A stretch of DNA of 64,000 nucleotides. Source: Salinisphaera sp. Q1T1-3. GTDB lineage: Bacteria > Pseudomonadota > Gammaproteobacteria > Nevskiales > Salinisphaeraceae. Positions 1 to 64,000 of this stretch are shown one piece after another; the first letter of the stretch is position 1; each line of letters begins with the position of its first letter. Made by a program: the position numbers and the translations under genes. The stretch lies in assembly GCF_003602005.1 (NCBI RefSeq), contig NZ_QZWD01000016.1, positions 1 to 64,000 of the forward strand, written 5' to 3'. Under the pieces are notes generated by a model. The model saw nothing but the letters and a program-made list of their open reading frames with translations. It was not told where the DNA came from and made no database searches.

Positions 1-89
1 TCGACCGGTCTCAGGCCCTGTTCGATCACTCGACGCACCAGCACCTGTCGACTGTGAACGGTGAGTCGCGCATTCTTATGCGTGTTCAT
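1..89 (-). CDS. IS481-family transposase, N-terminal fragment running off the window
   Basis: The reverse strand from an ATG at 87-89 reads MNTHKNARLTVHSRQVLVRR and continues to the window edge, about 29 residues. This N-terminus is characteristic of IS481-type transposases (MN.HKNARLT...R..LVRRV), the helix-turn-helix part of the protein. A Shine-Dalgarno AGGAG lies just upstream of the ATG. The catalytic DDE core would lie outside the window, so I cannot say whether the element is intact. A family A repeat starts 92 bp upstream. Family recognition is from memory of the motif. Confidence 0.75.
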   Translation of the reverse strand, partial: MNTHKNARLTVHSRQVLVRRVIEQGLRPV

Positions 90-180
90 CCGGGTCGCTC
101 CTTAGGTCTGACGGATTTCTGCACCCATCAGCTTCAAGGACTGCGGCTCGGATGAACAATCTACTGAGAGGTCACATCTA

Positions 181-486
181 GGGCCTGTTGATGTTCCGTG
201 CGCGTCCGCGCCAAACGCGCCCTGAAATTGACGACGGGCGGCAAGACGAGGCGTCGCATGCGCCGTGCAGTCATTCTGCACCAGCGGGCTACAACGCTGG
301 ATTGCCGTCGTGTTCTTGATTTTGGGGCGCTTGTCCCTTCGGGTTGGGCTGCCCATGAAAAATCGACGATGGGCGCCCGGCGGCGTTGCGAGCCTTGATC
401 GTGGCACGCCACGATCGACGACTCGCGCCTTGCCGGACACGATTTGTGGCGCCAACGCGGCGCTCGAACGAAACATCAACACGCCC
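181..486 (+). repeat. Family A interspersed repeat, copy A1 (full length)
   Basis: A non-coding element of about 306 bp with inverted ends: the left end is GGGCCTGTTGATGTTCCGTG and the right end is the reverse complement of nearly the same sequence (CGAAACATCAACACGCCC). The interior shares long blocks with copies at 7251, 8714, 13793, 16841, 29288, 50258, 55150 and 59838. The short reading frames inside are not kept in frame between copies, so I do not regard it as coding. TA lies directly outside both ends (179-180 and 487-488). Confidence 0.85.
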
Positions 487-605
487 TAAGCCAGGCCGGC
501 GCGCCGCGTCGGCGTGCACCAATCCGGGCAGCCAAGGTGCGCGTCGTCGCATGGTGGCCTGATGGCAATCCGGACGCACGAAGCCGCCGGCCCGGTCCCC
601 GGGTT

Positions 606-1301
606 TCAGTCGTGCGTCAGCGGCGTGCCGAGCAGACGTTCAAGGCGAGCGCGCTGGGCGGCGATGACATCGTGCACGCCGGTTTTCAGATCCGTGGCGG
701 TGCGCATCGCCTCGAACCCTTCGGCGAGCAGCTCGTAGGTCCGTGCCAGCCCGAACGTGCGTGCCGGCGTCCGCGCCAGCTTGAAGCCCCAGTGTGCGGC
801 TCGGTTGTCGGCATAGTCGGCCACCAGTTCGATGAGCTCTTCCAGCCACCGGATCTGCTGGGCCCGGTCTTCGTGACGCCCGACGCGGCGCATGGCGCGG
901 ACATAAGTGCGTGGCGTGAGCCGGCCGCCGTCGCCGGCCAGCAGTGCATCGACCATGTCGGCGTCCAGGCGCTCGGCTGCGGCCTGAAGCTCGATGGCGA
1001 TCACGAGTGGCCGGTCGCGGTCGACAATATGCTGGATGGCGCCGGCGACCTTCTCGGGCCGCCCGGTCAGCTCCGACCAGTCGGCGTCGGCATAGAAGCG
1101 TTGAGTGAGAAAGACGAGCAGGGGCTCGCCGTCGTAGGCCGCGGCCCGCTCGGCATGAAACTGCGCGACCTGATCGGCCTGCCAGCGCCGCAATGCGGCG
1201 AAACAGGCATGAAAGGCCGGATCTTCGCGGGCCGCGATGCGATCCCGAATATCGCGCAGGTCGGCAAGCGCGGCGCCGAGGTGTCGGGCACTGTCCGTCA
1301 T
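606..1301 (-). CDS. FFLEELY-motif family protein, function unknown
   Basis: This 231-aa protein has the layout I associate with the FFLEELY-motif family: an alpha-helical N-terminus, a WQ..Q...H segment, then the family signature, here degenerate as VFLTQRFY at about residue 82. Helices rich in Ala, Arg and Glu follow, with a VGR...R..QI segment and a C-terminal F.AM..A stretch. It has no signal peptide or membrane segment, so it is probably cytosolic. Its ATG overlaps the stop of the upstream propeller gene by 4 bp, so the two are translationally coupled. No biochemical role is known to me. Confidence 0.6.
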   Translation of the reverse strand: MTDSARHLGAALADLRDIRDRIAAREDPAFHACFAALRRWQADQVAQFHAERAAAYDGEPLLVFLTQRFYADADWSELTGRPEKVAGAIQHIVDRDRPLVIAIELQAAAERLDADMVDALLAGDGGRLTPRTYVRAMRRVGRHEDRAQQIRWLEELIELVADYADNRAAHWGFKLARTPARTFGLARTYELLAEGFEAMRTATDLKTGVHDVIAAQRARLERLLGTPLTHD

Positions 1302-2449
1302 GGCGTGCGCTCCGAAGTGGTGAGTTCGCCGATCGCCGATTGCGTCAGGCTACCCAGATAGAGTCGGTCGGCGTAGGCGCTGACGCTCGTGATCGGGGCA
1401 TAGGCATCTTCGCTTCGATCGACGAGATTGTCCTGTACCTGTCCGGCGCCGTCGATGGCGATGATGTGCCCGACGTGCCCCGGCCCGGGCTGGAGCCAGT
1501 GCGGCAGGCGGTATGTCAGTGTTCGGAGTGCCGGCTTGTCGGCGGCGAAATCGAGCAGCATGCTGCGCGGGGCGAACAGGGCAACCCAGTATCGGTCGGC
1601 GCCCGGCACGCTGCTGATGCCGTCGGGAAAACCGGGCAGGCCGTCGATGACGATATCGTTCCGGCCGGCCTTCGGGCCGCCTAGCCAGTAGCGGCGTATG
1701 CGGTAGGCCCCGGTTTCGGCAACGAGCAGATAACGGGCATCGTCGGACAGGGCCACGCCGTTGGCGAACTGCAGGCCGTCGAGGAGAACGCGTGTCGTGC
1801 GCGCGCTCGGATCGTAGGCAAGCAGGCGCCCCTTGCCGCCGTGCGCCATGATGGCCGCTGTGTAATCGTCCGGGCCCCATGGGCTGCTGGCATCGGTGAA
1901 ATAGACGGTGCCGTCACGCGCGACAACGACATCGTTGGCGAAATGCAACGGGGTCCCGGCCGCGGCCTTGCTCAGTACGCGCAGACTGCCGTCGGCCTCG
2001 ATCGCCAGCAGCCCGCGCCGGGCATCGGCCACGTAGAGGGCGGTTGCGGCGCTGCCGAACAGGGGCGCATCGGCCGGCTCGTCGGCTGCTCGGGACGCGT
2101 TGATCGCCGGGCCGAAGGCCAGTCCCATGGGGCGGCCGTTGGTGGTGGCGATGACCTGATCGTGGGCTGGTCGGCCTGCATCGTTGATGCTGATGCGATG
2201 GATCGTGCCGTCGTCGTAGCCGGCGTAGAGGGCGCCGTCCGGCCCGATGACCACGGTCTCCGGCCCGGTGCCGGCCTCGGCGGCCAGCCGGGTGATTGCT
2301 GGCATCGTCCGGGCGGGCGGATGCAGCGGTTGGACCGGTGGGGCCTGCCAGGCGATCGGATGGAAGGTTGTCGGCCAGAACAGACCGTACACCAGGCATG
2401 CCGCGATCAGAATGACCGCGGTCGACAACGCATATTTCATCGCGGACAT
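1298..2449 (-). CDS. Strictosidine synthase / SMP-30-like six-bladed beta-propeller, membrane anchored
   Basis: This 383-aa protein has an N-terminal hydrophobic anchor (residues about 6-25) followed by a periplasmic beta-propeller. Signatures of the strictosidine-synthase/APMAP branch are visible: HFANDVVVARDGTVYFTDAS near residue 165, FANGVALSDD near 225, and PGFPDGIS near 270. Relatives are calcium-dependent hydrolases or lactonases acting on esters or lactones, but the substrate cannot be deduced. It is translationally coupled (ATGA) to the downstream FFLEELY-motif gene, and the pair is transcribed divergently from the DUF4112 gene. Confidence 0.7.
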   Translation of the reverse strand: MSAMKYALSTAVILIAACLVYGLFWPTTFHPIAWQAPPVQPLHPPARTMPAITRLAAEAGTGPETVVIGPDGALYAGYDDGTIHRISINDAGRPAHDQVIATTNGRPMGLAFGPAINASRAADEPADAPLFGSAATALYVADARRGLLAIEADGSLRVLSKAAAGTPLHFANDVVVARDGTVYFTDASSPWGPDDYTAAIMAHGGKGRLLAYDPSARTTRVLLDGLQFANGVALSDDARYLLVAETGAYRIRRYWLGGPKAGRNDIVIDGLPGFPDGISSVPGADRYWVALFAPRSMLLDFAADKPALRTLTYRLPHWLQPGPGHVGHIIAIDGAGQVQDNLVDRSEDAYAPITSVSAYADRLYLGSLTQSAIGELTTSERTP

Positions 2450-2517
2450 CCTGCCTTAGCCGGTGTGCCGACTTTCGTGTAATGCTGTATGCATCATCGC
2501 ACGTCCGACGACTTGTC

Positions 2518-2997
2518 ATGTCCGAGCCTGCTGCCTCCGAGGCCCTCGATGCCCGACGCCGCGCCAGTCTGGCCCGTATCGAAAAACTTGCCTACTGGCT
2601 GGATGATGCGTTCCGGATTCCGATCATCGGCAAGCGGATCGGCCTGGATGGCATCATCGGTTTCCTGCCGTTTGCCGGCGATTTCGCCGGTCTGGCGATG
2701 TCGACGCTGATGATCGGCGAAGCGGTGCGTCTCGGCGCGCCGAAACGGTTGTGGCTGCGCATGGGCGCTAACGTCGGCATCGATTTCCTCGTCGGGCTGG
2801 TGCCCGTCGTCGGGGATCTGTTCGACATCTATTACAAGGCCAACCGTCGCAACCAGAAACTGCTGCAGCGTTGGCTGGCCCGAGTGACGGGCGAACCACC
2901 TGCCGGCACGGGGCCGGGCATGGCCACCATCGGTCTCTGTCTGGCGCTTGGCCTGGTGGTGACCATCGGCCTGTGGCGCGCGGTGTTCGGCGGATGA
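2518..2997 (+). CDS. DUF4112 family membrane protein
   Basis: This 159-aa protein matches the DUF4112 pattern: a LD..FRIPIIGKRIGLDGIIG segment, then LPFAGD and later LVPVVGDLFDIYYKANRRN. It has hydrophobic segments in the middle and a clear C-terminal membrane helix. I prefer the ATG at 2518 (MSEPAASEA) over the upstream ATG at 2482, because the family usually starts shortly before the conserved region. Its stop overlaps the astE start (ATGA at 2994). The function of the family is unknown. Confidence 0.75.
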   Translation: MSEPAASEALDARRRASLARIEKLAYWLDDAFRIPIIGKRIGLDGIIGFLPFAGDFAGLAMSTLMIGEAVRLGAPKRLWLRMGANVGIDFLVGLVPVVGDLFDIYYKANRRNQKLLQRWLARVTGEPPAGTGPGMATIGLCLALGLVVTIGLWRAVFGG

Positions 2998-3992
2998 CGA
3001 CGCTGCGCGCGGTCGTTGATGCGGCGATTGCCGACCGGGCCACCGACCATCCGACGATACGGCTTATCGGCGGTCAGGCGGTCGCCCGTGGGCCCGGCCT
3101 GATCGCGCTGTGCCCGGACGAGGCCGCCGAATGCGGCCCGGCGACGGTGATCTCGGCCGGCATCCACGGTAACGAAACGGCCCCGCTGGAGCTGGTGCAG
3201 CGGCTGGCGGATGCGCTGGATGCCGGGACGCTGGCGGTAGGCGCCCCGGCCCTGCTCGTGATCGGTCATCCGGCGGCCATCGTGGCCGGTTGCCGGTATC
3301 TCGACACCAATCTCAATCGACTGTTCCGGCGGCAACGGAGCGTGTCCGTCAGCGCCGAGCACACGCGGGCAGAGCAGCTCATGGCCTGTGTCGATGCGTT
3401 CTGGGCCGAACAGCCGATGGATGCGGCCACGCTGCATCTGGATCTGCACACCGCGATTCGGGAAAGCCGCTATCCGCGGTTCGCCGTCGAGCCGGCTGGC
3501 GCGGTCGTCACCCCGAAAGCCGTCTGGGCAGCGCTGGCCGGCGCCGGCATGCAGGCTGTGCTGTCACAGACCGACGACAGCTGGACATTCTCGCACTACA
3601 GCCGGTTCTATCATCGACGGCCGGCCTTCACGCTCGAGCTCGGGCGTGTGGCAGCCTTCGGTGCCAACGATCTGGCCGCGCTGGCGCCGATGCAGGCCTG
3701 GCTGGCGGCCCGTATCGCCGGGGAATCGGCTGTTACGGCGGATGTGGCCGACATGGCTTTTTTCCGGGCTGGCGCCGAGTTGATTCGGGTGAGCGAGGAC
3801 TTCGAGCTGGCCTTCGATGACGATGTCGCCAATTTCACCGCGTTCCCGCCCGGCGCGCTGCTTGCACGCGACGCCCGGGCCGGCCCGACTCATGTCTCGG
3901 CGACGCCGATCCATATCGTGTTTCCCAACGCCGATGTCGAGCTCGGGGCCCGGGCCGCGCTGCTGGCCGAGGCGGTATCGCCACCGGCCTGA
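2994..3992 (+). CDS. astE: Succinylglutamate desuccinylase (AST pathway, last step)
   Basis: This 332-aa protein belongs to the zinc carboxypeptidase-like AstE/aspartoacylase family, which hydrolyses N-succinylglutamate to succinate and glutamate. Zinc-binding motifs are visible: GIHGNET at about residue 58, then DLHTAIR near 150. DTNLNRLF near 103 is the substrate-binding loop. The catalytic Glu probably lies in FTLELGR near 213. The start at 2994 overlaps the DUF4112 stop. The other ast genes lie 29 kb away (32.2-39.1 kb), so astE is unlinked and sits instead next to a basic amino acid ABC transporter. Confidence 0.9.
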   Translation: MTTLRAVVDAAIADRATDHPTIRLIGGQAVARGPGLIALCPDEAAECGPATVISAGIHGNETAPLELVQRLADALDAGTLAVGAPALLVIGHPAAIVAGCRYLDTNLNRLFRRQRSVSVSAEHTRAEQLMACVDAFWAEQPMDAATLHLDLHTAIRESRYPRFAVEPAGAVVTPKAVWAALAGAGMQAVLSQTDDSWTFSHYSRFYHRRPAFTLELGRVAAFGANDLAALAPMQAWLAARIAGESAVTADVADMAFFRAGAELIRVSEDFELAFDDDVANFTAFPPGALLARDARAGPTHVSATPIHIVFPNADVELGARAALLAEAVSPPA

Positions 3993-4073
3993 CCCGGCGG
4001 CATTGATGCCGCGACAACGGTAAGGCTGATATCCTTTCGCGTTCAGCTTGCTCGGGCCCGTCGCGACACACGC

Positions 4074-4844
4074 ATGGCCAATACCGAAATCCCCCTGGTC
4101 GTACGCGACCTGCACAAGCAGTTCAACGACACGCCTGTCCTCGAGGGGTTGTCGCTGGAAGCGCACGAGGGCGACGTGATTACGCTCATCGGCGCCTCGG
4201 GGTCGGGCAAGTCGACATTTCTGCGCTGCATGAATCTGCTCGAGGTGCCCGATGCCGGTGAGGTGATCGTGCACGGCGAGCCGGTGGCCTTCCAGACACG
4301 GCGTGGCAAGCGCGAGCCGGCCGACTGGCGACAGGTCGAGCGGATTCGCGCGCGGCTGTCGATGGTCTTTCAGGGCTTCAATCTCTGGGCTCACATGACC
4401 CTCATCGGCAACGTGATCGAAGCGCCGAGACATGTGCTCGGGCTGTCGAAACGCGAGGCGCACGAGCGCGGTATGGCGTTGCTCGAACGCGTTGGGCTGG
4501 CCGATCGTGCCGGTTATTTTCCGGCACAGCTGTCCGGCGGGCAGCAGCAGCGCGGGGCGATCGCCCGGGCGCTGGCCATGGAGCCTGAAGTCCTGCTGTT
4601 CGACGAGCCGACCTCGGCGCTCGATCCCGAGCTGGTCGGTGACGTGCTCAAGGTCATGCGCGAACTCGCCGATGAAGGACGCACCATGGTCGTGGTCACC
4701 CATGAAATGGATTTCGCACGCGATGTCGCCTCGCAGGTGATGTATCTGCATGCCGGCCGTGTCGAGGAGGCTGGTCCGCCGAGCGAGGTGCTGGTCAATC
4801 CGGAATCGGCGCGTCTGCAGCAGTTTCTCGGGCCGCGTTTCTGA
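4074..4844 (+). CDS. Polar/basic amino acid ABC transporter ATP-binding protein (HisP/AotP type)
   Basis: This 256-aa nucleotide-binding subunit has a Walker A GASGSGKST at about residue 41, the ABC signature LSGGQQQR near 155, Walker B LLFDEPTSALDPE near 176 and a switch histidine in VVTHEMDFA. The length and the FQGFNLWAHMT Q-loop are typical of HisP/GlnQ proteins. It is the first gene of a four-gene operon with two HisQ/HisM-type permeases and a binding protein. Placement right after astE suggests arginine/ornithine/lysine as substrate, by analogy with aotJQMP of Pseudomonas; the specificity is inferred. Confidence 0.92.
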   Translation: MANTEIPLVVRDLHKQFNDTPVLEGLSLEAHEGDVITLIGASGSGKSTFLRCMNLLEVPDAGEVIVHGEPVAFQTRRGKREPADWRQVERIRARLSMVFQGFNLWAHMTLIGNVIEAPRHVLGLSKREAHERGMALLERVGLADRAGYFPAQLSGGQQQRGAIARALAMEPEVLLFDEPTSALDPELVGDVLKVMRELADEGRTMVVVTHEMDFARDVASQVMYLHAGRVEEAGPPSEVLVNPESARLQQFLGPRF

Positions 4845-4855
4845 CGCCGGTTCCC

Positions 4856-5566
4856 ATGATGATCAATCTGCACGGTTACGGCCCTCGACTGCTTGACGGT
4901 GCGCTGCTCACTGCCGAGCTGGCGGTGCTGTCGCTCCTGCTGGCGCTGGTGATCGGACTGCTCGTGGCGACGGCCAAACTGACGCGTTCGGGCCCGCTGC
5001 GTGCGATGGGCACGCTCTATACCACCGTGATCCGCGGCGTCCCGGATCTGGTGATGATGATGCTGATGGTCTATGGCGGCCAGATCCTCATGAATATGGC
5101 CGTGGACCACGTCAACGCGCTGATCGGTACCAACGCCTTCATCGAGTTCAATCCGTTCGCCGCCGGCGTCGTCACGCTCGGCATCATCTACGGTGCCTAT
5201 ATGTCCGAGACGTTTCGCGGCGCTTTTCTCGCCGTGGATTCGGGCCAGATCGAAGCGGCACGGGCCTATGGCATGAGCGGCTGGCTGACGTTTCGGCGCG
5301 TGCGTTTCCCGTTGATGATGCGCCACGCCCTGCCAGGGCTGAACAACAACTGGATGGTTCTGCTGAAATCCACCGCGCTGGTCTCGATCATCGGTCTGTC
5401 CGACATGGTCCACGTCGCGGATCAGGCCACCAAGGCCACGCATCGGCCGTTTCTGTTCATGGTGCCGGTGGGTCTCGGCTATCTGGCGATGACCGCGATT
5501 TCCGAGCTGATCGTGCGCTATCTCAAACGCACCTTCGATGTCGGTTTCGACGGGAGGCAGGCCTGA
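4856..5566 (+). CDS. Amino acid ABC transporter permease (HisQ/AotQ type)
   Basis: This 236-aa inner-membrane permease has several hydrophobic helices and the EAA loop at about residue 139 (EAARAYGMSGWLTFRRVRFP), which contacts the ATPase. RGVPDLVMMMLMVYGG is the conserved segment of the first core helices. It starts 11 bp after the ATPase stop, and its stop overlaps the next permease start by 1 bp (TGATG). It would pair with the next gene as a heterodimeric channel. Confidence 0.9.
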   Translation: MMINLHGYGPRLLDGALLTAELAVLSLLLALVIGLLVATAKLTRSGPLRAMGTLYTTVIRGVPDLVMMMLMVYGGQILMNMAVDHVNALIGTNAFIEFNPFAAGVVTLGIIYGAYMSETFRGAFLAVDSGQIEAARAYGMSGWLTFRRVRFPLMMRHALPGLNNNWMVLLKSTALVSIIGLSDMVHVADQATKATHRPFLFMVPVGLGYLAMTAISELIVRYLKRTFDVGFDGRQA

Positions 5567-6291
5567 TGGAGCAATGGCTGGCCCATACACTGCCGTTCCT
5601 GTCGAACAACGATATATTCACGCCCGACACGCTCGCGCAATACTGGGGCGGGTTGGTTGTCACCGTGCAGCTGGTGTTTCTGTCGCTGCTGATGGGCATT
5701 GTGCTGGCGGTGCCGCTGGCCGTCGGGCGAGCGTCGCGCCAGGCCTGGATCAGCCGGTCGATCTGGTTCTACACCTATGTCTTTCGCGGCACGCCGCTGC
5801 TGATCCAGCTCTATGTCATCTACTACGCCTTCACCTACGTGCCCGGCGTCCGAGAGGCCGGGTTCGGGGCCTTCATCGATAATGCGACTTATCCGGCGCT
5901 CCTGTCGTTCACGCTCAACACCGCGGCCTACACGACCGAGATCTTCTACGGCGCCATACGGGCCACCCCGAGCGGTGAGCTGGAAGCGGCACGCGCCTAC
6001 GGCATGTCCACGTTCACCGCGTACCGGCGTGTCGTCCTGCCGAGTGCGTTTCGTCGCGCGCTACCGGCCTACGGCAACGAAGTGATCTTCATGTTGCACG
6101 CCAGTGCCATCGCCTCGGCGGTCACGCTCACGGATCTGACCGGGGCGGCCTATTACGTCTATTCTCGCTTCTACTCGCCTTTCCCGGCCTTCATTTTCGT
6201 CGCCTGTGTCTACATGGTGTTGAGCTTTGCCATTCAGGGCACTTTCCGCCTGCTGGAAAAACGCATGCTGCGGCATCTGAAGCCGGCCTGA
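5566..6291 (+). CDS. Amino acid ABC transporter permease (HisM/AotM type)
   Basis: This 241-aa inner-membrane permease carries RGTPLLIQLYVIYYAF near residue 70 and an EAA loop, EAARAYGMSTFTAYRRVVLP, near 138. It partners the preceding permease and the HisP-like ATPase. A 149-bp gap separates it from the binding-protein gene and contains a short inverted repeat, TGCAC-N5-GTGCA at 6328-6342, which may be a regulator site. Confidence 0.9.
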   Translation: MEQWLAHTLPFLSNNDIFTPDTLAQYWGGLVVTVQLVFLSLLMGIVLAVPLAVGRASRQAWISRSIWFYTYVFRGTPLLIQLYVIYYAFTYVPGVREAGFGAFIDNATYPALLSFTLNTAAYTTEIFYGAIRATPSGELEAARAYGMSTFTAYRRVVLPSAFRRALPAYGNEVIFMLHASAIASAVTLTDLTGAAYYVYSRFYSPFPAFIFVACVYMVLSFAIQGTFRLLEKRMLRHLKPA

Positions 6292-6440
6292 GCGGATCAG
6301 CGAGGGGGATCGTCGACAGGCCGGGGTTGCACGTTTTGTGCATGTTCACGAAGCCGAGCTCGTGTTCCAATCGACACGGTGTCTTTCGAAACGACTCGAC
6401 GCGTCTCGGGCCGTATTCACCACGAGAGAATTGTTCTGCC

Positions 6441-7229
6441 ATGAATAAACTGTTCACCGCTGTTTTCGTCGCCAGCACGCTCTTCGCGACGACCGGGGTC
6501 GCGATGGCGGCCAAGACGGTGCGTATCGCGACCAACGTGCCCTACAAGCCGATGGAGTACACCACGCCGGACGGCACGCTCACCGGTTTCGACATCGATC
6601 TGGGCAACGCGATCTGCAAACAGGCCGGTCTGAACTGCAAGTGGAGCCAGCAGTCGTGGAACGGGCTGATTCCCGGCCTGATGGCGCGCAAGTACGACGC
6701 GATCATGTCCTCGATGACGATCAACGAGGAGCGTCAGAAGGTTCTGCTGTTCTCGGACCCCTACATCGTGGTGCCGTCCGGTTTCTTCGTGCCGGCCGGT
6801 TCGAAGCTGACGAACCCGAACGCCGAGTCGCTCAAGGGCAAGCGGATCGGCGTGCAGCGCGGCACCGTCCAGGATCAGTACGTGACCGACAAGTACGGTG
6901 ACGAAGCCACCATCAAGCGCTATGCCAATGCCGATGACGTGGCCGTGGACATGTCCGCCGGCCGGCTCGATATTGCGTTCCTGGATTTCCCCACCGGGCA
7001 GAGCACGCTGCTGGACCAGGGCGGCTACAAGAATGTGGGACCGGCGCTGACCAAACCACAGTCCTATTTCGGCACCGGGTTCGGCATCGCCTTCCGCAAG
7101 AACGAAAAGGATCTTGCTGCCAAGTTCAATCAGGCGCTCAAGACGCTCAAGCAGAACGGCACCTACGAAAAGATCCACGCGAAATACTTCGGTGACAATG
7201 GCGACGAGGCGCGCAAGAGCGCCGGCTAA
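6441..7229 (+). CDS. Periplasmic basic amino acid-binding protein (ArgT/AotJ type)
   Basis: This 262-aa protein has a Sec signal peptide (MNKLFTAVFVASTLFATTGV, cleavage after AMA) and a type 2 periplasmic binding fold. Visible family motifs are PYKPMEY, GFDIDLGNAICK, DAIMSSMTINEERQK and the GVQRGTVQDQY hinge region. I chose ATG 6441 rather than the upstream in-frame ATG because it begins the signal peptide. It is the last gene of the ABC operon. A family A repeat begins 21 bp after its stop. Confidence 0.92.
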   Translation: MNKLFTAVFVASTLFATTGVAMAAKTVRIATNVPYKPMEYTTPDGTLTGFDIDLGNAICKQAGLNCKWSQQSWNGLIPGLMARKYDAIMSSMTINEERQKVLLFSDPYIVVPSGFFVPAGSKLTNPNAESLKGKRIGVQRGTVQDQYVTDKYGDEATIKRYANADDVAVDMSAGRLDIAFLDFPTGQSTLLDQGGYKNVGPALTKPQSYFGTGFGIAFRKNEKDLAAKFNQALKTLKQNGTYEKIHAKYFGDNGDEARKSAG

Positions 7230-7250
7230 TTCATAGCCGCGGTCGCGCTG

Positions 7251-7507
7251 GGGCCTGTTGCGGTTTCGTGCGAGTCCGCGCCAAGCGCGCCCTGAAATTG
7301 ACGATGGGCGGCAAGACGAGGCGTAGCCGGCGCCGCGCAGTTCATGCTGCACCCGCGGGCTACAACGCTGGATTGCCTCGTATTTTTGATTTCGGGGCGC
7401 TTGTCCCTTCGGGTTGGGCCGCAAATCACGCCCGGTGGCGTTGCGAGCCTTGCCGGACACGATTGGCAGTCTCCAACGCGGCGCTCGAACGAAACATCAA
7501 CAGGCCC
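7251..7507 (+). repeat. Family A interspersed repeat, copy A2
   Basis: A copy of about 257 bp in the same orientation as A1, running from GGGCCTGTTGCGGTTTCGTG to GAAACATCAACAGGCCC. The middle lacks the segment with the ATGAAAAATCGACG block found in A1, so it is an internally shortened copy. It is flanked on both sides by TG. It sits between the amino acid-binding protein gene and the beta-lactamase gene. Confidence 0.85.
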
Positions 7508-7612
7508 TGGGGTGATTGGTTGACGAGGCGCGACCGGGCGAGGCGCCTCCGCCGAATTCGTATACCATGACGTGAGCCGGCGCCCGGTCGGATTGCTGTT
7601 CCAATCACCCCA
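7508..7612 (+). promoter_or_regulatory. Perfect 12-bp inverted repeat spanning the beta-lactamase leader
   Basis: TGGGGTGATTGG at 7508-7519 is exactly inverted as CCAATCACCCCA at 7601-7612, ending 12 bp before the GTG start of the beta-lactamase. The arms are 81 bp apart. If transcribed as a leader, the arms could close a large stem that hides or shapes the ribosome-binding region (AGAAGG at 7613-7618). It may instead be a repeat boundary, because the left arm touches the end of copy A2. I see no convincing -35/-10 pair here. Confidence 0.4.
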
Positions 7613-7624
7613 GAAGGCTGTCTC

Positions 7625-8494
7625 GTGAATCGTCGTCAGATGCTGCAATCCTCGGCGGCGATCGCCACGCTGTTTGCCCTGGGCCCGATCGCCTCGCGGG
7701 CCGATACAGCAACCGAGCCGATGGTCGCCCGGCTGGCCGCGCTGGAAAAAGCCAACGGCGGGCGTCTCGGCGTGGCAATCCTCGATACGGCTGCGGGTGG
7801 ACATCGTTACGGGTACCGCGCCGATGAGCGCTTTCTCATGTGCAGCACATTCAAGCTGCTGCTCGTGGCGGCCGTGCTCCAGCGCGTGGATCGCGGGCTC
7901 GAGCGGCTCGATCGGCGGGTCGTTTTTGATCAGTCAGCGATTCTCGACTGGGCGCCGGTGACCGGTCTCAACGTCGGTGCGCCGGGCATGAATATCGCGG
8001 AACTCTGCGAAGCGGCCACCCTCATGAGCGACAACACGGCCGCGAATCTGTTGCTCGATACCCTTGGCGGCCCTGCCGGATTCACGGCGTTCGTGCGAAC
8101 ACTTGGTGACGAGCGCACGCGGCTCGATCATCGAGAACCGTTGAACAACCGTCAGGAGGGCGCGCAGGACACGACGACTCCGGCGGCCATGCTCGGCGCC
8201 ATGCGCTCGGTGCTGCTGGGCGAGACACTGTCCGATGCGGCGCGTCAGCGTTTGCTGGGCTGGCTTCGCCTGAATCAGACCGGCGCACAAGCGCTGCGTG
8301 CCGGCTTGCCGGCGAACTGGTCGGTGGGAGACAAAACCGGTTCGGCTTCGAACGCGAACAACGACATCGCCATCGTCTGGCCGCCGGGCCGAAAGCCTTT
8401 GCTTGTCACGGCCTATTACGTGGCCGAGACACAGGACACATCGGCCCGCAAGCGCGTGCTTGCCGATGTCGGCCGGATCGTGGCATCGCTTTGA
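7625..8494 (+). CDS. Class A (serine) beta-lactamase with Tat-like signal
   Basis: This 289-aa enzyme should hydrolyse beta-lactam rings in the periplasm. It has the active-site STFK (S70/K73) at about residue 77, SDN (S130 loop) near 139 and KTG (K234) near 239. The omega loop reads REPLNNRQEGAQDTTTP, with Glu166 and Asn170 in register but apparently two residues shorter than TEM. The N-terminus MNRRQMLQ plus a hydrophobic stretch is a plausible twin-arginine signal. The start is a GTG preceded by AGAAGG. It is a single gene between two family A repeats; no regulator such as ampR is adjacent. Its spectrum cannot be predicted. Confidence 0.9.
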   Translation: MNRRQMLQSSAAIATLFALGPIASRADTATEPMVARLAALEKANGGRLGVAILDTAAGGHRYGYRADERFLMCSTFKLLLVAAVLQRVDRGLERLDRRVVFDQSAILDWAPVTGLNVGAPGMNIAELCEAATLMSDNTAANLLLDTLGGPAGFTAFVRTLGDERTRLDHREPLNNRQEGAQDTTTPAAMLGAMRSVLLGETLSDAARQRLLGWLRLNQTGAQALRAGLPANWSVGDKTGSASNANNDIAIVWPPGRKPLLVTAYYVAETQDTSARKRVLADVGRIVASL

Positions 8495-8713
8495 GCCGAC
8501 AGCACTGATCGGCCGTCCGGTCACGCTGTCGACGTCTTGATCGCATCGCCATACGAACGCCCGCGCAGGGCCGTGTGGCGCAACATGAGCGAAAAGGTTG
8601 TGCCGTTTCTCTTTGGGCCGGCCTGGGTGGCACAAGCGTCGAGCCCGGTGTCACATCGTCTACATCGCCGGCATGGAGTTGGGACCGCTGATCTCGGTGG
8701 TACGGGCTTGCTA

Positions 8714-9008
8714 GGGCGTGTTGAGGTTTCGTGCGAGTCCGCGCCAAGTGCGCCTTGAAATTGGCGATGGGCGGCAAGACGAGGCATAGCACGCATAGCG
8801 TGTCATTCTGCGCCAGCGTGATAGAACGCTGTATTGCCGTCGTGTTTTTGATTTTGGGGGCACTTGTCCCGAAGGGTTGGGCCACAAATCCCGCCCTGCG
8901 GCGTTGCGAGCCTGGATCGTGGCACGCCCCGATACGGCGACTCGCGTCTTGCCGGACATACTGCGGTCTCTCGACGAAAAGGCGCTCGCACGAAACATCA
9001 ACAGGCCC
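8714..9008 (+). repeat. Family A interspersed repeat, copy A3
   Basis: A copy of about 295 bp in A1 orientation, from GGGCGTGTTGAGGTTTCGTG to GAAACATCAACAGGCCC. It is very close to copy A6 at 29288, with shared variants such as GGGGGCACTTGTCCCGAAGG. Its right end directly abuts the C-terminal remnant of an IS481-type transposase read on the minus strand. The 219 bp between the beta-lactamase stop and this copy hold nothing I recognise. Confidence 0.85.
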
Positions 9009-9010
9009 TG

Positions 9011-9118
9011 GGTGTGTAAACCCACCACATTGTTCACGGATAGCCACAATCGACTGATGGATGGTTTGTGCTTCAGGCTGGCATGGGGTCGATGCCAGTT
9101 ATCGTCATGACGCCAATA
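9011..9118 (-). pseudogene. IS481-family transposase, C-terminal remnant
   Basis: The minus strand here encodes DDNWHRPHASLKHKPSISRL followed by NNVVGLHT. This is the typical C-terminal tail of IS481 transposases (N.HRPH..L....PISRL....NN..G.H), just after the last catalytic helix. No transposase upstream of about 9118 is recognisable. The expected stop codon position now reads CAG and leads straight into repeat copy A3, so the stop was mutated or replaced at the junction. It is a dead remnant. Confidence 0.7.
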
Positions 9119-9150
9119 CGGCTGACGCCCCGGCACGGCGCCGCCGCGGA

Positions 9151-10539
9151 TCACGCGCCGGACGGCACGACCGTACCCATGACCTGTACGAGGGCGGCGC
9201 GTTTGGATTCGGCCTCGATCTCGGCATAGAGAGCGAACGGGTCGATCACGGCCCGCCCGAGTGCCACTTCCAGTGTCTGCTGGCTGGCGGCGGCCGCCTG
9301 TGTGCTATCCGGCGCGTCGCCCAGGTTGGACTGGAAGATGCACGCCGCGCTGACGGGCAGGAAATCCTCGTAGACGATCGGATGCGCCACGATCACGCCC
9401 GAGGCGAGAAGGGCTTCCAGCGCGCTGTCGTCGTCGGTGGGCGAATCGGCGTTGATGGATGATTCGCCGACCGCTTCGTAGCGGAAATAGGCGAGCTCGC
9501 GTCGGCGCAGGGTTTCCAGATCGTCGGGAAACTCGGCGAAGATGCCGGCCAGGGCGGCCTGATAGTCGTCGTTGTTGTCGTGCTTGTAGGTCTTGGCAGC
9601 GGCGAGTAACCGGTCGTAAAGCGTGCGACCGTCCGGCGTCAGTGCTACGCCGCGTTGTTCGATCTCACCGAAACGTGCGGTGTGGTGGCCGATCGTATCG
9701 CCCGCGAAGCGGATGTCTTCCTCCAGCGCCTTGAAGCTCGTCTGGCGTAGCAGAATCGGCACTTCGCGCTGTGGGGGCCCCTCGATCACGGCCTTCGGGG
9801 TGATGCCGTAGTCGGGCATGGCGCTCTGGGCCGTATCGATATCCAGCGTGCGCGGTGTCAGATGATTGATATGGGGGCCGCGGAAGCAGACCACGTCGGC
9901 GATCAGGCGATGCTGGGCAGCCAGCCGGGTGTAGGTCGCATGGTCGACGGTGGCATTGTCGTGCCAGCGAAAGGTCTCCAGAGCCTCGGTGACGAAGGCT
10001 TGGGCTTCGGCCTCGTCGAAACCGCCGACGGTGTCGTGATGCGCGACCAGATCGCGCAGGCGGGATGTGAAGATGTCGCGTTCGGCCAGAATCGACTCGG
10101 CTTGCGCGCGCAGGCCGTCGTCGGTGATGAGGTCGAGTCGCAGCAGTGACGTGAATACCCGGAACGGGTTGATCGCCAGTGCCTCGGTCTCGGTCGGTCG
10201 GAACGCGGTGGCGTGGACAGGCACGCCGGCTGCGGCCAGGTCGTAATACCCGACCGGAGCCATGCCCATGATCGCGAACATGCGTGCGAGCATGTTGAGT
10301 TCGGCGGCGGTGCCCACCCGGATCGCCCCATGACGCTCGACCGACAACCGCTCCAGGTCGTCAGCGGCGGCCAGCTGATCGCGTAGCGCGGGGCGGGCCG
10401 CGAGCACGTCGTCGTTGACGGCAGCCACGAGCCGGGTGAGCGTTTCATACTGAGGCACTTCGGCCTGGTACATGGCCGACATGGCAGCGGCGAAACGGCT
10501 GCGTATCGTCGCGCATGAAACGAATTCGGAAGAGGCCAT
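9151..10539 (-). CDS. hglS: 2-oxoadipate dioxygenase/decarboxylase (DUF1338, HglS/YdcJ type)
   Basis: This 462-aa protein belongs to the DUF1338/HglS family, Fe(II) enzymes of the VOC fold that convert 2-oxoadipate to D-2-hydroxyglutarate and CO2 in lysine catabolism. The metal-site motif RHGAIRVGTAAEL (about residues 69-81) is present, as are the conserved FRGPHINHLTPRTLDID segment and EVPILLRQTSFKALEEDI with the expected downstream Glu ligand region. Length is normal. It stands alone, convergent with nothing nearby. No other lysine catabolic gene adjoins it, but a basic amino acid transporter lies about 3 kb away. Confidence 0.85.
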   Translation of the reverse strand: MASSEFVSCATIRSRFAAAMSAMYQAEVPQYETLTRLVAAVNDDVLAARPALRDQLAAADDLERLSVERHGAIRVGTAAELNMLARMFAIMGMAPVGYYDLAAAGVPVHATAFRPTETEALAINPFRVFTSLLRLDLITDDGLRAQAESILAERDIFTSRLRDLVAHHDTVGGFDEAEAQAFVTEALETFRWHDNATVDHATYTRLAAQHRLIADVVCFRGPHINHLTPRTLDIDTAQSAMPDYGITPKAVIEGPPQREVPILLRQTSFKALEEDIRFAGDTIGHHTARFGEIEQRGVALTPDGRTLYDRLLAAAKTYKHDNNDDYQAALAGIFAEFPDDLETLRRRELAYFRYEAVGESSINADSPTDDDSALEALLASGVIVAHPIVYEDFLPVSAACIFQSNLGDAPDSTQAAAASQQTLEVALGRAVIDPFALYAEIEAESKRAALVQVMGTVVPSGA

Positions 10540-10627
10540 CTCAGGATCCGGCGAGTCGTTGGGGCACCCCTAGTCTGCCACGCTGCCCGTCCGACCGCCG
10601 AGACCGGCCACGAGCGCACCCCAGACT

Positions 10628-11536
10628 CTAGTCGGTCGGGCGCGGTCCGGTCGAGACATAGACATCGGAAATCTCGGCCTTGTGCTCGGGCTCGACGTGG
10701 ATTGTGACGACGCAGTCGGCGATGTCGTCTTCCAGTGCCTGTTCCAGGCGATCGCAGATCTCGTGGGCCCGTTCGACCGGCATGTCGCCGGCCACCACCA
10801 GATGGAAGTCGATGAACGTGCGGCGGCCGGCATGTCGGGTGCGCAGGTCGTGGGCCTGGTAGGCCCCCTGGGCGTTGTCGAAGATGGTGTGGCGGATGCG
10901 CTCGAGCTCGTCTTCGGGAACGGCCTCGTCCATGAGGCCGCCGAGCGAGCTGCGCACGAGTTGCCAGCCGGACCAGAGGATGTTGAAGGCGACGATGGCA
11001 GCGATCGCCGGGTCGAGCCAGAGCCAGCCGGTCAGGCTGACGAGTACCACGCCCGCGAACACGCCGACGGAGGTGACGACATCGGCCAGCAGGTGGCGGC
11101 CGTCGGCACTGAGGGCCGGGGAGCGCACGCGTCGTCCCTGGCGGATGAGCACCGTCGCCCAAATGCCGTTGAGCACGCTGGCCAGGCCGTTGAGCATGAG
11201 TCCGGATACCGGGGCGCTCAGTGGCTGCAGGTCGAACAGGGTCAGCCAGGCATCGCGCAGGATGGCGATTGCCGCGACCACGATGAGTACGCCTTCCAGA
11301 ACCGCAGAGAAATATTCAGCCTTGGTGTGGCCGTAGGGGTGGTTTTCGTCCGGTGGGATCGCGCTAACGCGCAGAGCCGCCACGGCTGCCCCGGCCGCCA
11401 CGATGTTGATGATGCTCTCCAACGCATCCGAATACAGCGCCGCACTGCCGGTCAGCCAGTAAGCGAGATATTTCAGGGCAAAGACGGCAATGCCGACAAT
11501 GACACTGCCCAGCGCGTAGCGGACGGTTGTGATCAT
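10628..11536 (-). CDS. Cation diffusion facilitator (CDF) family metal exporter
   Basis: This 302-aa inner-membrane protein is of the CDF type, expelling divalent metals (Zn, Fe, Mn or Co) by proton antiport. The metal-site motif YSDALES is in TM2 at about residue 37, and HLLADVVTS in TM5 near 155. HPYGHTKAEY lies in the cytosolic loop. A C-terminal ferredoxin-like domain holds histidines (FIDFHLVVAGDM). I chose the ATG at 11536 (MITTVRYALG) because the upstream residues are not hydrophobic and not family-like. The exact metal cannot be assigned. Confidence 0.88.
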   Translation of the reverse strand: MITTVRYALGSVIVGIAVFALKYLAYWLTGSAALYSDALESIINIVAAGAAVAALRVSAIPPDENHPYGHTKAEYFSAVLEGVLIVVAAIAILRDAWLTLFDLQPLSAPVSGLMLNGLASVLNGIWATVLIRQGRRVRSPALSADGRHLLADVVTSVGVFAGVVLVSLTGWLWLDPAIAAIVAFNILWSGWQLVRSSLGGLMDEAVPEDELERIRHTIFDNAQGAYQAHDLRTRHAGRRTFIDFHLVVAGDMPVERAHEICDRLEQALEDDIADCVVTIHVEPEHKAEISDVYVSTGPRPTD

Positions 11537-11759
11537 CGCAGCTCGCGGGGCGGGACGGGATGCGGAGCATAGAGTCTCGCTCCGCAAATCGCAATTTTGA
11601 AATCGGGCCACGAATTCGCATCGCGGTGCCAGAAATTATGCGTGTTCTAAGTTTTGGATCATCGTCGCCGGACCACAATCCAGAACACGCCTGGAACGGG
11701 CGATGCGACGACTCATGCCAGCCATGAGCTCGCCACCCGCCCGGTCATGCCTCATCGCA

Positions 11760-12436
11760 TCAAGGCGTATTGGCCGATACGCGTCGTGCGTCGCTGGTGG
11801 CCTTGGGGTTGTACGGCCCGAATGGCAGCCCGTTATTCGGGTTGCCGACCAGCTGTGCATTGGCCAGCGCCGAGACCTCTCGGGTGGTATCCCGCGTCGA
11901 GCCGGCCACCTGGGCCACGAGTGCGACCACCGCCTGGGCCAGCAGGCCACCCTGTCCGTTGTTCGAGCCCTGGACCAGTCTCTCGTGACCTTTCCAGATC
12001 ACGGTGCCGCTTTGGGCATCGACGAGCTTGCTGGTCAGCTCGACTGTCGCAGCCGAGGACACCACGTGATATTTCTGGCCCCAGTCGTCGATCGTGGTAT
12101 AAAGCGCCGCATCGGGGCGAAGATGGCATTGAGTCGAGCCAGGGGAACGGCCTGCATCTCGGCCGGATCCGACAGGCCGTTATCCTTCATGAAGGACTCG
12201 ACCACGGCGACCGGGAAGACATAGTAGCCGTGTTCGGCCAGCGGCACGCGGATCGTCGACAGATAGACATACGGGGCGTTCACCGCCACGCTCTTGTTGA
12301 GTGGCGGCAGCACCAGGATCGACGTCGGCGGATGCTGTTGATAGGCCGAATAATCGTAGGGTTTCGTTGTCGCGCAGCCGGCCAGGAACAAAGCCGCAAC
12401 CAGGAGCAGGCCGAGATATCGTTGTCGCGTGTTCAT
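11760..12436 (-). pseudogene. DUF799 (GNA1162-like) lipoprotein, frameshifted
   Basis: The N-terminal part (from 12436) starts with a lipoprotein signal ending LFLAGCATT and continues to about residue 107. The reading frame then breaks at a G-run at 12113-12118. The rest of the protein continues in another frame, including YTTIDDWGQKYHVVSSAAT and a tail to 11760. A single base restores one frame of normal DUF799 length (about 225 aa). It is the last gene of a CsgG-DUF4810-DUF799 lipoprotein operon. The frameshift could be real or a sequencing error; the damaged csgG next door favours real decay. Confidence 0.75.
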
Positions 12437-12804
12437 TGGGCGCCTGTCTTGAGTCGTGCCAGGGCCCGGTTCATGAATTCGCTGGATGACGGGTAGAGCT
12501 GCTTTTCGGCCGTGAATTGCTCGGCTGCCATTGCCGGCTTGCCGTCCAGATACGCCATATAACCCAGTTGGGCGTGTACGCCCGGTGCGATCTTCTGTCG
12601 TGCCGCGCGTGCCTTGTCAATGTGCTGGGAGAGCTGCGTGACCTGTTCGGCCGGCGTGGCTTCTCCGGGTTTGACGTACATCTTGTAAATCAGTGGCTGG
12701 TAATCGCCCCAGCTGTAGAGCGGTTGAGGCTGCGTCGCGCAACCACTGAGAACGAGCAGGCCGGCCCCCAGCACCAGGGCGCCGAGGCGTGTCGTGCCGC
12801 GCAT
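12433..12804 (-). CDS. DUF4810 family lipoprotein
   Basis: This 123-aa lipoprotein has a signal peptide with lipobox LSGCATQ (Cys at about residue 22) and the family start of the mature protein, LYSWGDYQPLIYKMY. It then carries a helical TPR-like stretch, HAQLGYMAYLDGKPAMAAEQF. It is the middle gene of the operon: its ATG overlaps the csgG stop by 1 bp and its own stop overlaps the DUF799 start. The protein itself looks intact. Its partners, thought to form an outer-membrane-associated lipoprotein set, are both broken, so it is probably no longer useful. Confidence 0.8.
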   Translation of the reverse strand: MRGTTRLGALVLGAGLLVLSGCATQPQPLYSWGDYQPLIYKMYVKPGEATPAEQVTQLSQHIDKARAARQKIAPGVHAQLGYMAYLDGKPAMAAEQFTAEKQLYPSSSEFMNRALARLKTGAQ

Positions 12805-13782
12805 CAGCGAGTCGCCTCTGGCGCGGGCGACCAGCTACCGTTTTCCATGGCGGTCGTCAGTTTCTCGACTGCTTGCTGGATGGCGAGATTGAGCACCTTG
12901 CCGTTTAAGGGAACCTCTGATCTATTCATCTACGGTCGCGCCGGTGTCTTTTGCGCGCGTCTGACAAGACGCCGCGAGCGCCGTTTGCTGAATGCAAATG
13001 AGCGAGCGGCAACGCCGCTCAGGCGCGCGCAAAAGCCCGGCCGCTAAGCGGTTTGGCCCAAAAGGCCGCGCTACGGCGTTGCATGGCTGGATCATGGAGT
13101 GGCTATGACGCGGCGCCATGCGCCTTGTATCGTGGCCTTTTGGGACTCAAACGCGACCGTGGATGAATAGATCAGAGGTTCCTAAGGCCGCGTCATAGCC
13201 CGACGCGCTGCCGAACCCGATCACCTGGCGATCGCTGAGTGCATATTCACCGGCGCCCTGCACCGAATAGATGACTTGCGATGTGACGACGTCGACGACG
13301 TTCAGATTGACCTTGGCATAGGCGGTCTGACGTTTGCCAGCGCCCAGGGTGCCGAACAATTGGGTGTCGCCGGTCGTCTTGCGGCCGAAGTCGGTGACGT
13401 CGCCGGTGATGGCCACCCGGGCGCCCTGCAGTGCCTGATTCACGCCGCGCAGTTTGGCCTCGCGAGCGATCTCGGCCATGTTGTTGCGCTCGACGACGTT
13501 GAACCGATTGGTCTGTTGCAGATCGGTTTCGAGAATCGTGGCGGCCTGACTGCCCAGGCGGTCGACGCCGTCACTGAACAGCCCGCGACCATACCCCGAG
13601 CGGTTGTCGAAATTGCTGACCACGACGGTGTAGCGCGTGCCGTGATACGGCGTGGCGGCCTGACTGACCGTCTCCGGCGTGATGGCACGATGCGACTCGG
13701 TGGCGCATCCGGCCGCACCGAGCACGAGCGCGCCCATCAGCGCGGCACGAAACGCTGTGCCCGCGTGACATAAAACATTCAT
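12804..13782 (-). pseudogene. CsgG-family lipoprotein interrupted by a 273-bp MITE
   Basis: From the ATG at 13782 the gene encodes a lipoprotein signal (LGAAGCATES) and a CsgG domain with YTVVVSNFDNRSGYG, ILETDLQQTNRFNVVERNN and AYAKVNLNVVDVVTSQVIYS. At 13183 the frame runs into a repeat element and ends early. Removing the 273-bp element and one 4-bp duplication (TAAG) joins GYDAAL to NGKVLNLAIQQAVEKL in frame and gives a complete 233-aa protein ending at 12804. That reconstruction is direct evidence of insertional inactivation. Repeat copy A4 lies only 10 bp upstream of the start and has probably displaced the native promoter. Confidence 0.88.
12910..13182. mobile_element. 273-bp MITE, copy 1 (IS5-like ends), inside csgG-type gene
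   Basis: The element has perfect 21-bp terminal inverted repeats, GGAACCTCTGATCTATTCATC, and is flanked by a 4-bp direct repeat TAAG (12906-12909 and 13183-13186). It encodes no transposase. A second copy at 51587-51859 has exactly the same length and differs at about five positions. The GGAACCTCTGA terminus and 4-bp TA-containing target duplication resemble those of the IS5 group of IS5-family elements, so it is probably moved in trans by such an IS; that link is inference. Confidence 0.93.
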
Positions 13783-13792
13783 GGAACCCCTG

Positions 13793-13963
13793 GGGCGTGT
13801 TGAGGTTTCGTTCGAGTCCGCGCCAAGCGCTGTTTTGTGGCAATTCAGTGTTCTAGCACGCTGGCGCAGCATGACACGTCATGCGCGCTATGCCTCGTCT
13901 TTCCGCTCATCGTCAATTTCAGGGCGCACTTGGCGCGGACTCGCACGAAACATCAACAAGACC
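13793..13963. repeat. Family A repeat, copy A4 (short, two left ends)
   Basis: This 171-bp copy has a left-type end at both sides: GGGCGTGTTGAGGTTTCGTT with the GAGTCCGCGCCAAGCGC block at the left, and the same blocks inverted at the right. The right-end module (CTTTTCGTCGAGAG) is missing. This symmetrical form could fold into a long hairpin. It separates the isomerase gene from the broken csgG-type gene. Confidence 0.8.
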
Positions 13964-13996
13964 TAGCGTCGACGTTGGCGTCTCCGCGACAGCGGA

Positions 13997-15286
13997 TCAA
14001 GCCGTGTGGGCATCGACCGGCATCCCGACGGCCACGGGAAGCGTTGGTGCCAGCGCCAGTGTCGGTAGCCGCGTTGCCTGATAGGCATGATAGAGATCGG
14101 CCTTGAGATGCCCCTCGTCGGGATGGGGCGCGAGTTCGGCGTCGAGTTCCTGGTGCCAACTGCCGCGGGTGGTGTCGATGAAGACATCCCGTACGTGATC
14201 CCAGACACGCCGATACCAGGCTTCGTAGGCCGGCTCGCCGGTCCGCTGGGCGAGGGCCGCCGCGGCCGCGAGCGTTTCCGCGGCGACCCAGTGACGTCGA
14301 CGTCCGGCGCAGGGCAGGCCCTGCCAGTCGACGGTATAGAGCATGCCGGGATGACCGTCGGTATGCCAGCCGACGGTCACGGACTTGTGGAACAGCGCCT
14401 GGGCATCCTCGAGCAGCCAGGGCGGGGCGTCGTGGCCGTCGTGTCTCAGCCCGGCCTCGAGATTGAGCAGCAGGCGGGCCCACTCGCAGCCATGGCCCGG
14501 CGTGGCGCCGTATGGATAGAAACCGTCCTCGGGCGCCTCGGCGTTACAGTCGCGCCATTCCCGCCAGTCGCCGTGGAAATGCTCGACGACGAGATAATCG
14601 TTGGCGGCTGCGTGGCGATGAATGAGGCGTTCGGCAATGGCCAGCGCGCGTTCGCGCCAGCTGTTGTCCGCGAGCACATCGGCCAGTTCCAGGCACAGCT
14701 CGACCGCATGCATGTTGCTGTTGGCGCCGCGATAGTCGGCCCGCTGGGACCAGTCGCGGTTGTAGGATTCGCAGTAGGCCTGCGACTCCGGCGACCAGAA
14801 ATGCTTTTCCAGTACCGCGAGCGCGGCAGCGAGCAGCTGGCGAGCGCCGGGGATTTCGGCCTGGCTGGCCGAGGCGGCCCCCAGGGCCACGAAGACCTGG
14901 ATATAGCACTGCTTGGACGCATCGAAATCGGCGCTATCGCCGGGCGCGCGCTGATACCAGCCGCCGTGCTCGTCGTCGCGCAGCACCGTCTCCAGTGCCC
15001 GGATGCCATGGGCGGCCAGCGAGGCGGCCCCGGGGAGCCCCTCGATCGCCGCCAGGGCATAGACATGCGTATGCCGTGCGGTGACCAGCGTGTCGGCAAG
15101 GGCGCCCTCGGCCAGCGCGCCGTTGACGTCCAGCGGTGCAAAGCCGCCGTCCGGCAGGCGCGAGGCCCGATAGAATTCCAGCAGACGCAGCCCTTCCTGC
15201 TGCAGCCAGAGACGATGCATCGGGCGCATCGTCCAGGACGTGGGGTATTCGCCGTCCACGGATTGAGAGGAATCGATCACGGCCAC
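13997..15286 (-). CDS. AGE-family sugar isomerase/2-epimerase (N-acylglucosamine epimerase superfamily)
   Basis: This 429-aa (alpha/alpha)6-barrel protein is of the N-acylglucosamine 2-epimerase / aldose-ketose isomerase superfamily (YihS, mannose isomerase). Family features include GANSNMHAVELCLELADV near residue 195, PGHGCEWARLLLNLE near 266 with catalytic His candidates, GSWHQELD near 378 and HLKADLYHAYQA near 396. I chose the GTG at 15286, preceded by AAGGA at a good distance, because no ATG fits. The substrate (mannose, glucose or an acylated amino sugar) cannot be told from sequence. It stands alone. Confidence 0.8.
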   Translation of the reverse strand: MAVIDSSQSVDGEYPTSWTMRPMHRLWLQQEGLRLLEFYRASRLPDGGFAPLDVNGALAEGALADTLVTARHTHVYALAAIEGLPGAASLAAHGIRALETVLRDDEHGGWYQRAPGDSADFDASKQCYIQVFVALGAASASQAEIPGARQLLAAALAVLEKHFWSPESQAYCESYNRDWSQRADYRGANSNMHAVELCLELADVLADNSWRERALAIAERLIHRHAAANDYLVVEHFHGDWREWRDCNAEAPEDGFYPYGATPGHGCEWARLLLNLEAGLRHDGHDAPPWLLEDAQALFHKSVTVGWHTDGHPGMLYTVDWQGLPCAGRRRHWVAAETLAAAAALAQRTGEPAYEAWYRRVWDHVRDVFIDTTRGSWHQELDAELAPHPDEGHLKADLYHAYQATRLPTLALAPTLPVAVGMPVDAHTA

Positions 15287-15336
15287 GGCCTGTCCTTTGC
15301 TTGGAAATGTTGTAGCGGGGAGACTACCGGTCTCGC

Positions 15337-16200
15337 TCAACCGTTGACGACAATACCGCCATTCGGATGCAGCGTCTGCCCGCTCATGAACGAGGCATCC
15401 GCCGAGGCCAGAAAGACGAAGCAGGGGCCCAACTCGCTTGGCTGGCCGCAACGGCCCATCGGCGTCTCCGACCCGAAACCATCCAGCCACTGCGGATCGT
15501 GTGCGCCGAGCGTGGCCGGTTGCAACGGTGTCCAGACCGGGCCCGGTGCCACGGCGTTGACACGGATGCCGCGCCCGACCACCTGATTCGACAGGCTGCG
15601 CGTGAAGCTGATGATCGCGCCCTTGGTGGCCGTGTAATCGACCAGAAAATCGGGCCCGATATAGGCGTTGACGGAGGCCACATTGATGATCGAATCACCG
15701 GCGTTCATGTGCGGTAGCGCGGCCTTGGCCAGATAGAACTGGCTGTGCATGTTGGTTTCGAACGTCTCGCGCCATTGGTCGTCGGGCAGCGCGGTCAGAT
15801 CAGTACGCACCCACTGGGTGCCGGCATTGTTGACCAGCACATTCAGCGCGCCCAGTGCCTCGATCGTTTTCGTCACCGTGGCGCGACAGGTCTCGGCATC
15901 GGCCAGATCGCCCGGGATGAGATGACACCGGCCACCTTCAGCCTCGACCAGGCGCTTCGTCTCGTTGGCGTCCTCGGTCTCGGACAGATAGGCCACGGCC
16001 ACGTCAGCGCCTTCGCGGGCGAAATGGATCGCCACCGAGCGGCCGATGCCGGAGTCACCGCCGGTCACCAGGGCCACCTTGCCTTCGAGTTTGCCCGCCC
16101 CGCGATAGCCATCGCGGATCATCTCGGCGGCCGGTGTCATCGCGGCTTCGCTGCCGGGCAGTTCCTGGGACTGGGCGGGAATCTTGGGGAAATCGGTCAT
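15337..16200 (-). CDS. SDR-family NAD(P)-dependent oxidoreductase (YghA type)
   Basis: This 287-aa short-chain dehydrogenase belongs to the YghA-like group, which has an N-terminal extension (PGSEAAMTPAAEMIRDGY) before the Rossmann fold. The cofactor motif is TGGDSGIG near residue 49, NNAG lies near 127, the catalytic Tyr and Lys are in YTATKGA near 193-197, and Ser is in INVASVNAY. The start at 16200 (MTDFPKIPAQ) gives the family length. Physiological substrate unknown; homologues reduce aldehydes or ketones. The nearest neighbour is the AGE-family gene 50 bp downstream. Confidence 0.85.
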   Translation of the reverse strand: MTDFPKIPAQSQELPGSEAAMTPAAEMIRDGYRGAGKLEGKVALVTGGDSGIGRSVAIHFAREGADVAVAYLSETEDANETKRLVEAEGGRCHLIPGDLADAETCRATVTKTIEALGALNVLVNNAGTQWVRTDLTALPDDQWRETFETNMHSQFYLAKAALPHMNAGDSIINVASVNAYIGPDFLVDYTATKGAIISFTRSLSNQVVGRGIRVNAVAPGPVWTPLQPATLGAHDPQWLDGFGSETPMGRCGQPSELGPCFVFLASADASFMSGQTLHPNGGIVVNG

Positions 16201-16658
16201 CGGGCATATTCCGTATAAGACTTTCGTCTTACTCTGTGCCCGGCCGGTGCGTGGCGCCAATCGGTAGGACTACGTAGCAGAGCCTATCGGCATGACTTTT
16301 TGGAACCATTCCGAGCGCGCGTCGCGGCGGCCGGCGATTGATTTCCTTTGCCGCTCGTAACATAGCAGGCGCTGGGCGACCCGCAGTTGCCGATCGATCC
16401 ACCGATCGCGAGTCGATGGGGCGTGCAGCCGAACACGCCCAAAGATCATCAGCGCCGTCAGTGCTTTTCATTATTATTGAAAAATCGCGCATGGCACGCG
16501 TCGTACGCTTGCTTTAGTGAGTGCCCATTCGACCGGAATGGTCTTATATGGTTTCATGCTGCATCGACTAGGTGCCTCGGGGCTCGGTGAGCTTGCGCAG
16601 CCGATGTACGACGGTTTGCATAGCGACCTGAATGACCGAGATTTACGGTACAGAGTCA
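16201..16658. other. Intergenic region without recognised gene
   Basis: This stretch of about 460 bp upstream of the SDR gene holds no coding sequence I can support. It contains a small perfect hairpin, TAAGAC-TTTC-GTCTTA at 16216-16231, in the SDR leader, and AT-richer patches around 16460-16560. Nothing else stands out. Confidence 0.4.
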
Positions 16659-16839
16659 GGGCCTGTTAACACGTCCCGCGTGTGCCGCGCCGGCGCTCAT
16701 TTTTTGCAAGACAAGGCATCGGGCGCGTACGGCCGTCATTCTGGCGTCGCGAACGACAACGCCGGATTGCAGAAAGATGACTGCCGTCCCGTCGGGTTGC
16801 GCGTAAAAAACCGGCCACGTGCGAAGTGTTAATAGGCCC
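16659..16839. repeat. Family C interspersed repeat, copy C1
   Basis: This 181-bp element has inverted ends, GGGCCTGTTAACACGTCCCG at the left and GCGAAGTGTTAATAGGCCC at the right. It shares only the GGGCC-type terminus with family A. A partial copy in the opposite orientation (AACACTTCGCACGTG followed by GCCGGTTTTT) starts at 59797. Its right end touches copy A5, so two repeat types stand in tandem here. Confidence 0.75.
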
Positions 16840-16840
16840 T

Positions 16841-17150
16841 AGGCTGTTGAGGTTTCGTGCGAGCGCCTTTTCGTCAAGAGACCGTAGTGTGTCCGGCAAG
16901 GCGCGAGTCGCCGTATCGTGGCGTGCCACGATCAAGGTTCGCAACACCGCCGGGCGCCCATCGTCGATTTTTCATGGACGGCCTAACCCGAAGAGACAAG
17001 TGCCCCAAAATCAAGAACACGACGGCAATCCAGCGTTGTAGCCCGCTGGTGCAGCAGAGCTGCACGGCGCGCACGACGCCTCGTCTTGCCGCCCATCGTC
17101 AATTTCAGGGCGCGCTTGGCGCGGACTCGCACGAAACCTCAACACGTCCT
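16841..17150 (-). repeat. Family A interspersed repeat, copy A5 (full length, reverse orientation)
   Basis: A copy of about 310 bp in the reverse orientation. The right-end module GCGCCTTTTCGTCAAGAGAC comes first, and the left-end module CTTGGCGCGGACTCGCACGA comes last, ending GAAACCTCAACACGTCCT. It fills the space between repeat C1 and the end of the peptide ABC operon. It carries no conserved reading frame. Confidence 0.85.
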
Positions 17151-17188
17151 AGCGGAAGGCACATGCGGGACCTGCAAGTATTCGACGG

Positions 17189-18865
17189 TCATCCGCTTGA
17201 AAAGTCCTGTCTGTCGAGCCAGTCGGTGCGAAGCTCGGGAATCGAGGCGATGAGCTGACGGGTATAGGCATGCTGCGGGGCATCGATGGTCGTGGGACAG
17301 GCCCCGTACTCCACGCATCGGCCTGCGCGCAGCACCATCAGGTCGTCACAAACACGTCGTACCGTGGAAATGTCGTGGCTGATAAATAAATAGGCGACGC
17401 CGAGCTCGCGCCGCAGGTCGTTGAGTAGATTCAGGATGGCTTCACTGACTACGGTATCGAGTGCCGAGGTGACTTCGTCGCAGATGATGAGGCTGGGCTC
17501 GGCCGCAAGGGCGCGAGCCAGGTTCACGCGTTGTTTCTGTCCACCGGACAATGCGCCCGGCCGAACCGAGAGCACGCGTGAGGGCAGGTGGACGAGATCC
17601 AGTAACTCCCGTACGCGGGCGTGCCGCTCGTCTCGGGTGTAGTCGAAATAGCGTTGCAATGGCCGCTCCAGGATTCGGCGTACGCTATGCGCGGCGTTAA
17701 GCGCGTTATCGGCGCTCTGGAATACCATCTGGATGTCACGAAACTGTTGTTGGTCACGTCCGCTCAGCGCATAAGGCAGCTCGCGTCTTTTGAATGAAAC
17801 GCCGCCGTTGTGCGGCGGGACCAGTCCGGCAATCGCATGGGCCATCGTTGACTTGCCCGAGCCCGATTCGCCGATGACCCCAAGTGCTCGGCCGGTATTC
17901 AATTGAAGCGACAGGTTTTCGAGCACTGTGTGTGCCGGACGGCCGTCCTCGCCGAGCGGACCGTAGCCGACATGCAGATGGTCGATGCGAAGCAATTCCT
18001 CGCCGTGGGACGCACTATCCGTCGTATCCCGATCGGCCGGTTTGTCGGTCGTGGGCCGCGCTGCTTCCATCAGCCGGCGCGTATAGTCGTCGGCCGGCGC
18101 ATGGATGATCTGGTCGACTGTAGCCAGCTCGCAGACGCGTCCCTGATTGAGTACGAGCACATGATCGGCCACTTGCGCGACCACGGCGAGGTCGTGAGAG
18201 ACATACACCGCCGTTGCGCCGCGCTCGCGCACGACACGCTTGAAGGTTTGCAGCACTTCGATCTGGGTCGTGACATCCAGGGCCGTGGTGGGCTCGTCCA
18301 GAATGATCAGCGCGGGATCGCTGATGAGGGCCATCGCTGCCATGGCGCGCTGGAGCTGACCGCCCGATACTTCGTGCGGATAACGATCGCCGATATGTTC
18401 TGGATCGGGCAGCATGAGCTCGGCGAATAGGGCCCGAGCCTTGTCGCGTGCCTTGCTGCGGGACATCTGGCCGTGTATGACGACTCCTTCGATGACCTGC
18501 GCCATCAGCGTCTTTGCCGGATTGAACGCTGCAGTCGCACTTTGCGCGATATACGCGATCCGGTCGCCGCGCAGACCGCGAAGCGTGCGTTCGGATGCCT
18601 CCAGAACCGAGATTTCGCCGAGCATGATACGGCCGTCGGCAAGACGGCAGCCGCGTCTGGCATGGCCCATGAGCGCGAGAGCGATCGTGCTCTTGCCCGA
18701 GCCTGTCTCACCGATCAGTGCCAGCACCTCGCCAGCGGGCAGCGAGAACGTGATGTCATCTACGATCGGGGTTTCCGGCGCGCCGCGGTACGGCCGGGCC
18801 ACGACCCGAAGGCCGGAGACTGTCAGTGATTCGCCGAAACGGGAAGCGGATATGGACTCAGTCAT
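17189..18865 (-). CDS. Peptide/opine-type ABC transporter, fused double ATP-binding protein (DppD-DppF type)
   Basis: This 558-aa protein contains two complete ABC ATPase domains. The first has Walker A GETGSGKST near residue 44, signature VSGGQLQR and Walker B LIILDEPTTALD. The second has Walker A GESGSGKST near 330, signature LSGGQKQR and LIICDEVTSALD. Such fusions (YejF/GsiA type) energise oligopeptide, nickel or glutathione importers. The start at 18865 overlaps the upstream permease stop (ATGACTGA). It is the last gene of the operon binding protein - DppB - DppC - double ATPase. Walker B of domain 2 has Asp-Glu intact, so both sites look active. Confidence 0.9.
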   Translation of the reverse strand: MTESISASRFGESLTVSGLRVVARPYRGAPETPIVDDITFSLPAGEVLALIGETGSGKSTIALALMGHARRGCRLADGRIMLGEISVLEASERTLRGLRGDRIAYIAQSATAAFNPAKTLMAQVIEGVVIHGQMSRSKARDKARALFAELMLPDPEHIGDRYPHEVSGGQLQRAMAAMALISDPALIILDEPTTALDVTTQIEVLQTFKRVVRERGATAVYVSHDLAVVAQVADHVLVLNQGRVCELATVDQIIHAPADDYTRRLMEAARPTTDKPADRDTTDSASHGEELLRIDHLHVGYGPLGEDGRPAHTVLENLSLQLNTGRALGVIGESGSGKSTMAHAIAGLVPPHNGGVSFKRRELPYALSGRDQQQFRDIQMVFQSADNALNAAHSVRRILERPLQRYFDYTRDERHARVRELLDLVHLPSRVLSVRPGALSGGQKQRVNLARALAAEPSLIICDEVTSALDTVVSEAILNLLNDLRRELGVAYLFISHDISTVRRVCDDLMVLRAGRCVEYGACPTTIDAPQHAYTRQLIASIPELRTDWLDRQDFSSG

Positions 18866-19727
18866 CGTGTTTGCTCGATAGGGCGTCGATGAGCAGATTG
18901 GCACCTACGGTCAGCGTGCCGATGCCGATTGCTGGGGCGAGCACGGCGAGCGATCCCTGATTCAGGCCACTGATGTTCTCGCGTACCATCGAGCCCAGGT
19001 CGGCAATCGGCGGTTGGATACCCAGACCCAGAAAACTCAGCGCGCTGAGCAACAGCACGATGAAGACAAAGCGCATGCCCATGTCGGTGAGCACCGGGCC
19101 AAAGATATTCGGCAAGAGTTCCACCAATGCGATATGCACGCGGCTTTCGCCGCGACAGCGGGCGATCGCCACGTATTCCATGGCGGCCTGGTTCATTGCC
19201 AGGCTGCGTGCAATCCGATAGGCGCCCGGCGCATAGGTCGCGACGGCCGCCACGATCAGCAGCGGAATGGACGAACCGAACACGGCCACGATCAGCAAAG
19301 CCATCATCTTGCTCGGAATTGAGATCAACGCGTCCATAATCTGGCTGATACCGATATCGACAAAGCGTGGGACGAGGGCTGCCGTGAGTCCGAACGTCGC
19401 GCCGATGGCCGATGACAACACGGCGGCAGCCAAGGCCATGGCCACGGTATAGCGTGTCGCGATCAGCATACGGCTGAGCACGTCACGGCCCAGGTGGTCG
19501 GTGCCCAGTGGAAATGCCAGGCTTGGACTAGCGAACACCTGGTTGGAAACCATGGCGCCCATGCCGTGCGGGGCGAGCCAAGCGCCGAATACGGCAATGA
19601 ACAACCAGAAACCGAACAGCGACAAGCCGACCCAGAGCTTGGCCGGCGTATGCGCCAGGCGAGAGCGCCATGGCGGGAACGCCGGGGCATCGGATGCCCG
19701 GCTGGAAGACGCATTGTTTGTGCTCAT
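18858..19727 (-). CDS. Peptide-type ABC transporter permease (DppC/OppC type)
   Basis: This 289-aa inner-membrane permease has an N-terminal cytosolic stretch, TM1 near residues 32-52, the family motif PLGTDHLGRDVLSRML near 73, and an EAA-like loop, EYVAIARCRGESRVHIALVE, near 185. The start at 19727 overlaps the stop of the DppB-type gene by 4 bp (ATGA). It acts as a heterodimer with that permease. Confidence 0.9.
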   Translation of the reverse strand: MSTNNASSSRASDAPAFPPWRSRLAHTPAKLWVGLSLFGFWLFIAVFGAWLAPHGMGAMVSNQVFASPSLAFPLGTDHLGRDVLSRMLIATRYTVAMALAAAVLSSAIGATFGLTAALVPRFVDIGISQIMDALISIPSKMMALLIVAVFGSSIPLLIVAAVATYAPGAYRIARSLAMNQAAMEYVAIARCRGESRVHIALVELLPNIFGPVLTDMGMRFVFIVLLLSALSFLGLGIQPPIADLGSMVRENISGLNQGSLAVLAPAIGIGTLTVGANLLIDALSSKHDD

Positions 19728-20716
19728 CGGGTTCTCAGCTTGGGATTGGCGAGCAGCGCTGCCAGTTCGGCGAGCAGGATCAACAACAGATAGAACGCAC
19801 AGAACAGCATGGCGCAGGCCTGTACCAGGGGCAGATCCTGGTTGGAAACAGCGTCCACCATCAGGCTGGCGAGGCCGGGATAATTGAATATCGTCTCCAC
19901 GATCACGATGCCGCCCATCAGATACGACAGGCTCAGCGCGATGGCGTTGGCGATCGGGCCGATGGCGTTGGGCAGGGCATGGACCAGGACACAGCGCACC
20001 GGGCCTATCCCCTTGAGCCGTGCCATCTCGATATAAGCGCTGTCGAGTTCGTTGATCAGCGCGATACGCGTCATGCGCGCCATCTGGGCGACGAGAACCG
20101 TGCACAATGTGGCGACGGGCATGGCATAAACGCGCAGAAAATCCCCAACCCCGTGGATGCTGGAGATATACGACAGGGCTGGCAGCCAACCGAGATGTAC
20201 GGCAAACAGCAGGATCAGAAGAATCGCGACCAGAAAATCGGGTATCGCTACCATGGCCAGCGTGACCACGTTGAGTGCGCTATCGGCCAGGCGACCACGA
20301 TACATGGCCGAGATCATGCCGATGCCCAGCGCCAGTGGGACCGAGACGAGCGTCGTGATGCCGGCCAACAGCAACGAGGCCGGCAAGCGCTGGGCGATCA
20401 GCGTGGATACCGGCATGTCGTTGCTGGCCGAGACGCCCAGATGGCCGGTCATCAGTCCGCCCAACCAGTGCAGATAGCGCAGCGGCGCGGGCTGGTCGAG
20501 CCCGAGTTTGGCGCGTAGCGCGGCCACCTGGTCGGGCGTGGCGAACTGGCCCAGGACCAGCTTGGCCGTATCGCCCGGCAACAATGATGTAATGGCGAAG
20601 ATGACCAGCGAGACCAGAATCAGCGTGATCAGTGCCGACCCCAGTTGGCGGCCGATCAGTCGCAGTACCGGGCTATGCACGGTTGCAGCCTGGGCCGGGG
20701 TGGTGTGTGCAGGCAC
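19724..20716 (-). CDS. Peptide-type ABC transporter permease (DppB/OppB type)
   Basis: This 330-aa permease has the long periplasmic loop and motifs typical of DppB: LLPGDTAKLVLG, LGLDQPAPLRYLHWLGGLM and GHLGVS near the N-terminus. An EAA loop, YIEMARLKGIGPVRCVLVHA, lies near residue 225. GGIVIVETIFNYPGL is the conserved last-third helix. It follows the binding protein gene by 3 bp. Confidence 0.9.
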   Translation of the reverse strand: MPAHTTPAQAATVHSPVLRLIGRQLGSALITLILVSLVIFAITSLLPGDTAKLVLGQFATPDQVAALRAKLGLDQPAPLRYLHWLGGLMTGHLGVSASNDMPVSTLIAQRLPASLLLAGITTLVSVPLALGIGMISAMYRGRLADSALNVVTLAMVAIPDFLVAILLILLFAVHLGWLPALSYISSIHGVGDFLRVYAMPVATLCTVLVAQMARMTRIALINELDSAYIEMARLKGIGPVRCVLVHALPNAIGPIANAIALSLSYLMGGIVIVETIFNYPGLASLMVDAVSNQDLPLVQACAMLFCAFYLLLILLAELAALLANPKLRTR

Positions 20717-20719
20717 ACT

Positions 20720-22348
20720 TCATCCCTTCCACCACACATATTCGGCAAAGCGGTGGGCAAGCATGCCGCCGAGCGGGATTTTGTGATCCATGCCGCCTAG
20801 CTTGTGGCTGTAACCGGTCAGATCGGTGATGAACAATGGGATGCCGATGCCGCTGGAATTGTGAATCATCTGTTGCATATCGGCATACATTTGTTTGCGC
20901 TTGGCCTTGTCCGGCTCCTGGCGTGCGGCCACCACCAACTGGTCGAACTTGGGGTCATGCCAGTGCGATTCGTTCCACGGCGCCCCTGAGGTGAAGAATT
21001 GGCTGAACAGAATATTGGCGGTCGGGCGCGGGTTGATGTTGCCGAAGGTCACCGGTTTCTTGGCCCAGTCATTGGACCAGTAGCCTTCGGCCGGAGCCCG
21101 CTTGACCTGAACTTTCAGATCGGCCTGGGCCGCCGACTGCTGGAGCAGGGTGGCCATTTCGACTGACCCGTTGGCGGCCTCCGACGCTATGATCTGAAGC
21201 TTGGCACCGGCCACGCCGGCTTTCTTGAAAAGCGATCGGGCGCGATCGGGGTCGAACGGTCTCTGGGGCAGGCCGGCGAAGTAATAGGGGTTGGTCGGTG
21301 GCAGCGGCTGGTCGTTGGCGATTTCGGCGTAACCGCTATAGATGATGTTTTTCATCCGCTTGCGGTCGAGCAGATATTTCATCCCCTCGACAAACGCGGG
21401 CCGGGCGCCCGGCTGAAGATCCAGGCGCATGATCAGGTCGGTATAGTTGCCCGAGTTCACGGCTGAAAGACGGGTATTCGGCGCGCTCTGAAGACGTTTC
21501 GCGGCGTGTGGGTCGACGTCGTTGATCATCTGGACGCCGCCGGACAGCAACGCATTGATGCGCGACGACTTGTCGCCGATACCGACCATTTCTATGGCAT
21601 CCAGGTATGGCTTGCCGGATTTCCAGTAATCGGGATTGCGTTGGGCGACCGAACGCACGCCCGGCTGGAAATCCTTGCATTTGAACGGACCGGTTCCGAT
21701 GCCCTTGGAAAAATCGGTCGTGCCGGCCGGCACGATCAACATGTGTGAGATGGCCGTGATCGACGGGAAATCGACGTTCGGCGAGACCAATGTGACCGTG
21801 ACTTCGTGATCGCCCGAGGCCTTGACGTCGGCGATCTGATCGGCGAGCGGCTTGATCTTGGATTCCGTCTCCGGATTTTTCTGACGCATTATCGAGAACA
21901 CCACGTCCTCGGGCGCGAAAGCCTTGCCGTTGTGAAAAGTCACGCCGCGGCGCAACTTGAATACCCAGTGCTTGCCTCCGTCCGGGCTGTGAAACGATTC
22001 GGCCAATGCCGGCTGGGGGGCCAGATGCTCGTCGTACGCGGTCAAGCCGTTGTAGAACATGAAATCGCGACAGTAATCGATCGCGGTGGCGCCCCTGGCC
22101 GGGTCCAGCGTGTCCTGGGTGGAGCTCGAGGACACGGCCACACGGATATGGCCGCCGTGCTTCGGGGTGTTTTCGGCGGCGCGTGCCTTGGGGCCGAGCA
22201 ACAGACTCGAGCCACCGGCCGCAAAGAAGCCGGCCGCGGCCAGCGCCTTGAGTGTTTCGCGACGGCTGGTACCGCGGGTCAACAAATCGTCGAGCCGATC
22301 GTCGCTGGCGTTGCTCGTGGCATGGGAATGGAAGTCGTCATCCGTCAT
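20720..22348 (-). CDS. Peptide-type ABC transporter substrate-binding protein with Tat signal (SBP_bac_5)
   Basis: This 542-aa periplasmic protein belongs to the DppA/OppA (SBP family 5) fold. The N-terminus has a twin-arginine signal, SRRETLKALAAAGFF, at about residues 28-42, so it is exported folded. Family motifs include LDPARGATAIDYC, LAESFHSPDGGKHWVFKLR and VTFHNGKAFAPEDVVFS. GAGG at a suitable distance supports the start at 22348. The ligand may be a peptide, opine or amine derivative, and the linked oxidase, amidase and aldehyde dehydrogenase suggest an N-substituted amino compound. That is inference. Confidence 0.88.
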   Translation of the reverse strand: MTDDDFHSHATSNASDDRLDDLLTRGTSRRETLKALAAAGFFAAGGSSLLLGPKARAAENTPKHGGHIRVAVSSSSTQDTLDPARGATAIDYCRDFMFYNGLTAYDEHLAPQPALAESFHSPDGGKHWVFKLRRGVTFHNGKAFAPEDVVFSIMRQKNPETESKIKPLADQIADVKASGDHEVTVTLVSPNVDFPSITAISHMLIVPAGTTDFSKGIGTGPFKCKDFQPGVRSVAQRNPDYWKSGKPYLDAIEMVGIGDKSSRINALLSGGVQMINDVDPHAAKRLQSAPNTRLSAVNSGNYTDLIMRLDLQPGARPAFVEGMKYLLDRKRMKNIIYSGYAEIANDQPLPPTNPYYFAGLPQRPFDPDRARSLFKKAGVAGAKLQIIASEAANGSVEMATLLQQSAAQADLKVQVKRAPAEGYWSNDWAKKPVTFGNINPRPTANILFSQFFTSGAPWNESHWHDPKFDQLVVAARQEPDKAKRKQMYADMQQMIHNSSGIGIPLFITDLTGYSHKLGGMDHKIPLGGMLAHRFAEYVWWKG

Positions 22349-22536
22349 GTACTTGCCCTCGGTTGAATGCCATAACATCGTCCGGTGTCCTGCGGACTCG
22401 GGACGGTCCGGCTGCAAAAAATCCCGGCTTGGCGCTTTTATGCTTTTCTAGCCTTTTCGTCCGATCGTCGTGCCATGCGTCTGTTGCAAAACCGATTCCA
22501 GAGGCTGTATGCAGTCCCTTGTTCGAAAAACGTGCG

Positions 22537-23811
22537 CTATCGAAATCGATCTTTGAGCTGATACCAGGCGCCCACGGCAGGCAAAAACCACGGGGTGCCG
22601 AAATGCCCCGGGATTGCGGGCCAGTTCAGCCCCGCCCATGGATTGCGATCTGCCTCGCCGGTCACGCGTTCGGCGATGACGCCGCCCATATAGACCGACA
22701 TCTGTACGCCGTGGCCGCTATACCCCATGGCGTAGTGCAAGCCGCGATCACTGCCGGCACGCGGCAAGCGGTCGCGGCTCATATCGACCAGTCCGCCCCA
22801 GCAATAATCGATGGCGGTCTCGGCCAGCGACGGGAAAAGATGACAAAGATTGTGCCGCAGCACCGCGCCGGCCTTGCGGTCGGCCCGGGCGTCACTCATG
22901 GAAAAGCGGGCCCGACCACCGAACAACAGCCGCCGATCCGACGTGACGCGGAAATAGTGCCCGATCACCCGACTGGTGACGTAATTACGGCGGGCCGGCA
23001 GGAGCGTGTCGAGTGTGGATGCCGGTAGAGGGGCGGTGACCAGAATGAAACTGCCCACGGGGACAATTCGGCGTCGGAACCAACCCAATGGGCCGACGCG
23101 CGACGTGCCCGTCGCCAGTACGACCTGTTCGGCCACGGCGCGGCCGGTCGGGGTACGCAGCTCGAATCCGAGGGTATGCCGATCCAGCGCGAGCAGTGGC
23201 GTATTCTCGTGAATCGTGGCCCCGTGTCGAGCGGCTGCCTCGGCAATTCCGACCCCGAAACGCCCGACGTGCAGCTGGGCGGCGTCAGGCATCAGCAGGG
23301 CGCCATGGAATGCCGCCGAGCCGATCTCGTCGCGAACCCGGGCGGCATCGAATAATTCGGTCTTGGCATCGAATCCATCGTTCATCAGCCGATGCGCCGC
23401 CGCCAGGTTCTCGTAATGCCGAGGCTTGGCGGCCAGCTTGAGTTTGCCGCAGCGGCGGAAATCACAGTCGATATTCTCGTCGATAACCAGGCGTTCGACG
23501 TCGGCCACGGCAGCGGAATAAGCCTGGTGAAACCGCATGGCCGTGTCGCGACCGTGCGTCTGGATGATCTTGGCGTAGTCGTGGGCCAAGCCCGTATTAC
23601 ACTGGCCGCCATTGCGCCCAGAGGCTTCGCCAATCACCGGGCCGGCATCGAGCACCAGGACCGAAACCCCTTGGCGTGCCAGTCGAAGCGCCGTCGACAA
23701 ACCCGTGAATCCGGCGCCGATCACGGCCACGTCGAAGCGGCCCTCGACCGGCTGGTCGGCGCCGCTTTGAAACGCCGGGGCGGTGTCTAGCCAGTAGGGT
23801 GTCGATCGCAT
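22537..23811 (-). CDS. FAD-dependent oxidoreductase (DAO family, PuuB-like)
   Basis: This 424-aa flavoenzyme has the dinucleotide-binding motif VIGAGFTGLSTALRLARQG near residue 30 and the PuuB-like GEASGRNGGQCNTGL block near 62. It also has a GRAVAEQVVLATG segment and a C-terminal GGLVDMSRDRLPR...HYAMGYSGHGVQMSVYMGG block that closes the FAD site. Relatives oxidise secondary amines such as gamma-glutamylputrescine, releasing an aldehyde and H2O2. I chose ATG 23811. It follows the HAD gene by 22 bp on the same strand and lies next to the ABC binding protein. Confidence 0.85.
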   Translation of the reverse strand: MRSTPYWLDTAPAFQSGADQPVEGRFDVAVIGAGFTGLSTALRLARQGVSVLVLDAGPVIGEASGRNGGQCNTGLAHDYAKIIQTHGRDTAMRFHQAYSAAVADVERLVIDENIDCDFRRCGKLKLAAKPRHYENLAAAHRLMNDGFDAKTELFDAARVRDEIGSAAFHGALLMPDAAQLHVGRFGVGIAEAAARHGATIHENTPLLALDRHTLGFELRTPTGRAVAEQVVLATGTSRVGPLGWFRRRIVPVGSFILVTAPLPASTLDTLLPARRNYVTSRVIGHYFRVTSDRRLLFGGRARFSMSDARADRKAGAVLRHNLCHLFPSLAETAIDYCWGGLVDMSRDRLPRAGSDRGLHYAMGYSGHGVQMSVYMGGVIAERVTGEADRNPWAGLNWPAIPGHFGTPWFLPAVGAWYQLKDRFR

Positions 23812-23833
23812 CGTATCGGCTCGCCAGTCGATC

Positions 23834-24508
23834 CTACAGACCCACCAGGGTCGCGAGTCCGTGCGTATCGGCGACTTCCGTGGCGCCGTAACCGGGGGTA
23901 TATGGCTCATGCCCGCGATTGATGAACGCCTTGTCTCGAATGCCCATGAACGCCGCACTGAACAGGTCGTAGCGAAAGCTCGACGACACGTGCAGCAATT
24001 CTTCGGGTGCACAGCCCAGGGTGTCGATCATGGCTTCGAAGGCGGCCAGGCGGGGTTTGTAAACCTTGAAACGCTCGGCGGTGAACACGTGCGCGAACGG
24101 CACCCCGAGTTTCTCGACGTTCGCCATGATCTGATCTTCCGAAGCATTGGAATAGATCACCAGCGGAATCTTGTCGGCGATTCGTGCCAGGCCTTCGGTC
24201 ACATCCGGATGTGGCCCCCAGGTCGGCACGGCGTCGTAGAACGCCATGCCCTCGGCATCGTCGTAGGCCAGACCCCAGCGGTGACAGGTGCGTTCCAGTG
24301 CGTTTCGAACCACCTGGTCATAAGGCTGGTAGGCACCGAGCACTTCGTCGAAACGATAGGCGGCGAAATCCGTGCAGAAGCGCGCCATCCGCTCGGCATC
24401 GGGAATGCGATCAGCGAACCGCTCCTTGGCCAGATCGGTCATCTGGAAGTGAGTCAGCGTCCCGTAGCAATCGAAGGTGATGTAACGGGGCCGCATGATG
24501 TCGCTCAT
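23834..24508 (-). CDS. HAD-superfamily hydrolase, type II 2-haloacid dehalogenase-like
   Basis: This 224-aa protein has HAD motif I FDCYGTL at residue 12 (nucleophile Asp), motif II in VIYSNAS near 118, and a motif III Lys in VYKPRLAAFEAM near 150. The C-terminal HVSSSFRYDLFSAAFMGI supplies motif IV-like residues. The pattern is of L-2-haloacid dehalogenase-type enzymes. In gene clusters with an ABC transporter and amine oxidase the true substrate is probably not a haloacid. It starts the minus-strand unit HAD - PuuB-like. Confidence 0.82.
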   Translation of the reverse strand: MSDIMRPRYITFDCYGTLTHFQMTDLAKERFADRIPDAERMARFCTDFAAYRFDEVLGAYQPYDQVVRNALERTCHRWGLAYDDAEGMAFYDAVPTWGPHPDVTEGLARIADKIPLVIYSNASEDQIMANVEKLGVPFAHVFTAERFKVYKPRLAAFEAMIDTLGCAPEELLHVSSSFRYDLFSAAFMGIRDKAFINRGHEPYTPGYGATEVADTHGLATLVGL

Positions 24509-24781
24509 AGATCTGATCCTTTATTGCCGGTCGGGGTCGATGACGGCGTGCCGAAGCTGCCGATGCGCCTCGTCAAGCGCTGTCATCAATCTTAGGCAGG
24601 AGATCGCGGCATGTGGCGCTCATATCTTTCGGTCGCGCCGCATTTTCTGCTGCGGGAAAGGCTTTCGCGGCCGGATCTGTCGAATTGCCGCTTTTCCAGA
24701 GGTCAGCGTGGTCATGGCCGCGAGGCGATGCGAATATCGAGCCGATTCGCAACGTCTCGGACCATGGGCAAGGAGGAATGA

Positions 24782-25669
24782 ATGCGCGCTTCTGATCAGG
24801 GCCTGCATCGGGATGATCTCGATACCGGTTATACATGGCGTGATCTGGAAACCGCCGATCTGGACGGTGCCTGTCGGCTATCCGAGGCCCTCGGTTGGCC
24901 GCACCGGCGTGAAGACTGGGCCAGTCTTTTGACGGTCGGTCGCGGCATGGCCCTGGTCCACGAGGGCCGTTTGATCGGCACGGGCCTGTGTATTCCTCAG
25001 GGCGTGCTGGCGACCATTGCCCTGATCGTGATCGACGAGGCGTATCGCGGTCTTGGCCTCGGCAAGCAGATGATGACCCGCGTCATGGCCTTGGCCGGGG
25101 ATCTGCCGATGCTGCTTGTAGCCACCACAGCCGGCGCCCCGATGTACGAAAAATTCGGTTTCATCAATCGTCATCCGGTGGCCCAGTATCAGGGCGTGGC
25201 GACAGCTATCGACGCGCTCGGTGATCCTCGCGTCGAGGACATGCAAGGCGCCGATCGCGAGGCGATCGAACATCTGGCCGAGGCCGGCAGCGGTCGCGGC
25301 GCGGTGCTCCACGCGACGCTGGCGGCAGCCGGGGCTGTCAAGGTTTATCGCGACGACCAGGGCGATGTCGTCGGTTTCGCTGTACGACGCGCGTTCGGGA
25401 AAGGCGAGGTGATCGGGCCGGTGGTCGCGCATGAACAAGCCGAGGCCGAGGCGCTGGTCGATGCGCTGCTTGCCCAGGCGACGGGTCGCTTCGTGCGCAT
25501 GGATATCCTGAACGACGGGCTGGCGGCCGAGTGGCTGGCCGAACGCGGGCTACAGGGCGTCGCGCGGATCATTCAGATGAGTCGCGGCGAACTGCCGATA
25601 CCGGCGTCCGACTCCGGTGCCACACATATGTTGCGTCAGTTCACGCTGACCACCCAGGCGCTCGGTTAG
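24782..25669 (+). CDS. GNAT-family N-acetyltransferase, two-domain
   Basis: This 295-aa protein has an N-terminal GNAT domain with the acetyl-CoA motif VIDEAYRGLGLGKQMMTRVM near residue 80 and MYEKFGF near 121. A second domain (about 165-290) follows, like the YitH/acetyltransf_18 C-terminal half. AGGAGG lies 5 bp before the ATG at 24782. It is transcribed divergently from the HAD gene and just before the AbgA-like hydrolase (5-bp gap), so it probably modifies a substrate or product of that pathway. The acceptor is unknown. Confidence 0.8.
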   Translation: MRASDQGLHRDDLDTGYTWRDLETADLDGACRLSEALGWPHRREDWASLLTVGRGMALVHEGRLIGTGLCIPQGVLATIALIVIDEAYRGLGLGKQMMTRVMALAGDLPMLLVATTAGAPMYEKFGFINRHPVAQYQGVATAIDALGDPRVEDMQGADREAIEHLAEAGSGRGAVLHATLAAAGAVKVYRDDQGDVVGFAVRRAFGKGEVIGPVVAHEQAEAEALVDALLAQATGRFVRMDILNDGLAAEWLAERGLQGVARIIQMSRGELPIPASDSGATHMLRQFTLTTQALG

Positions 25670-25674
25670 TAGCC

Positions 25675-26976
25675 ATGAGCGATACACTGGCGGACTGCAT
25701 TGAGGTCCTCGCCCCACAGCTGACGGCGTGGCGTCGGGATTTCCATCGATATCCCGAGCAGGGCTGGACCGAGTTCCGTACCGCCGCGATCATCGCCGAG
25801 CGGCTCGATGATCTGGGCTGGACGGTGACGGCGGGCGCCGAAGTCGTGGATGCGGCGGCGCGCATGGGGGTCCCGGATGAGGCCACGCTGTCGGCTGCGT
25901 TCGAACGCGCGCGGGCCGCCGGTGTCAGTGAAGCCTGGCTGGATCGATTCGCGGGCGGCTTGACCGGGGTGGTCGCCATGCTGGACAGCGGCCGGCCGGG
26001 GCCGACGCTGGGTATTCGGGTCGATCTCGATGCCTTGCCGATTCAGGAAGCCCGGGATGCGGTCCATCGACCGGCCGGCGAGGGTTTCGTGTCTTGCCAT
26101 GCGGGCTCGATGCACGCCTGCGGCCACGATGGCCACGCCGCGATCGGGCTCGGGCTGGCGGAGGTGCTCGCCGCCGATCGCGATCGGCTCGTCGGACGAG
26201 TGAAGCTGATCTTCCAGCCGGCGGAGGAAGGGGTGCGCGGAGCCGCCGCGCTGGCCGAGGCCGGCGTGGTCGATGACGTGGACCGGTTCGTCGCCGTGCA
26301 TCTGGGGCTCGGCTGCCCAAGCGGCACGGTAGTGTGTGGCTGCGACGGTTTTCTGGCCACCAGCAAACTCGACGTGCGATTCGACGGTCGTTCGGCGCAT
26401 GCCGGCGGGCAACCGGAAGCCGGGCGCAATGCCTTGCTCGCGGCAGCGTTCGCGGTCACGGGGTTGCATGCCATCGCGCCGCACAGTCTGGGGGCGTCGC
26501 GTCTCAATGTAGGGCGTTTGCAGGCCGGTACGGCGCGTAACGCGATCGCGGATCGCGCCGAGTTGCAGATTGAAACCCGCGGCACGACCACCGCAATCGA
26601 TGACTACGTGCGCGCGCGTGCCGTGCAGGTCATCCAGGGCGCGGCGGACGCCCAGCAGGTGACTGCGGAAATCACCTGTGTCGGCCGGGCCGTGGAATGC
26701 TTGGCCAGCCCGGATTGGGTCGCCCGAATCGTGGAAGTCGTCGCGGGCCTGCCCGGTATCGAACAGGTGATTGACCGCGACCGGCAGCCGCGCGGTTCCG
26801 AGGACGCCACCACACTCATGGCGCGCGTCCAGGCCCGAGGCGGATGGGCAACTTATATGATCGTCGGTTCCGATCTGGCGGCAGGTCATCATCAGCCGGA
26901 TTTCGATATCGACGAATCTCGCCTGCCGGTGGCCGTACGCATCCTGGCCGAAATCGCGCTGGCGGCGGATTCGTGA
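25675..26976 (+). CDS. M20 metallopeptidase, AbgA-like amidohydrolase
   Basis: This 433-aa protein closely follows the AbgA (p-aminobenzoyl-glutamate hydrolase subunit A) pattern, including WRRDFHRYPEQGWTEFRTA and ARMGVPDE. Di-metal site motifs are visible: MHACGHDGH near residue 143 and FQPAEEG near 182. The C-terminal ligand is in AAGHHQPDFD near 405. The dimerisation domain includes SAHAGGQPEAGRNALLAAA. It hydrolyses an amide bond, releasing glutamate or another amino acid; the true substrate here is unknown. Start 25675 follows the GNAT stop by 5 bp. No abgB partner is visible. Confidence 0.87.
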   Translation: MSDTLADCIEVLAPQLTAWRRDFHRYPEQGWTEFRTAAIIAERLDDLGWTVTAGAEVVDAAARMGVPDEATLSAAFERARAAGVSEAWLDRFAGGLTGVVAMLDSGRPGPTLGIRVDLDALPIQEARDAVHRPAGEGFVSCHAGSMHACGHDGHAAIGLGLAEVLAADRDRLVGRVKLIFQPAEEGVRGAAALAEAGVVDDVDRFVAVHLGLGCPSGTVVCGCDGFLATSKLDVRFDGRSAHAGGQPEAGRNALLAAAFAVTGLHAIAPHSLGASRLNVGRLQAGTARNAIADRAELQIETRGTTTAIDDYVRARAVQVIQGAADAQQVTAEITCVGRAVECLASPDWVARIVEVVAGLPGIEQVIDRDRQPRGSEDATTLMARVQARGGWATYMIVGSDLAAGHHQPDFDIDESRLPVAVRILAEIALAADS

Positions 26977-26999
26977 TGTTGGCGGGCGCGATTGCCGAT

Positions 27000-27491
27000 T
27001 CAGGACGCCAGCAGTGTCTTGATCGGTACCTGATCCTTGACGATTGGGGATTTGATGACGATATAGCTGTCGAAGCGGTCGATGTCGACCTTGGCATCAT
27101 CGAGCAGACTTTCCATGGTCTGCTGGAAATGGCCGATGCTACGGGACACGAACCGCAGCAGATAATCGTACCCGCCGCTGATCATGTGGCATTCGAGCAG
27201 GCCGTCGACGGTTTCCAGGTACTGTTCGAAGGCACGATGGTGTTCGCATCGGTGTTCGCCCAGTGTCACTTCGGCGAACACGGTCACGCTGTCGGCGATC
27301 TTGGTCAGGTCGATTCGGGCCTGATACGAGGTGATGTATTTCGCGGCCTGCAAACGCTTGACCCGTTGCAGGCACGGGCTCGGCGACAGATGCACCGCCT
27401 GCGACAGATCCACGTTCGACATCCGGCCGTTGGCCTGAAGCGTGGCCAGGATATCGATATCGATACGGTCGAGTTTGACGGCCATGTCCAT
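27000..27491 (-). CDS. Lrp/AsnC-family transcriptional regulator
   Basis: This 163-aa protein has an N-terminal winged HTH (LDRIDIDILATLQANGRMSN...LSPSPCLQRVKRL) and a C-terminal RAM ligand domain with CHMISGGYDYLLRFV. It resembles the Lrp/BkdR group, octameric regulators that sense amino acids. It is transcribed away from the aldehyde dehydrogenase gene across a 310-bp AT-richer intergenic region and convergently with the AbgA-like gene, so it probably controls the aldehyde dehydrogenase and perhaps the whole amine cluster. An in-frame ATG at 27485 is an alternative start. Confidence 0.88.
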   Translation of the reverse strand: MDMAVKLDRIDIDILATLQANGRMSNVDLSQAVHLSPSPCLQRVKRLQAAKYITSYQARIDLTKIADSVTVFAEVTLGEHRCEHHRAFEQYLETVDGLLECHMISGGYDYLLRFVSRSIGHFQQTMESLLDDAKVDIDRFDSYIVIKSPIVKDQVPIKTLLAS

Positions 27492-27700
27492 TGCAGCCTT
27501 CCGGTTGGGTATCGAGGCGACACACCGAGCGTTGCCCGATCAGTGGGCAGCGATCTATGCGCTTTTGCAGTTCAATTTAATGAATCACTTCTTGAAACAT
27601 CATGTCAATTCGCGGCTGAGCAGTTAGCGTGCTGTTCGTGATGCAAAGCCCATACCAAGAGAAAATAGGTCGTAATAAGGAATCCTGCGATATTGCCGGC

Positions 27701-27729
27701 ATGACAGTCGTTTGTTCAAAGTATATAAT
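27701..27729 (+). promoter_or_regulatory. Predicted sigma70 promoter for the aldehyde dehydrogenase gene
   Basis: ATGACA (27701-27706) is a 5/6 match to the -35 box, and TATAAT (27724-27729) is a perfect -10 box with the ideal 17-bp spacing. The surrounding sequence is unusually AT-rich for this genome. Transcription would begin near 27736, about 65 bp before the ATG at 27802. The 200 bp further upstream, toward the lrp-like gene, are AT-rich and are the likely place for Lrp binding. Confidence 0.65.
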
Positions 27730-27801
27730 ATATTGAAAATTAAGAGGCCGTGCCCTTGTTCACGTCATTCGCTTGTCATACCACCAGCCCGGGCTGAATC
27801 C

Positions 27802-29289
27802 ATGACCTATGCCGCCCACGATTTCGCCCCCGATGCCGTTGCCCCATCTACGGGGCACTATATCGGCGGCACATACCGAGCCGCCGACGAGGCATCGATC
27901 GAAGTGACGCGGCCGAGCGACGGCCGGGTCTACGGGGCCGTGCCGGAAGCGGGCGAGGCCGGGGTCGATGCCGCTGTGGCCAGTGCCGTTACCGCGGCAA
28001 GCGAGTCAGGCTGGGCGCGCTGTGCACCACGGGATCGCGCCCGCGTCATGCGACGTTGGGCCGATCTGATCGATACCGATCAACGCTTGACCGAGATCGA
28101 GTGTGTCGGCTCCACGCGGCCGATCGGGCAGGCCTGTGCTCAGGACATTCCCTTCACGGCCGAGGCGATCCGGTTCTTTGCGGAATATGCCGACAAGGAC
28201 GGGGGCGATCTGACAGCCACGCGCGCCGATAGTCTGGGCTTCGTCGCCGCCGAACCGTTTGGCGTGATTGGCGCGATCACGCCATGGAATTTCCCGTTGT
28301 CCATGGCGTCGTGGAAATGTGGGCCGGCACTGGCGGCCGGCAATGCCATGGTCATCAAGCCATCCGAACTGACGCCGTTCTCCACCCTGCGGATGGCCGA
28401 GCTCGCGGTCGAGGCCGGTATCCCCGCCGGAATCTTCAATGTCGTGCAGGGCACGGGAGCGACGACCGGCGCGGCGCTGGTCCGGCATCCGGATGTCGGC
28501 AAGATCAGCTTCACCGGGTCGAACGCGACCGGGCAGCGCATCATGGCCGACGCCGGCGGGGCTGGCGTCAAACCGGTCACTCTTGAGCTCGGCGGCAAGA
28601 GCCCGCAACTGGTGTTTGCCGACGTGCCGGATTTCGAGCACGTCGCCCAATGCGTGGTACGGGGCTTCACCGCCAACGGCGGGCAGGCCTGTATTTCGGG
28701 TACGCGTCTGATCGTCCACGAACGCCTGGCCCAACCGCTGGTCGAGCGTATCGTGGAAATCGTTTCGAAAATGAAACCCGGGCCGACCTGGGCGGCAACG
28801 ACCGATTACTGCCCGATCATCGGTCGGGCCCAGGCCGATAAGATCGAGACGCTCGTCGCGCAGGCCAAACAGGCTGGCGCCGAGGTGCTGACCGGTGGCT
28901 CACGCTTTGCCGACGGCCCGGGCGGTCTGTTCTATCGGCCGACCGTGCTTGCCAACGTGACCGACGATATGGCCGTCGTCGCGCACGAAGTCTTCGGTCC
29001 GGTGCTCACGGTCCAGACCTTTCGCGACGAGGCTGAAGGGATCGCACGGGCAGATCATCCCCATTACGGTCTGGCCGCCGGTGTACATACCCGCGATATC
29101 GGCCAGGCGATGCGTGCAATGCGTGGGATTCAGGCCGGTACGATCTGGATCAATCGTTATGGGCGCAGCCGCGATCTCGCGATCCCGACGGGCGGTTACA
29201 AGGGCTCGGGGATCGGCAAGGATCTCGGTCGCCAGGCATTCGAGGCCTGTCAGCGATACAAGAGTGTTCTCATGGATTTCGAGGCCTAG
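27802..29289 (+). CDS. NAD(P)-dependent aldehyde dehydrogenase
   Basis: This 495-aa ALDH superfamily enzyme oxidises an aldehyde to the acid. Motifs are complete: ITPWNFPLSMASWKCGPALA (cofactor and substrate binding) near residue 156, FTGSNATGQ near 238, catalytic Glu in LELGGKSP near 258 and catalytic Cys in NGGQACISGTRL near 293. Aldehydes from the nearby amine oxidases are its natural substrates. Start 27802 (MTYAAHDFAP) fits the family length. Its TAG stop at 29287-29289 is also the first base of repeat copy A6. Confidence 0.88.
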   Translation: MTYAAHDFAPDAVAPSTGHYIGGTYRAADEASIEVTRPSDGRVYGAVPEAGEAGVDAAVASAVTAASESGWARCAPRDRARVMRRWADLIDTDQRLTEIECVGSTRPIGQACAQDIPFTAEAIRFFAEYADKDGGDLTATRADSLGFVAAEPFGVIGAITPWNFPLSMASWKCGPALAAGNAMVIKPSELTPFSTLRMAELAVEAGIPAGIFNVVQGTGATTGAALVRHPDVGKISFTGSNATGQRIMADAGGAGVKPVTLELGGKSPQLVFADVPDFEHVAQCVVRGFTANGGQACISGTRLIVHERLAQPLVERIVEIVSKMKPGPTWAATTDYCPIIGRAQADKIETLVAQAKQAGAEVLTGGSRFADGPGGLFYRPTVLANVTDDMAVVAHEVFGPVLTVQTFRDEAEGIARADHPHYGLAAGVHTRDIGQAMRAMRGIQAGTIWINRYGRSRDLAIPTGGYKGSGIGKDLGRQAFEACQRYKSVLMDFEA

Positions 29290-29582
29290 GCCTGTTGATG
29301 TGTCGTGCGAGTCCGCGCCAAGTGCGCCCTGAAATTGACGATGGGCGGCAAGACGAGGCATAGCACGCATAGCGTGTCATTCTGCGCCAGCGTGCTAGAA
29401 CGCTGGATTGCCGTCGTGTTCTTGATTTTGGGGGCACTTGTCCCGAAGGGTTGGGCCACAAATCCCGCCCGGCGGCGTTGCGAGTCTGGATCGTGGCACG
29501 CCACGATCGGCAACTCGCGTCTTGTCGGACACACTGCGGTCTCTCGACGAAAAGGCGCTCGAACGACACATCCAAAGGCCCT
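29288..29582 (+). repeat. Family A interspersed repeat, copy A6
   Basis: A copy of about 295 bp in A1 orientation, from AGGCCTGTTGATGTGTCGTG to ACGACACATCCAAAGGCCCT. It is nearly identical to A3 over most of its length. The TAG stop of the aldehyde dehydrogenase forms the left boundary. It lies between that gene and the XRE-cupin regulator, 30 bp before the latter. Confidence 0.85.
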
Positions 29583-29611
29583 GGACGCCCAATCCCAAAC
29601 GACAATCGCCT

Positions 29612-30244
29612 ATGAAAACGGAAACGAACGATACCGCCCAACCGTCGGCGACGGATTTCGATGCATCCACGGAGGTCAGTGTCGGTCGACGGCTGCGGCG
29701 CATGCGCAAGAGCAAGGGGTTGACCGTGGCGACTCTGGGCGAGCGCGCTGCGGTCTCGGCCGGCATGATCAGCCAGATCGAGCGTGGTCTGTCGAATCCG
29801 TCGATTGGCACCCTGGAACGGCTGCGCGGTGTGCTCGGCATTCCCCTGACGGCTTTTTTCGAAGACCGCGACGATCGGGCACCCGCCACGCCGGTGGCGG
29901 AACTCGTACGCCGTGCCGATCAGCGGCCGTTCTTCCAGGTCGGAAGCAACGGCATGAGCAAGGCGTTGCTCTCGCCGAGCGGCGATCACGATCTCCAGTT
30001 CATGATCATCAGCGTGCCGCCGCATACCCGATCGCACGACGTCATGATCGGTCCGGGCGAAAAAGCCGGGCTGGTACTCGAAGGCCAACTGACCCTGACC
30101 TTGGATGAGCGTGTCACGGTGCTTGCGACCGGCGACAGTTTCCAGTTCGACAGCCGCAAGGCCCACGGCGTGGCCAACGAATCCGACGAATCGGTGCGTC
30201 TGCTCTGGATCATGCATACCAAACCCCAGCAGGCCGAGTTCTAA
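29612..30244 (+). CDS. XRE-family regulator with C-terminal cupin (PuuR type)
   Basis: This 210-aa regulator has an HTH_3 domain at residues about 24-80 (GRRLRRMRKSKGLTVATLGE and SAGMISQIERG) and a cupin ligand-binding domain at about 130-200 (VLEGQLTLTLDERVTVLATG). The layout equals PuuR, the putrescine repressor, and related regulators of amine and amino acid catabolism. It lies 28 bp upstream of an FAD oxidoreductase on the same strand and probably regulates it and the preceding aldehyde dehydrogenase. The start at 29612 lies just outside repeat A6, so its native promoter may have been replaced by repeat sequence. Confidence 0.88.
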   Translation: MKTETNDTAQPSATDFDASTEVSVGRRLRRMRKSKGLTVATLGERAAVSAGMISQIERGLSNPSIGTLERLRGVLGIPLTAFFEDRDDRAPATPVAELVRRADQRPFFQVGSNGMSKALLSPSGDHDLQFMIISVPPHTRSHDVMIGPGEKAGLVLEGQLTLTLDERVTVLATGDSFQFDSRKAHGVANESDESVRLLWIMHTKPQQAEF

Positions 30245-30272
30245 GCGCGGCCCTGATCAGGAGAATCAAACC

Positions 30273-31604
30273 ATGCCTATCCAGGTCGATCCGGTGCCCG
30301 ATAGCGCCGAGCTGCCCGAAGCGGTCGATTTCGCCATCATCGGTGGTGGCATCATCGGCGTCTGCAGCGCCTATGAACTGGCGCGCAAGGGGCATAAGGT
30401 CGCCCTGTTCGAAAAAGGCGTGATTGCCGGCGAGCAGTCCGGGCGCAACTGGGGCTGGTGCCGGCAGCAGAACCGCCACATTTTCGAATTGCCCATGGCT
30501 ATGCACGCGTTGCGCCGTTGGGGCGAACTGGCCGCGGAAATCGGCGAGGACACCGGTTTTCGGCGTGAAGGCATCGTCTATACCACGACCCGCGAAGAAG
30601 ACATCGAGAAATGGCGCGCTTGGGAGCAGGAGGCACGCCAGCAGGGGTTCATCAGTCATATCCTCGATGCCGACGAAGCCAAGGCGCGCTCCCCGGGGAC
30701 GACCACTGACTGGGTCGGAGGCTTGTTTTCTCCGGACGACGGACGCGCCGAACCGTCCATGGCTGCGTCGGCCATCGCGCGCGGATTGATCAAACGCGGC
30801 GCCACCGTGCACCAGAACTGTGCCGTGCGCGGTCTGGATATCGCGGGCGGACGCGTGACGGGCGTGCATACCGAGCGTGGCCGAGTCCGGGCAAAGACCG
30901 TCATCGGCGCCGGCGGGGCCTGGAGCGCGCGGCTGTGTCGACGCCACGGGATCGGCTTGCCAGTGGCCAACGTCGTCGGCACCGCGTTTCGGACTGCGGC
31001 CGCCACCGAGGTGACGCCGGGCTGTCTGACCACGCCGACCGTGGCCATGCGACGGCGCATCGACGGCTGCTACACGCTGGCCGTGCCGGGCCGTGGCCGG
31101 ATCGATCTGGCGCCGCTGGGCATGCGTTATGCCGCCAAGTTCTATGCGGCCTATCAGCGCAAGCTGAAGAAAAAACTGACCTATCGTTTCGGAAAACCTT
31201 TTTTCAGCGGCCCGGAAGCGCTCGGGTCCTGGTCTCTCGATGGGGTCTCGCCGTTCGAGAAGACACGTATACTGGACCCGAAGCCCGATGTCCGTCTTGC
31301 CCGGGATACGCTGGCCGCCTGCCAGAAAGAATACCCGGAACTGGCGGATATGGAGATCGCCGACATCTGGGCCGGTGCGATCGACACCACGCCCGACTTG
31401 ATCCCGGTCATCTCGCCGGTCGAGGCCTTGCCGGGATTCATCATCGCCTCGGGCTTCTCCGGCCATGGCTTTGGCATCGGCCCGGGCGCCGGACGCCTGA
31501 TTGCCGATATGGCCGCCGAGGACGCCCCCTTGCTCGATGCCTCACCCTACCGACTCGATCGATTCTACGACGGGACCCGGCTCAAGCAGCCCGAATTGAT
31601 GTAG
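30273..31604 (+). CDS. FAD-dependent oxidoreductase (DAO/DadA-like)
   Basis: This 443-aa flavoenzyme has the dinucleotide-binding motif IIGGGIIGVCSAYELARKG near residue 23 and a GEQSGRNWGWCRQQNR block near 53. A C-terminal GFSGHGFGIGPGAGRLIADM segment completes the FAD site. It is of the D-amino acid dehydrogenase / glycine-sarcosine oxidase class. A GGAG Shine-Dalgarno precedes the ATG. It is cotranscribed with the PuuR-type gene. Substrate unknown; a D-amino acid or N-substituted amine is plausible. Confidence 0.85.
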   Translation: MPIQVDPVPDSAELPEAVDFAIIGGGIIGVCSAYELARKGHKVALFEKGVIAGEQSGRNWGWCRQQNRHIFELPMAMHALRRWGELAAEIGEDTGFRREGIVYTTTREEDIEKWRAWEQEARQQGFISHILDADEAKARSPGTTTDWVGGLFSPDDGRAEPSMAASAIARGLIKRGATVHQNCAVRGLDIAGGRVTGVHTERGRVRAKTVIGAGGAWSARLCRRHGIGLPVANVVGTAFRTAAATEVTPGCLTTPTVAMRRRIDGCYTLAVPGRGRIDLAPLGMRYAAKFYAAYQRKLKKKLTYRFGKPFFSGPEALGSWSLDGVSPFEKTRILDPKPDVRLARDTLAACQKEYPELADMEIADIWAGAIDTTPDLIPVISPVEALPGFIIASGFSGHGFGIGPGAGRLIADMAAEDAPLLDASPYRLDRFYDGTRLKQPELM

Positions 31605-31713
31605 CGAAGACCGGCGCGATGTCTGGTTTCGTCGCCGCCTTGGTCAGGCGACGGTGGAACCGGATCGATAAAATCGAAAAGTTATCGCGTGTCATGTGGA
31701 GAGGCGGTAAGTC

Positions 31714-32223
31714 TCACCCATTGCGGCGTGCCGGTGCGCTTTGCAGATCGAACCGTTTGCGCACGACGCGGGCGTCGCGTTGATAGGTCCGAAAGCCCAT
31801 CGCCTCGTAATACGCGAGCCCAGTCTGGTTGTCTGCGCCGATCGTGGCATCGATGGTCGGCAGGGCGTGCCTGCGGGCAGCCTCCTGCGTGGCCTCGAAG
31901 AGCGCGCGGCCCACGCCCCGACGATGCGCTGCGGGATGGATATGGGTGCCGATGATCCCCCAGCCGGGCGTGACGTCGTAGTCGTTGTCTACCGAGGCGT
32001 ATTTGAGCGCCTGAAAGCCGAGCGCGCGGTCCTGCTCGTTGACTGCAACGACGCAGGCACGTTGGTCGGGATGATCGAAATAGCGTTGTCGTACAAAATC
32101 GGCATCGTGCGGCCGGTCGCGGCCGGTCGCGTCGATGATGGCCGCCAGTACATCGACCAGGGCCGATATATCGGTGGCGCGGGCCGGCCGTATTACAAAA
32201 TCGGTCATCTCGTTTGTGTGCAT
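31714..32223 (-). CDS. GNAT-family N-acetyltransferase
   Basis: This 169-aa single-domain acetyltransferase has the acetyl-CoA-binding motif HPAAHRRGVGRALFEATQE near residue 97 and LAYYEAMGFRTY near 140, typical of GNAT proteins. It is the last gene of the minus-strand ast operon: its start overlaps the 3' end of astB by 19 bp. The acceptor is not predictable; the coupling suggests a role near arginine metabolism. It converges with the DadA-like gene. Confidence 0.8.
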   Translation of the reverse strand: MHTNEMTDFVIRPARATDISALVDVLAAIIDATGRDRPHDADFVRQRYFDHPDQRACVVAVNEQDRALGFQALKYASVDNDYDVTPGWGIIGTHIHPAAHRRGVGRALFEATQEAARRHALPTIDATIGADNQTGLAYYEAMGFRTYQRDARVVRKRFDLQSAPARRNG

Positions 32224-33596
32224 GATGTCTCGCGCTGGAAGGGATAGACCGAGCCGAGCCGCAGGATGCCGGTCAACTCGTCCAGCGCGGTCCGGGTTTC
32301 GTCGATGAGGGTCGGATCGGCCAGATCGGCGATCGCGAGACGGTCGCGATAGTGCCGTGTCACCCAGGCTGCGAGTTCGTCGTGAAGCGCGTCATCGAGA
32401 AACACGCGGGCCTTGATCGCCGCCCGCTCGGCCGGGCTGAGTATGACCCGCAGTCGTAGACAGGCCGGGCCGCCGCCGTTATCCATGCTCTGCTTGACGT
32501 CGAACGCCTGCCAGCCCGTGATCGGATTGTCCGGGGCGGCGACGATGCGGTCCAGTTCGGCGGCGACTGTTGGTTCGTGCTCGCATTCGGCCGGCACGAT
32601 CACGCGCATCGAGCCGTCGGCGTTGCTGAGCAGCTGTGAATTGAACAGATAGGTCGCCACGGCCGTTTCCAGCGAGACCCGGTCCCGGGCCACGCGCACC
32701 GGCGCCAACACGGCGCCGATATCCATTAGCCGGGTTTCGAGTGCGTCGAGTGTGGCGGCTTCGTCGGCGAAAGCGTCTTCGTGATAGAGCAGAACCGGCC
32801 CGTTGCCGACCGCGATCACGTCGTTATGAAAAACGCCGGCATCGATGGCGGCCGGATTCTGCTGGGCGAAGACGCTCTGGTCCGTGGTCAGGCCGTGTTG
32901 GCGCGCCACGGCCTGGCTGGCCTCCAGCGTCTGTCGGGCGCGAAAGTGCTTCGGCGCGCGGCCCTCGGATAGGCCGGTCTGGCCGTAGACGAACAGATGC
33001 ACGCCGCTGGTCCCGTAGTCATCACACAGCCGGGTGTGATTGGCCGCGCCTTCGTCGCCGAAAGCCGGCGTGGCCGGCAGGATGGGGTGATGGGCGAAAT
33101 AGGCCTCGTCGGCGAAGATCGCGGCCAGCACGTCGCGGGTGACCGGCGCTTCCAGGGCCCGATGATAACTGGACTGCAGATTGGCGGCGGTGAAATGCAC
33201 GCGTCGGTCAGCAGCATCCACGCTGGGGGTGACGGTGGCCGCATTCGCTGTCCACATCGCGGCTGCCGAGGAGATCGTCCGGACCAGTGAGAAATCGGCC
33301 GCGGCGGCGGCCGCGAGCTGCTCGGCTGGCGTGCCGGGAAACCCCAAGGCGCCCAGGGCGTCGACCGCCGGCCGGGGATGCGGTGGCAGCACGCCCTGCG
33401 CGAAACCCGCATCAGCCAGGGCTTTCATCTTGGCCAGCCCCTGTAACGCCGCCTCGCGCGGGTTGGAGACCAGCCCGGCGTGTGCGGCGGCGGCCAGATT
33501 GCCGTGGGCCAGCCCGGCATAGTTGTGGGTCGGGCCGACCAGGCCGTCGAAATTGACTTCGCGGGTCGCCGTATCCGAGAAATCGCCGGCGTTCAT
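32205..33596 (-). CDS. astB: N-succinylarginine dihydrolase (AST pathway, step 2)
   Basis: This 463-aa enzyme converts N2-succinylarginine to N2-succinylornithine, CO2 and 2 NH3. Family signatures are NFDGLVGPTHNYAGLAHGN near residue 15, HNDVIAVGNGPVLL near 258 (catalytic His/Asp) and QSMDNGGGPACLRLRV near 380 with the catalytic Cys. It is slightly longer than typical (about 447 aa). The start at 33596 overlaps the astD stop by 4 bp (ATGA). Order on the minus strand: astC, aruF-like, astA, (inverted repeat), astD, astB, GNAT. Confidence 0.95.
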   Translation of the reverse strand: MNAGDFSDTATREVNFDGLVGPTHNYAGLAHGNLAAAAHAGLVSNPREAALQGLAKMKALADAGFAQGVLPPHPRPAVDALGALGFPGTPAEQLAAAAAADFSLVRTISSAAAMWTANAATVTPSVDAADRRVHFTAANLQSSYHRALEAPVTRDVLAAIFADEAYFAHHPILPATPAFGDEGAANHTRLCDDYGTSGVHLFVYGQTGLSEGRAPKHFRARQTLEASQAVARQHGLTTDQSVFAQQNPAAIDAGVFHNDVIAVGNGPVLLYHEDAFADEAATLDALETRLMDIGAVLAPVRVARDRVSLETAVATYLFNSQLLSNADGSMRVIVPAECEHEPTVAAELDRIVAAPDNPITGWQAFDVKQSMDNGGGPACLRLRVILSPAERAAIKARVFLDDALHDELAAWVTRHYRDRLAIADLADPTLIDETRTALDELTGILRLGSVYPFQRETSCTQTR

Positions 33597-35089
33597 GCCT
33601 CGATCCCGTCGAGCGAGATACCGGCCGGCAGCGTATCGGGCACGGCGGCGCTGGTCGACTCCATCGAGGCCATCGGCCAGGCACAGTAATCGGCCGCGTA
33701 ATAAGCGCTGGGCCGGTGATTGCCGGAATCGCCGATGCCGCCGAAAGGCGCATCCGAGGCCGCGCCGGTGATCGGCCGGTTCCAGTTGACGATGCCGGCC
33801 CGGATCCGCAGCCGGAAATCCTTCCACAGGCCGGATTCACCGCCGATCAGCCCAGCCGACAGGCCATAGGCGGTGTTGTTGGCTTCCCGCAGAGCTTCAT
33901 CCCAGCTCGAGGTTCGACATACGGTCAGCAACGGGCCGAAGTGTTCGACGTCGTCGACATCGGCATGAGTGACATCGATCAGCGCCGGTGAGAGCAGGCT
34001 GGTGCCTTCGCGCAGCCGTTCGGCCGCCTTGATGACATGGGCACCGGCCTCGGCCATCGTGGCCTGGGCCGCCAAGATACCGTCGGCGGCCTCGACTGTC
34101 GCCAAGCCGGCATAGAAGGGCGGTGTATCCGTATCCGCCGGGTCACCGACCACGAGCCGACTCATCGCCTTGACCAGGTTGGCAATCAGCGCATCGCCGG
34201 CCGGGCCTTCCGGCACGATCAGCCGGCGGGCACAGGTACAGCGCTGGCCGCCGGAGGCAAAGGCCGATTGGAGAATCACCAGTACGGCCGCGGCGATGTC
34301 GTAACCGGCCTCGGCGACCACCAGCGGGTTGTTGCCGCCCAGCTCCAGCGCCAGGATCTTGTCGACGCGACCGCCGAAGGCGGCATGCAGCGATTTGCCG
34401 GTGGCCGCGGAGCCGGTGAATAACAGGCCGTCGATGCCGTCGTGGCCGGCCAGGGCCTGACCAACGTCCTTGGCTCCTTGCACGAGATTGATCACGCCGT
34501 CCGGCAGGCCGGCGGCTTGCCAGCACTGGAGTGTCAGATCGGCCGTGGCGGGCGTGATCTCGCTGGGCTTGAACACGACCGTGTTGCCGGCCAGCAGTGC
34601 CGGCACGATATGCCCGTTGGGTAGATGGCCCGGAAAGTTATAGGGGCCGAAGACCGCCAGCACACCGTGTGGCCGATGCCGCAGCACGGCCTGGCCGCCG
34701 GGGATGTCCTTGGATCGCTCGCCGGTGCGCTCGTGATAGGCAGTCTGCGAGATCGCGATCTTGCCGATCATCGCACCCACTTCGCTCGCCGCCTCCCAGC
34801 GCGGTTTGCCGGTCTCGCGGGAGATGGTTTCGGCCAGTTCTGCCTTGTTCGCTTCGAGCTGGTCGCGGAAGGCTTCACAGATCGCGGCGCGGTCTTCGAA
34901 GGGGCGGCGTGCCCAGTCCGCGAAGGCGCCGCGTGCGGCGTCGATCGCGGTGTCGATCTGATCGGCGCTGGCGGTTTCGCCTTGCCAGATCGTGTCGCCG
35001 GCGACCGGGTCGGTTTTGGTCAGGGATTCGCCGGTGCCTGGGTGCCATTGGCCGTTGAGGAAGAGTTTTTGTTTGGGTTCTAGGGGCAT
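33593..35089 (-). CDS. astD: N-succinylglutamate 5-semialdehyde dehydrogenase (AST pathway, step 4)
   Basis: This 498-aa ALDH superfamily enzyme oxidises succinylglutamate semialdehyde to succinylglutamate with NAD+. The AstD-specific FGPYNFPGHLPNGHIVPAL replaces the usual PWNFP motif near residue 147. Catalytic Glu lies in LELGGNNP near 247 and catalytic Cys in SGGQRCTCARRL near 281. It is immediately upstream of astB (overlapping). A 707-bp gap with a long inverted repeat separates it from astA. Confidence 0.95.
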   Translation of the reverse strand: MPLEPKQKLFLNGQWHPGTGESLTKTDPVAGDTIWQGETASADQIDTAIDAARGAFADWARRPFEDRAAICEAFRDQLEANKAELAETISRETGKPRWEAASEVGAMIGKIAISQTAYHERTGERSKDIPGGQAVLRHRPHGVLAVFGPYNFPGHLPNGHIVPALLAGNTVVFKPSEITPATADLTLQCWQAAGLPDGVINLVQGAKDVGQALAGHDGIDGLLFTGSAATGKSLHAAFGGRVDKILALELGGNNPLVVAEAGYDIAAAVLVILQSAFASGGQRCTCARRLIVPEGPAGDALIANLVKAMSRLVVGDPADTDTPPFYAGLATVEAADGILAAQATMAEAGAHVIKAAERLREGTSLLSPALIDVTHADVDDVEHFGPLLTVCRTSSWDEALREANNTAYGLSAGLIGGESGLWKDFRLRIRAGIVNWNRPITGAASDAPFGGIGDSGNHRPSAYYAADYCAWPMASMESTSAAVPDTLPAGISLDGIEA

Positions 35090-35151
35090 TGCGGGCTCCG
35101 GGCTTTACTATTTGAAGTCGTCGTATTCACGAGCAGCTTCGACGGGCGGTT

Positions 35152-35710
35152 TCGCACTGCTGTGCAAGTGGCTTCTTTTGCTTGTCCAAAAGAAGCCACC
35201 AAGAAAAAGACACCCGGTCCGGCGCCGGCTTTGCCGGTCCACTCCGAAACGAAGCGTCGACGGGATGCGCCCAGAACTCGCATCGCTTTGGCGATGCTCA
35301 GACATGCTGGACGCACCGGCGCATGCGCCGGACACCCGCCGCCGCTCCGTTTCTCTGTCGCCGGCCTGACGGGACTTGTAATACAAACGAGATAACTTCC
35401 GGCCTACAGGCGGGCCGATGCGTTGCGTGGCACCGATCGTATCGGTACGACGCGAATCCCAAAGTCGGTCCGCGCTGTATTCGCTTCCCTTCAGACGCCC
35501 ACGGAGGCGCGCAGGACCGATGGGTGTCCAGCGCACGGCGCCGGTGCGGCCAGCTTGTCTGAGCGCGGCTAAAGCCGCGTGAGTTCTGGCCGTTTCCCAT
35601 CGGACCGAGTACCGCATTGCACCCGCGAAGCAGACGGCTATGAGGGTGTTTTTCTCTTTGCTTGGTTTCGTTTGGACGGGCAAACGAAAGTGACTCGCAC
35701 AACAGTGCGA
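35152..35710. repeat. 559-bp imperfect inverted repeat between astD and astA
   Basis: The outer arms begin TCGCACTGCTGTGC (35152) and end GCACAACAGTGCGA (35710). The left arm contains a perfect 13-bp hairpin, GTGGCTTCTTTTG-N6-CAAAAGAAGCCAC (35168-35199); the right arm has the corresponding hairpin TTTCGTTTG-N6-CAAACGAAA (35666-35689). Further in, the block with CCAGAACTC, CTCAGACA, GCTGGACGCACCGGCGC and GGACACCC (about 35260-35340) is inverted at about 35520-35600. Small hairpins GCATCGC-TTTG-GCGATGC and CGCGGC-TAAA-GCCGCG sit at equivalent places. It looks like the intergenic inverted repeats with CTTTTGCTTGTCCAAAAG ends seen in other proteobacteria. I see no gene in 35090-35796. Confidence 0.8.
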
Positions 35711-35796
35711 AATCGCTCGGCCAACGCTGCACATGAGTGCTAACGGTTCCCGCGCGCAATTTGGCTGCCATGGAACATCCGGCCGATATAGACGAC

Positions 35797-36849
35797 TCAA
35801 TCACTCAGCACTCGCAACCGCGCCCCGTCCTCAATCCCGAGCCGTGCCGCTTCTTCGGGATGCACGACAAGCCGATCGCCGTCGGGCGCCCGCCCGACCC
35901 AGGCCGCTCGAAAATCGGCACAGCGATCGGTGGTCGCCGCGAGCGTCAACGGCGTGCCGGGCTTGGCGGCGCTGTCGTCGATGATCGCCTCGACCTCGGT
36001 CGATTCGCGTACGGCCTTCACGTCGTCGAGATAGGCCTCGACCGTGGGCCCGGCATCGAAGATATCGATATAGCCTTCGAAGCGCAGGCCCTGGGCGCGC
36101 AGCATGGCCAGCGCCGGCTTGGTCTGTTCGTGGACCGCGCCGATGGTCTCGCGGGCGTCGGCCGGCAGCATGGCGGTACAGATCGGATAGCGTGGCATCA
36201 GCTCGCCGATGAACGATTTCTGGCCGAGGCCGGTCAAGCGATCGGCGTCGCCGAAATCGATGGGGAAGAAGTGCTGGCCGAGCGCGGTCCAGAACGGGTT
36301 GACGTCGGCGTCGTCGAAACGGCCCCGCATCTCGGCCAGTACCCGGTCGGGAAAGCGATGCCGATAGGCGGCCATGAACAGCCAGCGCATGCGCGACAGA
36401 AGCGTACCGTTGCGCGCGCCACGGGTTCGCCAGTCCGGTCGCAGATACAGCGAGCAGACCTCTGCATCGCCGGTATGGTCGGAGGACAGGAACAGCGTGT
36501 CGATCACGCGGTTGAGGCCGAGCTGTGCCGAGGACTGGGCCATGCGGCCCACGCGATAGTTGTAGAACGGGGCATCCAGACCGACCCGGGCCTCGATCGC
36601 ACAACAGCCGGCGATCCGATCGGCGACCGGTCCGTCGACGGCGTCGTCCTCGAGCACGAAGAAATACAGATCGGGGGCGCTGGCCAGGCTGGCATCGTCC
36701 TCGGTCTTGTCGAAGGCGCGCCGTGTCTCGGCGATATGCTCGGCGAGAAAGTCACGGTTGTCCGGCAGCGAGGTGAATCCGGCCCCGGTCTCGATCGCGA
36801 TCGTGTGCAGGGCCTCGAGATCGGTCTCTTCGATCGGGCGGATCAGCAT
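35797..36849 (-). CDS. astA: Arginine N-succinyltransferase, AstA/AruG-type subunit
   Basis: This 350-aa enzyme transfers succinyl from succinyl-CoA to the alpha-amino group of arginine (or ornithine), the first AST step. Visible family motifs include MLIRPIEETDLEAL at the start, LFLSSDHTGDAEVCSLYLRP near residue 118, FWTALGQHFFPIDFGDADRL near 190 and GFRFEGYIDIFDAGPT-like GLRFEGYIDIFDAGPT near 262. It follows a second, diverged copy directly (7-bp overlap), the AruF-AruG arrangement of Pseudomonas. Confidence 0.93.
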   Translation of the reverse strand: MLIRPIEETDLEALHTIAIETGAGFTSLPDNRDFLAEHIAETRRAFDKTEDDASLASAPDLYFFVLEDDAVDGPVADRIAGCCAIEARVGLDAPFYNYRVGRMAQSSAQLGLNRVIDTLFLSSDHTGDAEVCSLYLRPDWRTRGARNGTLLSRMRWLFMAAYRHRFPDRVLAEMRGRFDDADVNPFWTALGQHFFPIDFGDADRLTGLGQKSFIGELMPRYPICTAMLPADARETIGAVHEQTKPALAMLRAQGLRFEGYIDIFDAGPTVEAYLDDVKAVRESTEVEAIIDDSAAKPGTPLTLAATTDRCADFRAAWVGRAPDGDRLVVHPEEAARLGIEDGARLRVLSD

Positions 36850-37889
36850 GGGGCGTCGCCTCGGTCCAGCGGATGGAGGGGCGCGGCCAGCACGGCACGG
36901 CCCGTGCTCAGCGCCAGCGCGTCCGCGTCGTCACTGGTCATGCAAAGCTGGCCGGTGCCGGAGGTGGTGTAGGGGGCCGCAATACAGCGATAGTCGGCAC
37001 ACTGCTGGTTGGCCAGCAGCGCTGTGGCCGCCGGCGGCGGGGCATGGCGATTATCGATCGTCACCGGGTGCCAGCGGTTGTTGCGTACGCTGTTGAGCCG
37101 TTCGAACGTGCATTCGAGCAACAGGCCGCCGTCGAACAGGTCGATATGGCGGGAATCGGCGAAGCCTTCGGCTCGCAGGTCCGCGGCGGCGGTGACGTGC
37201 CGGGCATGGATCGCGCCGATCGCGGCTCGGCCGGTCTCACTCAACAACGGCTCGTACAACGGAAACGGCGGCATGACCTCGGCGATGAAGCTCTTGGAGT
37301 GGATGCCGGCCATTTCGTTGATCTCGCCGAAATCCTTGACGAAGAAATGCCGGCCCACGGCTTCCCAGAACGCCGAGGTGCCGGTTTCATCCAGCGGCCC
37401 GGGCATCGCCACCGCCAGGCCCGGCATGAAGCGCTCCGGGTGCTGGGCCACGAACATCAGCCGCGCGCGTCGCAGCAGGCGTTCGCCGATGGTGCCGCGA
37501 TGTTCGGCGGCGATCGAGAAAGCACAGAGCAGGCTGGCCTCGGAGAGTTCGTGCGACAGCGACAGGATCGCGACCTCGCGACGCACATCGAGTTGCTGGG
37601 AGGCATGGATGAGCGTTTCGCGGCGCCATGTGTAATAGGCCTCGCGCGCGCCGGCTCGGGCCCGGATGCTGGCGGTGCCGACGACTTCGCCCGCGTACTC
37701 GAGTACGAAGACATATATCTGGCCGTTGGGCGCGGCCACCGAGGCCGACAGGGCTTCCTCGGAGGCTGTCAGCCGGTCGCGAAGCCGGTCGCGATGCGCC
37801 GGCAGATTGGTCAGCGGTGGCTGGGCGCCGGCGGCAAGCGCCACCAGCGCATCGAGATCCGTGGGCTTGCCGGGGCGTACAAGATACAT
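36843..37889 (-). CDS. aruF: Arginine/ornithine succinyltransferase, second subunit (AruF-like)
   Basis: This 348-aa paralogue of the neighbouring AstA has the same layout: MYLVRPGKPTDLDALVALA at the start, a CAF/ERG segment, FWEAVGRHFFVKDFGEINEM near residue 177 and SRHIDLFDGGLLLECTFERL near 250. Pseudomonas has such a heteromeric enzyme (AruF alpha, AruG beta), whereas E. coli has a single AstA. It is more divergent than the AstA copy. The start at 37889 lies 16 bp downstream of the astC stop. Confidence 0.88.
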   Translation of the reverse strand: MYLVRPGKPTDLDALVALAAGAQPPLTNLPAHRDRLRDRLTASEEALSASVAAPNGQIYVFVLEYAGEVVGTASIRARAGAREAYYTWRRETLIHASQQLDVRREVAILSLSHELSEASLLCAFSIAAEHRGTIGERLLRRARLMFVAQHPERFMPGLAVAMPGPLDETGTSAFWEAVGRHFFVKDFGEINEMAGIHSKSFIAEVMPPFPLYEPLLSETGRAAIGAIHARHVTAAADLRAEGFADSRHIDLFDGGLLLECTFERLNSVRNNRWHPVTIDNRHAPPPAATALLANQQCADYRCIAAPYTTSGTGQLCMTSDDADALALSTGRAVLAAPLHPLDRGDAPC

Positions 37890-37905
37890 CGCGAGGCGCG
37901 CCGGC

Positions 37906-39290
<1,385 letters not shown>

Positions 39291-39292
39291 TC

Positions 39293-40336
39293 GTGAGCCG
39301 GGCCGCTGCCACTCGCCGACGCGACAACCAGAGCCGGGTGCTCGAGGCCCTGCGCCGCGACGGCCCGGCGTCGAGGGCCGAGCTTGCCCGTGCGCTGGGG
39401 CTCAGCAAGGTCACGTTGTCCGCGATCGCTCAGCAGGCGTTGCAGGACGGGTGGCTGGTCGAGCGCAACGCTGCCGGCGGCGGCGTCGGTCGGCGCCCGA
39501 CGCTCCTGGCACTGGCCCCGGCGCTCGGCGTGACCGGTGCGGTGGATATCCATGCCGACAGCCTGTCCGTACGGATCAGCGACCTGCGCGGCGCGGTACT
39601 GGCCGAGGCCACCCGCGATACGCCGACCGCCGAGGCGGCGCTCGTCCATCGGGTGCAGGACGAACTCGCCGCCGCCTGTCAGGCCTGCGGCCACGAGGTC
39701 AGCGCGCTGCGTGCCGTCGTTTTCAGTCTGCCGGCGGCGATCGACGTCGACGGCCGGCTCAATGCGGTGGGTGAGCCAGCGTGCCTGGCCGGCATCGATT
39801 GGGTCACAGCGCTCGAGGCGTGGCTACCAGACGTCGCCGTGGCCCTGATCAACAATAGCAACGCCGCGGCCCTGGCCGAACACGCCGAGGGCGCCGCCGC
39901 AGCCTGGGTGAACTTCGCCTATGTCGGCATCGGTCAATCCGGGCTCGGGGCGGGGCTGGTGCTCGACAACATGCTCTATCGCGGTACGCGGCACGGGGCC
40001 GGCGAGATCGGGGCGCTCGTGCTCGGTGATGATGATTACGCACTCGACGGTCTGGCGAAATCGCCGCGGACCGCCGCGTTCTATCGCCGGCTGGCCCAGC
40101 TGGTTGCGCTGATGGACCACCTGCTTGATCTCGACGGCGTCGTACTGCACGCCGCGGACCTGGACCATGCGACCTGGACCCGCGAGCTGCCCCGGGCGCT
40201 CGCCGACTGCGCCATCCGGCCGGTGACCCTGCGCGTGGCCGCACTCGGTGAGCGCGGCCCGCTCGTCGGCGCGGCCCGGCTGGCCGCGGATACCGCCTGG
40301 CGTCATCTCGAACAGCGCATGGCCGAGGCGGACTGA
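39293..40336 (+). CDS. ROK-family transcriptional regulator of the GlcNAc operon
   Basis: This 347-aa protein has an N-terminal winged HTH (RRRDNQSRVLEALRRDG... and SRAELARALGLSKVTLS) at residues 8-60 and a ROK sugar-binding domain after it. Landmarks of the latter are AVVFSLPAAIDVDGRL near 143, LINNSNAAALAEH near 184 and GTRHGAGEIGAL near 231. It probably senses GlcNAc or GlcNAc-6-P. The start is GTG at 39293; no Shine-Dalgarno is visible because the palindrome abuts it, so translation may be leaderless or the start may be slightly later. It heads the nag operon. Confidence 0.88.
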   Translation: MSRAAATRRRDNQSRVLEALRRDGPASRAELARALGLSKVTLSAIAQQALQDGWLVERNAAGGGVGRRPTLLALAPALGVTGAVDIHADSLSVRISDLRGAVLAEATRDTPTAEAALVHRVQDELAAACQACGHEVSALRAVVFSLPAAIDVDGRLNAVGEPACLAGIDWVTALEAWLPDVAVALINNSNAAALAEHAEGAAAAWVNFAYVGIGQSGLGAGLVLDNMLYRGTRHGAGEIGALVLGDDDYALDGLAKSPRTAAFYRRLAQLVALMDHLLDLDGVVLHAADLDHATWTRELPRALADCAIRPVTLRVAALGERGPLVGAARLAADTAWRHLEQRMAEAD

Positions 40337-40377
40337 CACGACATCACAAGCAAGAAACAACACGGAGGAGGCGGCCG

Positions 40378-41760
40378 ATGACGGCAACGACACAGCACAC
40401 GACTTCGCCCACGCGCCTGCCGGCCATGGCCTGGCTGGCGATCGCGATCGCCGCGCTCGGCGGCATGCTCTACGGCTACGATATCGGCATCATCGCGGGC
40501 GCGCTCGTCTTCATGAAGTCCGCACTTTCGCTCGGGCCGGTCGAGATGTCCTGGATCGTGGCGGCGGTGCTCGGCGGCGGTTCGCTGGCCACGCTGATCG
40601 GCGGGCCGGTCGCCGATGCGATCGGGCGCAAGGCCACGCTGCTGATTGCCGGCGTCGTGTTCGCCCTGGGCGTGTTGGTTACCGCCATGGCCGCCGGTTA
40701 CATCGGTGCGCTCGGCGGACGGCTCATCCAGGGGATCGGGGTGGGGCTCGTGACGATCGTCGTGCCCCTGTACATGGTGGAGGTCATGCCGCCCGCGGTC
40801 CGGGGTCGCAGCGTGACGTTGTTTCAACTGTGTCTGACCTTCGGGATTCTGGCCGGTTATCTGGTGGGTTATTTCTTCAACGCCAGCGGCGACTGGCGGG
40901 CGATGTTCGCCACCGCCCTGGTACCGGCCGCGGCGTTCGTGGTGCTGGGTCTGGCGCTGCCGAAATCGCCGCGCTGGCTGATCAAGCGCGGGCGACGCGA
41001 TGAAGCCCGCGCGGCGCTGGCGCGCACGCACAGCCCGGCCGAGGCCGAGACCACGTTCGAAGAACTGGTCGCCCAGACCGATTCAGAAGGGATTTCGGCT
41101 CGCTGGTCGTTGCTGCTGGCCCCGGGCTATCGCAAGGCGTTCTTCCTGGCCCTGGGGATCGGCATCCTCAATCAGCTCACCGGCATCAACACGCTGCTGC
41201 AGTTCAATACCGTCATCCTCGATCAATCGGGTCTCGGCGGAGGTGCCGATGCCGTGCTGGGCAGTGTGTCGGTCGGGCTGACCAATTTCGTGGTGACGAT
41301 CATCGGGCTCGTGCTGATCGACCGTGTCGGGCGGCGTCCGCTGCTTATCGTCGGTACCGCCGGGGCCACCGTGGCGCTGGCCTTCATGGCGTTGGTGCAT
41401 CTGTTCACCGAGGCATCGGCCTTCCAGGGCTATGCAACGCTGTGCGGCCTGATCGGTTTCGTGATCTTCTTCGCCATCGGCCCCGGTATCGTGGTGTGGC
41501 TGGCAATTTCGGAAGTCCTGCCGCTGGCGATCCGGGCCAAGGGCATGGCCGTGGCTCTGTTTGCCAATTCGCTGATGTCGGCGATCCTGGCCGCGGTTTT
41601 CATGAGCATCGTCTCGGTGGCCGGGTATGCCGGGGCCTTCGCCCTGCTTGCCATCGCAGTTTTCGTCTATATGTTGCTGGCCATCTTCCCGTTGCCGGAA
41701 ACCCGTGGCCGCAAGCTGGAAGAGATCGAGACCCATTTTCTGGGAGAAAGCCATGGCTGA
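40378..41760 (+). CDS. MFS sugar porter, probable N-acetylglucosamine/sugar permease
   Basis: This 460-aa transporter of the sugar porter family has 12 predicted membrane helices. Signatures are GGMLYGYDIGIIAGAL in TM1, GPVADAIGRKATLLIAG after TM2, GRLIQGIGVGL, WRAMFATALVP, NQLTGINTLLQFNTVI in TM7, IDRVGRRPLL and the C-terminal PLPETRGRKLEEIE. GGAGGAGG precedes the ATG. Position between the ROK regulator and GlcNAc kinase suggests GlcNAc or a chitin-derived sugar as substrate, with the kinase trapping it. Confidence 0.88.
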   Translation: MTATTQHTTSPTRLPAMAWLAIAIAALGGMLYGYDIGIIAGALVFMKSALSLGPVEMSWIVAAVLGGGSLATLIGGPVADAIGRKATLLIAGVVFALGVLVTAMAAGYIGALGGRLIQGIGVGLVTIVVPLYMVEVMPPAVRGRSVTLFQLCLTFGILAGYLVGYFFNASGDWRAMFATALVPAAAFVVLGLALPKSPRWLIKRGRRDEARAALARTHSPAEAETTFEELVAQTDSEGISARWSLLLAPGYRKAFFLALGIGILNQLTGINTLLQFNTVILDQSGLGGGADAVLGSVSVGLTNFVVTIIGLVLIDRVGRRPLLIVGTAGATVALAFMALVHLFTEASAFQGYATLCGLIGFVIFFAIGPGIVVWLAISEVLPLAIRAKGMAVALFANSLMSAILAAVFMSIVSVAGYAGAFALLAIAVFVYMLLAIFPLPETRGRKLEEIETHFLGESHG

Positions 41761-42646
41761 ACGCCAGCCCCGTGTGCGCATCGGCGTCGATGCCGGCGCC
41801 AGCAAGACACGCGTGGTCGCCCTCGAGGCGACGGGTTCGCTGATCGGCGCGGCCAACGGGCCTGCTGCCACGCTCAATGGTCGGGCCGATACGGCCTGGC
41901 GGACCGTTCAGGAAACGATCCGTGCGATCGCGCCGCTGGAAGCGGTCGATCCGGCGGCCATGCGTGTGGTCGTCGGCATCGCGGGTACGGAAATCGCGAC
42001 GGCCTATCGCGCGTTCTGCGACAGCGCGCCGGCGTGGGGATCGCTGAGCGTGGTCTCGGATGCGCACGTGGCCTGTGCCGGGGCGCATGACGGTCGGGAC
42101 GGGGCGATTGTGGCGGTCGGGACCGGCGTGGTCGGCTTCTGTCGCCATGCCGGGGACAGCACACGCGTCGGTGGCTGGGGGTTCCCGCACGATGATCGGG
42201 GCTCGGGGGCCTGGCTCGGCATGGAGGCCGTCGGCCATGCGCTGGCCGCCGCGGACGGACGCCGCCCGCGCGATACGCTGGCCGAGCAGGTTCTGGCGGC
42301 CTATGACGATGATCCGGGCACGCTCGCTGCCTGGGCCTGTACGGCCGATGCCGGCGCCTTCGCGCGACACGCCCGGCTCGTGGCCGAGCGGGCCGCGGCC
42401 GGTGAGGCGCATGCCACGGCGCTCATTGGCGAGGCCGCTGTCCATGTCTCGGCCGTGGCGCGAGCGTTGATCGGCGAACGGGCCGGTCTGGCGCTCGCGC
42501 TCACCGGCGGGCTGGCCGAGACCGTGGCGCCGTGGCTGGACGCCGATCTGGCATCACGGCTCACCCCGGCCGTCCACGACGGTGCGCATGGCGCCGCACT
42601 GATGGCCGGCGAGCAGACGTATTCGACAACGGAGTCCAATTCATGA
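41753..42646 (+). CDS. N-acetylglucosamine kinase (BadF/BadG ATPase family, NagK-II type)
   Basis: This 297-aa kinase of the BadF/BadG/BcrA/BcrD ASKHA fold has phosphate-1 motif GVDAGASKTRVVAL near residue 11, phosphate-2 VAVGTGVVGFC near 120 and GGWGFPHDDRGSGAWLGMEA near 139. An adenosine-binding LALTGGLAE lies near 247. In gammaproteobacterial nag operons such proteins phosphorylate free GlcNAc. It overlaps the transporter stop by 8 bp and the next gene start by 4 bp. Confidence 0.85.
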   Translation: MAERQPRVRIGVDAGASKTRVVALEATGSLIGAANGPAATLNGRADTAWRTVQETIRAIAPLEAVDPAAMRVVVGIAGTEIATAYRAFCDSAPAWGSLSVVSDAHVACAGAHDGRDGAIVAVGTGVVGFCRHAGDSTRVGGWGFPHDDRGSGAWLGMEAVGHALAAADGRRPRDTLAEQVLAAYDDDPGTLAAWACTADAGAFARHARLVAERAAAGEAHATALIGEAAVHVSAVARALIGERAGLALALTGGLAETVAPWLDADLASRLTPAVHDGAHGAALMAGEQTYSTTESNS

Positions 42647-43692
42647 GCCCGTCCACTCTCATGCGTCAGGAAATGCGCGAGACCCCCGAGCGCCTGACGG
42701 AACAATGGCAGGCCAACCGGAATGTCATCGCCGCGATTGCTGCCGAGCTGGCGATGCGCCCGGCAGCGCCCTGGTGGGTGACGGCCCGCGGCAGCTCATC
42801 CCACGCGGGCGCGTTCTTCGCGGCTGCGGCTGGGCTTGGCGCCGGGCGTGTGGTGGGCGAGATCACGCCGAGTCTGTTCACGGTCTACGAGCGCCAGCCG
42901 CGGCTGGACGGGGCGATGGTCATGGCCATCTCGCAGTCCGGGGCCGGCTCGGATATCAATGCCGTGGTCGAGGCCGCCAACGCCGGCGGCGCGCTCTCGG
43001 TGGCGCTGACCAACGATCCGAGCTCGGCGCTCGGCCGGGCGGCTACGCACACCATCAATCTCGCGATGGGCCCGGAGCGGGCCGTCGCCGCGACCAAGAC
43101 CTATCTCGGTACTCTGGCGGCATCGGCTCGTCTGGTGGCCGCAGCGTCCGATGATCGCCAGCTGGAAGCCGCGCTCGAGCGGCTGCCGGCCACGCTGGCG
43201 GCTCGCCGCGATGCATATGCCGCGCTGTCGGCCGAGACGCTGGCCGATTTCGACCGGGCCGGCTTCGTACTGGGCCGGGGCGTGAGTCTGGGCATCGCCC
43301 GCGAGGTGGCGCTGAAGTTCAAGGAAGTCTGCGTGACGCCGGCCGAGGCATTCTCGGCGGCCGAGTTCATCCATGGTCCGCTCACGCTGGTCGGCCCGGG
43401 GACGCCCATACTCATGATCTGTCTGGATGATGCGACCCGGCCCGGTCTGATCGATACGGCCCATCGACTGGCCGAACTCGGAGCACAGGTCACGCTGATT
43501 GGCCCGGCGCTCGACGACGTGGCCGGCGCCGATAACCTGGCCGTCGTCAGCCGACCTGCCACGGGCAACGTGTTCACCGATGCCATCGCGCTCGCCTTCG
43601 ATTGCTACGGCGCGCTGGAAGCCCGCGCGGTGGCGCTCGGCTATGATCCGGACCAGCCGCCCAACGTGCGCAAGGTCACCAGCACCTACTGA
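42643..43692 (+). CDS. nagB-II: SIS-domain glucosamine-6-phosphate deaminase (NagB-II / AgaS-like)
   Basis: This 349-aa protein consists of two SIS domains as in the isomerase half of GlmS. VTARGSSSHAGAFFAAA near residue 46 and AISQSGAGSDINAV near 99 are the sugar phosphate-binding loops, and ATKTYLGTLAA near 152 corresponds to the TKxY region. LGRGVSLGIAREVALKFKEV near 214 and AAEFIHGPL near 246 complete the second site. It lacks the glutamine amidotransferase domain, so it should deaminate GlcN-6-P to fructose-6-P. The start overlaps the kinase stop (ATGA). Confidence 0.87.
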   Translation: MSPSTLMRQEMRETPERLTEQWQANRNVIAAIAAELAMRPAAPWWVTARGSSSHAGAFFAAAAGLGAGRVVGEITPSLFTVYERQPRLDGAMVMAISQSGAGSDINAVVEAANAGGALSVALTNDPSSALGRAATHTINLAMGPERAVAATKTYLGTLAASARLVAAASDDRQLEAALERLPATLAARRDAYAALSAETLADFDRAGFVLGRGVSLGIAREVALKFKEVCVTPAEAFSAAEFIHGPLTLVGPGTPILMICLDDATRPGLIDTAHRLAELGAQVTLIGPALDDVAGADNLAVVSRPATGNVFTDAIALAFDCYGALEARAVALGYDPDQPPNVRKVTSTY

Positions 43693-44165
43693 TGAACAGG
43701 CACGCCTCAGCCGGTGCCGCGGCGCGCGATCGGCCGGTCATATCGGCGTGGCGCGATCCGTGGTTCTGGGGATTCGTCGCCCTGGGGCCGCTGTATTGGG
43801 TCGGCCTGTGGCTGACCGGCACAGGGCTGGCTGTGTCGATGACGCGCGCGGCGCCGCTGACCTGGCTTACGCTCGGGCTGATCGTGCCGATCGTCGAGGA
43901 GGTATTCTTTCGCGGTCTGCTCCAGCAGGGCCTGCGGTGCATGACACGGCGTCAGATCGGCGTCGGTGTGTCGGCCGCGAATCTGATCACCAGCCTGGTG
44001 TTCTGTACAGCGCATGCGATGACCCGCGGGCCAAGTGTGGCGGCCGGGGTGTTCGTGCCATCGCTGTTGTTCGGCCTTTGCTACGAGCGTCATCGCTCGC
44101 TGGCCAGTCCGGTCGCGTTGCATTGCAGCTATAACAGCGGCTATTTCCTGTTGTTCGGTTGGTAG
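43692..44165 (+). CDS. CPBP-family intramembrane glutamic endopeptidase (MrtJ-like)
   Basis: This 157-aa membrane protein has four or five hydrophobic segments and the CPBP motifs EEVFFRGLLQQ (catalytic Glu pair, residue about 69) and FCTAHAM (His, near 104), with a final HCSYNSGY near 144. The PFWGF/LGPLYWVGLW start, short length and ANLITS...PSLLFG...ER pattern remind me of MrtJ, the protease of JDVT-CTERM sorting systems; this is tentative. It overlaps the SIS gene by 1 bp, so it is co-translated inside the GlcNAc operon, an unusual place. Confidence 0.75.
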   Translation: MNRHASAGAAARDRPVISAWRDPWFWGFVALGPLYWVGLWLTGTGLAVSMTRAAPLTWLTLGLIVPIVEEVFFRGLLQQGLRCMTRRQIGVGVSAANLITSLVFCTAHAMTRGPSVAAGVFVPSLLFGLCYERHRSLASPVALHCSYNSGYFLLFGW

Positions 44166-44306
44166 TTTCCGGCCAGCATGCCGGTCGATCAGAGACACGC
44201 AGATGTGATCGAGACCCGGCGGTCGGTCGGCCACGGTGCGCGCGCCACGGCCGGGTCGAATCGCCTGGCCGGCCGCCGATAGGACAAGACCGATGAGAGC
44301 ATCGCC

Positions 44307-45473
44307 ATGAATACGCAACCCGACCGTTTTCGATTGCACGGTGCCACGGTGCACGACGGCGTATCGACGACACGTACGATCGCCATCGATGGTATTCGGC
44401 TGGCGGCCGAGATCGATCACGGGCGTGATATCGCACTGCCGGAGGACTGGCATGTCATTCCCGGTTTTATCGATGCCCATATCCACGGCGCCATCGGCCA
44501 CGATGTGATGGATGCCGATGCAGCCGGGCTGGCAGCGATCGCGCGCTATCTGCCGGCCGAGGGCACGACGTCGTTTCTGGCCACGACCATGACTGGGCCG
44601 CATGACGCGATCGAGGCTGCTCTGGGCAACGCCGCGGCTTTCGAGGCGCCGGGTGGGGCGGCTGAAATGCTCGGCGTGCATCTCGAAGGGCCATTCGTCG
44701 ATCGTGACAAGGCCGGAGCACAGCCGGTCGCCTGCATCACTGCCCCGGACGTGGCGCTGTTCGACCGCTGGCAGGCTGCCGCCGGCGGGCGTATCCAGGT
44801 TGTGACACTCGCGCCCGAACAGCCCGGCGGCGAAGCCCTGGTCGCGCATCTCGTGGCCCGGGGCGTTCGACCGTCCATCGGCCATTCGAGCTGTTCCGCG
44901 GCGCGGGCCCAGGCTGCGATCGCCGCCGGTGCCAGCCGCGGTACGCATCTGTTCAACGCCATGAACGGCCTGCATCACCGCGAACCCGGGGCGGCCTGTG
45001 CACTGCTTACCGATCCGGCGGCGTCTGCGGAGCTCATCGTGGACGGTCTGCATGTGGCGCCGGCGATGGTGAAGCTGGCCTGGCGGACCGCCGGTGCCGA
45101 GCGGCTGATGACGATCACCGATGCGATGCGGGCCAAAGGCCTCGGTGACGGCGAGACCGAACTCGGCGGTCAGGCCGTGACCGTGGCCCACGGCGAGGCC
45201 CGGCTGGCCGACGGCACGCTCGCTGGCAGCGTGCTGACTTTCGATACGGCCTTTCGCAACCTGCGCGCATTCACCGGTTGCGATATGGCCGAGGCGATCG
45301 CCATGACCAGCACCAACGCGGCCCGTGATCTCGGCGTGGCCGATCGCAAGGGGCGCCTGCTGCCGGGATACGATGCCGACCTGGTGGTGCTGGATAGCGA
45401 AGGCCGGCTGCGCCTCACCGTCGCCCGCGGCGTCGTGGCCTACGATCCGGACGGACTGGCGGCATGCGCTTGA
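44307..45473 (+). CDS. nagA: N-acetylglucosamine-6-phosphate deacetylase
   Basis: This 388-aa amidohydrolase removes acetate from GlcNAc-6-P, giving GlcN-6-P for NagB-II. Metal and catalytic motifs: PGFIDAHIHGAIGHDVMDA near residue 52, HLEGPFVDRDKAGAQP near 125, GHSSCSAARAQ near 191, GTHLFNAMNGLHHREPG near 212 and catalytic Asp in ITDAMRAKG near 270. It follows the protease gene after 141 bp without a clear promoter and ends the nag operon. Confidence 0.95.
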   Translation: MNTQPDRFRLHGATVHDGVSTTRTIAIDGIRLAAEIDHGRDIALPEDWHVIPGFIDAHIHGAIGHDVMDADAAGLAAIARYLPAEGTTSFLATTMTGPHDAIEAALGNAAAFEAPGGAAEMLGVHLEGPFVDRDKAGAQPVACITAPDVALFDRWQAAAGGRIQVVTLAPEQPGGEALVAHLVARGVRPSIGHSSCSAARAQAAIAAGASRGTHLFNAMNGLHHREPGAACALLTDPAASAELIVDGLHVAPAMVKLAWRTAGAERLMTITDAMRAKGLGDGETELGGQAVTVAHGEARLADGTLAGSVLTFDTAFRNLRAFTGCDMAEAIAMTSTNAARDLGVADRKGRLLPGYDADLVVLDSEGRLRLTVARGVVAYDPDGLAACA

Positions 45474-45553
45474 TCTTCAAGGGGATGAACGTGGCGCTCG
45501 GCCTGTCGCTGGTTTAGCGTCAGGTCGCGGTTCACGAATACGAGCGATCGCTC

Positions 45554-46171
45554 GTGGCATTCATTCCCGAACTGGCCATGCTGGGCACCGTCCTGCTTCT
45601 GGGCTGTATCAGCCCGGGGCCCGATTTCGTGGCCGTGACGTCGCACGCGCTGGCCGATCGGCGCTCGGGCGTGAAGATCGCCTGTGGGATCGCCACAGCG
45701 ATCACGATCTGGGCGGCGCTGTCGGTAGCGGGGCTGGCCTTCGTGCTCTCGCGCGTGGCTTTCGTCTATGAAGCGGTTCGTCTGGCCGGGGCCGCCTTTC
45801 TGGTCTATCTGGGTATCAAACTGTTGTGGTCCGCCCGGCACGGTGCGACCGATGGGCCGCCGCGTCTTGCAGCCGCGACCACGCAGGGCTCGTTTCGTCG
45901 CGGGTTCGTACTGGGGCTGTTCAACCCGAAATCCGCGGTATTCTTCTCCAGCCTGTTCGCGACACTATTGCCGGCTGATGCGCCGGTCTGGGTGTTCGCC
46001 GCCACGATCGCGCTTGCTGCCGTCACGGCCTTTGGTTGGTTCCTCGCCGTGGCATTTTTGTTTTCGGTCGGGCGTATCCAGTCGCTATATCGCCGAGCGC
46101 GTCGCGTGATCGATGCCACCATGGGCGTGGTGCTGGCGGCACTCGGCCTGCGCCTGGCCTTCGAGCGCTAG
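45554..46171 (+). CDS. LysE/RhtB-family amino acid exporter
   Basis: This 205-aa inner-membrane protein has about six hydrophobic segments and the family motif GCISPGPDFVAVTSHALADRR near residue 17, GIATAITIW near 45 and a GLFNPKSAVFFSSLF motif near 122. RhtB/LysE proteins export amino acids or their derivatives to avoid overload. The start is GTG at 45554. The TAG stop (46169-46171) coincides with the first base of a family B repeat. Substrate unknown. Confidence 0.88.
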   Translation: MAFIPELAMLGTVLLLGCISPGPDFVAVTSHALADRRSGVKIACGIATAITIWAALSVAGLAFVLSRVAFVYEAVRLAGAAFLVYLGIKLLWSARHGATDGPPRLAAATTQGSFRRGFVLGLFNPKSAVFFSSLFATLLPADAPVWVFAATIALAAVTAFGWFLAVAFLFSVGRIQSLYRRARRVIDATMGVVLAALGLRLAFER

Positions 46172-46350
46172 GGCGTGTCGTCACGAGATAGGCGGCCGCA
46201 TTGTCCGGCGAGTGGTCCCGGGCAGGGGCGCAGGCCGTCGTGCGTAGCGCCACTGGCCGGAATAACCCGGCGGGCCGGCGATCAGCCGGCGTTATTGCTC
46301 GTTCACGTGGCGCGTGCCACGCCGCGCTCGCGTTGTTGGATGGTCAGGCG
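46171..46350 (+). repeat. Family B interspersed repeat, copy B1 (approximate right end)
   Basis: It starts GGGCGTGTCGTCACGAGATA directly at the TAG stop of the LysE gene. It shares this terminus and an internal GCGTTAT-GCTCG-T-ACGTGGC block with the sequence from 60190. The terminus is similar in style to family A (GGGC-TGT) but the interior is different. The right end is not sharp; similarity fades near 46350. Confidence 0.55.
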
Positions 46351-46351
46351 G

Positions 46352-46387
46352 GGCGGACTCCGCCCGGCAGCCAGGACGGAGTCCGCC
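46352..46387. promoter_or_regulatory. 11-bp inverted repeat upstream of eutB, possible activator site
   Basis: GGCGGACTCCG (46352-46362) is perfectly inverted as CGGAGTCCGCC (46377-46387) around 14 bp. It lies about 30 bp upstream of a sigma54-like box. It could be the binding site of an enhancer-binding protein such as EatR, which controls eat-eutBC in Pseudomonas, or a transcription terminator of the LysE gene. There is no T-run after it, which disfavours the latter. Confidence 0.45.
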
Positions 46388-46413
46388 GGGCTGGGTTGAG
46401 TCATCGTCGCGAT

Positions 46414-46430
46414 ACGGCAGGCATGTTGCT
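46414..46430 (+). promoter_or_regulatory. Candidate sigma54 promoter of eutB-eutC-eat
   Basis: ACGGCAGGCATGTTGCT has GG at 46416-46417 and GC at 46428-46429 with exactly 10 bp between, the -24/-12 arrangement. The TTGCT half is a perfect -12 element; the -24 half (ACGGCAGG versus YTGGCACG) is weaker. Transcription would start near 46441, about 60 bp before the eutB ATG. In Pseudomonas the eat-eutBC operon is driven by a sigma54 activator, which makes the match more credible. That activator gene is not in the window. Confidence 0.45.
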
Positions 46431-46502
46431 TGCATCGAACGTCCAATGGCATTGCGCCCCGGCCGGCGCAGACTGGACGAGACATGCTTGAGGAGAGCCG
46501 CC

Positions 46503-47915
46503 ATGGCCGCACCCTATCGATATACCATCGGCGCGCGGACTTATCGTTTCGATGATCTGGCCGAGGTCATGGCCAAGGCCAACCATGCCCGCTCGGGCGA
46601 TCGGCTAGCCGGTGTCATCGCCGAGACGGCGGAAGAGCGGGTGGTGGCCCAGATGGTACTGGCCGATCTGCCGCTCACGGTCTTTCTAGAGGATCTGTTG
46701 ATTCCCTACGAGGACGACGAGATCACGCGTCTGATCGTCGATACCCACGATGCCGAGGCGTTCGCGCCGATTCGTCATTTCACGGTCGGCGATTTCCGCA
46801 ACTGGCTGCTGGCCGATGACACATCGGCCGAGGTGATCGCGGCCGTGCGACCCGGCATCACGCCGGAGATGGCGGCGGCCGTGGCCAAGATCATGCGCAA
46901 TCAGGATCTGATCCTCGTCGCGAAGAAATGTCGGGTGGTCACCGCGTTTCGCAACACGATCGGTCAGGCCGGGCATCTGTCGACCCGGCTGCAGCCCAAT
47001 CATCCGACCGACGATGCGACCGGCATCGCCGCCAGCATTCTCGACGGTCTGCTTTATGGCAACGGGGATGCGGTGATCGGCATCAACCCGGCCACCGACA
47101 ACGTGGCCCAGTCGGTGCGGTTGATGAAGATGCTCGACGAGATCATCGCCCGCTACGAGATTCCGACCCAGTCCTGCGTGCTAACCCATGTGACGAATAC
47201 GCTGGAGGCCATCGAGGCCGGGGCGCCCGTGGATCTGGTGTTCCAGTCGATCGGCGGCACCGAGGCGACAAACAGCAGCTTCGGTTTCGGGCTGGCCGAT
47301 CTGGCCGAAGCCCGCGAGGCGGCCCTTGCCCTGAAACGGGGCACGGTCGGCGACAACGTCATGTATTTCGAGACCGGGCAGGGCAGCAGTCTGTCCGCCG
47401 ATGCCCATCACGGGTTGGACCAGCAGACCTGCGAGGCACGGGCCTATGGGGTCGCGCGTCATTTCAAGCCGCTTCTGACCAACACGGTGGTCGGCTTCAT
47501 CGGTCCGGAATATCTCTACGACGGGAAGGAGATCATCCGCGCCGGGCTGGAGGACCATTTCTGCGGCAAGCTGCTCGGGGTGCCGATGGGCGTGGACGTC
47601 TGCTACACCAACCATGCCGAGGCCGACCAGAACGACATGGACACGCTGTTGACGCTGCTCGGCGTGGCGGGCGTGAACTTCGTCATGGGCATTCCCGGCT
47701 CGGACGACATCATGCTCAACTACCAGACGACATCCTTCCACGACGCCCTTTATGCGCGCCGGGCACTGGACCTGCGCCCCGCTCCCGAGTTCGATGCGTG
47801 GCTGACCAGGATGGGCATCTTTGCCGAAGGCGATCAGTATCGGCTCGCCGAGACGTTGCCCGAGTCTTTTGCCCACTCGCTCTCGCGCCTGCCGGAGGGC
47901 GCCGATCATGAGTGA
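46503..47915 (+). CDS. eutB: Ethanolamine ammonia-lyase, large (catalytic) subunit
   Basis: This 470-aa TIM-barrel subunit is adenosylcobalamin dependent and cleaves ethanolamine to acetaldehyde and ammonia with EutC. Family segments are AFRNTIGQAGHLSTRLQPNH near residue 150, IGINPATDNVAQSVRLMKML near 198, FETGQGSSLSADAHHG near 290 and MGVDVCYTNHAEADQNDMD near 362. GAGGAG precedes the ATG. No microcompartment genes and no EutA reactivase are nearby, so this is the minimal Pseudomonas-type module. Confidence 0.96.
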   Translation: MAAPYRYTIGARTYRFDDLAEVMAKANHARSGDRLAGVIAETAEERVVAQMVLADLPLTVFLEDLLIPYEDDEITRLIVDTHDAEAFAPIRHFTVGDFRNWLLADDTSAEVIAAVRPGITPEMAAAVAKIMRNQDLILVAKKCRVVTAFRNTIGQAGHLSTRLQPNHPTDDATGIAASILDGLLYGNGDAVIGINPATDNVAQSVRLMKMLDEIIARYEIPTQSCVLTHVTNTLEAIEAGAPVDLVFQSIGGTEATNSSFGFGLADLAEAREAALALKRGTVGDNVMYFETGQGSSLSADAHHGLDQQTCEARAYGVARHFKPLLTNTVVGFIGPEYLYDGKEIIRAGLEDHFCGKLLGVPMGVDVCYTNHAEADQNDMDTLLTLLGVAGVNFVMGIPGSDDIMLNYQTTSFHDALYARRALDLRPAPEFDAWLTRMGIFAEGDQYRLAETLPESFAHSLSRLPEGADHE

Positions 47916-48774
47916 TGATGAAGCCGGCCCGGAACGTGATCACCTACCGGCCGAACAGGTCGAGTCGGGCGTCGTCGACAACCCGTGGCGCAAGCTGCGA
48001 GCCTTCACCGATGCCCGCATCGGCCTCGGGCGGGCCGGCATCAGCCTGCCGACCCATCGCATGCTGGAATTCCAGCTCGCCCATGCCCAGGCCCGCGATG
48101 CCGTGCATCTGCCACTGGATGTCGATGCCCTGTGTGAATCGCTGGATGAGCCGCCGTCACCGTTGCCGAACCAGGCGCCGATCCGGCTGCACAGCCGGGC
48201 CGATGATCGCATCACCTATCTGCAGCGGCCGGATCTCGGGCGTCGTCTGAACGACGATTCGGCCGCTACGCTCGCCGAGGCCGCGGCGGACGATGGCTAT
48301 GACCTGGCGCTGGTCATCGTCGACGGGCTGTCGTCGTTCGGCGTGGCCAGCCATGCCGCGCCCTTCATCGAAAAACTGGCCAGCGAGCTGGCCGATGACG
48401 CCGATTTCGATTGGTCGCTGGCGCCGTTGACGGTGATCGAGCAAGGGCGCGTGGCCATCGGGGACGACGTCGGCGAGCGGCTCGCCGCCCGCTGTGTCGT
48501 GGTGCTGGTCGGCGAGCGCCCGGGGCTGTCCTCGCCGGACAGCCTGGGCCTTTATCTGACCTGGAATCCGCACGTCGGGGTCACCGATGCCGATCGCAAC
48601 TGTATCTCCAACGTCCGTCCGGCCGGACTCGCCCTGGACGAAGCGGCACAACGTTTGCTTTATCTGCTGAAGGAAGCCCGCCGCGGCGAGCAATCCGGCG
48701 TGGCGCTCAAGGATCGCAGCGGCGGTGAGGCGATCGAGAACGAGACCGAGCAGAAGAATTTTCTGACCGGGTAA
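47908..48774 (+). CDS. eutC: Ethanolamine ammonia-lyase, small subunit
   Basis: This 288-aa subunit completes the cobalamin site. Family motifs are WRKLRAFTDARIGLGRAGIS near residue 27, HRMLEFQLAHAQARDAVH near 50, DLALVIVDGLSSFGVASHA near 132, VVLVGERPGLSSPDSLGLYL near 204 and CISNVRPAGLALDEAA near 240. The start at 47908 overlaps the end of eutB by 8 bp, so subunits are made in step. The N-terminal 25 residues are acidic and variable. Confidence 0.95.
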   Translation: MSDDEAGPERDHLPAEQVESGVVDNPWRKLRAFTDARIGLGRAGISLPTHRMLEFQLAHAQARDAVHLPLDVDALCESLDEPPSPLPNQAPIRLHSRADDRITYLQRPDLGRRLNDDSAATLAEAAADDGYDLALVIVDGLSSFGVASHAAPFIEKLASELADDADFDWSLAPLTVIEQGRVAIGDDVGERLAARCVVVLVGERPGLSSPDSLGLYLTWNPHVGVTDADRNCISNVRPAGLALDEAAQRLLYLLKEARRGEQSGVALKDRSGGEAIENETEQKNFLTG

Positions 48775-48797
48775 ATCATAACGGGTGGGATAGGGCG

Positions 48798-50198
48798 ATG
48801 AGCACACACACGGTAGACGACGACTATCTGGCCAAACGCCAGCTCCAACGCGGTACGGCGGGCTGGGTTCTGCTGGCCGGGCTCGGCGTGGCCGGCGTCA
48901 TTTCGGGCGATTTCGCGGGCTGGAACTTCGGCATCGCCCAGGCCGGTTGGGGTGGTTTCGTGATCGCCGCGGTGCTGATGGGCCTGATGTATTTCTCGCT
49001 CGTCCTGTCACTGGCCGAAATGAGCGCGGCCATTCCGGCGGCCGGCGGCGGCTACAGCTTCGCCCGCCAGGCCATGGGGCCGGCCGGCGGTTACTTCACC
49101 GGCCTGGCGGTGCTCATCGAATACGCGCTGGCGCCCGCAGCCATCGTGATCTTTATCGGCTCGGCGGTGTCCGAGCTGATCGGCATCGACGGGCCGATCG
49201 TCTATGCGGTCTTTTATGCCGTGTTCATCGGCATCCATCTGGCCGGTGTGGGCGAAGCGCTCAAGGTGATGCTGGCGATCAGCGCCTTGGCCGTATTCGC
49301 CATCCTGCTGACCGCGGTCGCCCTGATCGGCGATTTCGATGCATCGAATCTCTTCGATATTGCCCCCACCGATGCAGCAGGGGCCTCGACCTTCCTGCCG
49401 TTCGGCTGGTATGGCGTCTGGGCAGCCTTGCCGTTCGGCATGTGGTTGTTTCTGGCCGTTGAAGGTGTGCCGCTGGCCGCCGAGGAAGCCAAGAACCCGG
49501 CACGTGACGTGCCGCGCGGCATCATCGCGGCCATGCTGTTCCTGATCTTCACCGCCACCCTCGTGACTGTACTGCTGGCCGGGGCCGCCGGCGCCCAGGC
49601 TATCGGCAATTCCGGTGTGCCGTTGGTCACTGCCTTGCGGGATACCAACAGCGCCGGCATCGGCACGCTGGTCAACGTGTTGGCCCTGGCCGGACTCGTG
49701 GCCTCGTTCTTCTCCATCATCTATGGCTATAGCCGACTGGTGTTCGCTCTCTCCCGGGCCGGCTATCTGCCGAGCTTCCTGTCGCTGACCAGCTCCCGCA
49801 AAGCCCCGACCTGGGCCCTCGTCGTGCCCGGGGTGCTGGGTTTTCTTGCCTCGCTGTCCGGCGCGGGCGATCGCATGCTGGCGATGGCCGTGGTGGGCGC
49901 GACGCTGTCCTACGCATTGATGGCGTTCAGTCATATCCGACTGCGGTTGCGCCAGCCGAACCTGAACCGGCCCTATCGTACACCCGGCGGGATGGTGACA
50001 TCGGTCATCGCACTCGTGCTGGCGCTCGTGGCGCTGACCGGTGTGTTCGCCTTCGACCCTAGGGCCTTCGGTTACACGATCATTCTGTTCGCGATCGGCG
50101 GTGCTTGGTATGTCTTCTACAGTCGGCATCATCTCGTCGCGAAATCGGCCGAGGAGGAGTTCGCGCTGCTGGCCCGGGCCGAGGAATCGCTGGACTGA
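48798..50198 (+). CDS. eat: Ethanolamine permease (APC family, eat type)
   Basis: This 466-aa transporter has 12 predicted membrane helices of the amino acid-polyamine-organocation superfamily. It has the eat-like start LLAGLGVAGVISGDFAGWNFG near residue 27, EMSAAIPAAGGGYSFARQAMGP near 74, and FLAVEGVPLAAEEAKNPARDVPRG near 217. It is the third gene of eutB-eutC-eat, 23 bp after eutC, and imports the substrate of the lyase. A truncated family A repeat follows 60 bp after the stop. Confidence 0.92.
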   Translation: MSTHTVDDDYLAKRQLQRGTAGWVLLAGLGVAGVISGDFAGWNFGIAQAGWGGFVIAAVLMGLMYFSLVLSLAEMSAAIPAAGGGYSFARQAMGPAGGYFTGLAVLIEYALAPAAIVIFIGSAVSELIGIDGPIVYAVFYAVFIGIHLAGVGEALKVMLAISALAVFAILLTAVALIGDFDASNLFDIAPTDAAGASTFLPFGWYGVWAALPFGMWLFLAVEGVPLAAEEAKNPARDVPRGIIAAMLFLIFTATLVTVLLAGAAGAQAIGNSGVPLVTALRDTNSAGIGTLVNVLALAGLVASFFSIIYGYSRLVFALSRAGYLPSFLSLTSSRKAPTWALVVPGVLGFLASLSGAGDRMLAMAVVGATLSYALMAFSHIRLRLRQPNLNRPYRTPGGMVTSVIALVLALVALTGVFAFDPRAFGYTIILFAIGGAWYVFYSRHHLVAKSAEEEFALLARAEESLD

Positions 50199-50257
50199 AT
50201 CTGCACGGCAAGCGACGGCGCGCCGCAGGCGGCGCGTACGTTGTGTCAGCCGAGCCA

Positions 50258-50458
50258 GGTCGCAACGCCGCCGGGCGCCCATCGTCGATTTTTCATCGGT
50301 GGCCCAACCCGAAGGGACAAGCGCTCCAAAATCAAAAACACGACGGCAACCCAGCGTTGTAGCCCGCTGACGCAGAATGACTGCCCGGCGCGTGCTACGC
50401 CTCGCCTTGCCGCAGAACAGCACTTGGCGCGGACTCGCACGAAACCTCAACAGGCTCT
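50258..50458 (-). repeat. Family A interspersed repeat, copy A7 (truncated, reverse)
   Basis: About 200 bp corresponding to the left two-thirds of family A in reverse orientation, ending GCGGACTCGCACGAAACCTC and AACAGGCTCT. The right-end module is absent. Its end lies exactly where the photolyase gene is cut off, so insertion or a recombination event at this repeat removed the rest of that gene. Confidence 0.8.
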
Positions 50459-50796
50459 AGGGGCGATCTCTTGCAGGGGCCAGATCGTGCGGGCGCCGGT
50501 GGTGGCCACGAGTTCCGGCAGCACTGTTTCCGGCTCGCCGCAGTGCACGATGAGATGGCCGCCACGGGCCTGGATCGCGGCCCGAAGCGCGGGAGCGCGG
50601 TGCCGATGAAGGCGTGGCGGTGCGCGCCGATCTTCGGGATATCCCAGACCGTGGTCGCCGCGAAACGGGCGTCCAGGCAGTAGACACAGAGCAAGGAGGT
50701 GGCCGTCGCGGCGGCCGTCAGTGCCGGATTGTCGTCGAGCCGCAGATCGTTCTTGAACCAGAGAATCGCGCTGTCAGCGGGGAGAGCGTCAGGCAT
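50459..50796 (-). pseudogene. DNA photolyase/cryptochrome, N-terminal remnant with frameshift
   Basis: From the ATG at 50796 the protein reads ADSAILWFKNDLRLDDNPAL, the N-terminal antenna-binding domain of a photolyase/cryptochrome, and then CVYCLDARFA and a GAHRHAFIGTAL segment. A frameshift near 50585-50600 follows; the correct frame then gives LRAAIQARGGHLIVHCGEPE and TVLPELVATTGARTIW up to repeat copy A7. About 110 of some 450 residues remain and the FAD domain is missing. It is a dead gene. Confidence 0.85.
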
Positions 50797-50862
50797 ACAC
50801 GTACGACGCATGCGCGATCGTCGCGGATGAATAGATCGGGCGCCGACACGGCGCGCCGGGCA

Positions 50863-52315
50863 TCACTTGAAAGCGTGAATCCCGGTCTGCGCGCGCCCGA
50901 GGATCAGCGCGTGCACGTCATGTGTGCCCTCGTAGGTGTTCACACTCTCGAGATTGAGCATGTGATGGATGATGCCGTATTCGATGAGGATGCCGTTGCC
51001 GCCGTGCATGTCGCGCGCGCTGCGGGCAATGTCCAGCGCCCTGCCAGAGTTGTTGCGCTTGATCAGCGAAATCATCTCGGGTGCGTCTACCCCCGTATCG
51101 AGCAGGCGACCGACCTGGAGCGCGGCCGCGGTGCCGAGCGCGATCTCGGTCTGCATATCCACGAGTTTCTTCTGGACGAGCTGGGTGGCGGCCAGTGGAC
51201 GGCCGAACTGTTCCCGGGCGAGGACATAATCGCGGGCGCGATGCCAGCAGGCCTCGGCTGCACCCATCACGCCCCAGGCAATGCCGTATCGGGCCTTGTT
51301 CAGGCAACCGAACGGGCCGGACAGACCTTCGGCATGGGGCAACAGCCTGTCTTCGGGCACGAACACATCCTGCAGCGCGATCTGGCCGGTGATCGAGGCC
51401 CGAAGCGAGAGTTTGCCCGTCATTGCGTGGACATCGAACCCGTGGGCCGGCAGATCGACGAGAAACCCCTTGATGCGGCCGTCATGCGCTTCGGATTTGG
51501 CCCAGACCACCACCACATCGGCGATCGGGCTGTTGCCGATCCATTTCTTTTCGCCGCTCAGGCGATAGCCACCGTCGACTTTTTAGGGAACCTCTGATCT
51601 ATTCATCTACGGTCGCGCCGGTGTCTTTTGCGCGCGTCTGACAAGACGCCGCGAGCGCCGTTTGCTGAATGCAAATGAGCGAGCGGCAACTCCGCTCAGG
51701 CGCGCGCAAAAGCCCGGCCGCGAAGCGGTTTGGCCCAAACGGCCGCGCTACGGCGTTGCATGGCTGGATCATAGAGTGGCTATGACGCGGCGCCATGCGC
51801 CTTGTATCGTGGCCTTTTGGGACTCAAACGCGAGCGTGGATGAATAGATCAGAGGTTCCTTAGCGCGCGTGATCATGCCCGAGGGATCCGAGCCGGCAGT
51901 CGGCTCGGTCAGCCCGAAGCCGCCGATGAATTCGCCGGGAGCGAGTTTCGGCAGATAATGACGTTTCTGTGCCTCGCTGCCATAGGTCTCGATCGGATGC
52001 ATGACCAGCGACGAGTGCACACTCATCGCCGAGCGATAGCCGGAGTCCACGCGTTCGACCGCGGGCGATCAGTCCATAAACGACGTGATTACGCCCGCCG
52101 CCGCCGTACTGCGGCGCCACCGTGGCGCCCAGCAGCCCGGCATCGCCCATTTCACGCATGATCGCCGGGTCGAAATGGCCGTTCTCGAACGCTTCGCTGA
52201 TGCGCGGCGCGAGCCGTGACTGGCAGTAGGCGTGGGCATCATCGCGAACGCGGTGTTCGGCATCGCTCAGCGCGCGGTCGAGGCCGAGCGGATCGGCCCA
52301 GTTGAAATCGGACAT
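50863..52315 (-). pseudogene. gcdH: Glutaryl-CoA dehydrogenase, broken by a MITE and frameshifts
   Basis: The C-terminal part (50863 to 51586) carries [20 protein letters not shown] and [20 protein letters not shown], typical of GcdH, an acyl-CoA dehydrogenase that oxidises and decarboxylates glutaryl-CoA to crotonyl-CoA. The N-terminal part from the ATG at 52315 reads FNWADPLGLDRALSDAEHRV and [10 protein letters not shown], then shifts frame near 52060 and continues [20 protein letters not shown] and [19 protein letters not shown]. There a 273-bp MITE (51587-51859) sits in the gene. Even after removing it, the A-run at the junction leaves a one-base frameshift. Three lesions make this a clear pseudogene. 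Confidence 0.9.
51587..51859. mobile_element. 273-bp MITE, copy 2, inside the gcdH pseudogene
   Basis: The same element as at 12910-13182, with identical 21-bp inverted ends GGAACCTCTGATCTATTCATC and identical length. It differs by about five substitutions, for example near the GCAACTCCGC block. It is flanked by the 4-bp direct repeat TTAG (51583-51586 and 51860-51863). It has no transposase gene. High identity of the two copies implies recent movement. Confidence 0.93.
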
Positions 52316-52407
52316 GGCATGGCCCGGCGAAATCGACAGGACAGAGCTAACATGAGGCGCACCGCCCGTCCACGTCATAGGCCGCGGGCGGTATCGTCGT
52401 CGTTGTC

Positions 52408-53238
52408 ATGTCCGGGTCGTTGCCGCTGATGCGCGAACACATCACGCCTTTTCAGTTCTTCATTCTCGCGCTGTCGTTCTACGTGCTCGGCGCCCTGGTG
52501 GCCGATGCGTTCTTTACGTTGCCCCCGCAGGTCAGCCGGCTGCTCGGCCTGATGGATTACGTGGTCTGCGCCTTCTTCTTCATCGATTTCTGCATCCGTT
52601 TTTATCGGGCGCCGAGCAAATGGCGCTACATGCGCTGGGGCTGGCTCGACCTGCTGTCGAGTGTGCCGGCGGGCTGGCTGCAGGCGGCCCGGCTGGCCCG
52701 GGTTGTGCAGATCGTGCGCATCCTGCGGGCGGTGCGCTCGCTGGAACTGATCTGGCGCATGCTGTTTCGCAAGCGGGCCCAGGGTGTACTGGCCTCCGCT
52801 GCGACGGCGACCGTGCTGCTTGTGGTTTTCGGGGCGATGACGGTGCTGCTCGTCGAGGCGCCGGACCCGAAAAGCCCGATCGACAACGCCCAGGATGCGC
52901 TCTGGTGGGCGATCGTGACCGTGACCACCGTCGGCTACGGCGACTATTATCCGATTACCACGCTCGGGCGGATTGTCGCCGTCTTGTTGATGGTCTGCGG
53001 TGTCGGCCTGTTCGGCAGTGTGGCGGCCTATGTCGGCTCGCTGTTCATCGCTGATCAGGATGATTCCGACGCCCGTCGCGATAAGGCTACCCGCAAGATG
53101 ATTCGACACATGGCCGAGCGTCTGGACACGCTGCAGACCGAGCTCGAAGCCACACGCGCCGAACTGCGGGCCTACCACGCTGAGGTCCGCGAGCGGCTGC
53201 CGGCACGGGATGAATCCGACTCGGAAAATCGTCACTGA
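52408..53238 (+). CDS. Voltage-gated-type potassium channel (six-TM ion transport protein)
   Basis: This 276-aa membrane protein has six hydrophobic segments. S4 carries regularly spaced arginines (RLARVVQIVRILRAVRSLEL near residue 96), and the pore has the K+ selectivity filter TTVGYGDYYP near 173. An Arg/Glu-rich coiled coil (about 225-262) ends the protein and probably drives tetramer assembly. It resembles the bacterial Kv-like ion_trans family. It lies divergently from the gcdH pseudogene and alone on its strand. Its role in ion homeostasis is inferred. Confidence 0.88.
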   Translation: MSGSLPLMREHITPFQFFILALSFYVLGALVADAFFTLPPQVSRLLGLMDYVVCAFFFIDFCIRFYRAPSKWRYMRWGWLDLLSSVPAGWLQAARLARVVQIVRILRAVRSLELIWRMLFRKRAQGVLASAATATVLLVVFGAMTVLLVEAPDPKSPIDNAQDALWWAIVTVTTVGYGDYYPITTLGRIVAVLLMVCGVGLFGSVAAYVGSLFIADQDDSDARRDKATRKMIRHMAERLDTLQTELEATRAELRAYHAEVRERLPARDESDSENRH

Positions 53239-53322
53239 GCGCCGTCGGTCCGGCGATCGATACATGCCCGATGACGACCGGTACGGCGAGTGGCGTCCTG
53301 ACCGAGCCGACGCCCGTCGAAT

Positions 53323-53451
53323 TCATCGACATCTGGCATCGTTAGTGCGCTCGTCTTCCCCGGCTGTTGTCAGGGCGTGTACCAGCGCATTGTCGATGCC
53401 ATCACCGCTACCCCCGGTGACGATCGTGATCCTGTCCTTGAATGGACGCAT
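53323..53451 (-). pseudogene. SDR-family dehydrogenase, N-terminal remnant
   Basis: On the minus strand from an ATG at 53451 the sequence reads MRPFKDRITIVTGGSGDGID and continues NALVHALTTAG before losing similarity and stopping at 53323. This is the first beta strand and glycine-rich cofactor motif (TGGSGDGI) of a short-chain dehydrogenase. Only about 30 residues are recognisable. It is a gene fragment, not functional. The rest of 53239-53520 shows nothing I recognise. Confidence 0.55.
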
Positions 53452-53520
53452 GAATAATCAATGATGAAAATCATGATCTTGTTATGTGCTTTTCAATCAC
53501 CGGACCCTGCTCGGTCGCAA

Positions 53521-53555
53521 CGAGAAACGCCCGGCACCGGGCCGGGCGTTTCTCG
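53521..53555 (-). terminator. Intrinsic terminator-like hairpin after putP
   Basis: A perfect 15-bp stem, CGAGAAACGCCCGGC and GCCGGGCGTTTCTCG, encloses the 5-nt loop ACCGG. It begins 22 bp after the putP stop on the minus strand. The stem ends in a T-rich GTTTCTCGTT on both strands, so it may work in both directions. It is the strongest terminator-like structure in the window. Confidence 0.8.
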
Positions 53556-53576
53556 AGACGGGAACCGATACGGCGG

Positions 53577-55052
53577 TCAGTTCGTCACACGGCGCCAGCG
53601 TGCGGCCGCGGCGTCGAAGCTCGCCAGCACCGATTCACTCGGCCGCGTGACGAGACTCACGAGTACCAGCACCAGGGAGCAGAGAATGAAACCGGGCACG
53701 ATCTCGTACATTTGGAAGATACCGCCCGACAGCTGCTTCCAGACGATGACCGTGATCGCACCAACCAGCATGCCGGCCAGGGCGCCCCATTGGGTGGTGC
53801 GTCGCCAGAACAGCGAGAACAGCACGACCGGGCCGAACGCGGCGCCGAAGCCGCTCCAGGCATAGGCCACCAGATCGAGTACCTTGGAATCCGGGTTGCC
53901 GGCGATCAGCAGCGCGATGACGGCGATCACGAGTACGCCGATACGCCCAACCCAGACCAGTTCGGTCTCGGAGGCCCGTGGGCGCACGAAGGCCTTGTAG
54001 ATATCCTCGGCCAGCGCGCTCGACGAGACCAGCAGCTGGGAACTGATCGTCGACATGATCGCGGCGAGGATGGCGGCCAGCAGGAAACCGGCAATCCAGG
54101 GATTGGCCAGCGCTGTGGCCATCAGGATGAAGACCTTCTCGTGGTCGGGCAGCGGGTTGTCGGCGAAATAGGCAATGCCGGTATAGCCGACCGCGATGGC
54201 GCCAAACAGCGAGATCACCATCCAGGCGATGCCGATCAGGCGCGCCGTTGGCACATCACGATGATCGCGCATGGCCATGAAACGCACGATGATATGGGGC
54301 TGGCCGAAGTAGCCCAGTCCCCAGGCGGCCAGCGAGATGATCGAAAACAGCGACATCCCGCTCATGATGTTGTTGTACGACAGATCGACCGCCCCGACCT
54401 GGGCCACGGTCTCGCTCCAGCCGCCCTGGGTGGTTACGGCAAGCGCCGGGGCAATGAGCAGGGCAAAGAACATGATGATGCCCTGGACGAAGTCGGTCCA
54501 GGCCACGGCCAGGAAACCGCCGAGGAAGGTATAGGACACGATCACTGCGCCGCCGCCCCAAAGTGCGGCGTAGTAGTTCAGCCCGAAGCTGGCCTCGAAC
54601 AGCTTTGCGCCGGCGACCATGCCGGCCGAGGTATAGAAAGCGAAGAATACGAGGATGACGAGCGCCGAGAAAACCCGCAGTAGCCGGGTCCGATCCTCGA
54701 AGCGATTGTGCAAAAAGTCCGGTACCGTGATCGAGTCGTTGGCGACTTCTGTGTAGATGCGCAGGCGCCGGGCGACGAACTGCCAGTTCAGATACGCGCC
54801 GATTGTCAGGCCGATGGCGATCCAGGCTTTGGACATGCGCGCGCCGTAGATGGTGCCCGGCAGACCCAGCAGGAGCCAGCCGCTCATGTCGGAAGCCCCG
54901 GCCGACAACGCGGCTACCCCCGGGCCCAGACTGCGCCCGCCGAGCACATAGTCCGACAGGTTCGAGGTCATCCGGTAGGTCACCAGACCGACGGCGATCA
55001 TGGCGGCGAGATAGACGAGAAAAGTGATTAAGGTCGGAAGCGCGATATGCAT
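53577..55052 (-). CDS. putP: Sodium/proline symporter
   Basis: This 491-aa SSS-family symporter has about 13 predicted helices and couples Na+ to proline uptake. It has DYVLGGRSLGPGVAALSAGA and SDMSGWLLLGLPGTIYGARM near residues 37-75 (the PutP signature), YTEVANDSITVPDFLHNRFE near 103, and AILAAIMSTISSQLLVSSSA near 325. I chose the ATG at 55052 (MHIALPT) because GAGG lies 8 bp upstream; an ATG two codons earlier is too close to it. A family A repeat separates it from the small membrane peptide and putA upstream. Confidence 0.94.
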   Translation of the reverse strand: MHIALPTLITFLVYLAAMIAVGLVTYRMTSNLSDYVLGGRSLGPGVAALSAGASDMSGWLLLGLPGTIYGARMSKAWIAIGLTIGAYLNWQFVARRLRIYTEVANDSITVPDFLHNRFEDRTRLLRVFSALVILVFFAFYTSAGMVAGAKLFEASFGLNYYAALWGGGAVIVSYTFLGGFLAVAWTDFVQGIIMFFALLIAPALAVTTQGGWSETVAQVGAVDLSYNNIMSGMSLFSIISLAAWGLGYFGQPHIIVRFMAMRDHRDVPTARLIGIAWMVISLFGAIAVGYTGIAYFADNPLPDHEKVFILMATALANPWIAGFLLAAILAAIMSTISSQLLVSSSALAEDIYKAFVRPRASETELVWVGRIGVLVIAVIALLIAGNPDSKVLDLVAYAWSGFGAAFGPVVLFSLFWRRTTQWGALAGMLVGAITVIVWKQLSGGIFQMYEIVPGFILCSLVLVLVSLVTRPSESVLASFDAAAARWRRVTN

Positions 55053-55149
55053 GCGCATGCCCTCTTTCGGAAGTGATGGGGTAAAACGGGGCAGATATCT
55101 CGTATCCCGCCACGCAGGCGGTACACACGAGCGTTGTTGCCGGTTTCCA

Positions 55150-55325
55150 GGGCCTGTTGATGTGTCGTGCGAGCGCCTTTTCGTCGAGAGAGCGCCGTGT
55201 GTCCGGCAAGGCGCGAGTCGCCGGTCGTGGCGTGCCACGATCCAGACTCGCAACGCCGCAGGGCGGGATTTGTGGCCCACCCCTTGAGCACTTGGCGCGG
55301 ACTCGCATGAAACATCAACAGGCCC
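55150..55325 (-). repeat. Family A interspersed repeat, copy A8 (internal deletion, reverse)
   Basis: A 176-bp copy with both ends intact, GGGCCTGTTGATGTGTCGTG and GAAACATCAACAGGCCC, but with most of the interior deleted: the right-end module is joined directly to the GCACTTGGCGCGGACTCGCA left-end block. It lies inside the proline operon between the 36-aa gene, whose TAG stop it touches, and putP, about 100 bp before the putP start. Confidence 0.85.
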
Positions 55326-55435
55326 TAGTGGTGACCCATCAGGTGTCGGATGTAGCTGATCAGGCTGAGCAGGACGCACAGTGGCATCGGGATCGCGAGC
55401 CAGAACCATGTCGCCGTCGTGAGCGAGTCGTTCAT
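55325..55435 (-). CDS. 36-aa membrane peptide, probable symporter small accessory protein
   Basis: From the ATG at 55435 the minus strand encodes MNDSLTTATWFWLAIPMPLC, VLLSLISYIRHLMGHH and a TAG stop. It is one hydrophobic helix with a short polar N-terminus and a basic His-rich tail. Such tiny proteins are encoded next to SSS-family symporters in other bacteria (symporter small accessory proteins). Here it lies between putA (74 bp upstream) and putP. GGGGGAA precedes the start. The stop codon is formed at the border of repeat A8, so the original C-terminus may have been changed. Confidence 0.6.
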   Translation of the reverse strand: MNDSLTTATWFWLAIPMPLCVLLSLISYIRHLMGHH

Positions 55436-55508
55436 ATGATGTTCCCCCGGGTTGGTCTGGTGATGGCCGCATTGCTCAAGGGCAACCCGGCCTGGAGCGA
55501 GTCGGCGC

Positions 55509-58500
55509 TCAATCGCGATGCGATTTGCGTGCCGGCTCGGTGGCCGCCTCTCGGTTGAGGCGTTGCGGCTCGGGTGTCACGAACGCGTGGTCGTCCGGCT
55601 CGTCTTCTTCCAGCGACATGAGCGACGCGTTGCCGCCGGCCGCTGTGGTGTCACGTGAGACGGCCCGTTCGGTGGCGAATCGGTGCAGATAGTGCGGCCC
55701 GCCGGCTTTCGGGCCGGTACCGGACAGACCTTCGCCGCCGAAGGGATGCACGCCGACGACCGCGCCGATGATATTGCGATTGACGTAGGCGTTGCCGACT
55801 TTCAGGCGCTTCAGCACGCGTTCGACGGTGGTATCAATGCGGCTGTGGATGCCGAAGGTCAGCCCGTAGCCCAACCTGTTGATGTCATCGACCACGCGAT
55901 CGATCTCGTGTGAATCAAAACGGATGATGTGCACGATCGGGCCGAACTGTTCCTCGCCGAGCTGGTCGATCGAGTCCAGCTCGTAGATACGAGGCGCGAC
56001 GTAAGTGCCGGCTTCGTGTGCCTCGGAAAGCGCGCAGACATAATGCCGTTCGAACTGGTGATCGGCGTATGTCGTATAGGCGAGCAGATTGTCGCGGGCC
56101 TCGGCATCAATGACGGGCGTGACATCGGTACCGAGATGCCAGGGGTCGCCGATCGACAGCTCGGCCATTGCACCGGAGAGCATTTCGATGAGTGAATCGG
56201 CGATATCGGACTGCACGTAAAGGACGCGCAGTGCCGAACAACGCTGGCCCGCACTCTGAAATCCGGAGCGGATGATATCGGCCACGACCTGTTCGATCAG
56301 TGCCGAGGAATCCACGATCATCGCGTTCTGGCCGCCGGTTTCGGCGATCAGCGGGATGATCGGACCGTCGCGTTCGGCGAGCGTCCGGTTGATCTTCTTC
56401 GCGGTCGCCAGCGACCCGGTGAAAGCCACGCCGGCGATGCGTGCGTCGGCGACGAGTTTTGCGCCGATGTCGCCGGCCCCGGGAAGAAAGGCCAGCACGT
56501 CGCCGGGGAAGCCGGCTTCGTGCATCAGTTCGACGGCCCGGGCACCGATCAGACAGGTCTGCTCGGCCGGCTTGGCAATGACCGCGTTGCCGGCCGCCAG
56601 TGCGGCGGCGACCTGGCCGGAGAAGATCGCCAGCGGGAAATTCCACGGACAGATCGCCACGAACACGCCGCGGCCGTAGAGCCCCCAGGTATTGCGTTCG
56701 CCGGTCGGGCCGGGCAGGACGTGATTGACCGAGAACTCGTCCTCGACCTGGACGGCGTAATAGCGACAGAAATCGACGGCCTCGCGAACTTCGGCTACAC
56801 CGTCGGCGATGTTCTTGCCGGCTTCCAGCGTACAGATCGCGATCAGCTCGGCGATGTGGGCTTCCAGCAGATCGGCATAGCGCCGCAGACAGGCCGCGCG
56901 TTCGACCGCCGGCGTGGCCGCCCAGCGATCGGCAGCTCCCGCGGTGGTCGCCAGGGCCGCTTCGACGTCGTCGGCGTTCGCGAGCGCCACATGGCCGATC
57001 ACGCGATCGATATGCGCGGGATTATGGACCGGTGTCGCCTGGTCGCGTTCCAGCAGATCGCGAGCGCGTTTGGCCATGTCGCCGCCGATGAGCGGGCCGG
57101 CCTGCCAGGTCTGGGCGGCGGCTTCGTCCATCGATTCGGAAAGCGTCGTCAACGTGCGCAGATCGGATAGATCCAGCCCCTTGGCATTGGGGCGCCGTGC
57201 GCCGTAGAGATCGTGCGGCAGCGGAATCCGATGATGGCGGACCTGATCCTGGGCACGGACCACGCGGACCGGATCGGCCACGATATCGGCGATCGGTTCG
57301 TCCTCGTCGACCAGCCGGTTCACGAACGAGCTGTTGGCACCGTTTTCCAGCAAGCGACGCACCAGATAGGCCAGCAGGTCCTCGTGCGCGCCGACCGGGG
57401 CATAGATTCGACAGCGCGGTCGACGCACGCCTTTTTCCACGATCTCTTCGTAGAGATCCTCGCCCATGCCGTGCAGGCGCTGGAATTCGAAATCGGTGCG
57501 CTCGCCGACGAGATGCCGGATCCAGGCCAGCGTATGGGCATTGTGAGTGGCGAACTGGCCATAGAACACATCGTCGTGGGCCAGGATCCGGCGTGCGCAG
57601 GCCATGTAGGAGACATCGGTATTGGCCTTGCGGGTAAAGACCGGATAACCGGCCAGCCCGGCTTCCTGGGCACGCTTGATCTCGGTGTCCCAGTAGGCGC
57701 CCTTGACCAGTCGAACCATGATGCGACGCCCGTGACGGCGACCCAGCTCGGCCAGCCATTCGATCACGTCCAGCGCGCGTTTCTGGTAAGCCTGCACGGC
57801 CAGCCCCAGGCCCTGCCAGTCGCCGAGTTCTTCATCTGCCGAGGCCATCTCGAACAACGACAGCGACAGATCCAGCCGGTCGGCTTCCTCGGCGTCCACG
57901 GTAAGGTTGATGTCGTATTTCGCCGCGAGTCGGGTCAACTCTGTCAGCCGCGGCAGGAGCTCGGCGACCACGCGATCGCGATGGGCCAGCTCGTAGCGGG
58001 CGAGCAGAGCCGAAAGTTTGACCGACACGCCGGGAGCGTCCTCCGGGCCGCGATCGCGGCTGGCCTCGCCACAGGCGACGATCGCATGGTGATAATCGTC
58101 GAAATAGCGTTTCGCGTCGGCATCGGTACGGGCCGCCTCGCCGAGCATGTCGTAGGAATACGAATAGCCGCGTTTCTCCAGCGAGCGCGCGTTCTTGATC
58201 GCCTCTTCGATCGAGCGACCCATCACGAACTGGTGGCCCATGATCTTCATCGCCCGGCGCACCGCCGAGCGGATGAACGGCTCGCCCGAGCGCCGGACCA
58301 TGCGCCGCATCGTCGCTCGGAAATTGGCCTCGGGCAGATCCTCGCGACGCAGCATGCGCCCGGAGATCATCAGGCCCCAGGTCGAGGCATTGACGAACCA
58401 CGACTTGGATTCGCCGAGATGGGACTCCCAATTGGAGCCGCCGATCTTGTCCTCGATGAGTTTGTCGATGGTCGCCGCGTCGGGGATGCGCAGCAGCGCC

Positions 58501-58766
58501 TCGGCCAGACACATCAGGACCACGCCCTCGGCACTGGAGAGTTCGTATTCGGCCATGAAGGCATCGATACCGCCGCCTTGGCTAGCCTTGTCACGCACGA
58601 TTTCGACCAGCGCGGCGGCCGCGGACTCGACGGCGTCAGCCGCTTGTGCGTCGAGTGCGGCGGTTTCCAGAAGTCTTGTCACCTGCTCGGCCTCGTCGGC
58701 GCGATAGGTCGCCAGCACCGGCTGATAGGTGGGATCGGCGTGGACTCGGGGCGCAGACCATTTCAT
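55509..58766 (-). CDS. putA: Bifunctional proline dehydrogenase / P5C dehydrogenase
   Basis: This 1085-aa enzyme oxidises proline to glutamate in two channelled steps. The PRODH domain (about 90-530) has LVKGAYWDTEIKRAQEAG, YAPVGAHEDLLAYLVRRLLE and NGANSSFVNRL for FAD and substrate. The ALDH domain (about 570-1040) has FVAICPWNFPLAIFSGQVAA, catalytic Glu in AETGGQNAMIVDSSAL and catalytic Cys in SAGQRCSALRVLYVQS. There is no N-terminal ribbon-helix-helix, so it is not its own repressor as in E. coli; the divergent AraC protein is the likely regulator. The start at 58766 has AGGAG upstream. Confidence 0.95.
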   Translation of the reverse strand: MKWSAPRVHADPTYQPVLATYRADEAEQVTRLLETAALDAQAADAVESAAAALVEIVRDKASQGGGIDAFMAEYELSSAEGVVLMCLAEALLRIPDAATIDKLIEDKIGGSNWESHLGESKSWFVNASTWGLMISGRMLRREDLPEANFRATMRRMVRRSGEPFIRSAVRRAMKIMGHQFVMGRSIEEAIKNARSLEKRGYSYSYDMLGEAARTDADAKRYFDDYHHAIVACGEASRDRGPEDAPGVSVKLSALLARYELAHRDRVVAELLPRLTELTRLAAKYDINLTVDAEEADRLDLSLSLFEMASADEELGDWQGLGLAVQAYQKRALDVIEWLAELGRRHGRRIMVRLVKGAYWDTEIKRAQEAGLAGYPVFTRKANTDVSYMACARRILAHDDVFYGQFATHNAHTLAWIRHLVGERTDFEFQRLHGMGEDLYEEIVEKGVRRPRCRIYAPVGAHEDLLAYLVRRLLENGANSSFVNRLVDEDEPIADIVADPVRVVRAQDQVRHHRIPLPHDLYGARRPNAKGLDLSDLRTLTTLSESMDEAAAQTWQAGPLIGGDMAKRARDLLERDQATPVHNPAHIDRVIGHVALANADDVEAALATTAGAADRWAATPAVERAACLRRYADLLEAHIAELIAICTLEAGKNIADGVAEVREAVDFCRYYAVQVEDEFSVNHVLPGPTGERNTWGLYGRGVFVAICPWNFPLAIFSGQVAAALAAGNAVIAKPAEQTCLIGARAVELMHEAGFPGDVLAFLPGAGDIGAKLVADARIAGVAFTGSLATAKKINRTLAERDGPIIPLIAETGGQNAMIVDSSALIEQVVADIIRSGFQSAGQRCSALRVLYVQSDIADSLIEMLSGAMAELSIGDPWHLGTDVTPVIDAEARDNLLAYTTYADHQFERHYVCALSEAHEAGTYVAPRIYELDSIDQLGEEQFGPIVHIIRFDSHEIDRVVDDINRLGYGLTFGIHSRIDTTVERVLKRLKVGNAYVNRNIIGAVVGVHPFGGEGLSGTGPKAGGPHYLHRFATERAVSRDTTAAGGNASLMSLEEDEPDDHAFVTPEPQRLNREAATEPARKSHRD

Positions 58767-59002
58767 CGAACGAAACTCCTGGTACCTGGCATTCACGAAT
58801 TCATCGCACGGATGCGGCCAGGCCCGCACCGCAAGAGCGCCCGGCACGATCATGATGCCGGGCAGGCCGGTCATGGCAGGCATCAGGCGACCTGAGTTCG
58901 AGACTACTCTGCGGCCGGATTGGTCGTGTTGTTTCGTTTTTATTAATATTTGTCTTCAATTGCACGCAACGGGACACTACCGTCCGGTCGGACTGTCAAC
59001 CC

Positions 59003-59797
59003 ATGAGTCACTCATACGCCCGTCTGAACCCGATTCGTCGCGGTCACGGTGACCACACCCACCGTTGTACCCAGTTGTTGTTCGGGCTCGGTGGCACGGT
59101 TCATTGCGATCTGGCGGACGGTGCTTTCGACGTATCTTGTGGCGAGATCGGCATTCTGCCGCGCGAGGCCCGGCACTATTTCGTCGGCCGCACGGAAGAC
59201 AGCCAGCTTCTGGTCGTCGATCTGTACATGGACGACGACATCGTGCGTCAGATCGAACGGCTGGGTGGACACAGTCCCACGCTGGACGATGTTTTCGTCG
59301 CGCCGCGGGTCATGGCGTTGCCGGGCGAACTCGCGCCGATGATCGGTACCGCGGCGCGTCAGCTGGGGCAGCCGTGTCGGGATACCCGCCTGGTCGCGCA
59401 CCAGTGGGCGACGACCTTCACCGTCCAGGCCTACGAGTTCCTGCAATCGTCCCCGGATCGTTTTGACGGGCGCATCGCGCGTTTCACGGCATTCATCGAC
59501 TCACGGCTTGGCCGGCCGCCGACCAACACGGCGCTGCAACAGCATATGTACATGAGCAGCTCGGCGCTCAACCAGTGGTGCCGTCTGTGTTTCGATCAGA
59601 CGCCGCAGCAGGTGGTCTTGCGGCGGCGGCTGGCCGCAGCGCGCGAGCGCCTGCTGACCACGTCGAGCGCGATCGCCCGGATCGCCCACGAAACCGGCTT
59701 TGCCGATACGCCGACCTTCACCCGCGCGTTCGGCCGGGTCTATGGCCTGCCGCCCGGCGCGGTTCGGCGTGCCGCACGCGAGCGCTCCCAAGGTTAG
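59003..59797 (+). CDS. AraC-family regulator, probable activator of the proline genes
   Basis: This 264-aa protein has an N-terminal cupin sensor domain (HTHRCTQLLFGLGGTVHCDL, GEIGILPREARHYFVG) and a C-terminal double HTH (MSSSALNQWCRLCFDQTPQQ; IARIAHETGFADTPTFTRAF). It is divergent from putA across 236 bp that include an AT-rich patch at 58930-58970. In Pseudomonas, proline utilisation is activated by the AraC-type PruR, so a similar role is likely. The TAG stop (59795-59797) overlaps the start of a repeat. Confidence 0.87.
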   Translation: MSHSYARLNPIRRGHGDHTHRCTQLLFGLGGTVHCDLADGAFDVSCGEIGILPREARHYFVGRTEDSQLLVVDLYMDDDIVRQIERLGGHSPTLDDVFVAPRVMALPGELAPMIGTAARQLGQPCRDTRLVAHQWATTFTVQAYEFLQSSPDRFDGRIARFTAFIDSRLGRPPTNTALQQHMYMSSSALNQWCRLCFDQTPQQVVLRRRLAAARERLLTTSSAIARIAHETGFADTPTFTRAFGRVYGLPPGAVRRAARERSQG

Positions 59798-60187
59798 GCC
59801 CGTCAACACTTCGCACGTGACCGCGTGGCCGGTTTTTGGGCCCAACCCGAAGGGACAAGCGCCCCAAAATCGAGAACACGACGGCAATCCAGCGTTGTAG
59901 CCCGCGGGTGCAGAATGGCGGCACGGCGCGCACGACGCCTCGTCTTGCCGCCCATCCTCAATTTATTAACCCGGCCTAAAAATAGATGATTTTTCGGGTT
60001 GATAACGCGCGTGTGCGACAGCACGCGCGCCACGGCCAACGGCCGTGAAGCCATTGAAAATAAAAAGACGGACAAGGGCCGGCGTTTCTTTCGATGGCGT
60101 TGAAAACAGCTGACGTCGTCAGCTGTTTTGGTGCCGGATTAATAAGGGCGCGCTTGGCGCGGACTCGCACGACACCCCAACACGCCC
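59797..60187 (-). repeat. Mosaic repeat: partial family C end plus family A copy A9 (reverse)
   Basis: Bases 59797-59837 (AACACTTCGCACGTG, then GCCGGTTTTT) match the inverted right end of family C (16659-16839). From 59838 the sequence switches to family A in reverse orientation, with AGGGACAAGCGCCCCAAAAT and CTTGGCGCGGACTCGCACGA, ending at 60187. A 183-bp foreign segment (59963-60145) is inserted inside the A part between CAATTT and GGGCGCGC. It begins at the TAG stop of the AraC gene. Confidence 0.75.
59963..60145. mobile_element. Nested 183-bp hairpin-rich insertion inside repeat A9
   Basis: The segment is bounded by inverted ends TTATTAACCCGGC and GCCGGATTAATAA (12 of 13 matching). It contains four hairpins in series: AAAAAT-N5-ATTTTT (59978-59993), GCGCGTG-N8-CACGCGC (60007-60028), CACGGCC-AAC-GGCCGTG (60031-60047) and a 27-bp palindrome of AAAACAGCTGACG and its inverse around one base (60103-60129). 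It breaks an otherwise continuous family A copy, so it arrived later. It has no open reading frame. Whether it is mobile or a structured RNA-like unit is unknown. Confidence 0.6.
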
Positions 60188-60189
60188 TG

Positions 60190-60470
60190 GGGCGTGTCGT
60201 CGTGAGATATGACGTCGTATTGCCCGCGCCGGGCGTATCAGACAAGACGGGCGCCCAGCGTGGCGGCCCCACGGTCAGAGCCTGCCAGCGGCATGGCGCG
60301 TCCGGCGCGAGCAACTCGAAGAGCCGACGGCCAAGCCACGGCAATCCCGCGTTATCGCTCGCTGACGTGGCATGGCCTCGCCGCACTGGCGATGCCTCGT
60401 CTTGCCGCGACTTGGCCATCGGTGCGATGCCTTATCTGAATACGACACATCCGAGAGCGGGCTGAGTATC
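60190..60470 (+). repeat. Family B interspersed repeat, copy B2 (approximate right end)
   Basis: It starts GGGCGTGTCGTCGTGAGATA, two bases after the end of copy A9. It shares this terminus and the CGCGTTATCGCTCGCTGACG region with the sequence following 46171. The right border is uncertain, near the ACACATCCGAGAG stretch around 60450-60460. Short reading frames within are not conserved between the two copies. Confidence 0.5.
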
Positions 60471-60894
60471 GGGCCGTACGCTGATTTGGCGTGCGGCAAT
60501 CGGGCCAGCTGTGGTGAAAACGCCTATCGATGCGCCACAGACCGCCGGCGCTCAGCCGAGGTGTCCCAGACGATGGCGCATGCCAGCCGTTGGAATGCGT
60601 CGGCCCGGCCGGCCGGGCCGATACCGTGGTGGCGCTCGATTGGTCTCAGCGGATCTGCCGTTCGATGCGGTCCGGATATCGCCCGTCGACCTATGTCCGT
60701 GAGGTGAATTGGCCGCGCGTTCATGAACCCGTGGCCGGGATCGGGCTGGTACAGACAAGGCGCACGCAGTGGCCGGGTAGCGCGACGCATGCCGTTTGGT
60801 CAGCCCGATCTGGAAGAAAGACTTGGCCAATCAGGCGTGTCCGGCTCCACAGTTCTCGTGCGGGGCAGGCTAAGCGAGTGCATATGCGACTATT
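60471..60894. other. Intergenic region without recognised gene
   Basis: More than 400 bp between the repeat cluster and the sugar transporter operon. Several overlapping short reading frames exist on both strands, but none shows a family resemblance or a convincing ribosome-binding site. It may be a decayed gene or spacer. Confidence 0.4.
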
Positions 60895-60902
60895 GGTATA
60901 AT
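60894..60902 (+). promoter_or_regulatory. Predicted extended -10 promoter of the sugar ABC operon
   Basis: TTGGTATAAT ends with a perfect -10 hexamer, TATAAT (60897-60902), preceded by TGG, the extended -10 TGn motif. No good -35 is present at 16-18 bp, which is usual for extended -10 promoters. Directly downstream, ACATGA-TCA-TCATGT (about 60904-60918) is a small inverted repeat over the start region that could bind a repressor. The DUF2291 gene begins about 55 bp downstream. Confidence 0.6.
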
Positions 60903-60964
60903 GACATGATCATCATGTATCCGATTTAATCTGTCCGAACGAGTCGAAACGACGTTGGACGGGT

Positions 60965-61684
60965 ATGGCGCTTTCCGGATTTTTCGAGCCCCGGATTCTG
61001 GGGACCACGATCGGCCTGGCGCTGCTGCTGGGTATTCTGGCGGTCGCGGCACCCGGGCCGTTGGTGACGATCCGTCCGGTCGATCCGGATACCGGGCGGG
61101 TGGTTCTGAACAGTCCGCAGGATGTGAATGCCGCGGGCACGAACCAGAAGTTCGCCCCCGGTAGTTTCGACGCGACCGAATATGTGGCCGGGATCTGGTC
61201 GTCGAAGGTCGCCCCTTGGGCAGCCGACCATGCGGCCGATCTCGATCAGTTGCTCGCCGCCCTCGACCGCGATCCCGAGCAGGCCGAACAACAGTACGGC
61301 GTGGTTTCGGGCGGTGATACCCACAACTTCCTCGTCAAAGGCCAGGCCCGGGTCGCGTCGGTGGATACCTCGACCCCGGTCGGCCAGATCGCGCTCGTCG
61401 ATCCGAGCGGCGAGGACCACGCCATCAGCCTGGCGGCGGGCCCACTGGTCTTCGGTACGGCGCTGCGCGATGCCTTCCCGTTCCTGCAGCTCAACGATTT
61501 CACCAATCAGATGCAGTACGCGAGTGTGGCCAAGGCCATGAACAAGCAGGCGCTCGAGCAGGCCTACAAGGGGATATCGATCGATCAGCTGAAGGGCAAG
61601 ACCCTGCAGTTCACGGGTGCTTTCGCGGCATCGCCGGACGGCTCGATCAGTATCGTGCCGATCGACGTCAAGGTCGGCTCATGA
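60965..61684 (+). CDS. DUF2291 family periplasmic/lipoprotein-like component of a sugar ABC operon
   Basis: This 239-aa protein has an N-terminal hydrophobic helix (about residues 10-30) and a mature part typical of DUF2291. YVAGIWSSKVAPWAADHAAD lies near residue 77, GDTHNFLVKGQARVASVDTS near 119, and the tail is PDGSISIVPIDVKVGS. Members are found almost only upstream of ribose/xylose-type ABC transporters. Its stop overlaps the ATPase start by 4 bp (ATGA). The role is unknown; a periplasmic accessory for the transporter is a fair inference. Confidence 0.82.
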   Translation: MALSGFFEPRILGTTIGLALLLGILAVAAPGPLVTIRPVDPDTGRVVLNSPQDVNAAGTNQKFAPGSFDATEYVAGIWSSKVAPWAADHAADLDQLLAALDRDPEQAEQQYGVVSGGDTHNFLVKGQARVASVDTSTPVGQIALVDPSGEDHAISLAAGPLVFGTALRDAFPFLQLNDFTNQMQYASVAKAMNKQALEQAYKGISIDQLKGKTLQFTGAFAASPDGSISIVPIDVKVGS

Positions 61685-63264
61685 CCGGGAACGAACAACT
61701 GGCCGCCCCCGATCGGGCCGAGGAGCACGCCGTATTCAGCGCCCGCGGGGTCAGCAAGGTCTATCCCGGCACCACCGCGCTGCGGGACGTCGATTTCGAT
61801 GTGCTGGCGGGCCGGGTCAATGTCCTGATCGGCGAAAATGGCGCCGGCAAGTCGACGTTGATGAAGATTCTGGCCGGCATCGAGCGCCCGACCGCCGGGC
61901 GGCTGTCGTTCGAAGGCCAGCCCTACGATGTCGCCAGCCCGCGCGAGGCGATGGCCCTGGGGATCGGCATCGTGCATCAGGAACTCAATCTGTTCCCCAA
62001 TCTGAGCGTGGCACAGAATCTGTTCGTCGGCCGCGAGCGGCGCGGGATCGGCGGCACGTTGCGCCGCGGCGAGCAACGACGGATCGCCCGCGACGTGTTC
62101 GAGCGCATGGGCCAGCCGATCGATGTGGATGCGCTGGTCAGCGAACTGAGCATCGGCCGTCAGCAGATCGTCGAGATTGCGCGGGTGCTGGTCTCGGATG
62201 TGCGCATTCTGATTCTGGATGAGCCGACATCGTCGCTCAGCGAAGACGAGGTCGCGGTGCTGTTTCGGCTGCTGAGCGAGCTCAGGCAGCAGGGTGTGGC
62301 CATCGTCTATATCTCGCATCGTCTGGAAGAGCTCATCGAGATCGGCGATACCTTCACCGTGCTCCGCGACGGCGCGCTGATCGAAACCGGCTGGCGCGAT
62401 CAGGTGGATATCCCCTGGCTGGTCGAGCGCATGGTCGGCAGCCGGGTCGAGGGCCCGTATCGCCAGGTGCCGGCCGATCATCGCCCCGATCCGGATGCCG
62501 CGACCGTGCTCGCGGTCGAGAATCTGCAGTTGCCGGATGCCGTTGGCGGGCGGTTGCTCGACGACGTGAGCTTTCGAGTCACGCAGGGCGAGATCGTCGG
62601 TTTCTACGGTCTGATGGGCGCCGGCCGAACCGAACTGTTCGAGACACTGATTGGCCTGCGGCGGGCCTCGGCCGGCCGGGTGACGGTGGCCGGCCGCGAA
62701 CTAGCGGTCGGCGACGATGTCGCGACCCGGATCGCGGCCGGCCTGGCCCTGGTGCCCGAGGATCGCCAGCGATTGGGGCTGGTACAGAGCCAGTCGGTGG
62801 CACGCAATATCGCGCTGACCCATCTCAAACACTACACGCGCGTCACCGGGCTCGATTTCGGCGCCATGAAAAACGACGTGCAACGCATGATCGACGAGCT
62901 GCTGATCAAGGTCTCGGACCCGGATGTGCTGGTCTCTGCGCTCAGCGGTGGCAATCAGCAGAAAGCAGTGGTCGGCAAGAATCTGCTGACCGAGCCGAAA
63001 GTGCTGCTGCTCGACGAGCCGACACGCGGCATCGATATCAAGGCCCGTCGTGAGCTGTTCGAGATCATGGACCGGCTCGCCAGACAGGGGCTGACCATTC
63101 TCTATGCCTCGTCCGATCTCAACGAGATCACCGGCGGGGCAGATCGTGTGCTGGTCATGGCCGAAGGGCGGATTACCGCCGATTTGCGACGGGCCGAACT
63201 GACCGAAGACGCGCTCGTGGGCAGCGCACAGGTGCAACGCTTGGAAAAGGATCGCTTGGCATGA
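61681..63264 (+). CDS. Sugar ABC transporter double ATP-binding protein (RbsA/XylG type)
   Basis: This 527-aa protein has two ABC ATPase domains. Domain 1 has Walker A GENGAGKST near residue 57, signature LSIGRQQ near 156 and Walker B LILDEPTSSLSE near 177. Domain 2 has a degenerate Walker A (GLMGAGRTE near 314), signature LSGGNQQK near 422 and Walker B LLLDEPTRGIDIKARRE near 442. This asymmetric pattern defines the CUT2 family. It couples to the permease that follows with a 4-bp overlap. The sugar cannot be named because the binding protein is outside the window. Confidence 0.93.
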   Translation: MTGNEQLAAPDRAEEHAVFSARGVSKVYPGTTALRDVDFDVLAGRVNVLIGENGAGKSTLMKILAGIERPTAGRLSFEGQPYDVASPREAMALGIGIVHQELNLFPNLSVAQNLFVGRERRGIGGTLRRGEQRRIARDVFERMGQPIDVDALVSELSIGRQQIVEIARVLVSDVRILILDEPTSSLSEDEVAVLFRLLSELRQQGVAIVYISHRLEELIEIGDTFTVLRDGALIETGWRDQVDIPWLVERMVGSRVEGPYRQVPADHRPDPDAATVLAVENLQLPDAVGGRLLDDVSFRVTQGEIVGFYGLMGAGRTELFETLIGLRRASAGRVTVAGRELAVGDDVATRIAAGLALVPEDRQRLGLVQSQSVARNIALTHLKHYTRVTGLDFGAMKNDVQRMIDELLIKVSDPDVLVSALSGGNQQKAVVGKNLLTEPKVLLLDEPTRGIDIKARRELFEIMDRLARQGLTILYASSDLNEITGGADRVLVMAEGRITADLRRAELTEDALVGSAQVQRLEKDRLA

Positions 63265-64000
63265 ACGCACAAATGCTCACCGGCAATAGCGGCTTGCGCC
63301 GCCCCAGCCTGAGTTCGATACCGTTGCTGCTGTTGCGGTTCCGGGCCTATTTGGCGCTGATCGTGCTCGTGGTGCTGTTCGCGGCGACCTCGCCTGCGTT
63401 TCTGACCGTGCGCAACCTGATCATCGTGGCCGAACAGGTCGCGGTGTTCGCGATTCTGGGTGTAGGCATGACGTTCGTCATCCTGGGCGCCGGCATCGAT
63501 CTGTCGGTCGGCTCGGTCGCCGGACTGGCGGCCATGGTCGCCGGCGGCCTGATCTCGCAGGGGCTGCGTATCCCGTTCTTCGATGTCGCGATCTTTTCGA
63601 ACGTGGCGATCACCTGCGTGATCACTCTCGCGGTCGGTACCGCAGTGGGAGTCGTCAACGGGGTGTTCATCACGCGATTGCGTGTGACGCCGTTCATCCA
63701 GACGCTCGGCATGCTGTATGTCGCCCGCGGCGCGGCCCAGCTGATTTCGGACGGCGCGACCTACGGCGATCTGACCGGCCAGACGAGTCTGGGCAACACC
63801 GGCTTTCTCATTCTGGGCAATGGCCGTTTCCTGGGCCTGCCTTACGCGATCTGGATCATGATCGGGCTGGCCGCGATCGCGACCTGGGTCATGCGTCGGA
63901 CGGTGTTCGGCATGCAGGTCTATGCGTTGGGCGGCAATGAGCGTGCGGCTGAGTTGTCGGGGGTGCGAACCGACCGGGTCAAGATCTATACCTACGCGAT
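63261..64000 (+). CDS. Sugar ABC transporter permease (RbsC type), partial
   Basis: The visible 246 codons show the CUT2 permease fold. Examples are LIVLVVLFAATSPAFLTVRN near residue 34, GVGMTFVILGAGIDLSVGSV near 67, VNGVFITRLRVTPFIQTLGM near 132 and GMQVYALGGNERAAELSGVR near 218 (the EAA-like loop). The gene continues past the window edge. The start at 63261 overlaps the ATPase stop by 4 bp. Confidence 0.92.
   Translation, partial: MNAQMLTGNSGLRRPSLSSIPLLLLRFRAYLALIVLVVLFAATSPAFLTVRNLIIVAEQVAVFAILGVGMTFVILGAGIDLSVGSVAGLAAMVAGGLISQGLRIPFFDVAIFSNVAITCVITLAVGTAVGVVNGVFITRLRVTPFIQTLGMLYVARGAAQLISDGATYGDLTGQTSLGNTGFLILGNGRFLGLPYAIWIMIGLAAIATWVMRRTVFGMQVYALGGNERAAELSGVRTDRVKIYTYA

Follow-up and report, generated by a model that had tools for sequence, protein, structure and literature searches.

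An MrtJ-type intramembrane protease gene within a nag operon of Salinisphaera sp. Q1T1-3, unlinked from its predicted JDVT-CTERM target

The nag operon and its mrtJ gene

The window (the whole stretch of 64,000 nucleotides that was analyzed, positions 1 to 64,000 of contig NZ_QZWD01000016.1 of Salinisphaera sp. Q1T1-3) carries a nag operon in which a gene for an intramembrane protease, mrtJ, lies between nagB-II and nagA. The operon runs in the order ROK regulator, MFS porter, NagK-like kinase, NagB-II-like deaminase, mrtJ and NagA, and comprises the following features:

39246..39290, no strand: inverted repeat whose 19-bp arms match exactly across a 7-bp spacer, immediately ahead of the ROK regulator gene; likely the operator of the operon
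39293..40336, + strand: ROK-family (NagC/Mlc-like) regulator, first gene of the operon (PF00480 over cut-off; NF047937 below cut-off)
40378..41760, + strand: MFS sugar porter (TIGR00879 over cut-off)
41747..42646, + strand: GlcNAc kinase-like protein of the BadF/BcrA ATPase family (NF046058, 182 bits, below the equivalog cut-off of 370; PF01869)
42646..43692, + strand: nagB-II, glucosamine-6-phosphate deaminase-like protein with SIS domain (NF046059, 241 bits, below the equivalog cut-off of 430; PF01380)
43692..44165, + strand: mrtJ, JDVT-CTERM system glutamic-type intramembrane protease of the CPBP family (NF033192, PF02517, invariant motifs and structure model)
44166..44306, + strand: mrtJ-nagA spacer, missing in five sister operons and single copy in the genome except for short weak matches
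44307..45473, + strand: nagA, N-acetylglucosamine-6-phosphate deacetylase (TIGR00221, 315.7 against an equivalog cut-off of 225.65)

Although they score under their equivalog cut-offs, the predicted NagB-II and NagK products are clear relatives of their families. The mrtJ ORF encodes 157 amino acids, with its ATG at 43692 and its stop codon ending at 44165. The TGA of nagB-II (43690–43692) and the ATG of mrtJ (43692–43694) have one base in common (TGATG), and nagA starts at 44307 following a gap of 141 bp. Judged from this position and the stop-start overlap, mrtJ is very likely expressed together with the nag genes, probably by riding along on their expression. The numbers of promoters and terminators predicted by scans were close to those from shuffled sequences (1 vs 0.7 and 3 vs 2.9, respectively), none of them within the mrtJ-nagA spacer.

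The spacer itself was found in a single copy when compared with the genome, besides 17 short weak matches (the best having an E value of 0.006 over 31 bases), and its predicted RNA fold was not unusual (z of −1.18). A mobile insertion of mrtJ was thus rejected, as the spacer is single copy and its fold unremarkable.

It should also be noted that the regulator gene of the operon appears to have been exchanged within the genus, with the ROK gene and the exact inverted repeat found here, and a GntR-like gene (named by eye) in the same place in S. hydrothermalis C41B8 (G005) and in genome G007 (L227 6010–6753; L228 6093–6839). The nag operon of G009 has no room for a regulator gene, and G001 and S. 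japonica YTM-1 (G013) have other neighbors at that place. Downstream of the operon, ORFs at positions 46314–50198 of the window resemble by eye the ethanolamine ammonia-lyase genes for EutB and EutC and an amino acid permease.

The product of mrtJ scored 95.3 bits against the NCBIfam equivalog model NF033192 (CPBP_JDVT_MrtJ; cut-off 75), which places it within the MrtJ family, and 69.2 against PF02517 (cut-off 22.4; Pfam). It is the sole PF02517 (Rce1-like) match of the genome at an E value of 0.001, and a profile search of the genome found no second MrtJ match. An alignment of 20 rows including the Q1T1-3 protein showed 13 invariant positions (E69, E70, F73, R74, L81, N97, F104, H108, L125, G128, R133, H144 and N148), the identity of this MrtJ to the 19 others being 29–41%. 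Among these positions are the CPBP catalytic motifs EExxxR, H and HxxxN (E69, E70, R74, H108, H144 and N148). These are the motifs named for MrtX of Myxococcus xanthus in PMC11980579; their mapping onto the residues of MrtJ was made in the present analysis.

The predicted structure of MrtJ had a mean pLDDT of 86.8. Among 220 chains proposed by Foldseek, VIA-align placed the archaeal Rce1 4cad on top with a Z score of 9.0 over 133 residues, a value that helical bundles can reach by chance, the next row having 5.8. Foldseek alone gave no match for the model at an E value of 0.001, and sequence searches of the PDB gave no matches for the MrtJ family or for the metalloprotease family described below. 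With PF02517 over its cut-off and an Rce1-like chain as the best VIA-align row, the protein belongs to the CPBP/Rce1 group, the fold being a predicted one.

The JDVT-CTERM protein predicted as MrtJ target

A single protein of the genome exceeded the cut-off of the JDVT-CTERM tail profile (NF033191, 47 bits vs 27 in the genome search). Its gene lies on contig C3 of the assembly (G000) and mrtJ on contig C7:

G000:C3 86895–88181, − strand: JDVT-CTERM metzincin-like protease of 429 amino acids, identified by its NF033191 tail match

The tail comprises residues 389–422 of 429 (G000:C3 86916–87017, − strand), scoring 41.7 bits in the scan of the protein, and shows the layout of a JDVT substrate, namely a C-terminal tail with a Cys, a helix and an Arg cluster. 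It is intact, with Cys394 present, and the N-terminus looks by eye like a Sec signal peptide. GspD was also found over its cut-off in the genome.

An alignment of this metalloprotease with its relatives (13 rows) showed H190, E191 and H194 (HExxH), H301, W302, M312 and the tail Cys394 to be invariant. The next invariant His thus lies approximately 107 residues past the HExxH motif; in matrixins the next His is not found at such a distance. Pfam assigned the C3 protease to no family, and among the 13 members scanned there was one PEP-CTERM match at an E value of 0.64. The metalloprotease model NF038122 matched across the catalytic region (E value of 1e-12), but with 48.7 bits against a cut-off of 80 the protein is related to this family and is not a member by that rule. 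The structure model was weak from residue 199 except for a few stretches (mean pLDDT 53.9; below 50 over residues 199–331). The best Foldseek hit of this model, poor past residue 199, was a matrix metalloproteinase, which is not significant at an E value of 0.47. VIA-align of the same poor model gave a best Z score of 9.0, with all of the best 50 rows of 307 chains being metzincins, among them matrixins (Z of approximately 9) and the leishmanolysin 1lml (Z of 8.9 over 176 residues). The C3 protease is thus like leishmanolysin (M8) and the matrixins in the VIA-align rows, the HExxH motif, the distant invariant His301 and Met312, but differs from the matrixins in the spacing from HExxH to the next His. 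Taken together, sequence and model suggest that the protein is most likely a surface-bound metzincin, its family assignment being tentative.

A search of the genome with the JDVT profile at E values up to 10 gave seven matches, the runner-up reaching 13.8 bits against the cut-off of 27. All six matches other than the C3 protease were below threshold, and further JDVT-like tails were rejected on inspection: four of these matches are internal, the runner-up lies at the end of a membrane protein with several helices and without a Gly-Gly-Cys motif, and the remaining one (L007) ends 15 residues short of the C-terminus without a Cys motif.

It was also observed that G013 and G009 each encode an additional member of this metalloprotease family, one that ends without a JDVT tail (L232 2428–4038, + strand; L233 4188–5705, − strand). 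Because of these members, the JDVT sorting tail looks like an add-on to the metalloprotease family.

The original prediction had put forward the one-base overlap with nagB-II and the place ahead of nagA, a protease of MrtJ type and the presence of JDVT-CTERM proteins in the genome, all of which agree with the findings above, the one such protein being on another contig. Its suggestion that these proteins might be secreted chitin-related enzymes was not borne out. The one JDVT protein that exceeds the cut-off resembles a metzincin, and a search for chitinases of family GH18 gave none in the genome at an E value of 0.001, while it was positive in 6 of 14 control genomes. Within the scope of this GH18 search, a link to chitin is not supported.

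Pairing in the genus and displacement from the ancestral place

Fourteen Salinisphaera genomes were compared, including S. hydrothermalis C41B8, S. shabanensis E1L3A (G004) and S. japonica YTM-1. Thirteen of them encode an MrtJ over its cut-off, 13 a JDVT protein and 13 a member of the metalloprotease family, the genome without being G007 in every case. The mrtJ gene lies directly 3′ of the JDVT metalloprotease gene in 12 of the 13 mrtJ-bearing genomes, and Q1T1-3, with the two genes on separate contigs, is the exception. Adjacency is usual rather than universal, as the mrtJ of G015, a member of another genus, likewise has no JDVT match on its contig; there it occupies the ancestral place next to ygfB discussed below, its likely targets being encoded on different contigs.

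The metalloprotease locus is syntenic between Q1T1-3 and its relatives, with the same two upstream genes, the protease, ygfB, a pepP-like gene and two ubiH-like genes (names assigned by eye). In the relatives mrtJ lies between the protease gene and ygfB, with ygfB following mrtJ on 12 of 13 contigs, which cover all 12 genomes; the thirteenth holds the second copy in G010. Q1T1-3 has the protease gene followed by ygfB across a gap of 159 bp with no mrtJ between them. A relic of a native mrtJ in this gap was looked for and rejected, the matches beyond the ygfB start being short and at chance level. Since mrtJ also sits between the same upstream gene and ygfB in G015 and in G018, a member of another family, the protease-ygfB interval is most likely the ancestral place of mrtJ.

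A different picture was obtained for the nag operon. Close relatives of nagB-II were found in 6 of the 14 Salinisphaera genomes, Q1T1-3 included, giving five sister nag operons. All five have nagB-II overlapping nagA directly by TGATG and none contains mrtJ, so that mrtJ entered exactly at that junction in the Q1T1-3 lineage. The nag placement is seen in this lineage alone, in one genome. No nag genes were found at any of 79 mrtJ-like loci from named genomes (44 of at least 15 kb, the rest shorter contigs), although the same search was positive in the window and at all five sister loci; 25 of the 79 carried a JDVT-like tail. In the library searched, no paper on MrtJ within a nag operon was listed. 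The original prediction had proposed a check for conservation of the gene in related nag operons, which was not found in the five examined, and had named as joint grounds against itself the lack of such conservation and the absence of any sorting-signal protein; the former is the case, while the latter is contradicted by the JDVT protein on C3.

The restriction to one genome, together with the draft state of the assembly (59 contigs), might be taken to indicate an assembly error or a dead gene in transit. This is highly improbable, since the reading frame is uninterrupted and retains every catalytic residue, the stop-start overlap is exact, the nag flanks of mrtJ sit on a single 89-kb contig and the genome has no other MrtJ match.

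Two origins may be considered for the nag-borne gene: acquisition from another proteobacterial lineage with displacement of the native gene (xenologous displacement), or a move of the native gene followed by fast divergence. Trees of 56 and 42 rows placed mrtJ outside the 13 Salinisphaera pair genes and near sequences of G018, the Acidiferrobacterales and the Zetaproteobacteria. Two starred branches (97/96, 97/95) of the 42-row tree separate it from all 13 Salinisphaera genes, but the matching branches of the 56-row tree are unstarred (84/35, 91/84, 94/93, 94/86). Forcing mrtJ into the nine-member Salinisphaera clade cost 22.4 log-likelihood units, with a p-AU of 0.0455 that is borderline for a clade chosen after the first tree had been seen. 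The three best tblastn matches among named genomes were Granulosicoccaceae MAGs, which would also suit acquisition. However, the end branch of mrtJ is the longest of the 42-row tree (1.82), making its placement unsure, and it belongs to none of the starred sets that comprise up to half of that tree's rows. G015 and G018, which have mrtJ at the ancestral place, fall on the same side of the tree as the nag-borne gene, and that side is therefore not foreign as such. The G+C content of mrtJ (0.652) is also close to that of the window (0.645). On these sequence comparisons the balance leans slightly toward acquisition over a diverged native copy, and both origins fit the explanation favored below.

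The core identity of MrtJ falls below the trend of 55 other pairs in all 11 within-genus comparisons, by 0.8 to 2.7 sd, whereas the comparison with G015, from another genus, gave a value 0.6 sd above the trend. This MrtJ has diverged more than its substrate, which could mean an altered specificity. Such excess divergence would be expected if MrtJ had switched to another substrate, leaving the C3 metalloprotease unprocessed or cut by another enzyme. That reading is improbable, as the catalytic positions of MrtJ are intact, no second JDVT-like tail exceeds the cut-off, and the tail of the C3 protease retains Cys394.

An order-wide search found MrtJ over cut-off in 19 of 85 genomes. Relatives outside the genus carry several JDVT proteins: at an E value of 0.01, nine JDVT matches (seven over cut-off) were found in G018 and four (three over cut-off) in G015 (L079, L083, L086–L088 and L093–L095). 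In two Nevskiaceae-type genomes mrtJ precedes the gene of a JDVT protein of approximately 924 amino acids (L078 5810–8581, − strand; L081 6097–8868, − strand), that of L078 combining Ig repeats of HYDIN/ASH type with a weak match to cytochrome c. Within the genus, genome G010 (81% completeness, 3% contamination) showed three mrtJ matches, one of them a fragment at a contig end, and two JDVT proteins (L070–L072); these extra copies represent either duplication or mixed strains.

A separated enzyme-target pair and the amino-sugar question

The observations on which an explanation can rest are the membership of enzyme and tail in their families, their one-to-one pairing in the genus, their separation in Q1T1-3, the absence of mrtJ from its old place and its insertion relative to five sister operons. 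They are probably best explained by a functional MrtJ that processes a single substrate in trans, namely the metzincin-like JDVT-CTERM protease whose gene lies on C3. In this lineage mrtJ is missing from the protease-ygfB place, and the only mrtJ of the genome lies at the nagB-II/nagA junction, where it has taken over the TGATG overlap. MrtJ would be expected to cleave the tail of the C3 protease, with the nag setting providing expression and not a sugar-related role. The enzyme is of a known type, and its unusual location is probably incidental.

The course of processing can be proposed by analogy with the myxosortase MrtX, also a CPBP intramembrane protease, whose cleavage of a comparable Cys-containing tail has been demonstrated in both M. 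xanthus and E. coli (PMC11980579). Its MYXO-CTERM substrates have the same invariant Cys, helix and Arg cluster in the tail, and export by a type II secretion system is proposed for them (PMC11980579). The C3 metalloprotease would accordingly be exported by Sec, anchored in the inner membrane by its C-terminal helix and arginine tail, lipidated at the conserved Cys394, freed of the helix by MrtJ, and placed on the surface by the type II secretion system. For the enzyme that lipidates the Cys, PMC11980579 gives Lgt as the leading candidate. The two systems differ in that M. xanthus has 35 MYXO-CTERM proteins (PMC11980579) and Q1T1-3 one target, and in that the MrtX profile has 238 positions against the 157 amino acids of this MrtJ. 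A closer parallel is the MrtJ/JDVT-CTERM system itself (NF033192, NF033191), which PMC11980579 describes as a two-gene neighborhood with one JDVT-CTERM protein, occurring sporadically in beta- and gammaproteobacteria. Q1T1-3 agrees with it in having enzyme and tail over the curated cut-offs, one of each in the genome, but departs from the described arrangement in that the two are unlinked and the enzyme gene is within a nag operon.

It could be argued that the nag placement was selected, with surface display of the metalloprotease tied to the availability of amino sugar, for instance sugar released from glycoproteins or cell walls. Sugar-dependent expression of mrtJ is plausible, given its stop-start overlap with nagB-II and its position behind a ROK regulator gene that is preceded by an exact inverted repeat. 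The 25-base core of the palindrome, however, had only one genomic site with up to three mismatches allowed, that of the nag operon itself (control 0), and in this genome-wide search none was found upstream of the metalloprotease gene. The placement is also found in none of the five sister nag operons, no GH18 chitinase was detected at the threshold given above, and the substrate has no known link to amino sugars. Selection for such dependence is accordingly doubtful. Its more specific form, a sugar-gated C-terminal sorting of the metzincin-like protease reached through xenologous displacement of the native enzyme, must be regarded as unlikely; if true, a sorting enzyme would have been separated from the only substrate it has and brought under the control of a sugar operon, making surface display conditional on N-acetylglucosamine. 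Beyond its place in the operon, nothing was found that ties MrtJ to amino-sugar use, and the most economical view is that mrtJ could be served by any active operon.

Q1T1-3 constitutes a natural experiment: a single enzyme and a single target lie apart, while sister species keep the pair together and one species is without both. The split pair offers a clean way to test the specificity of the enzyme for its tail, and also metabolic control of sorting. For the genus as a whole, the 13 genomes point to one conserved client of MrtJ, a metzincin-like surface protease.
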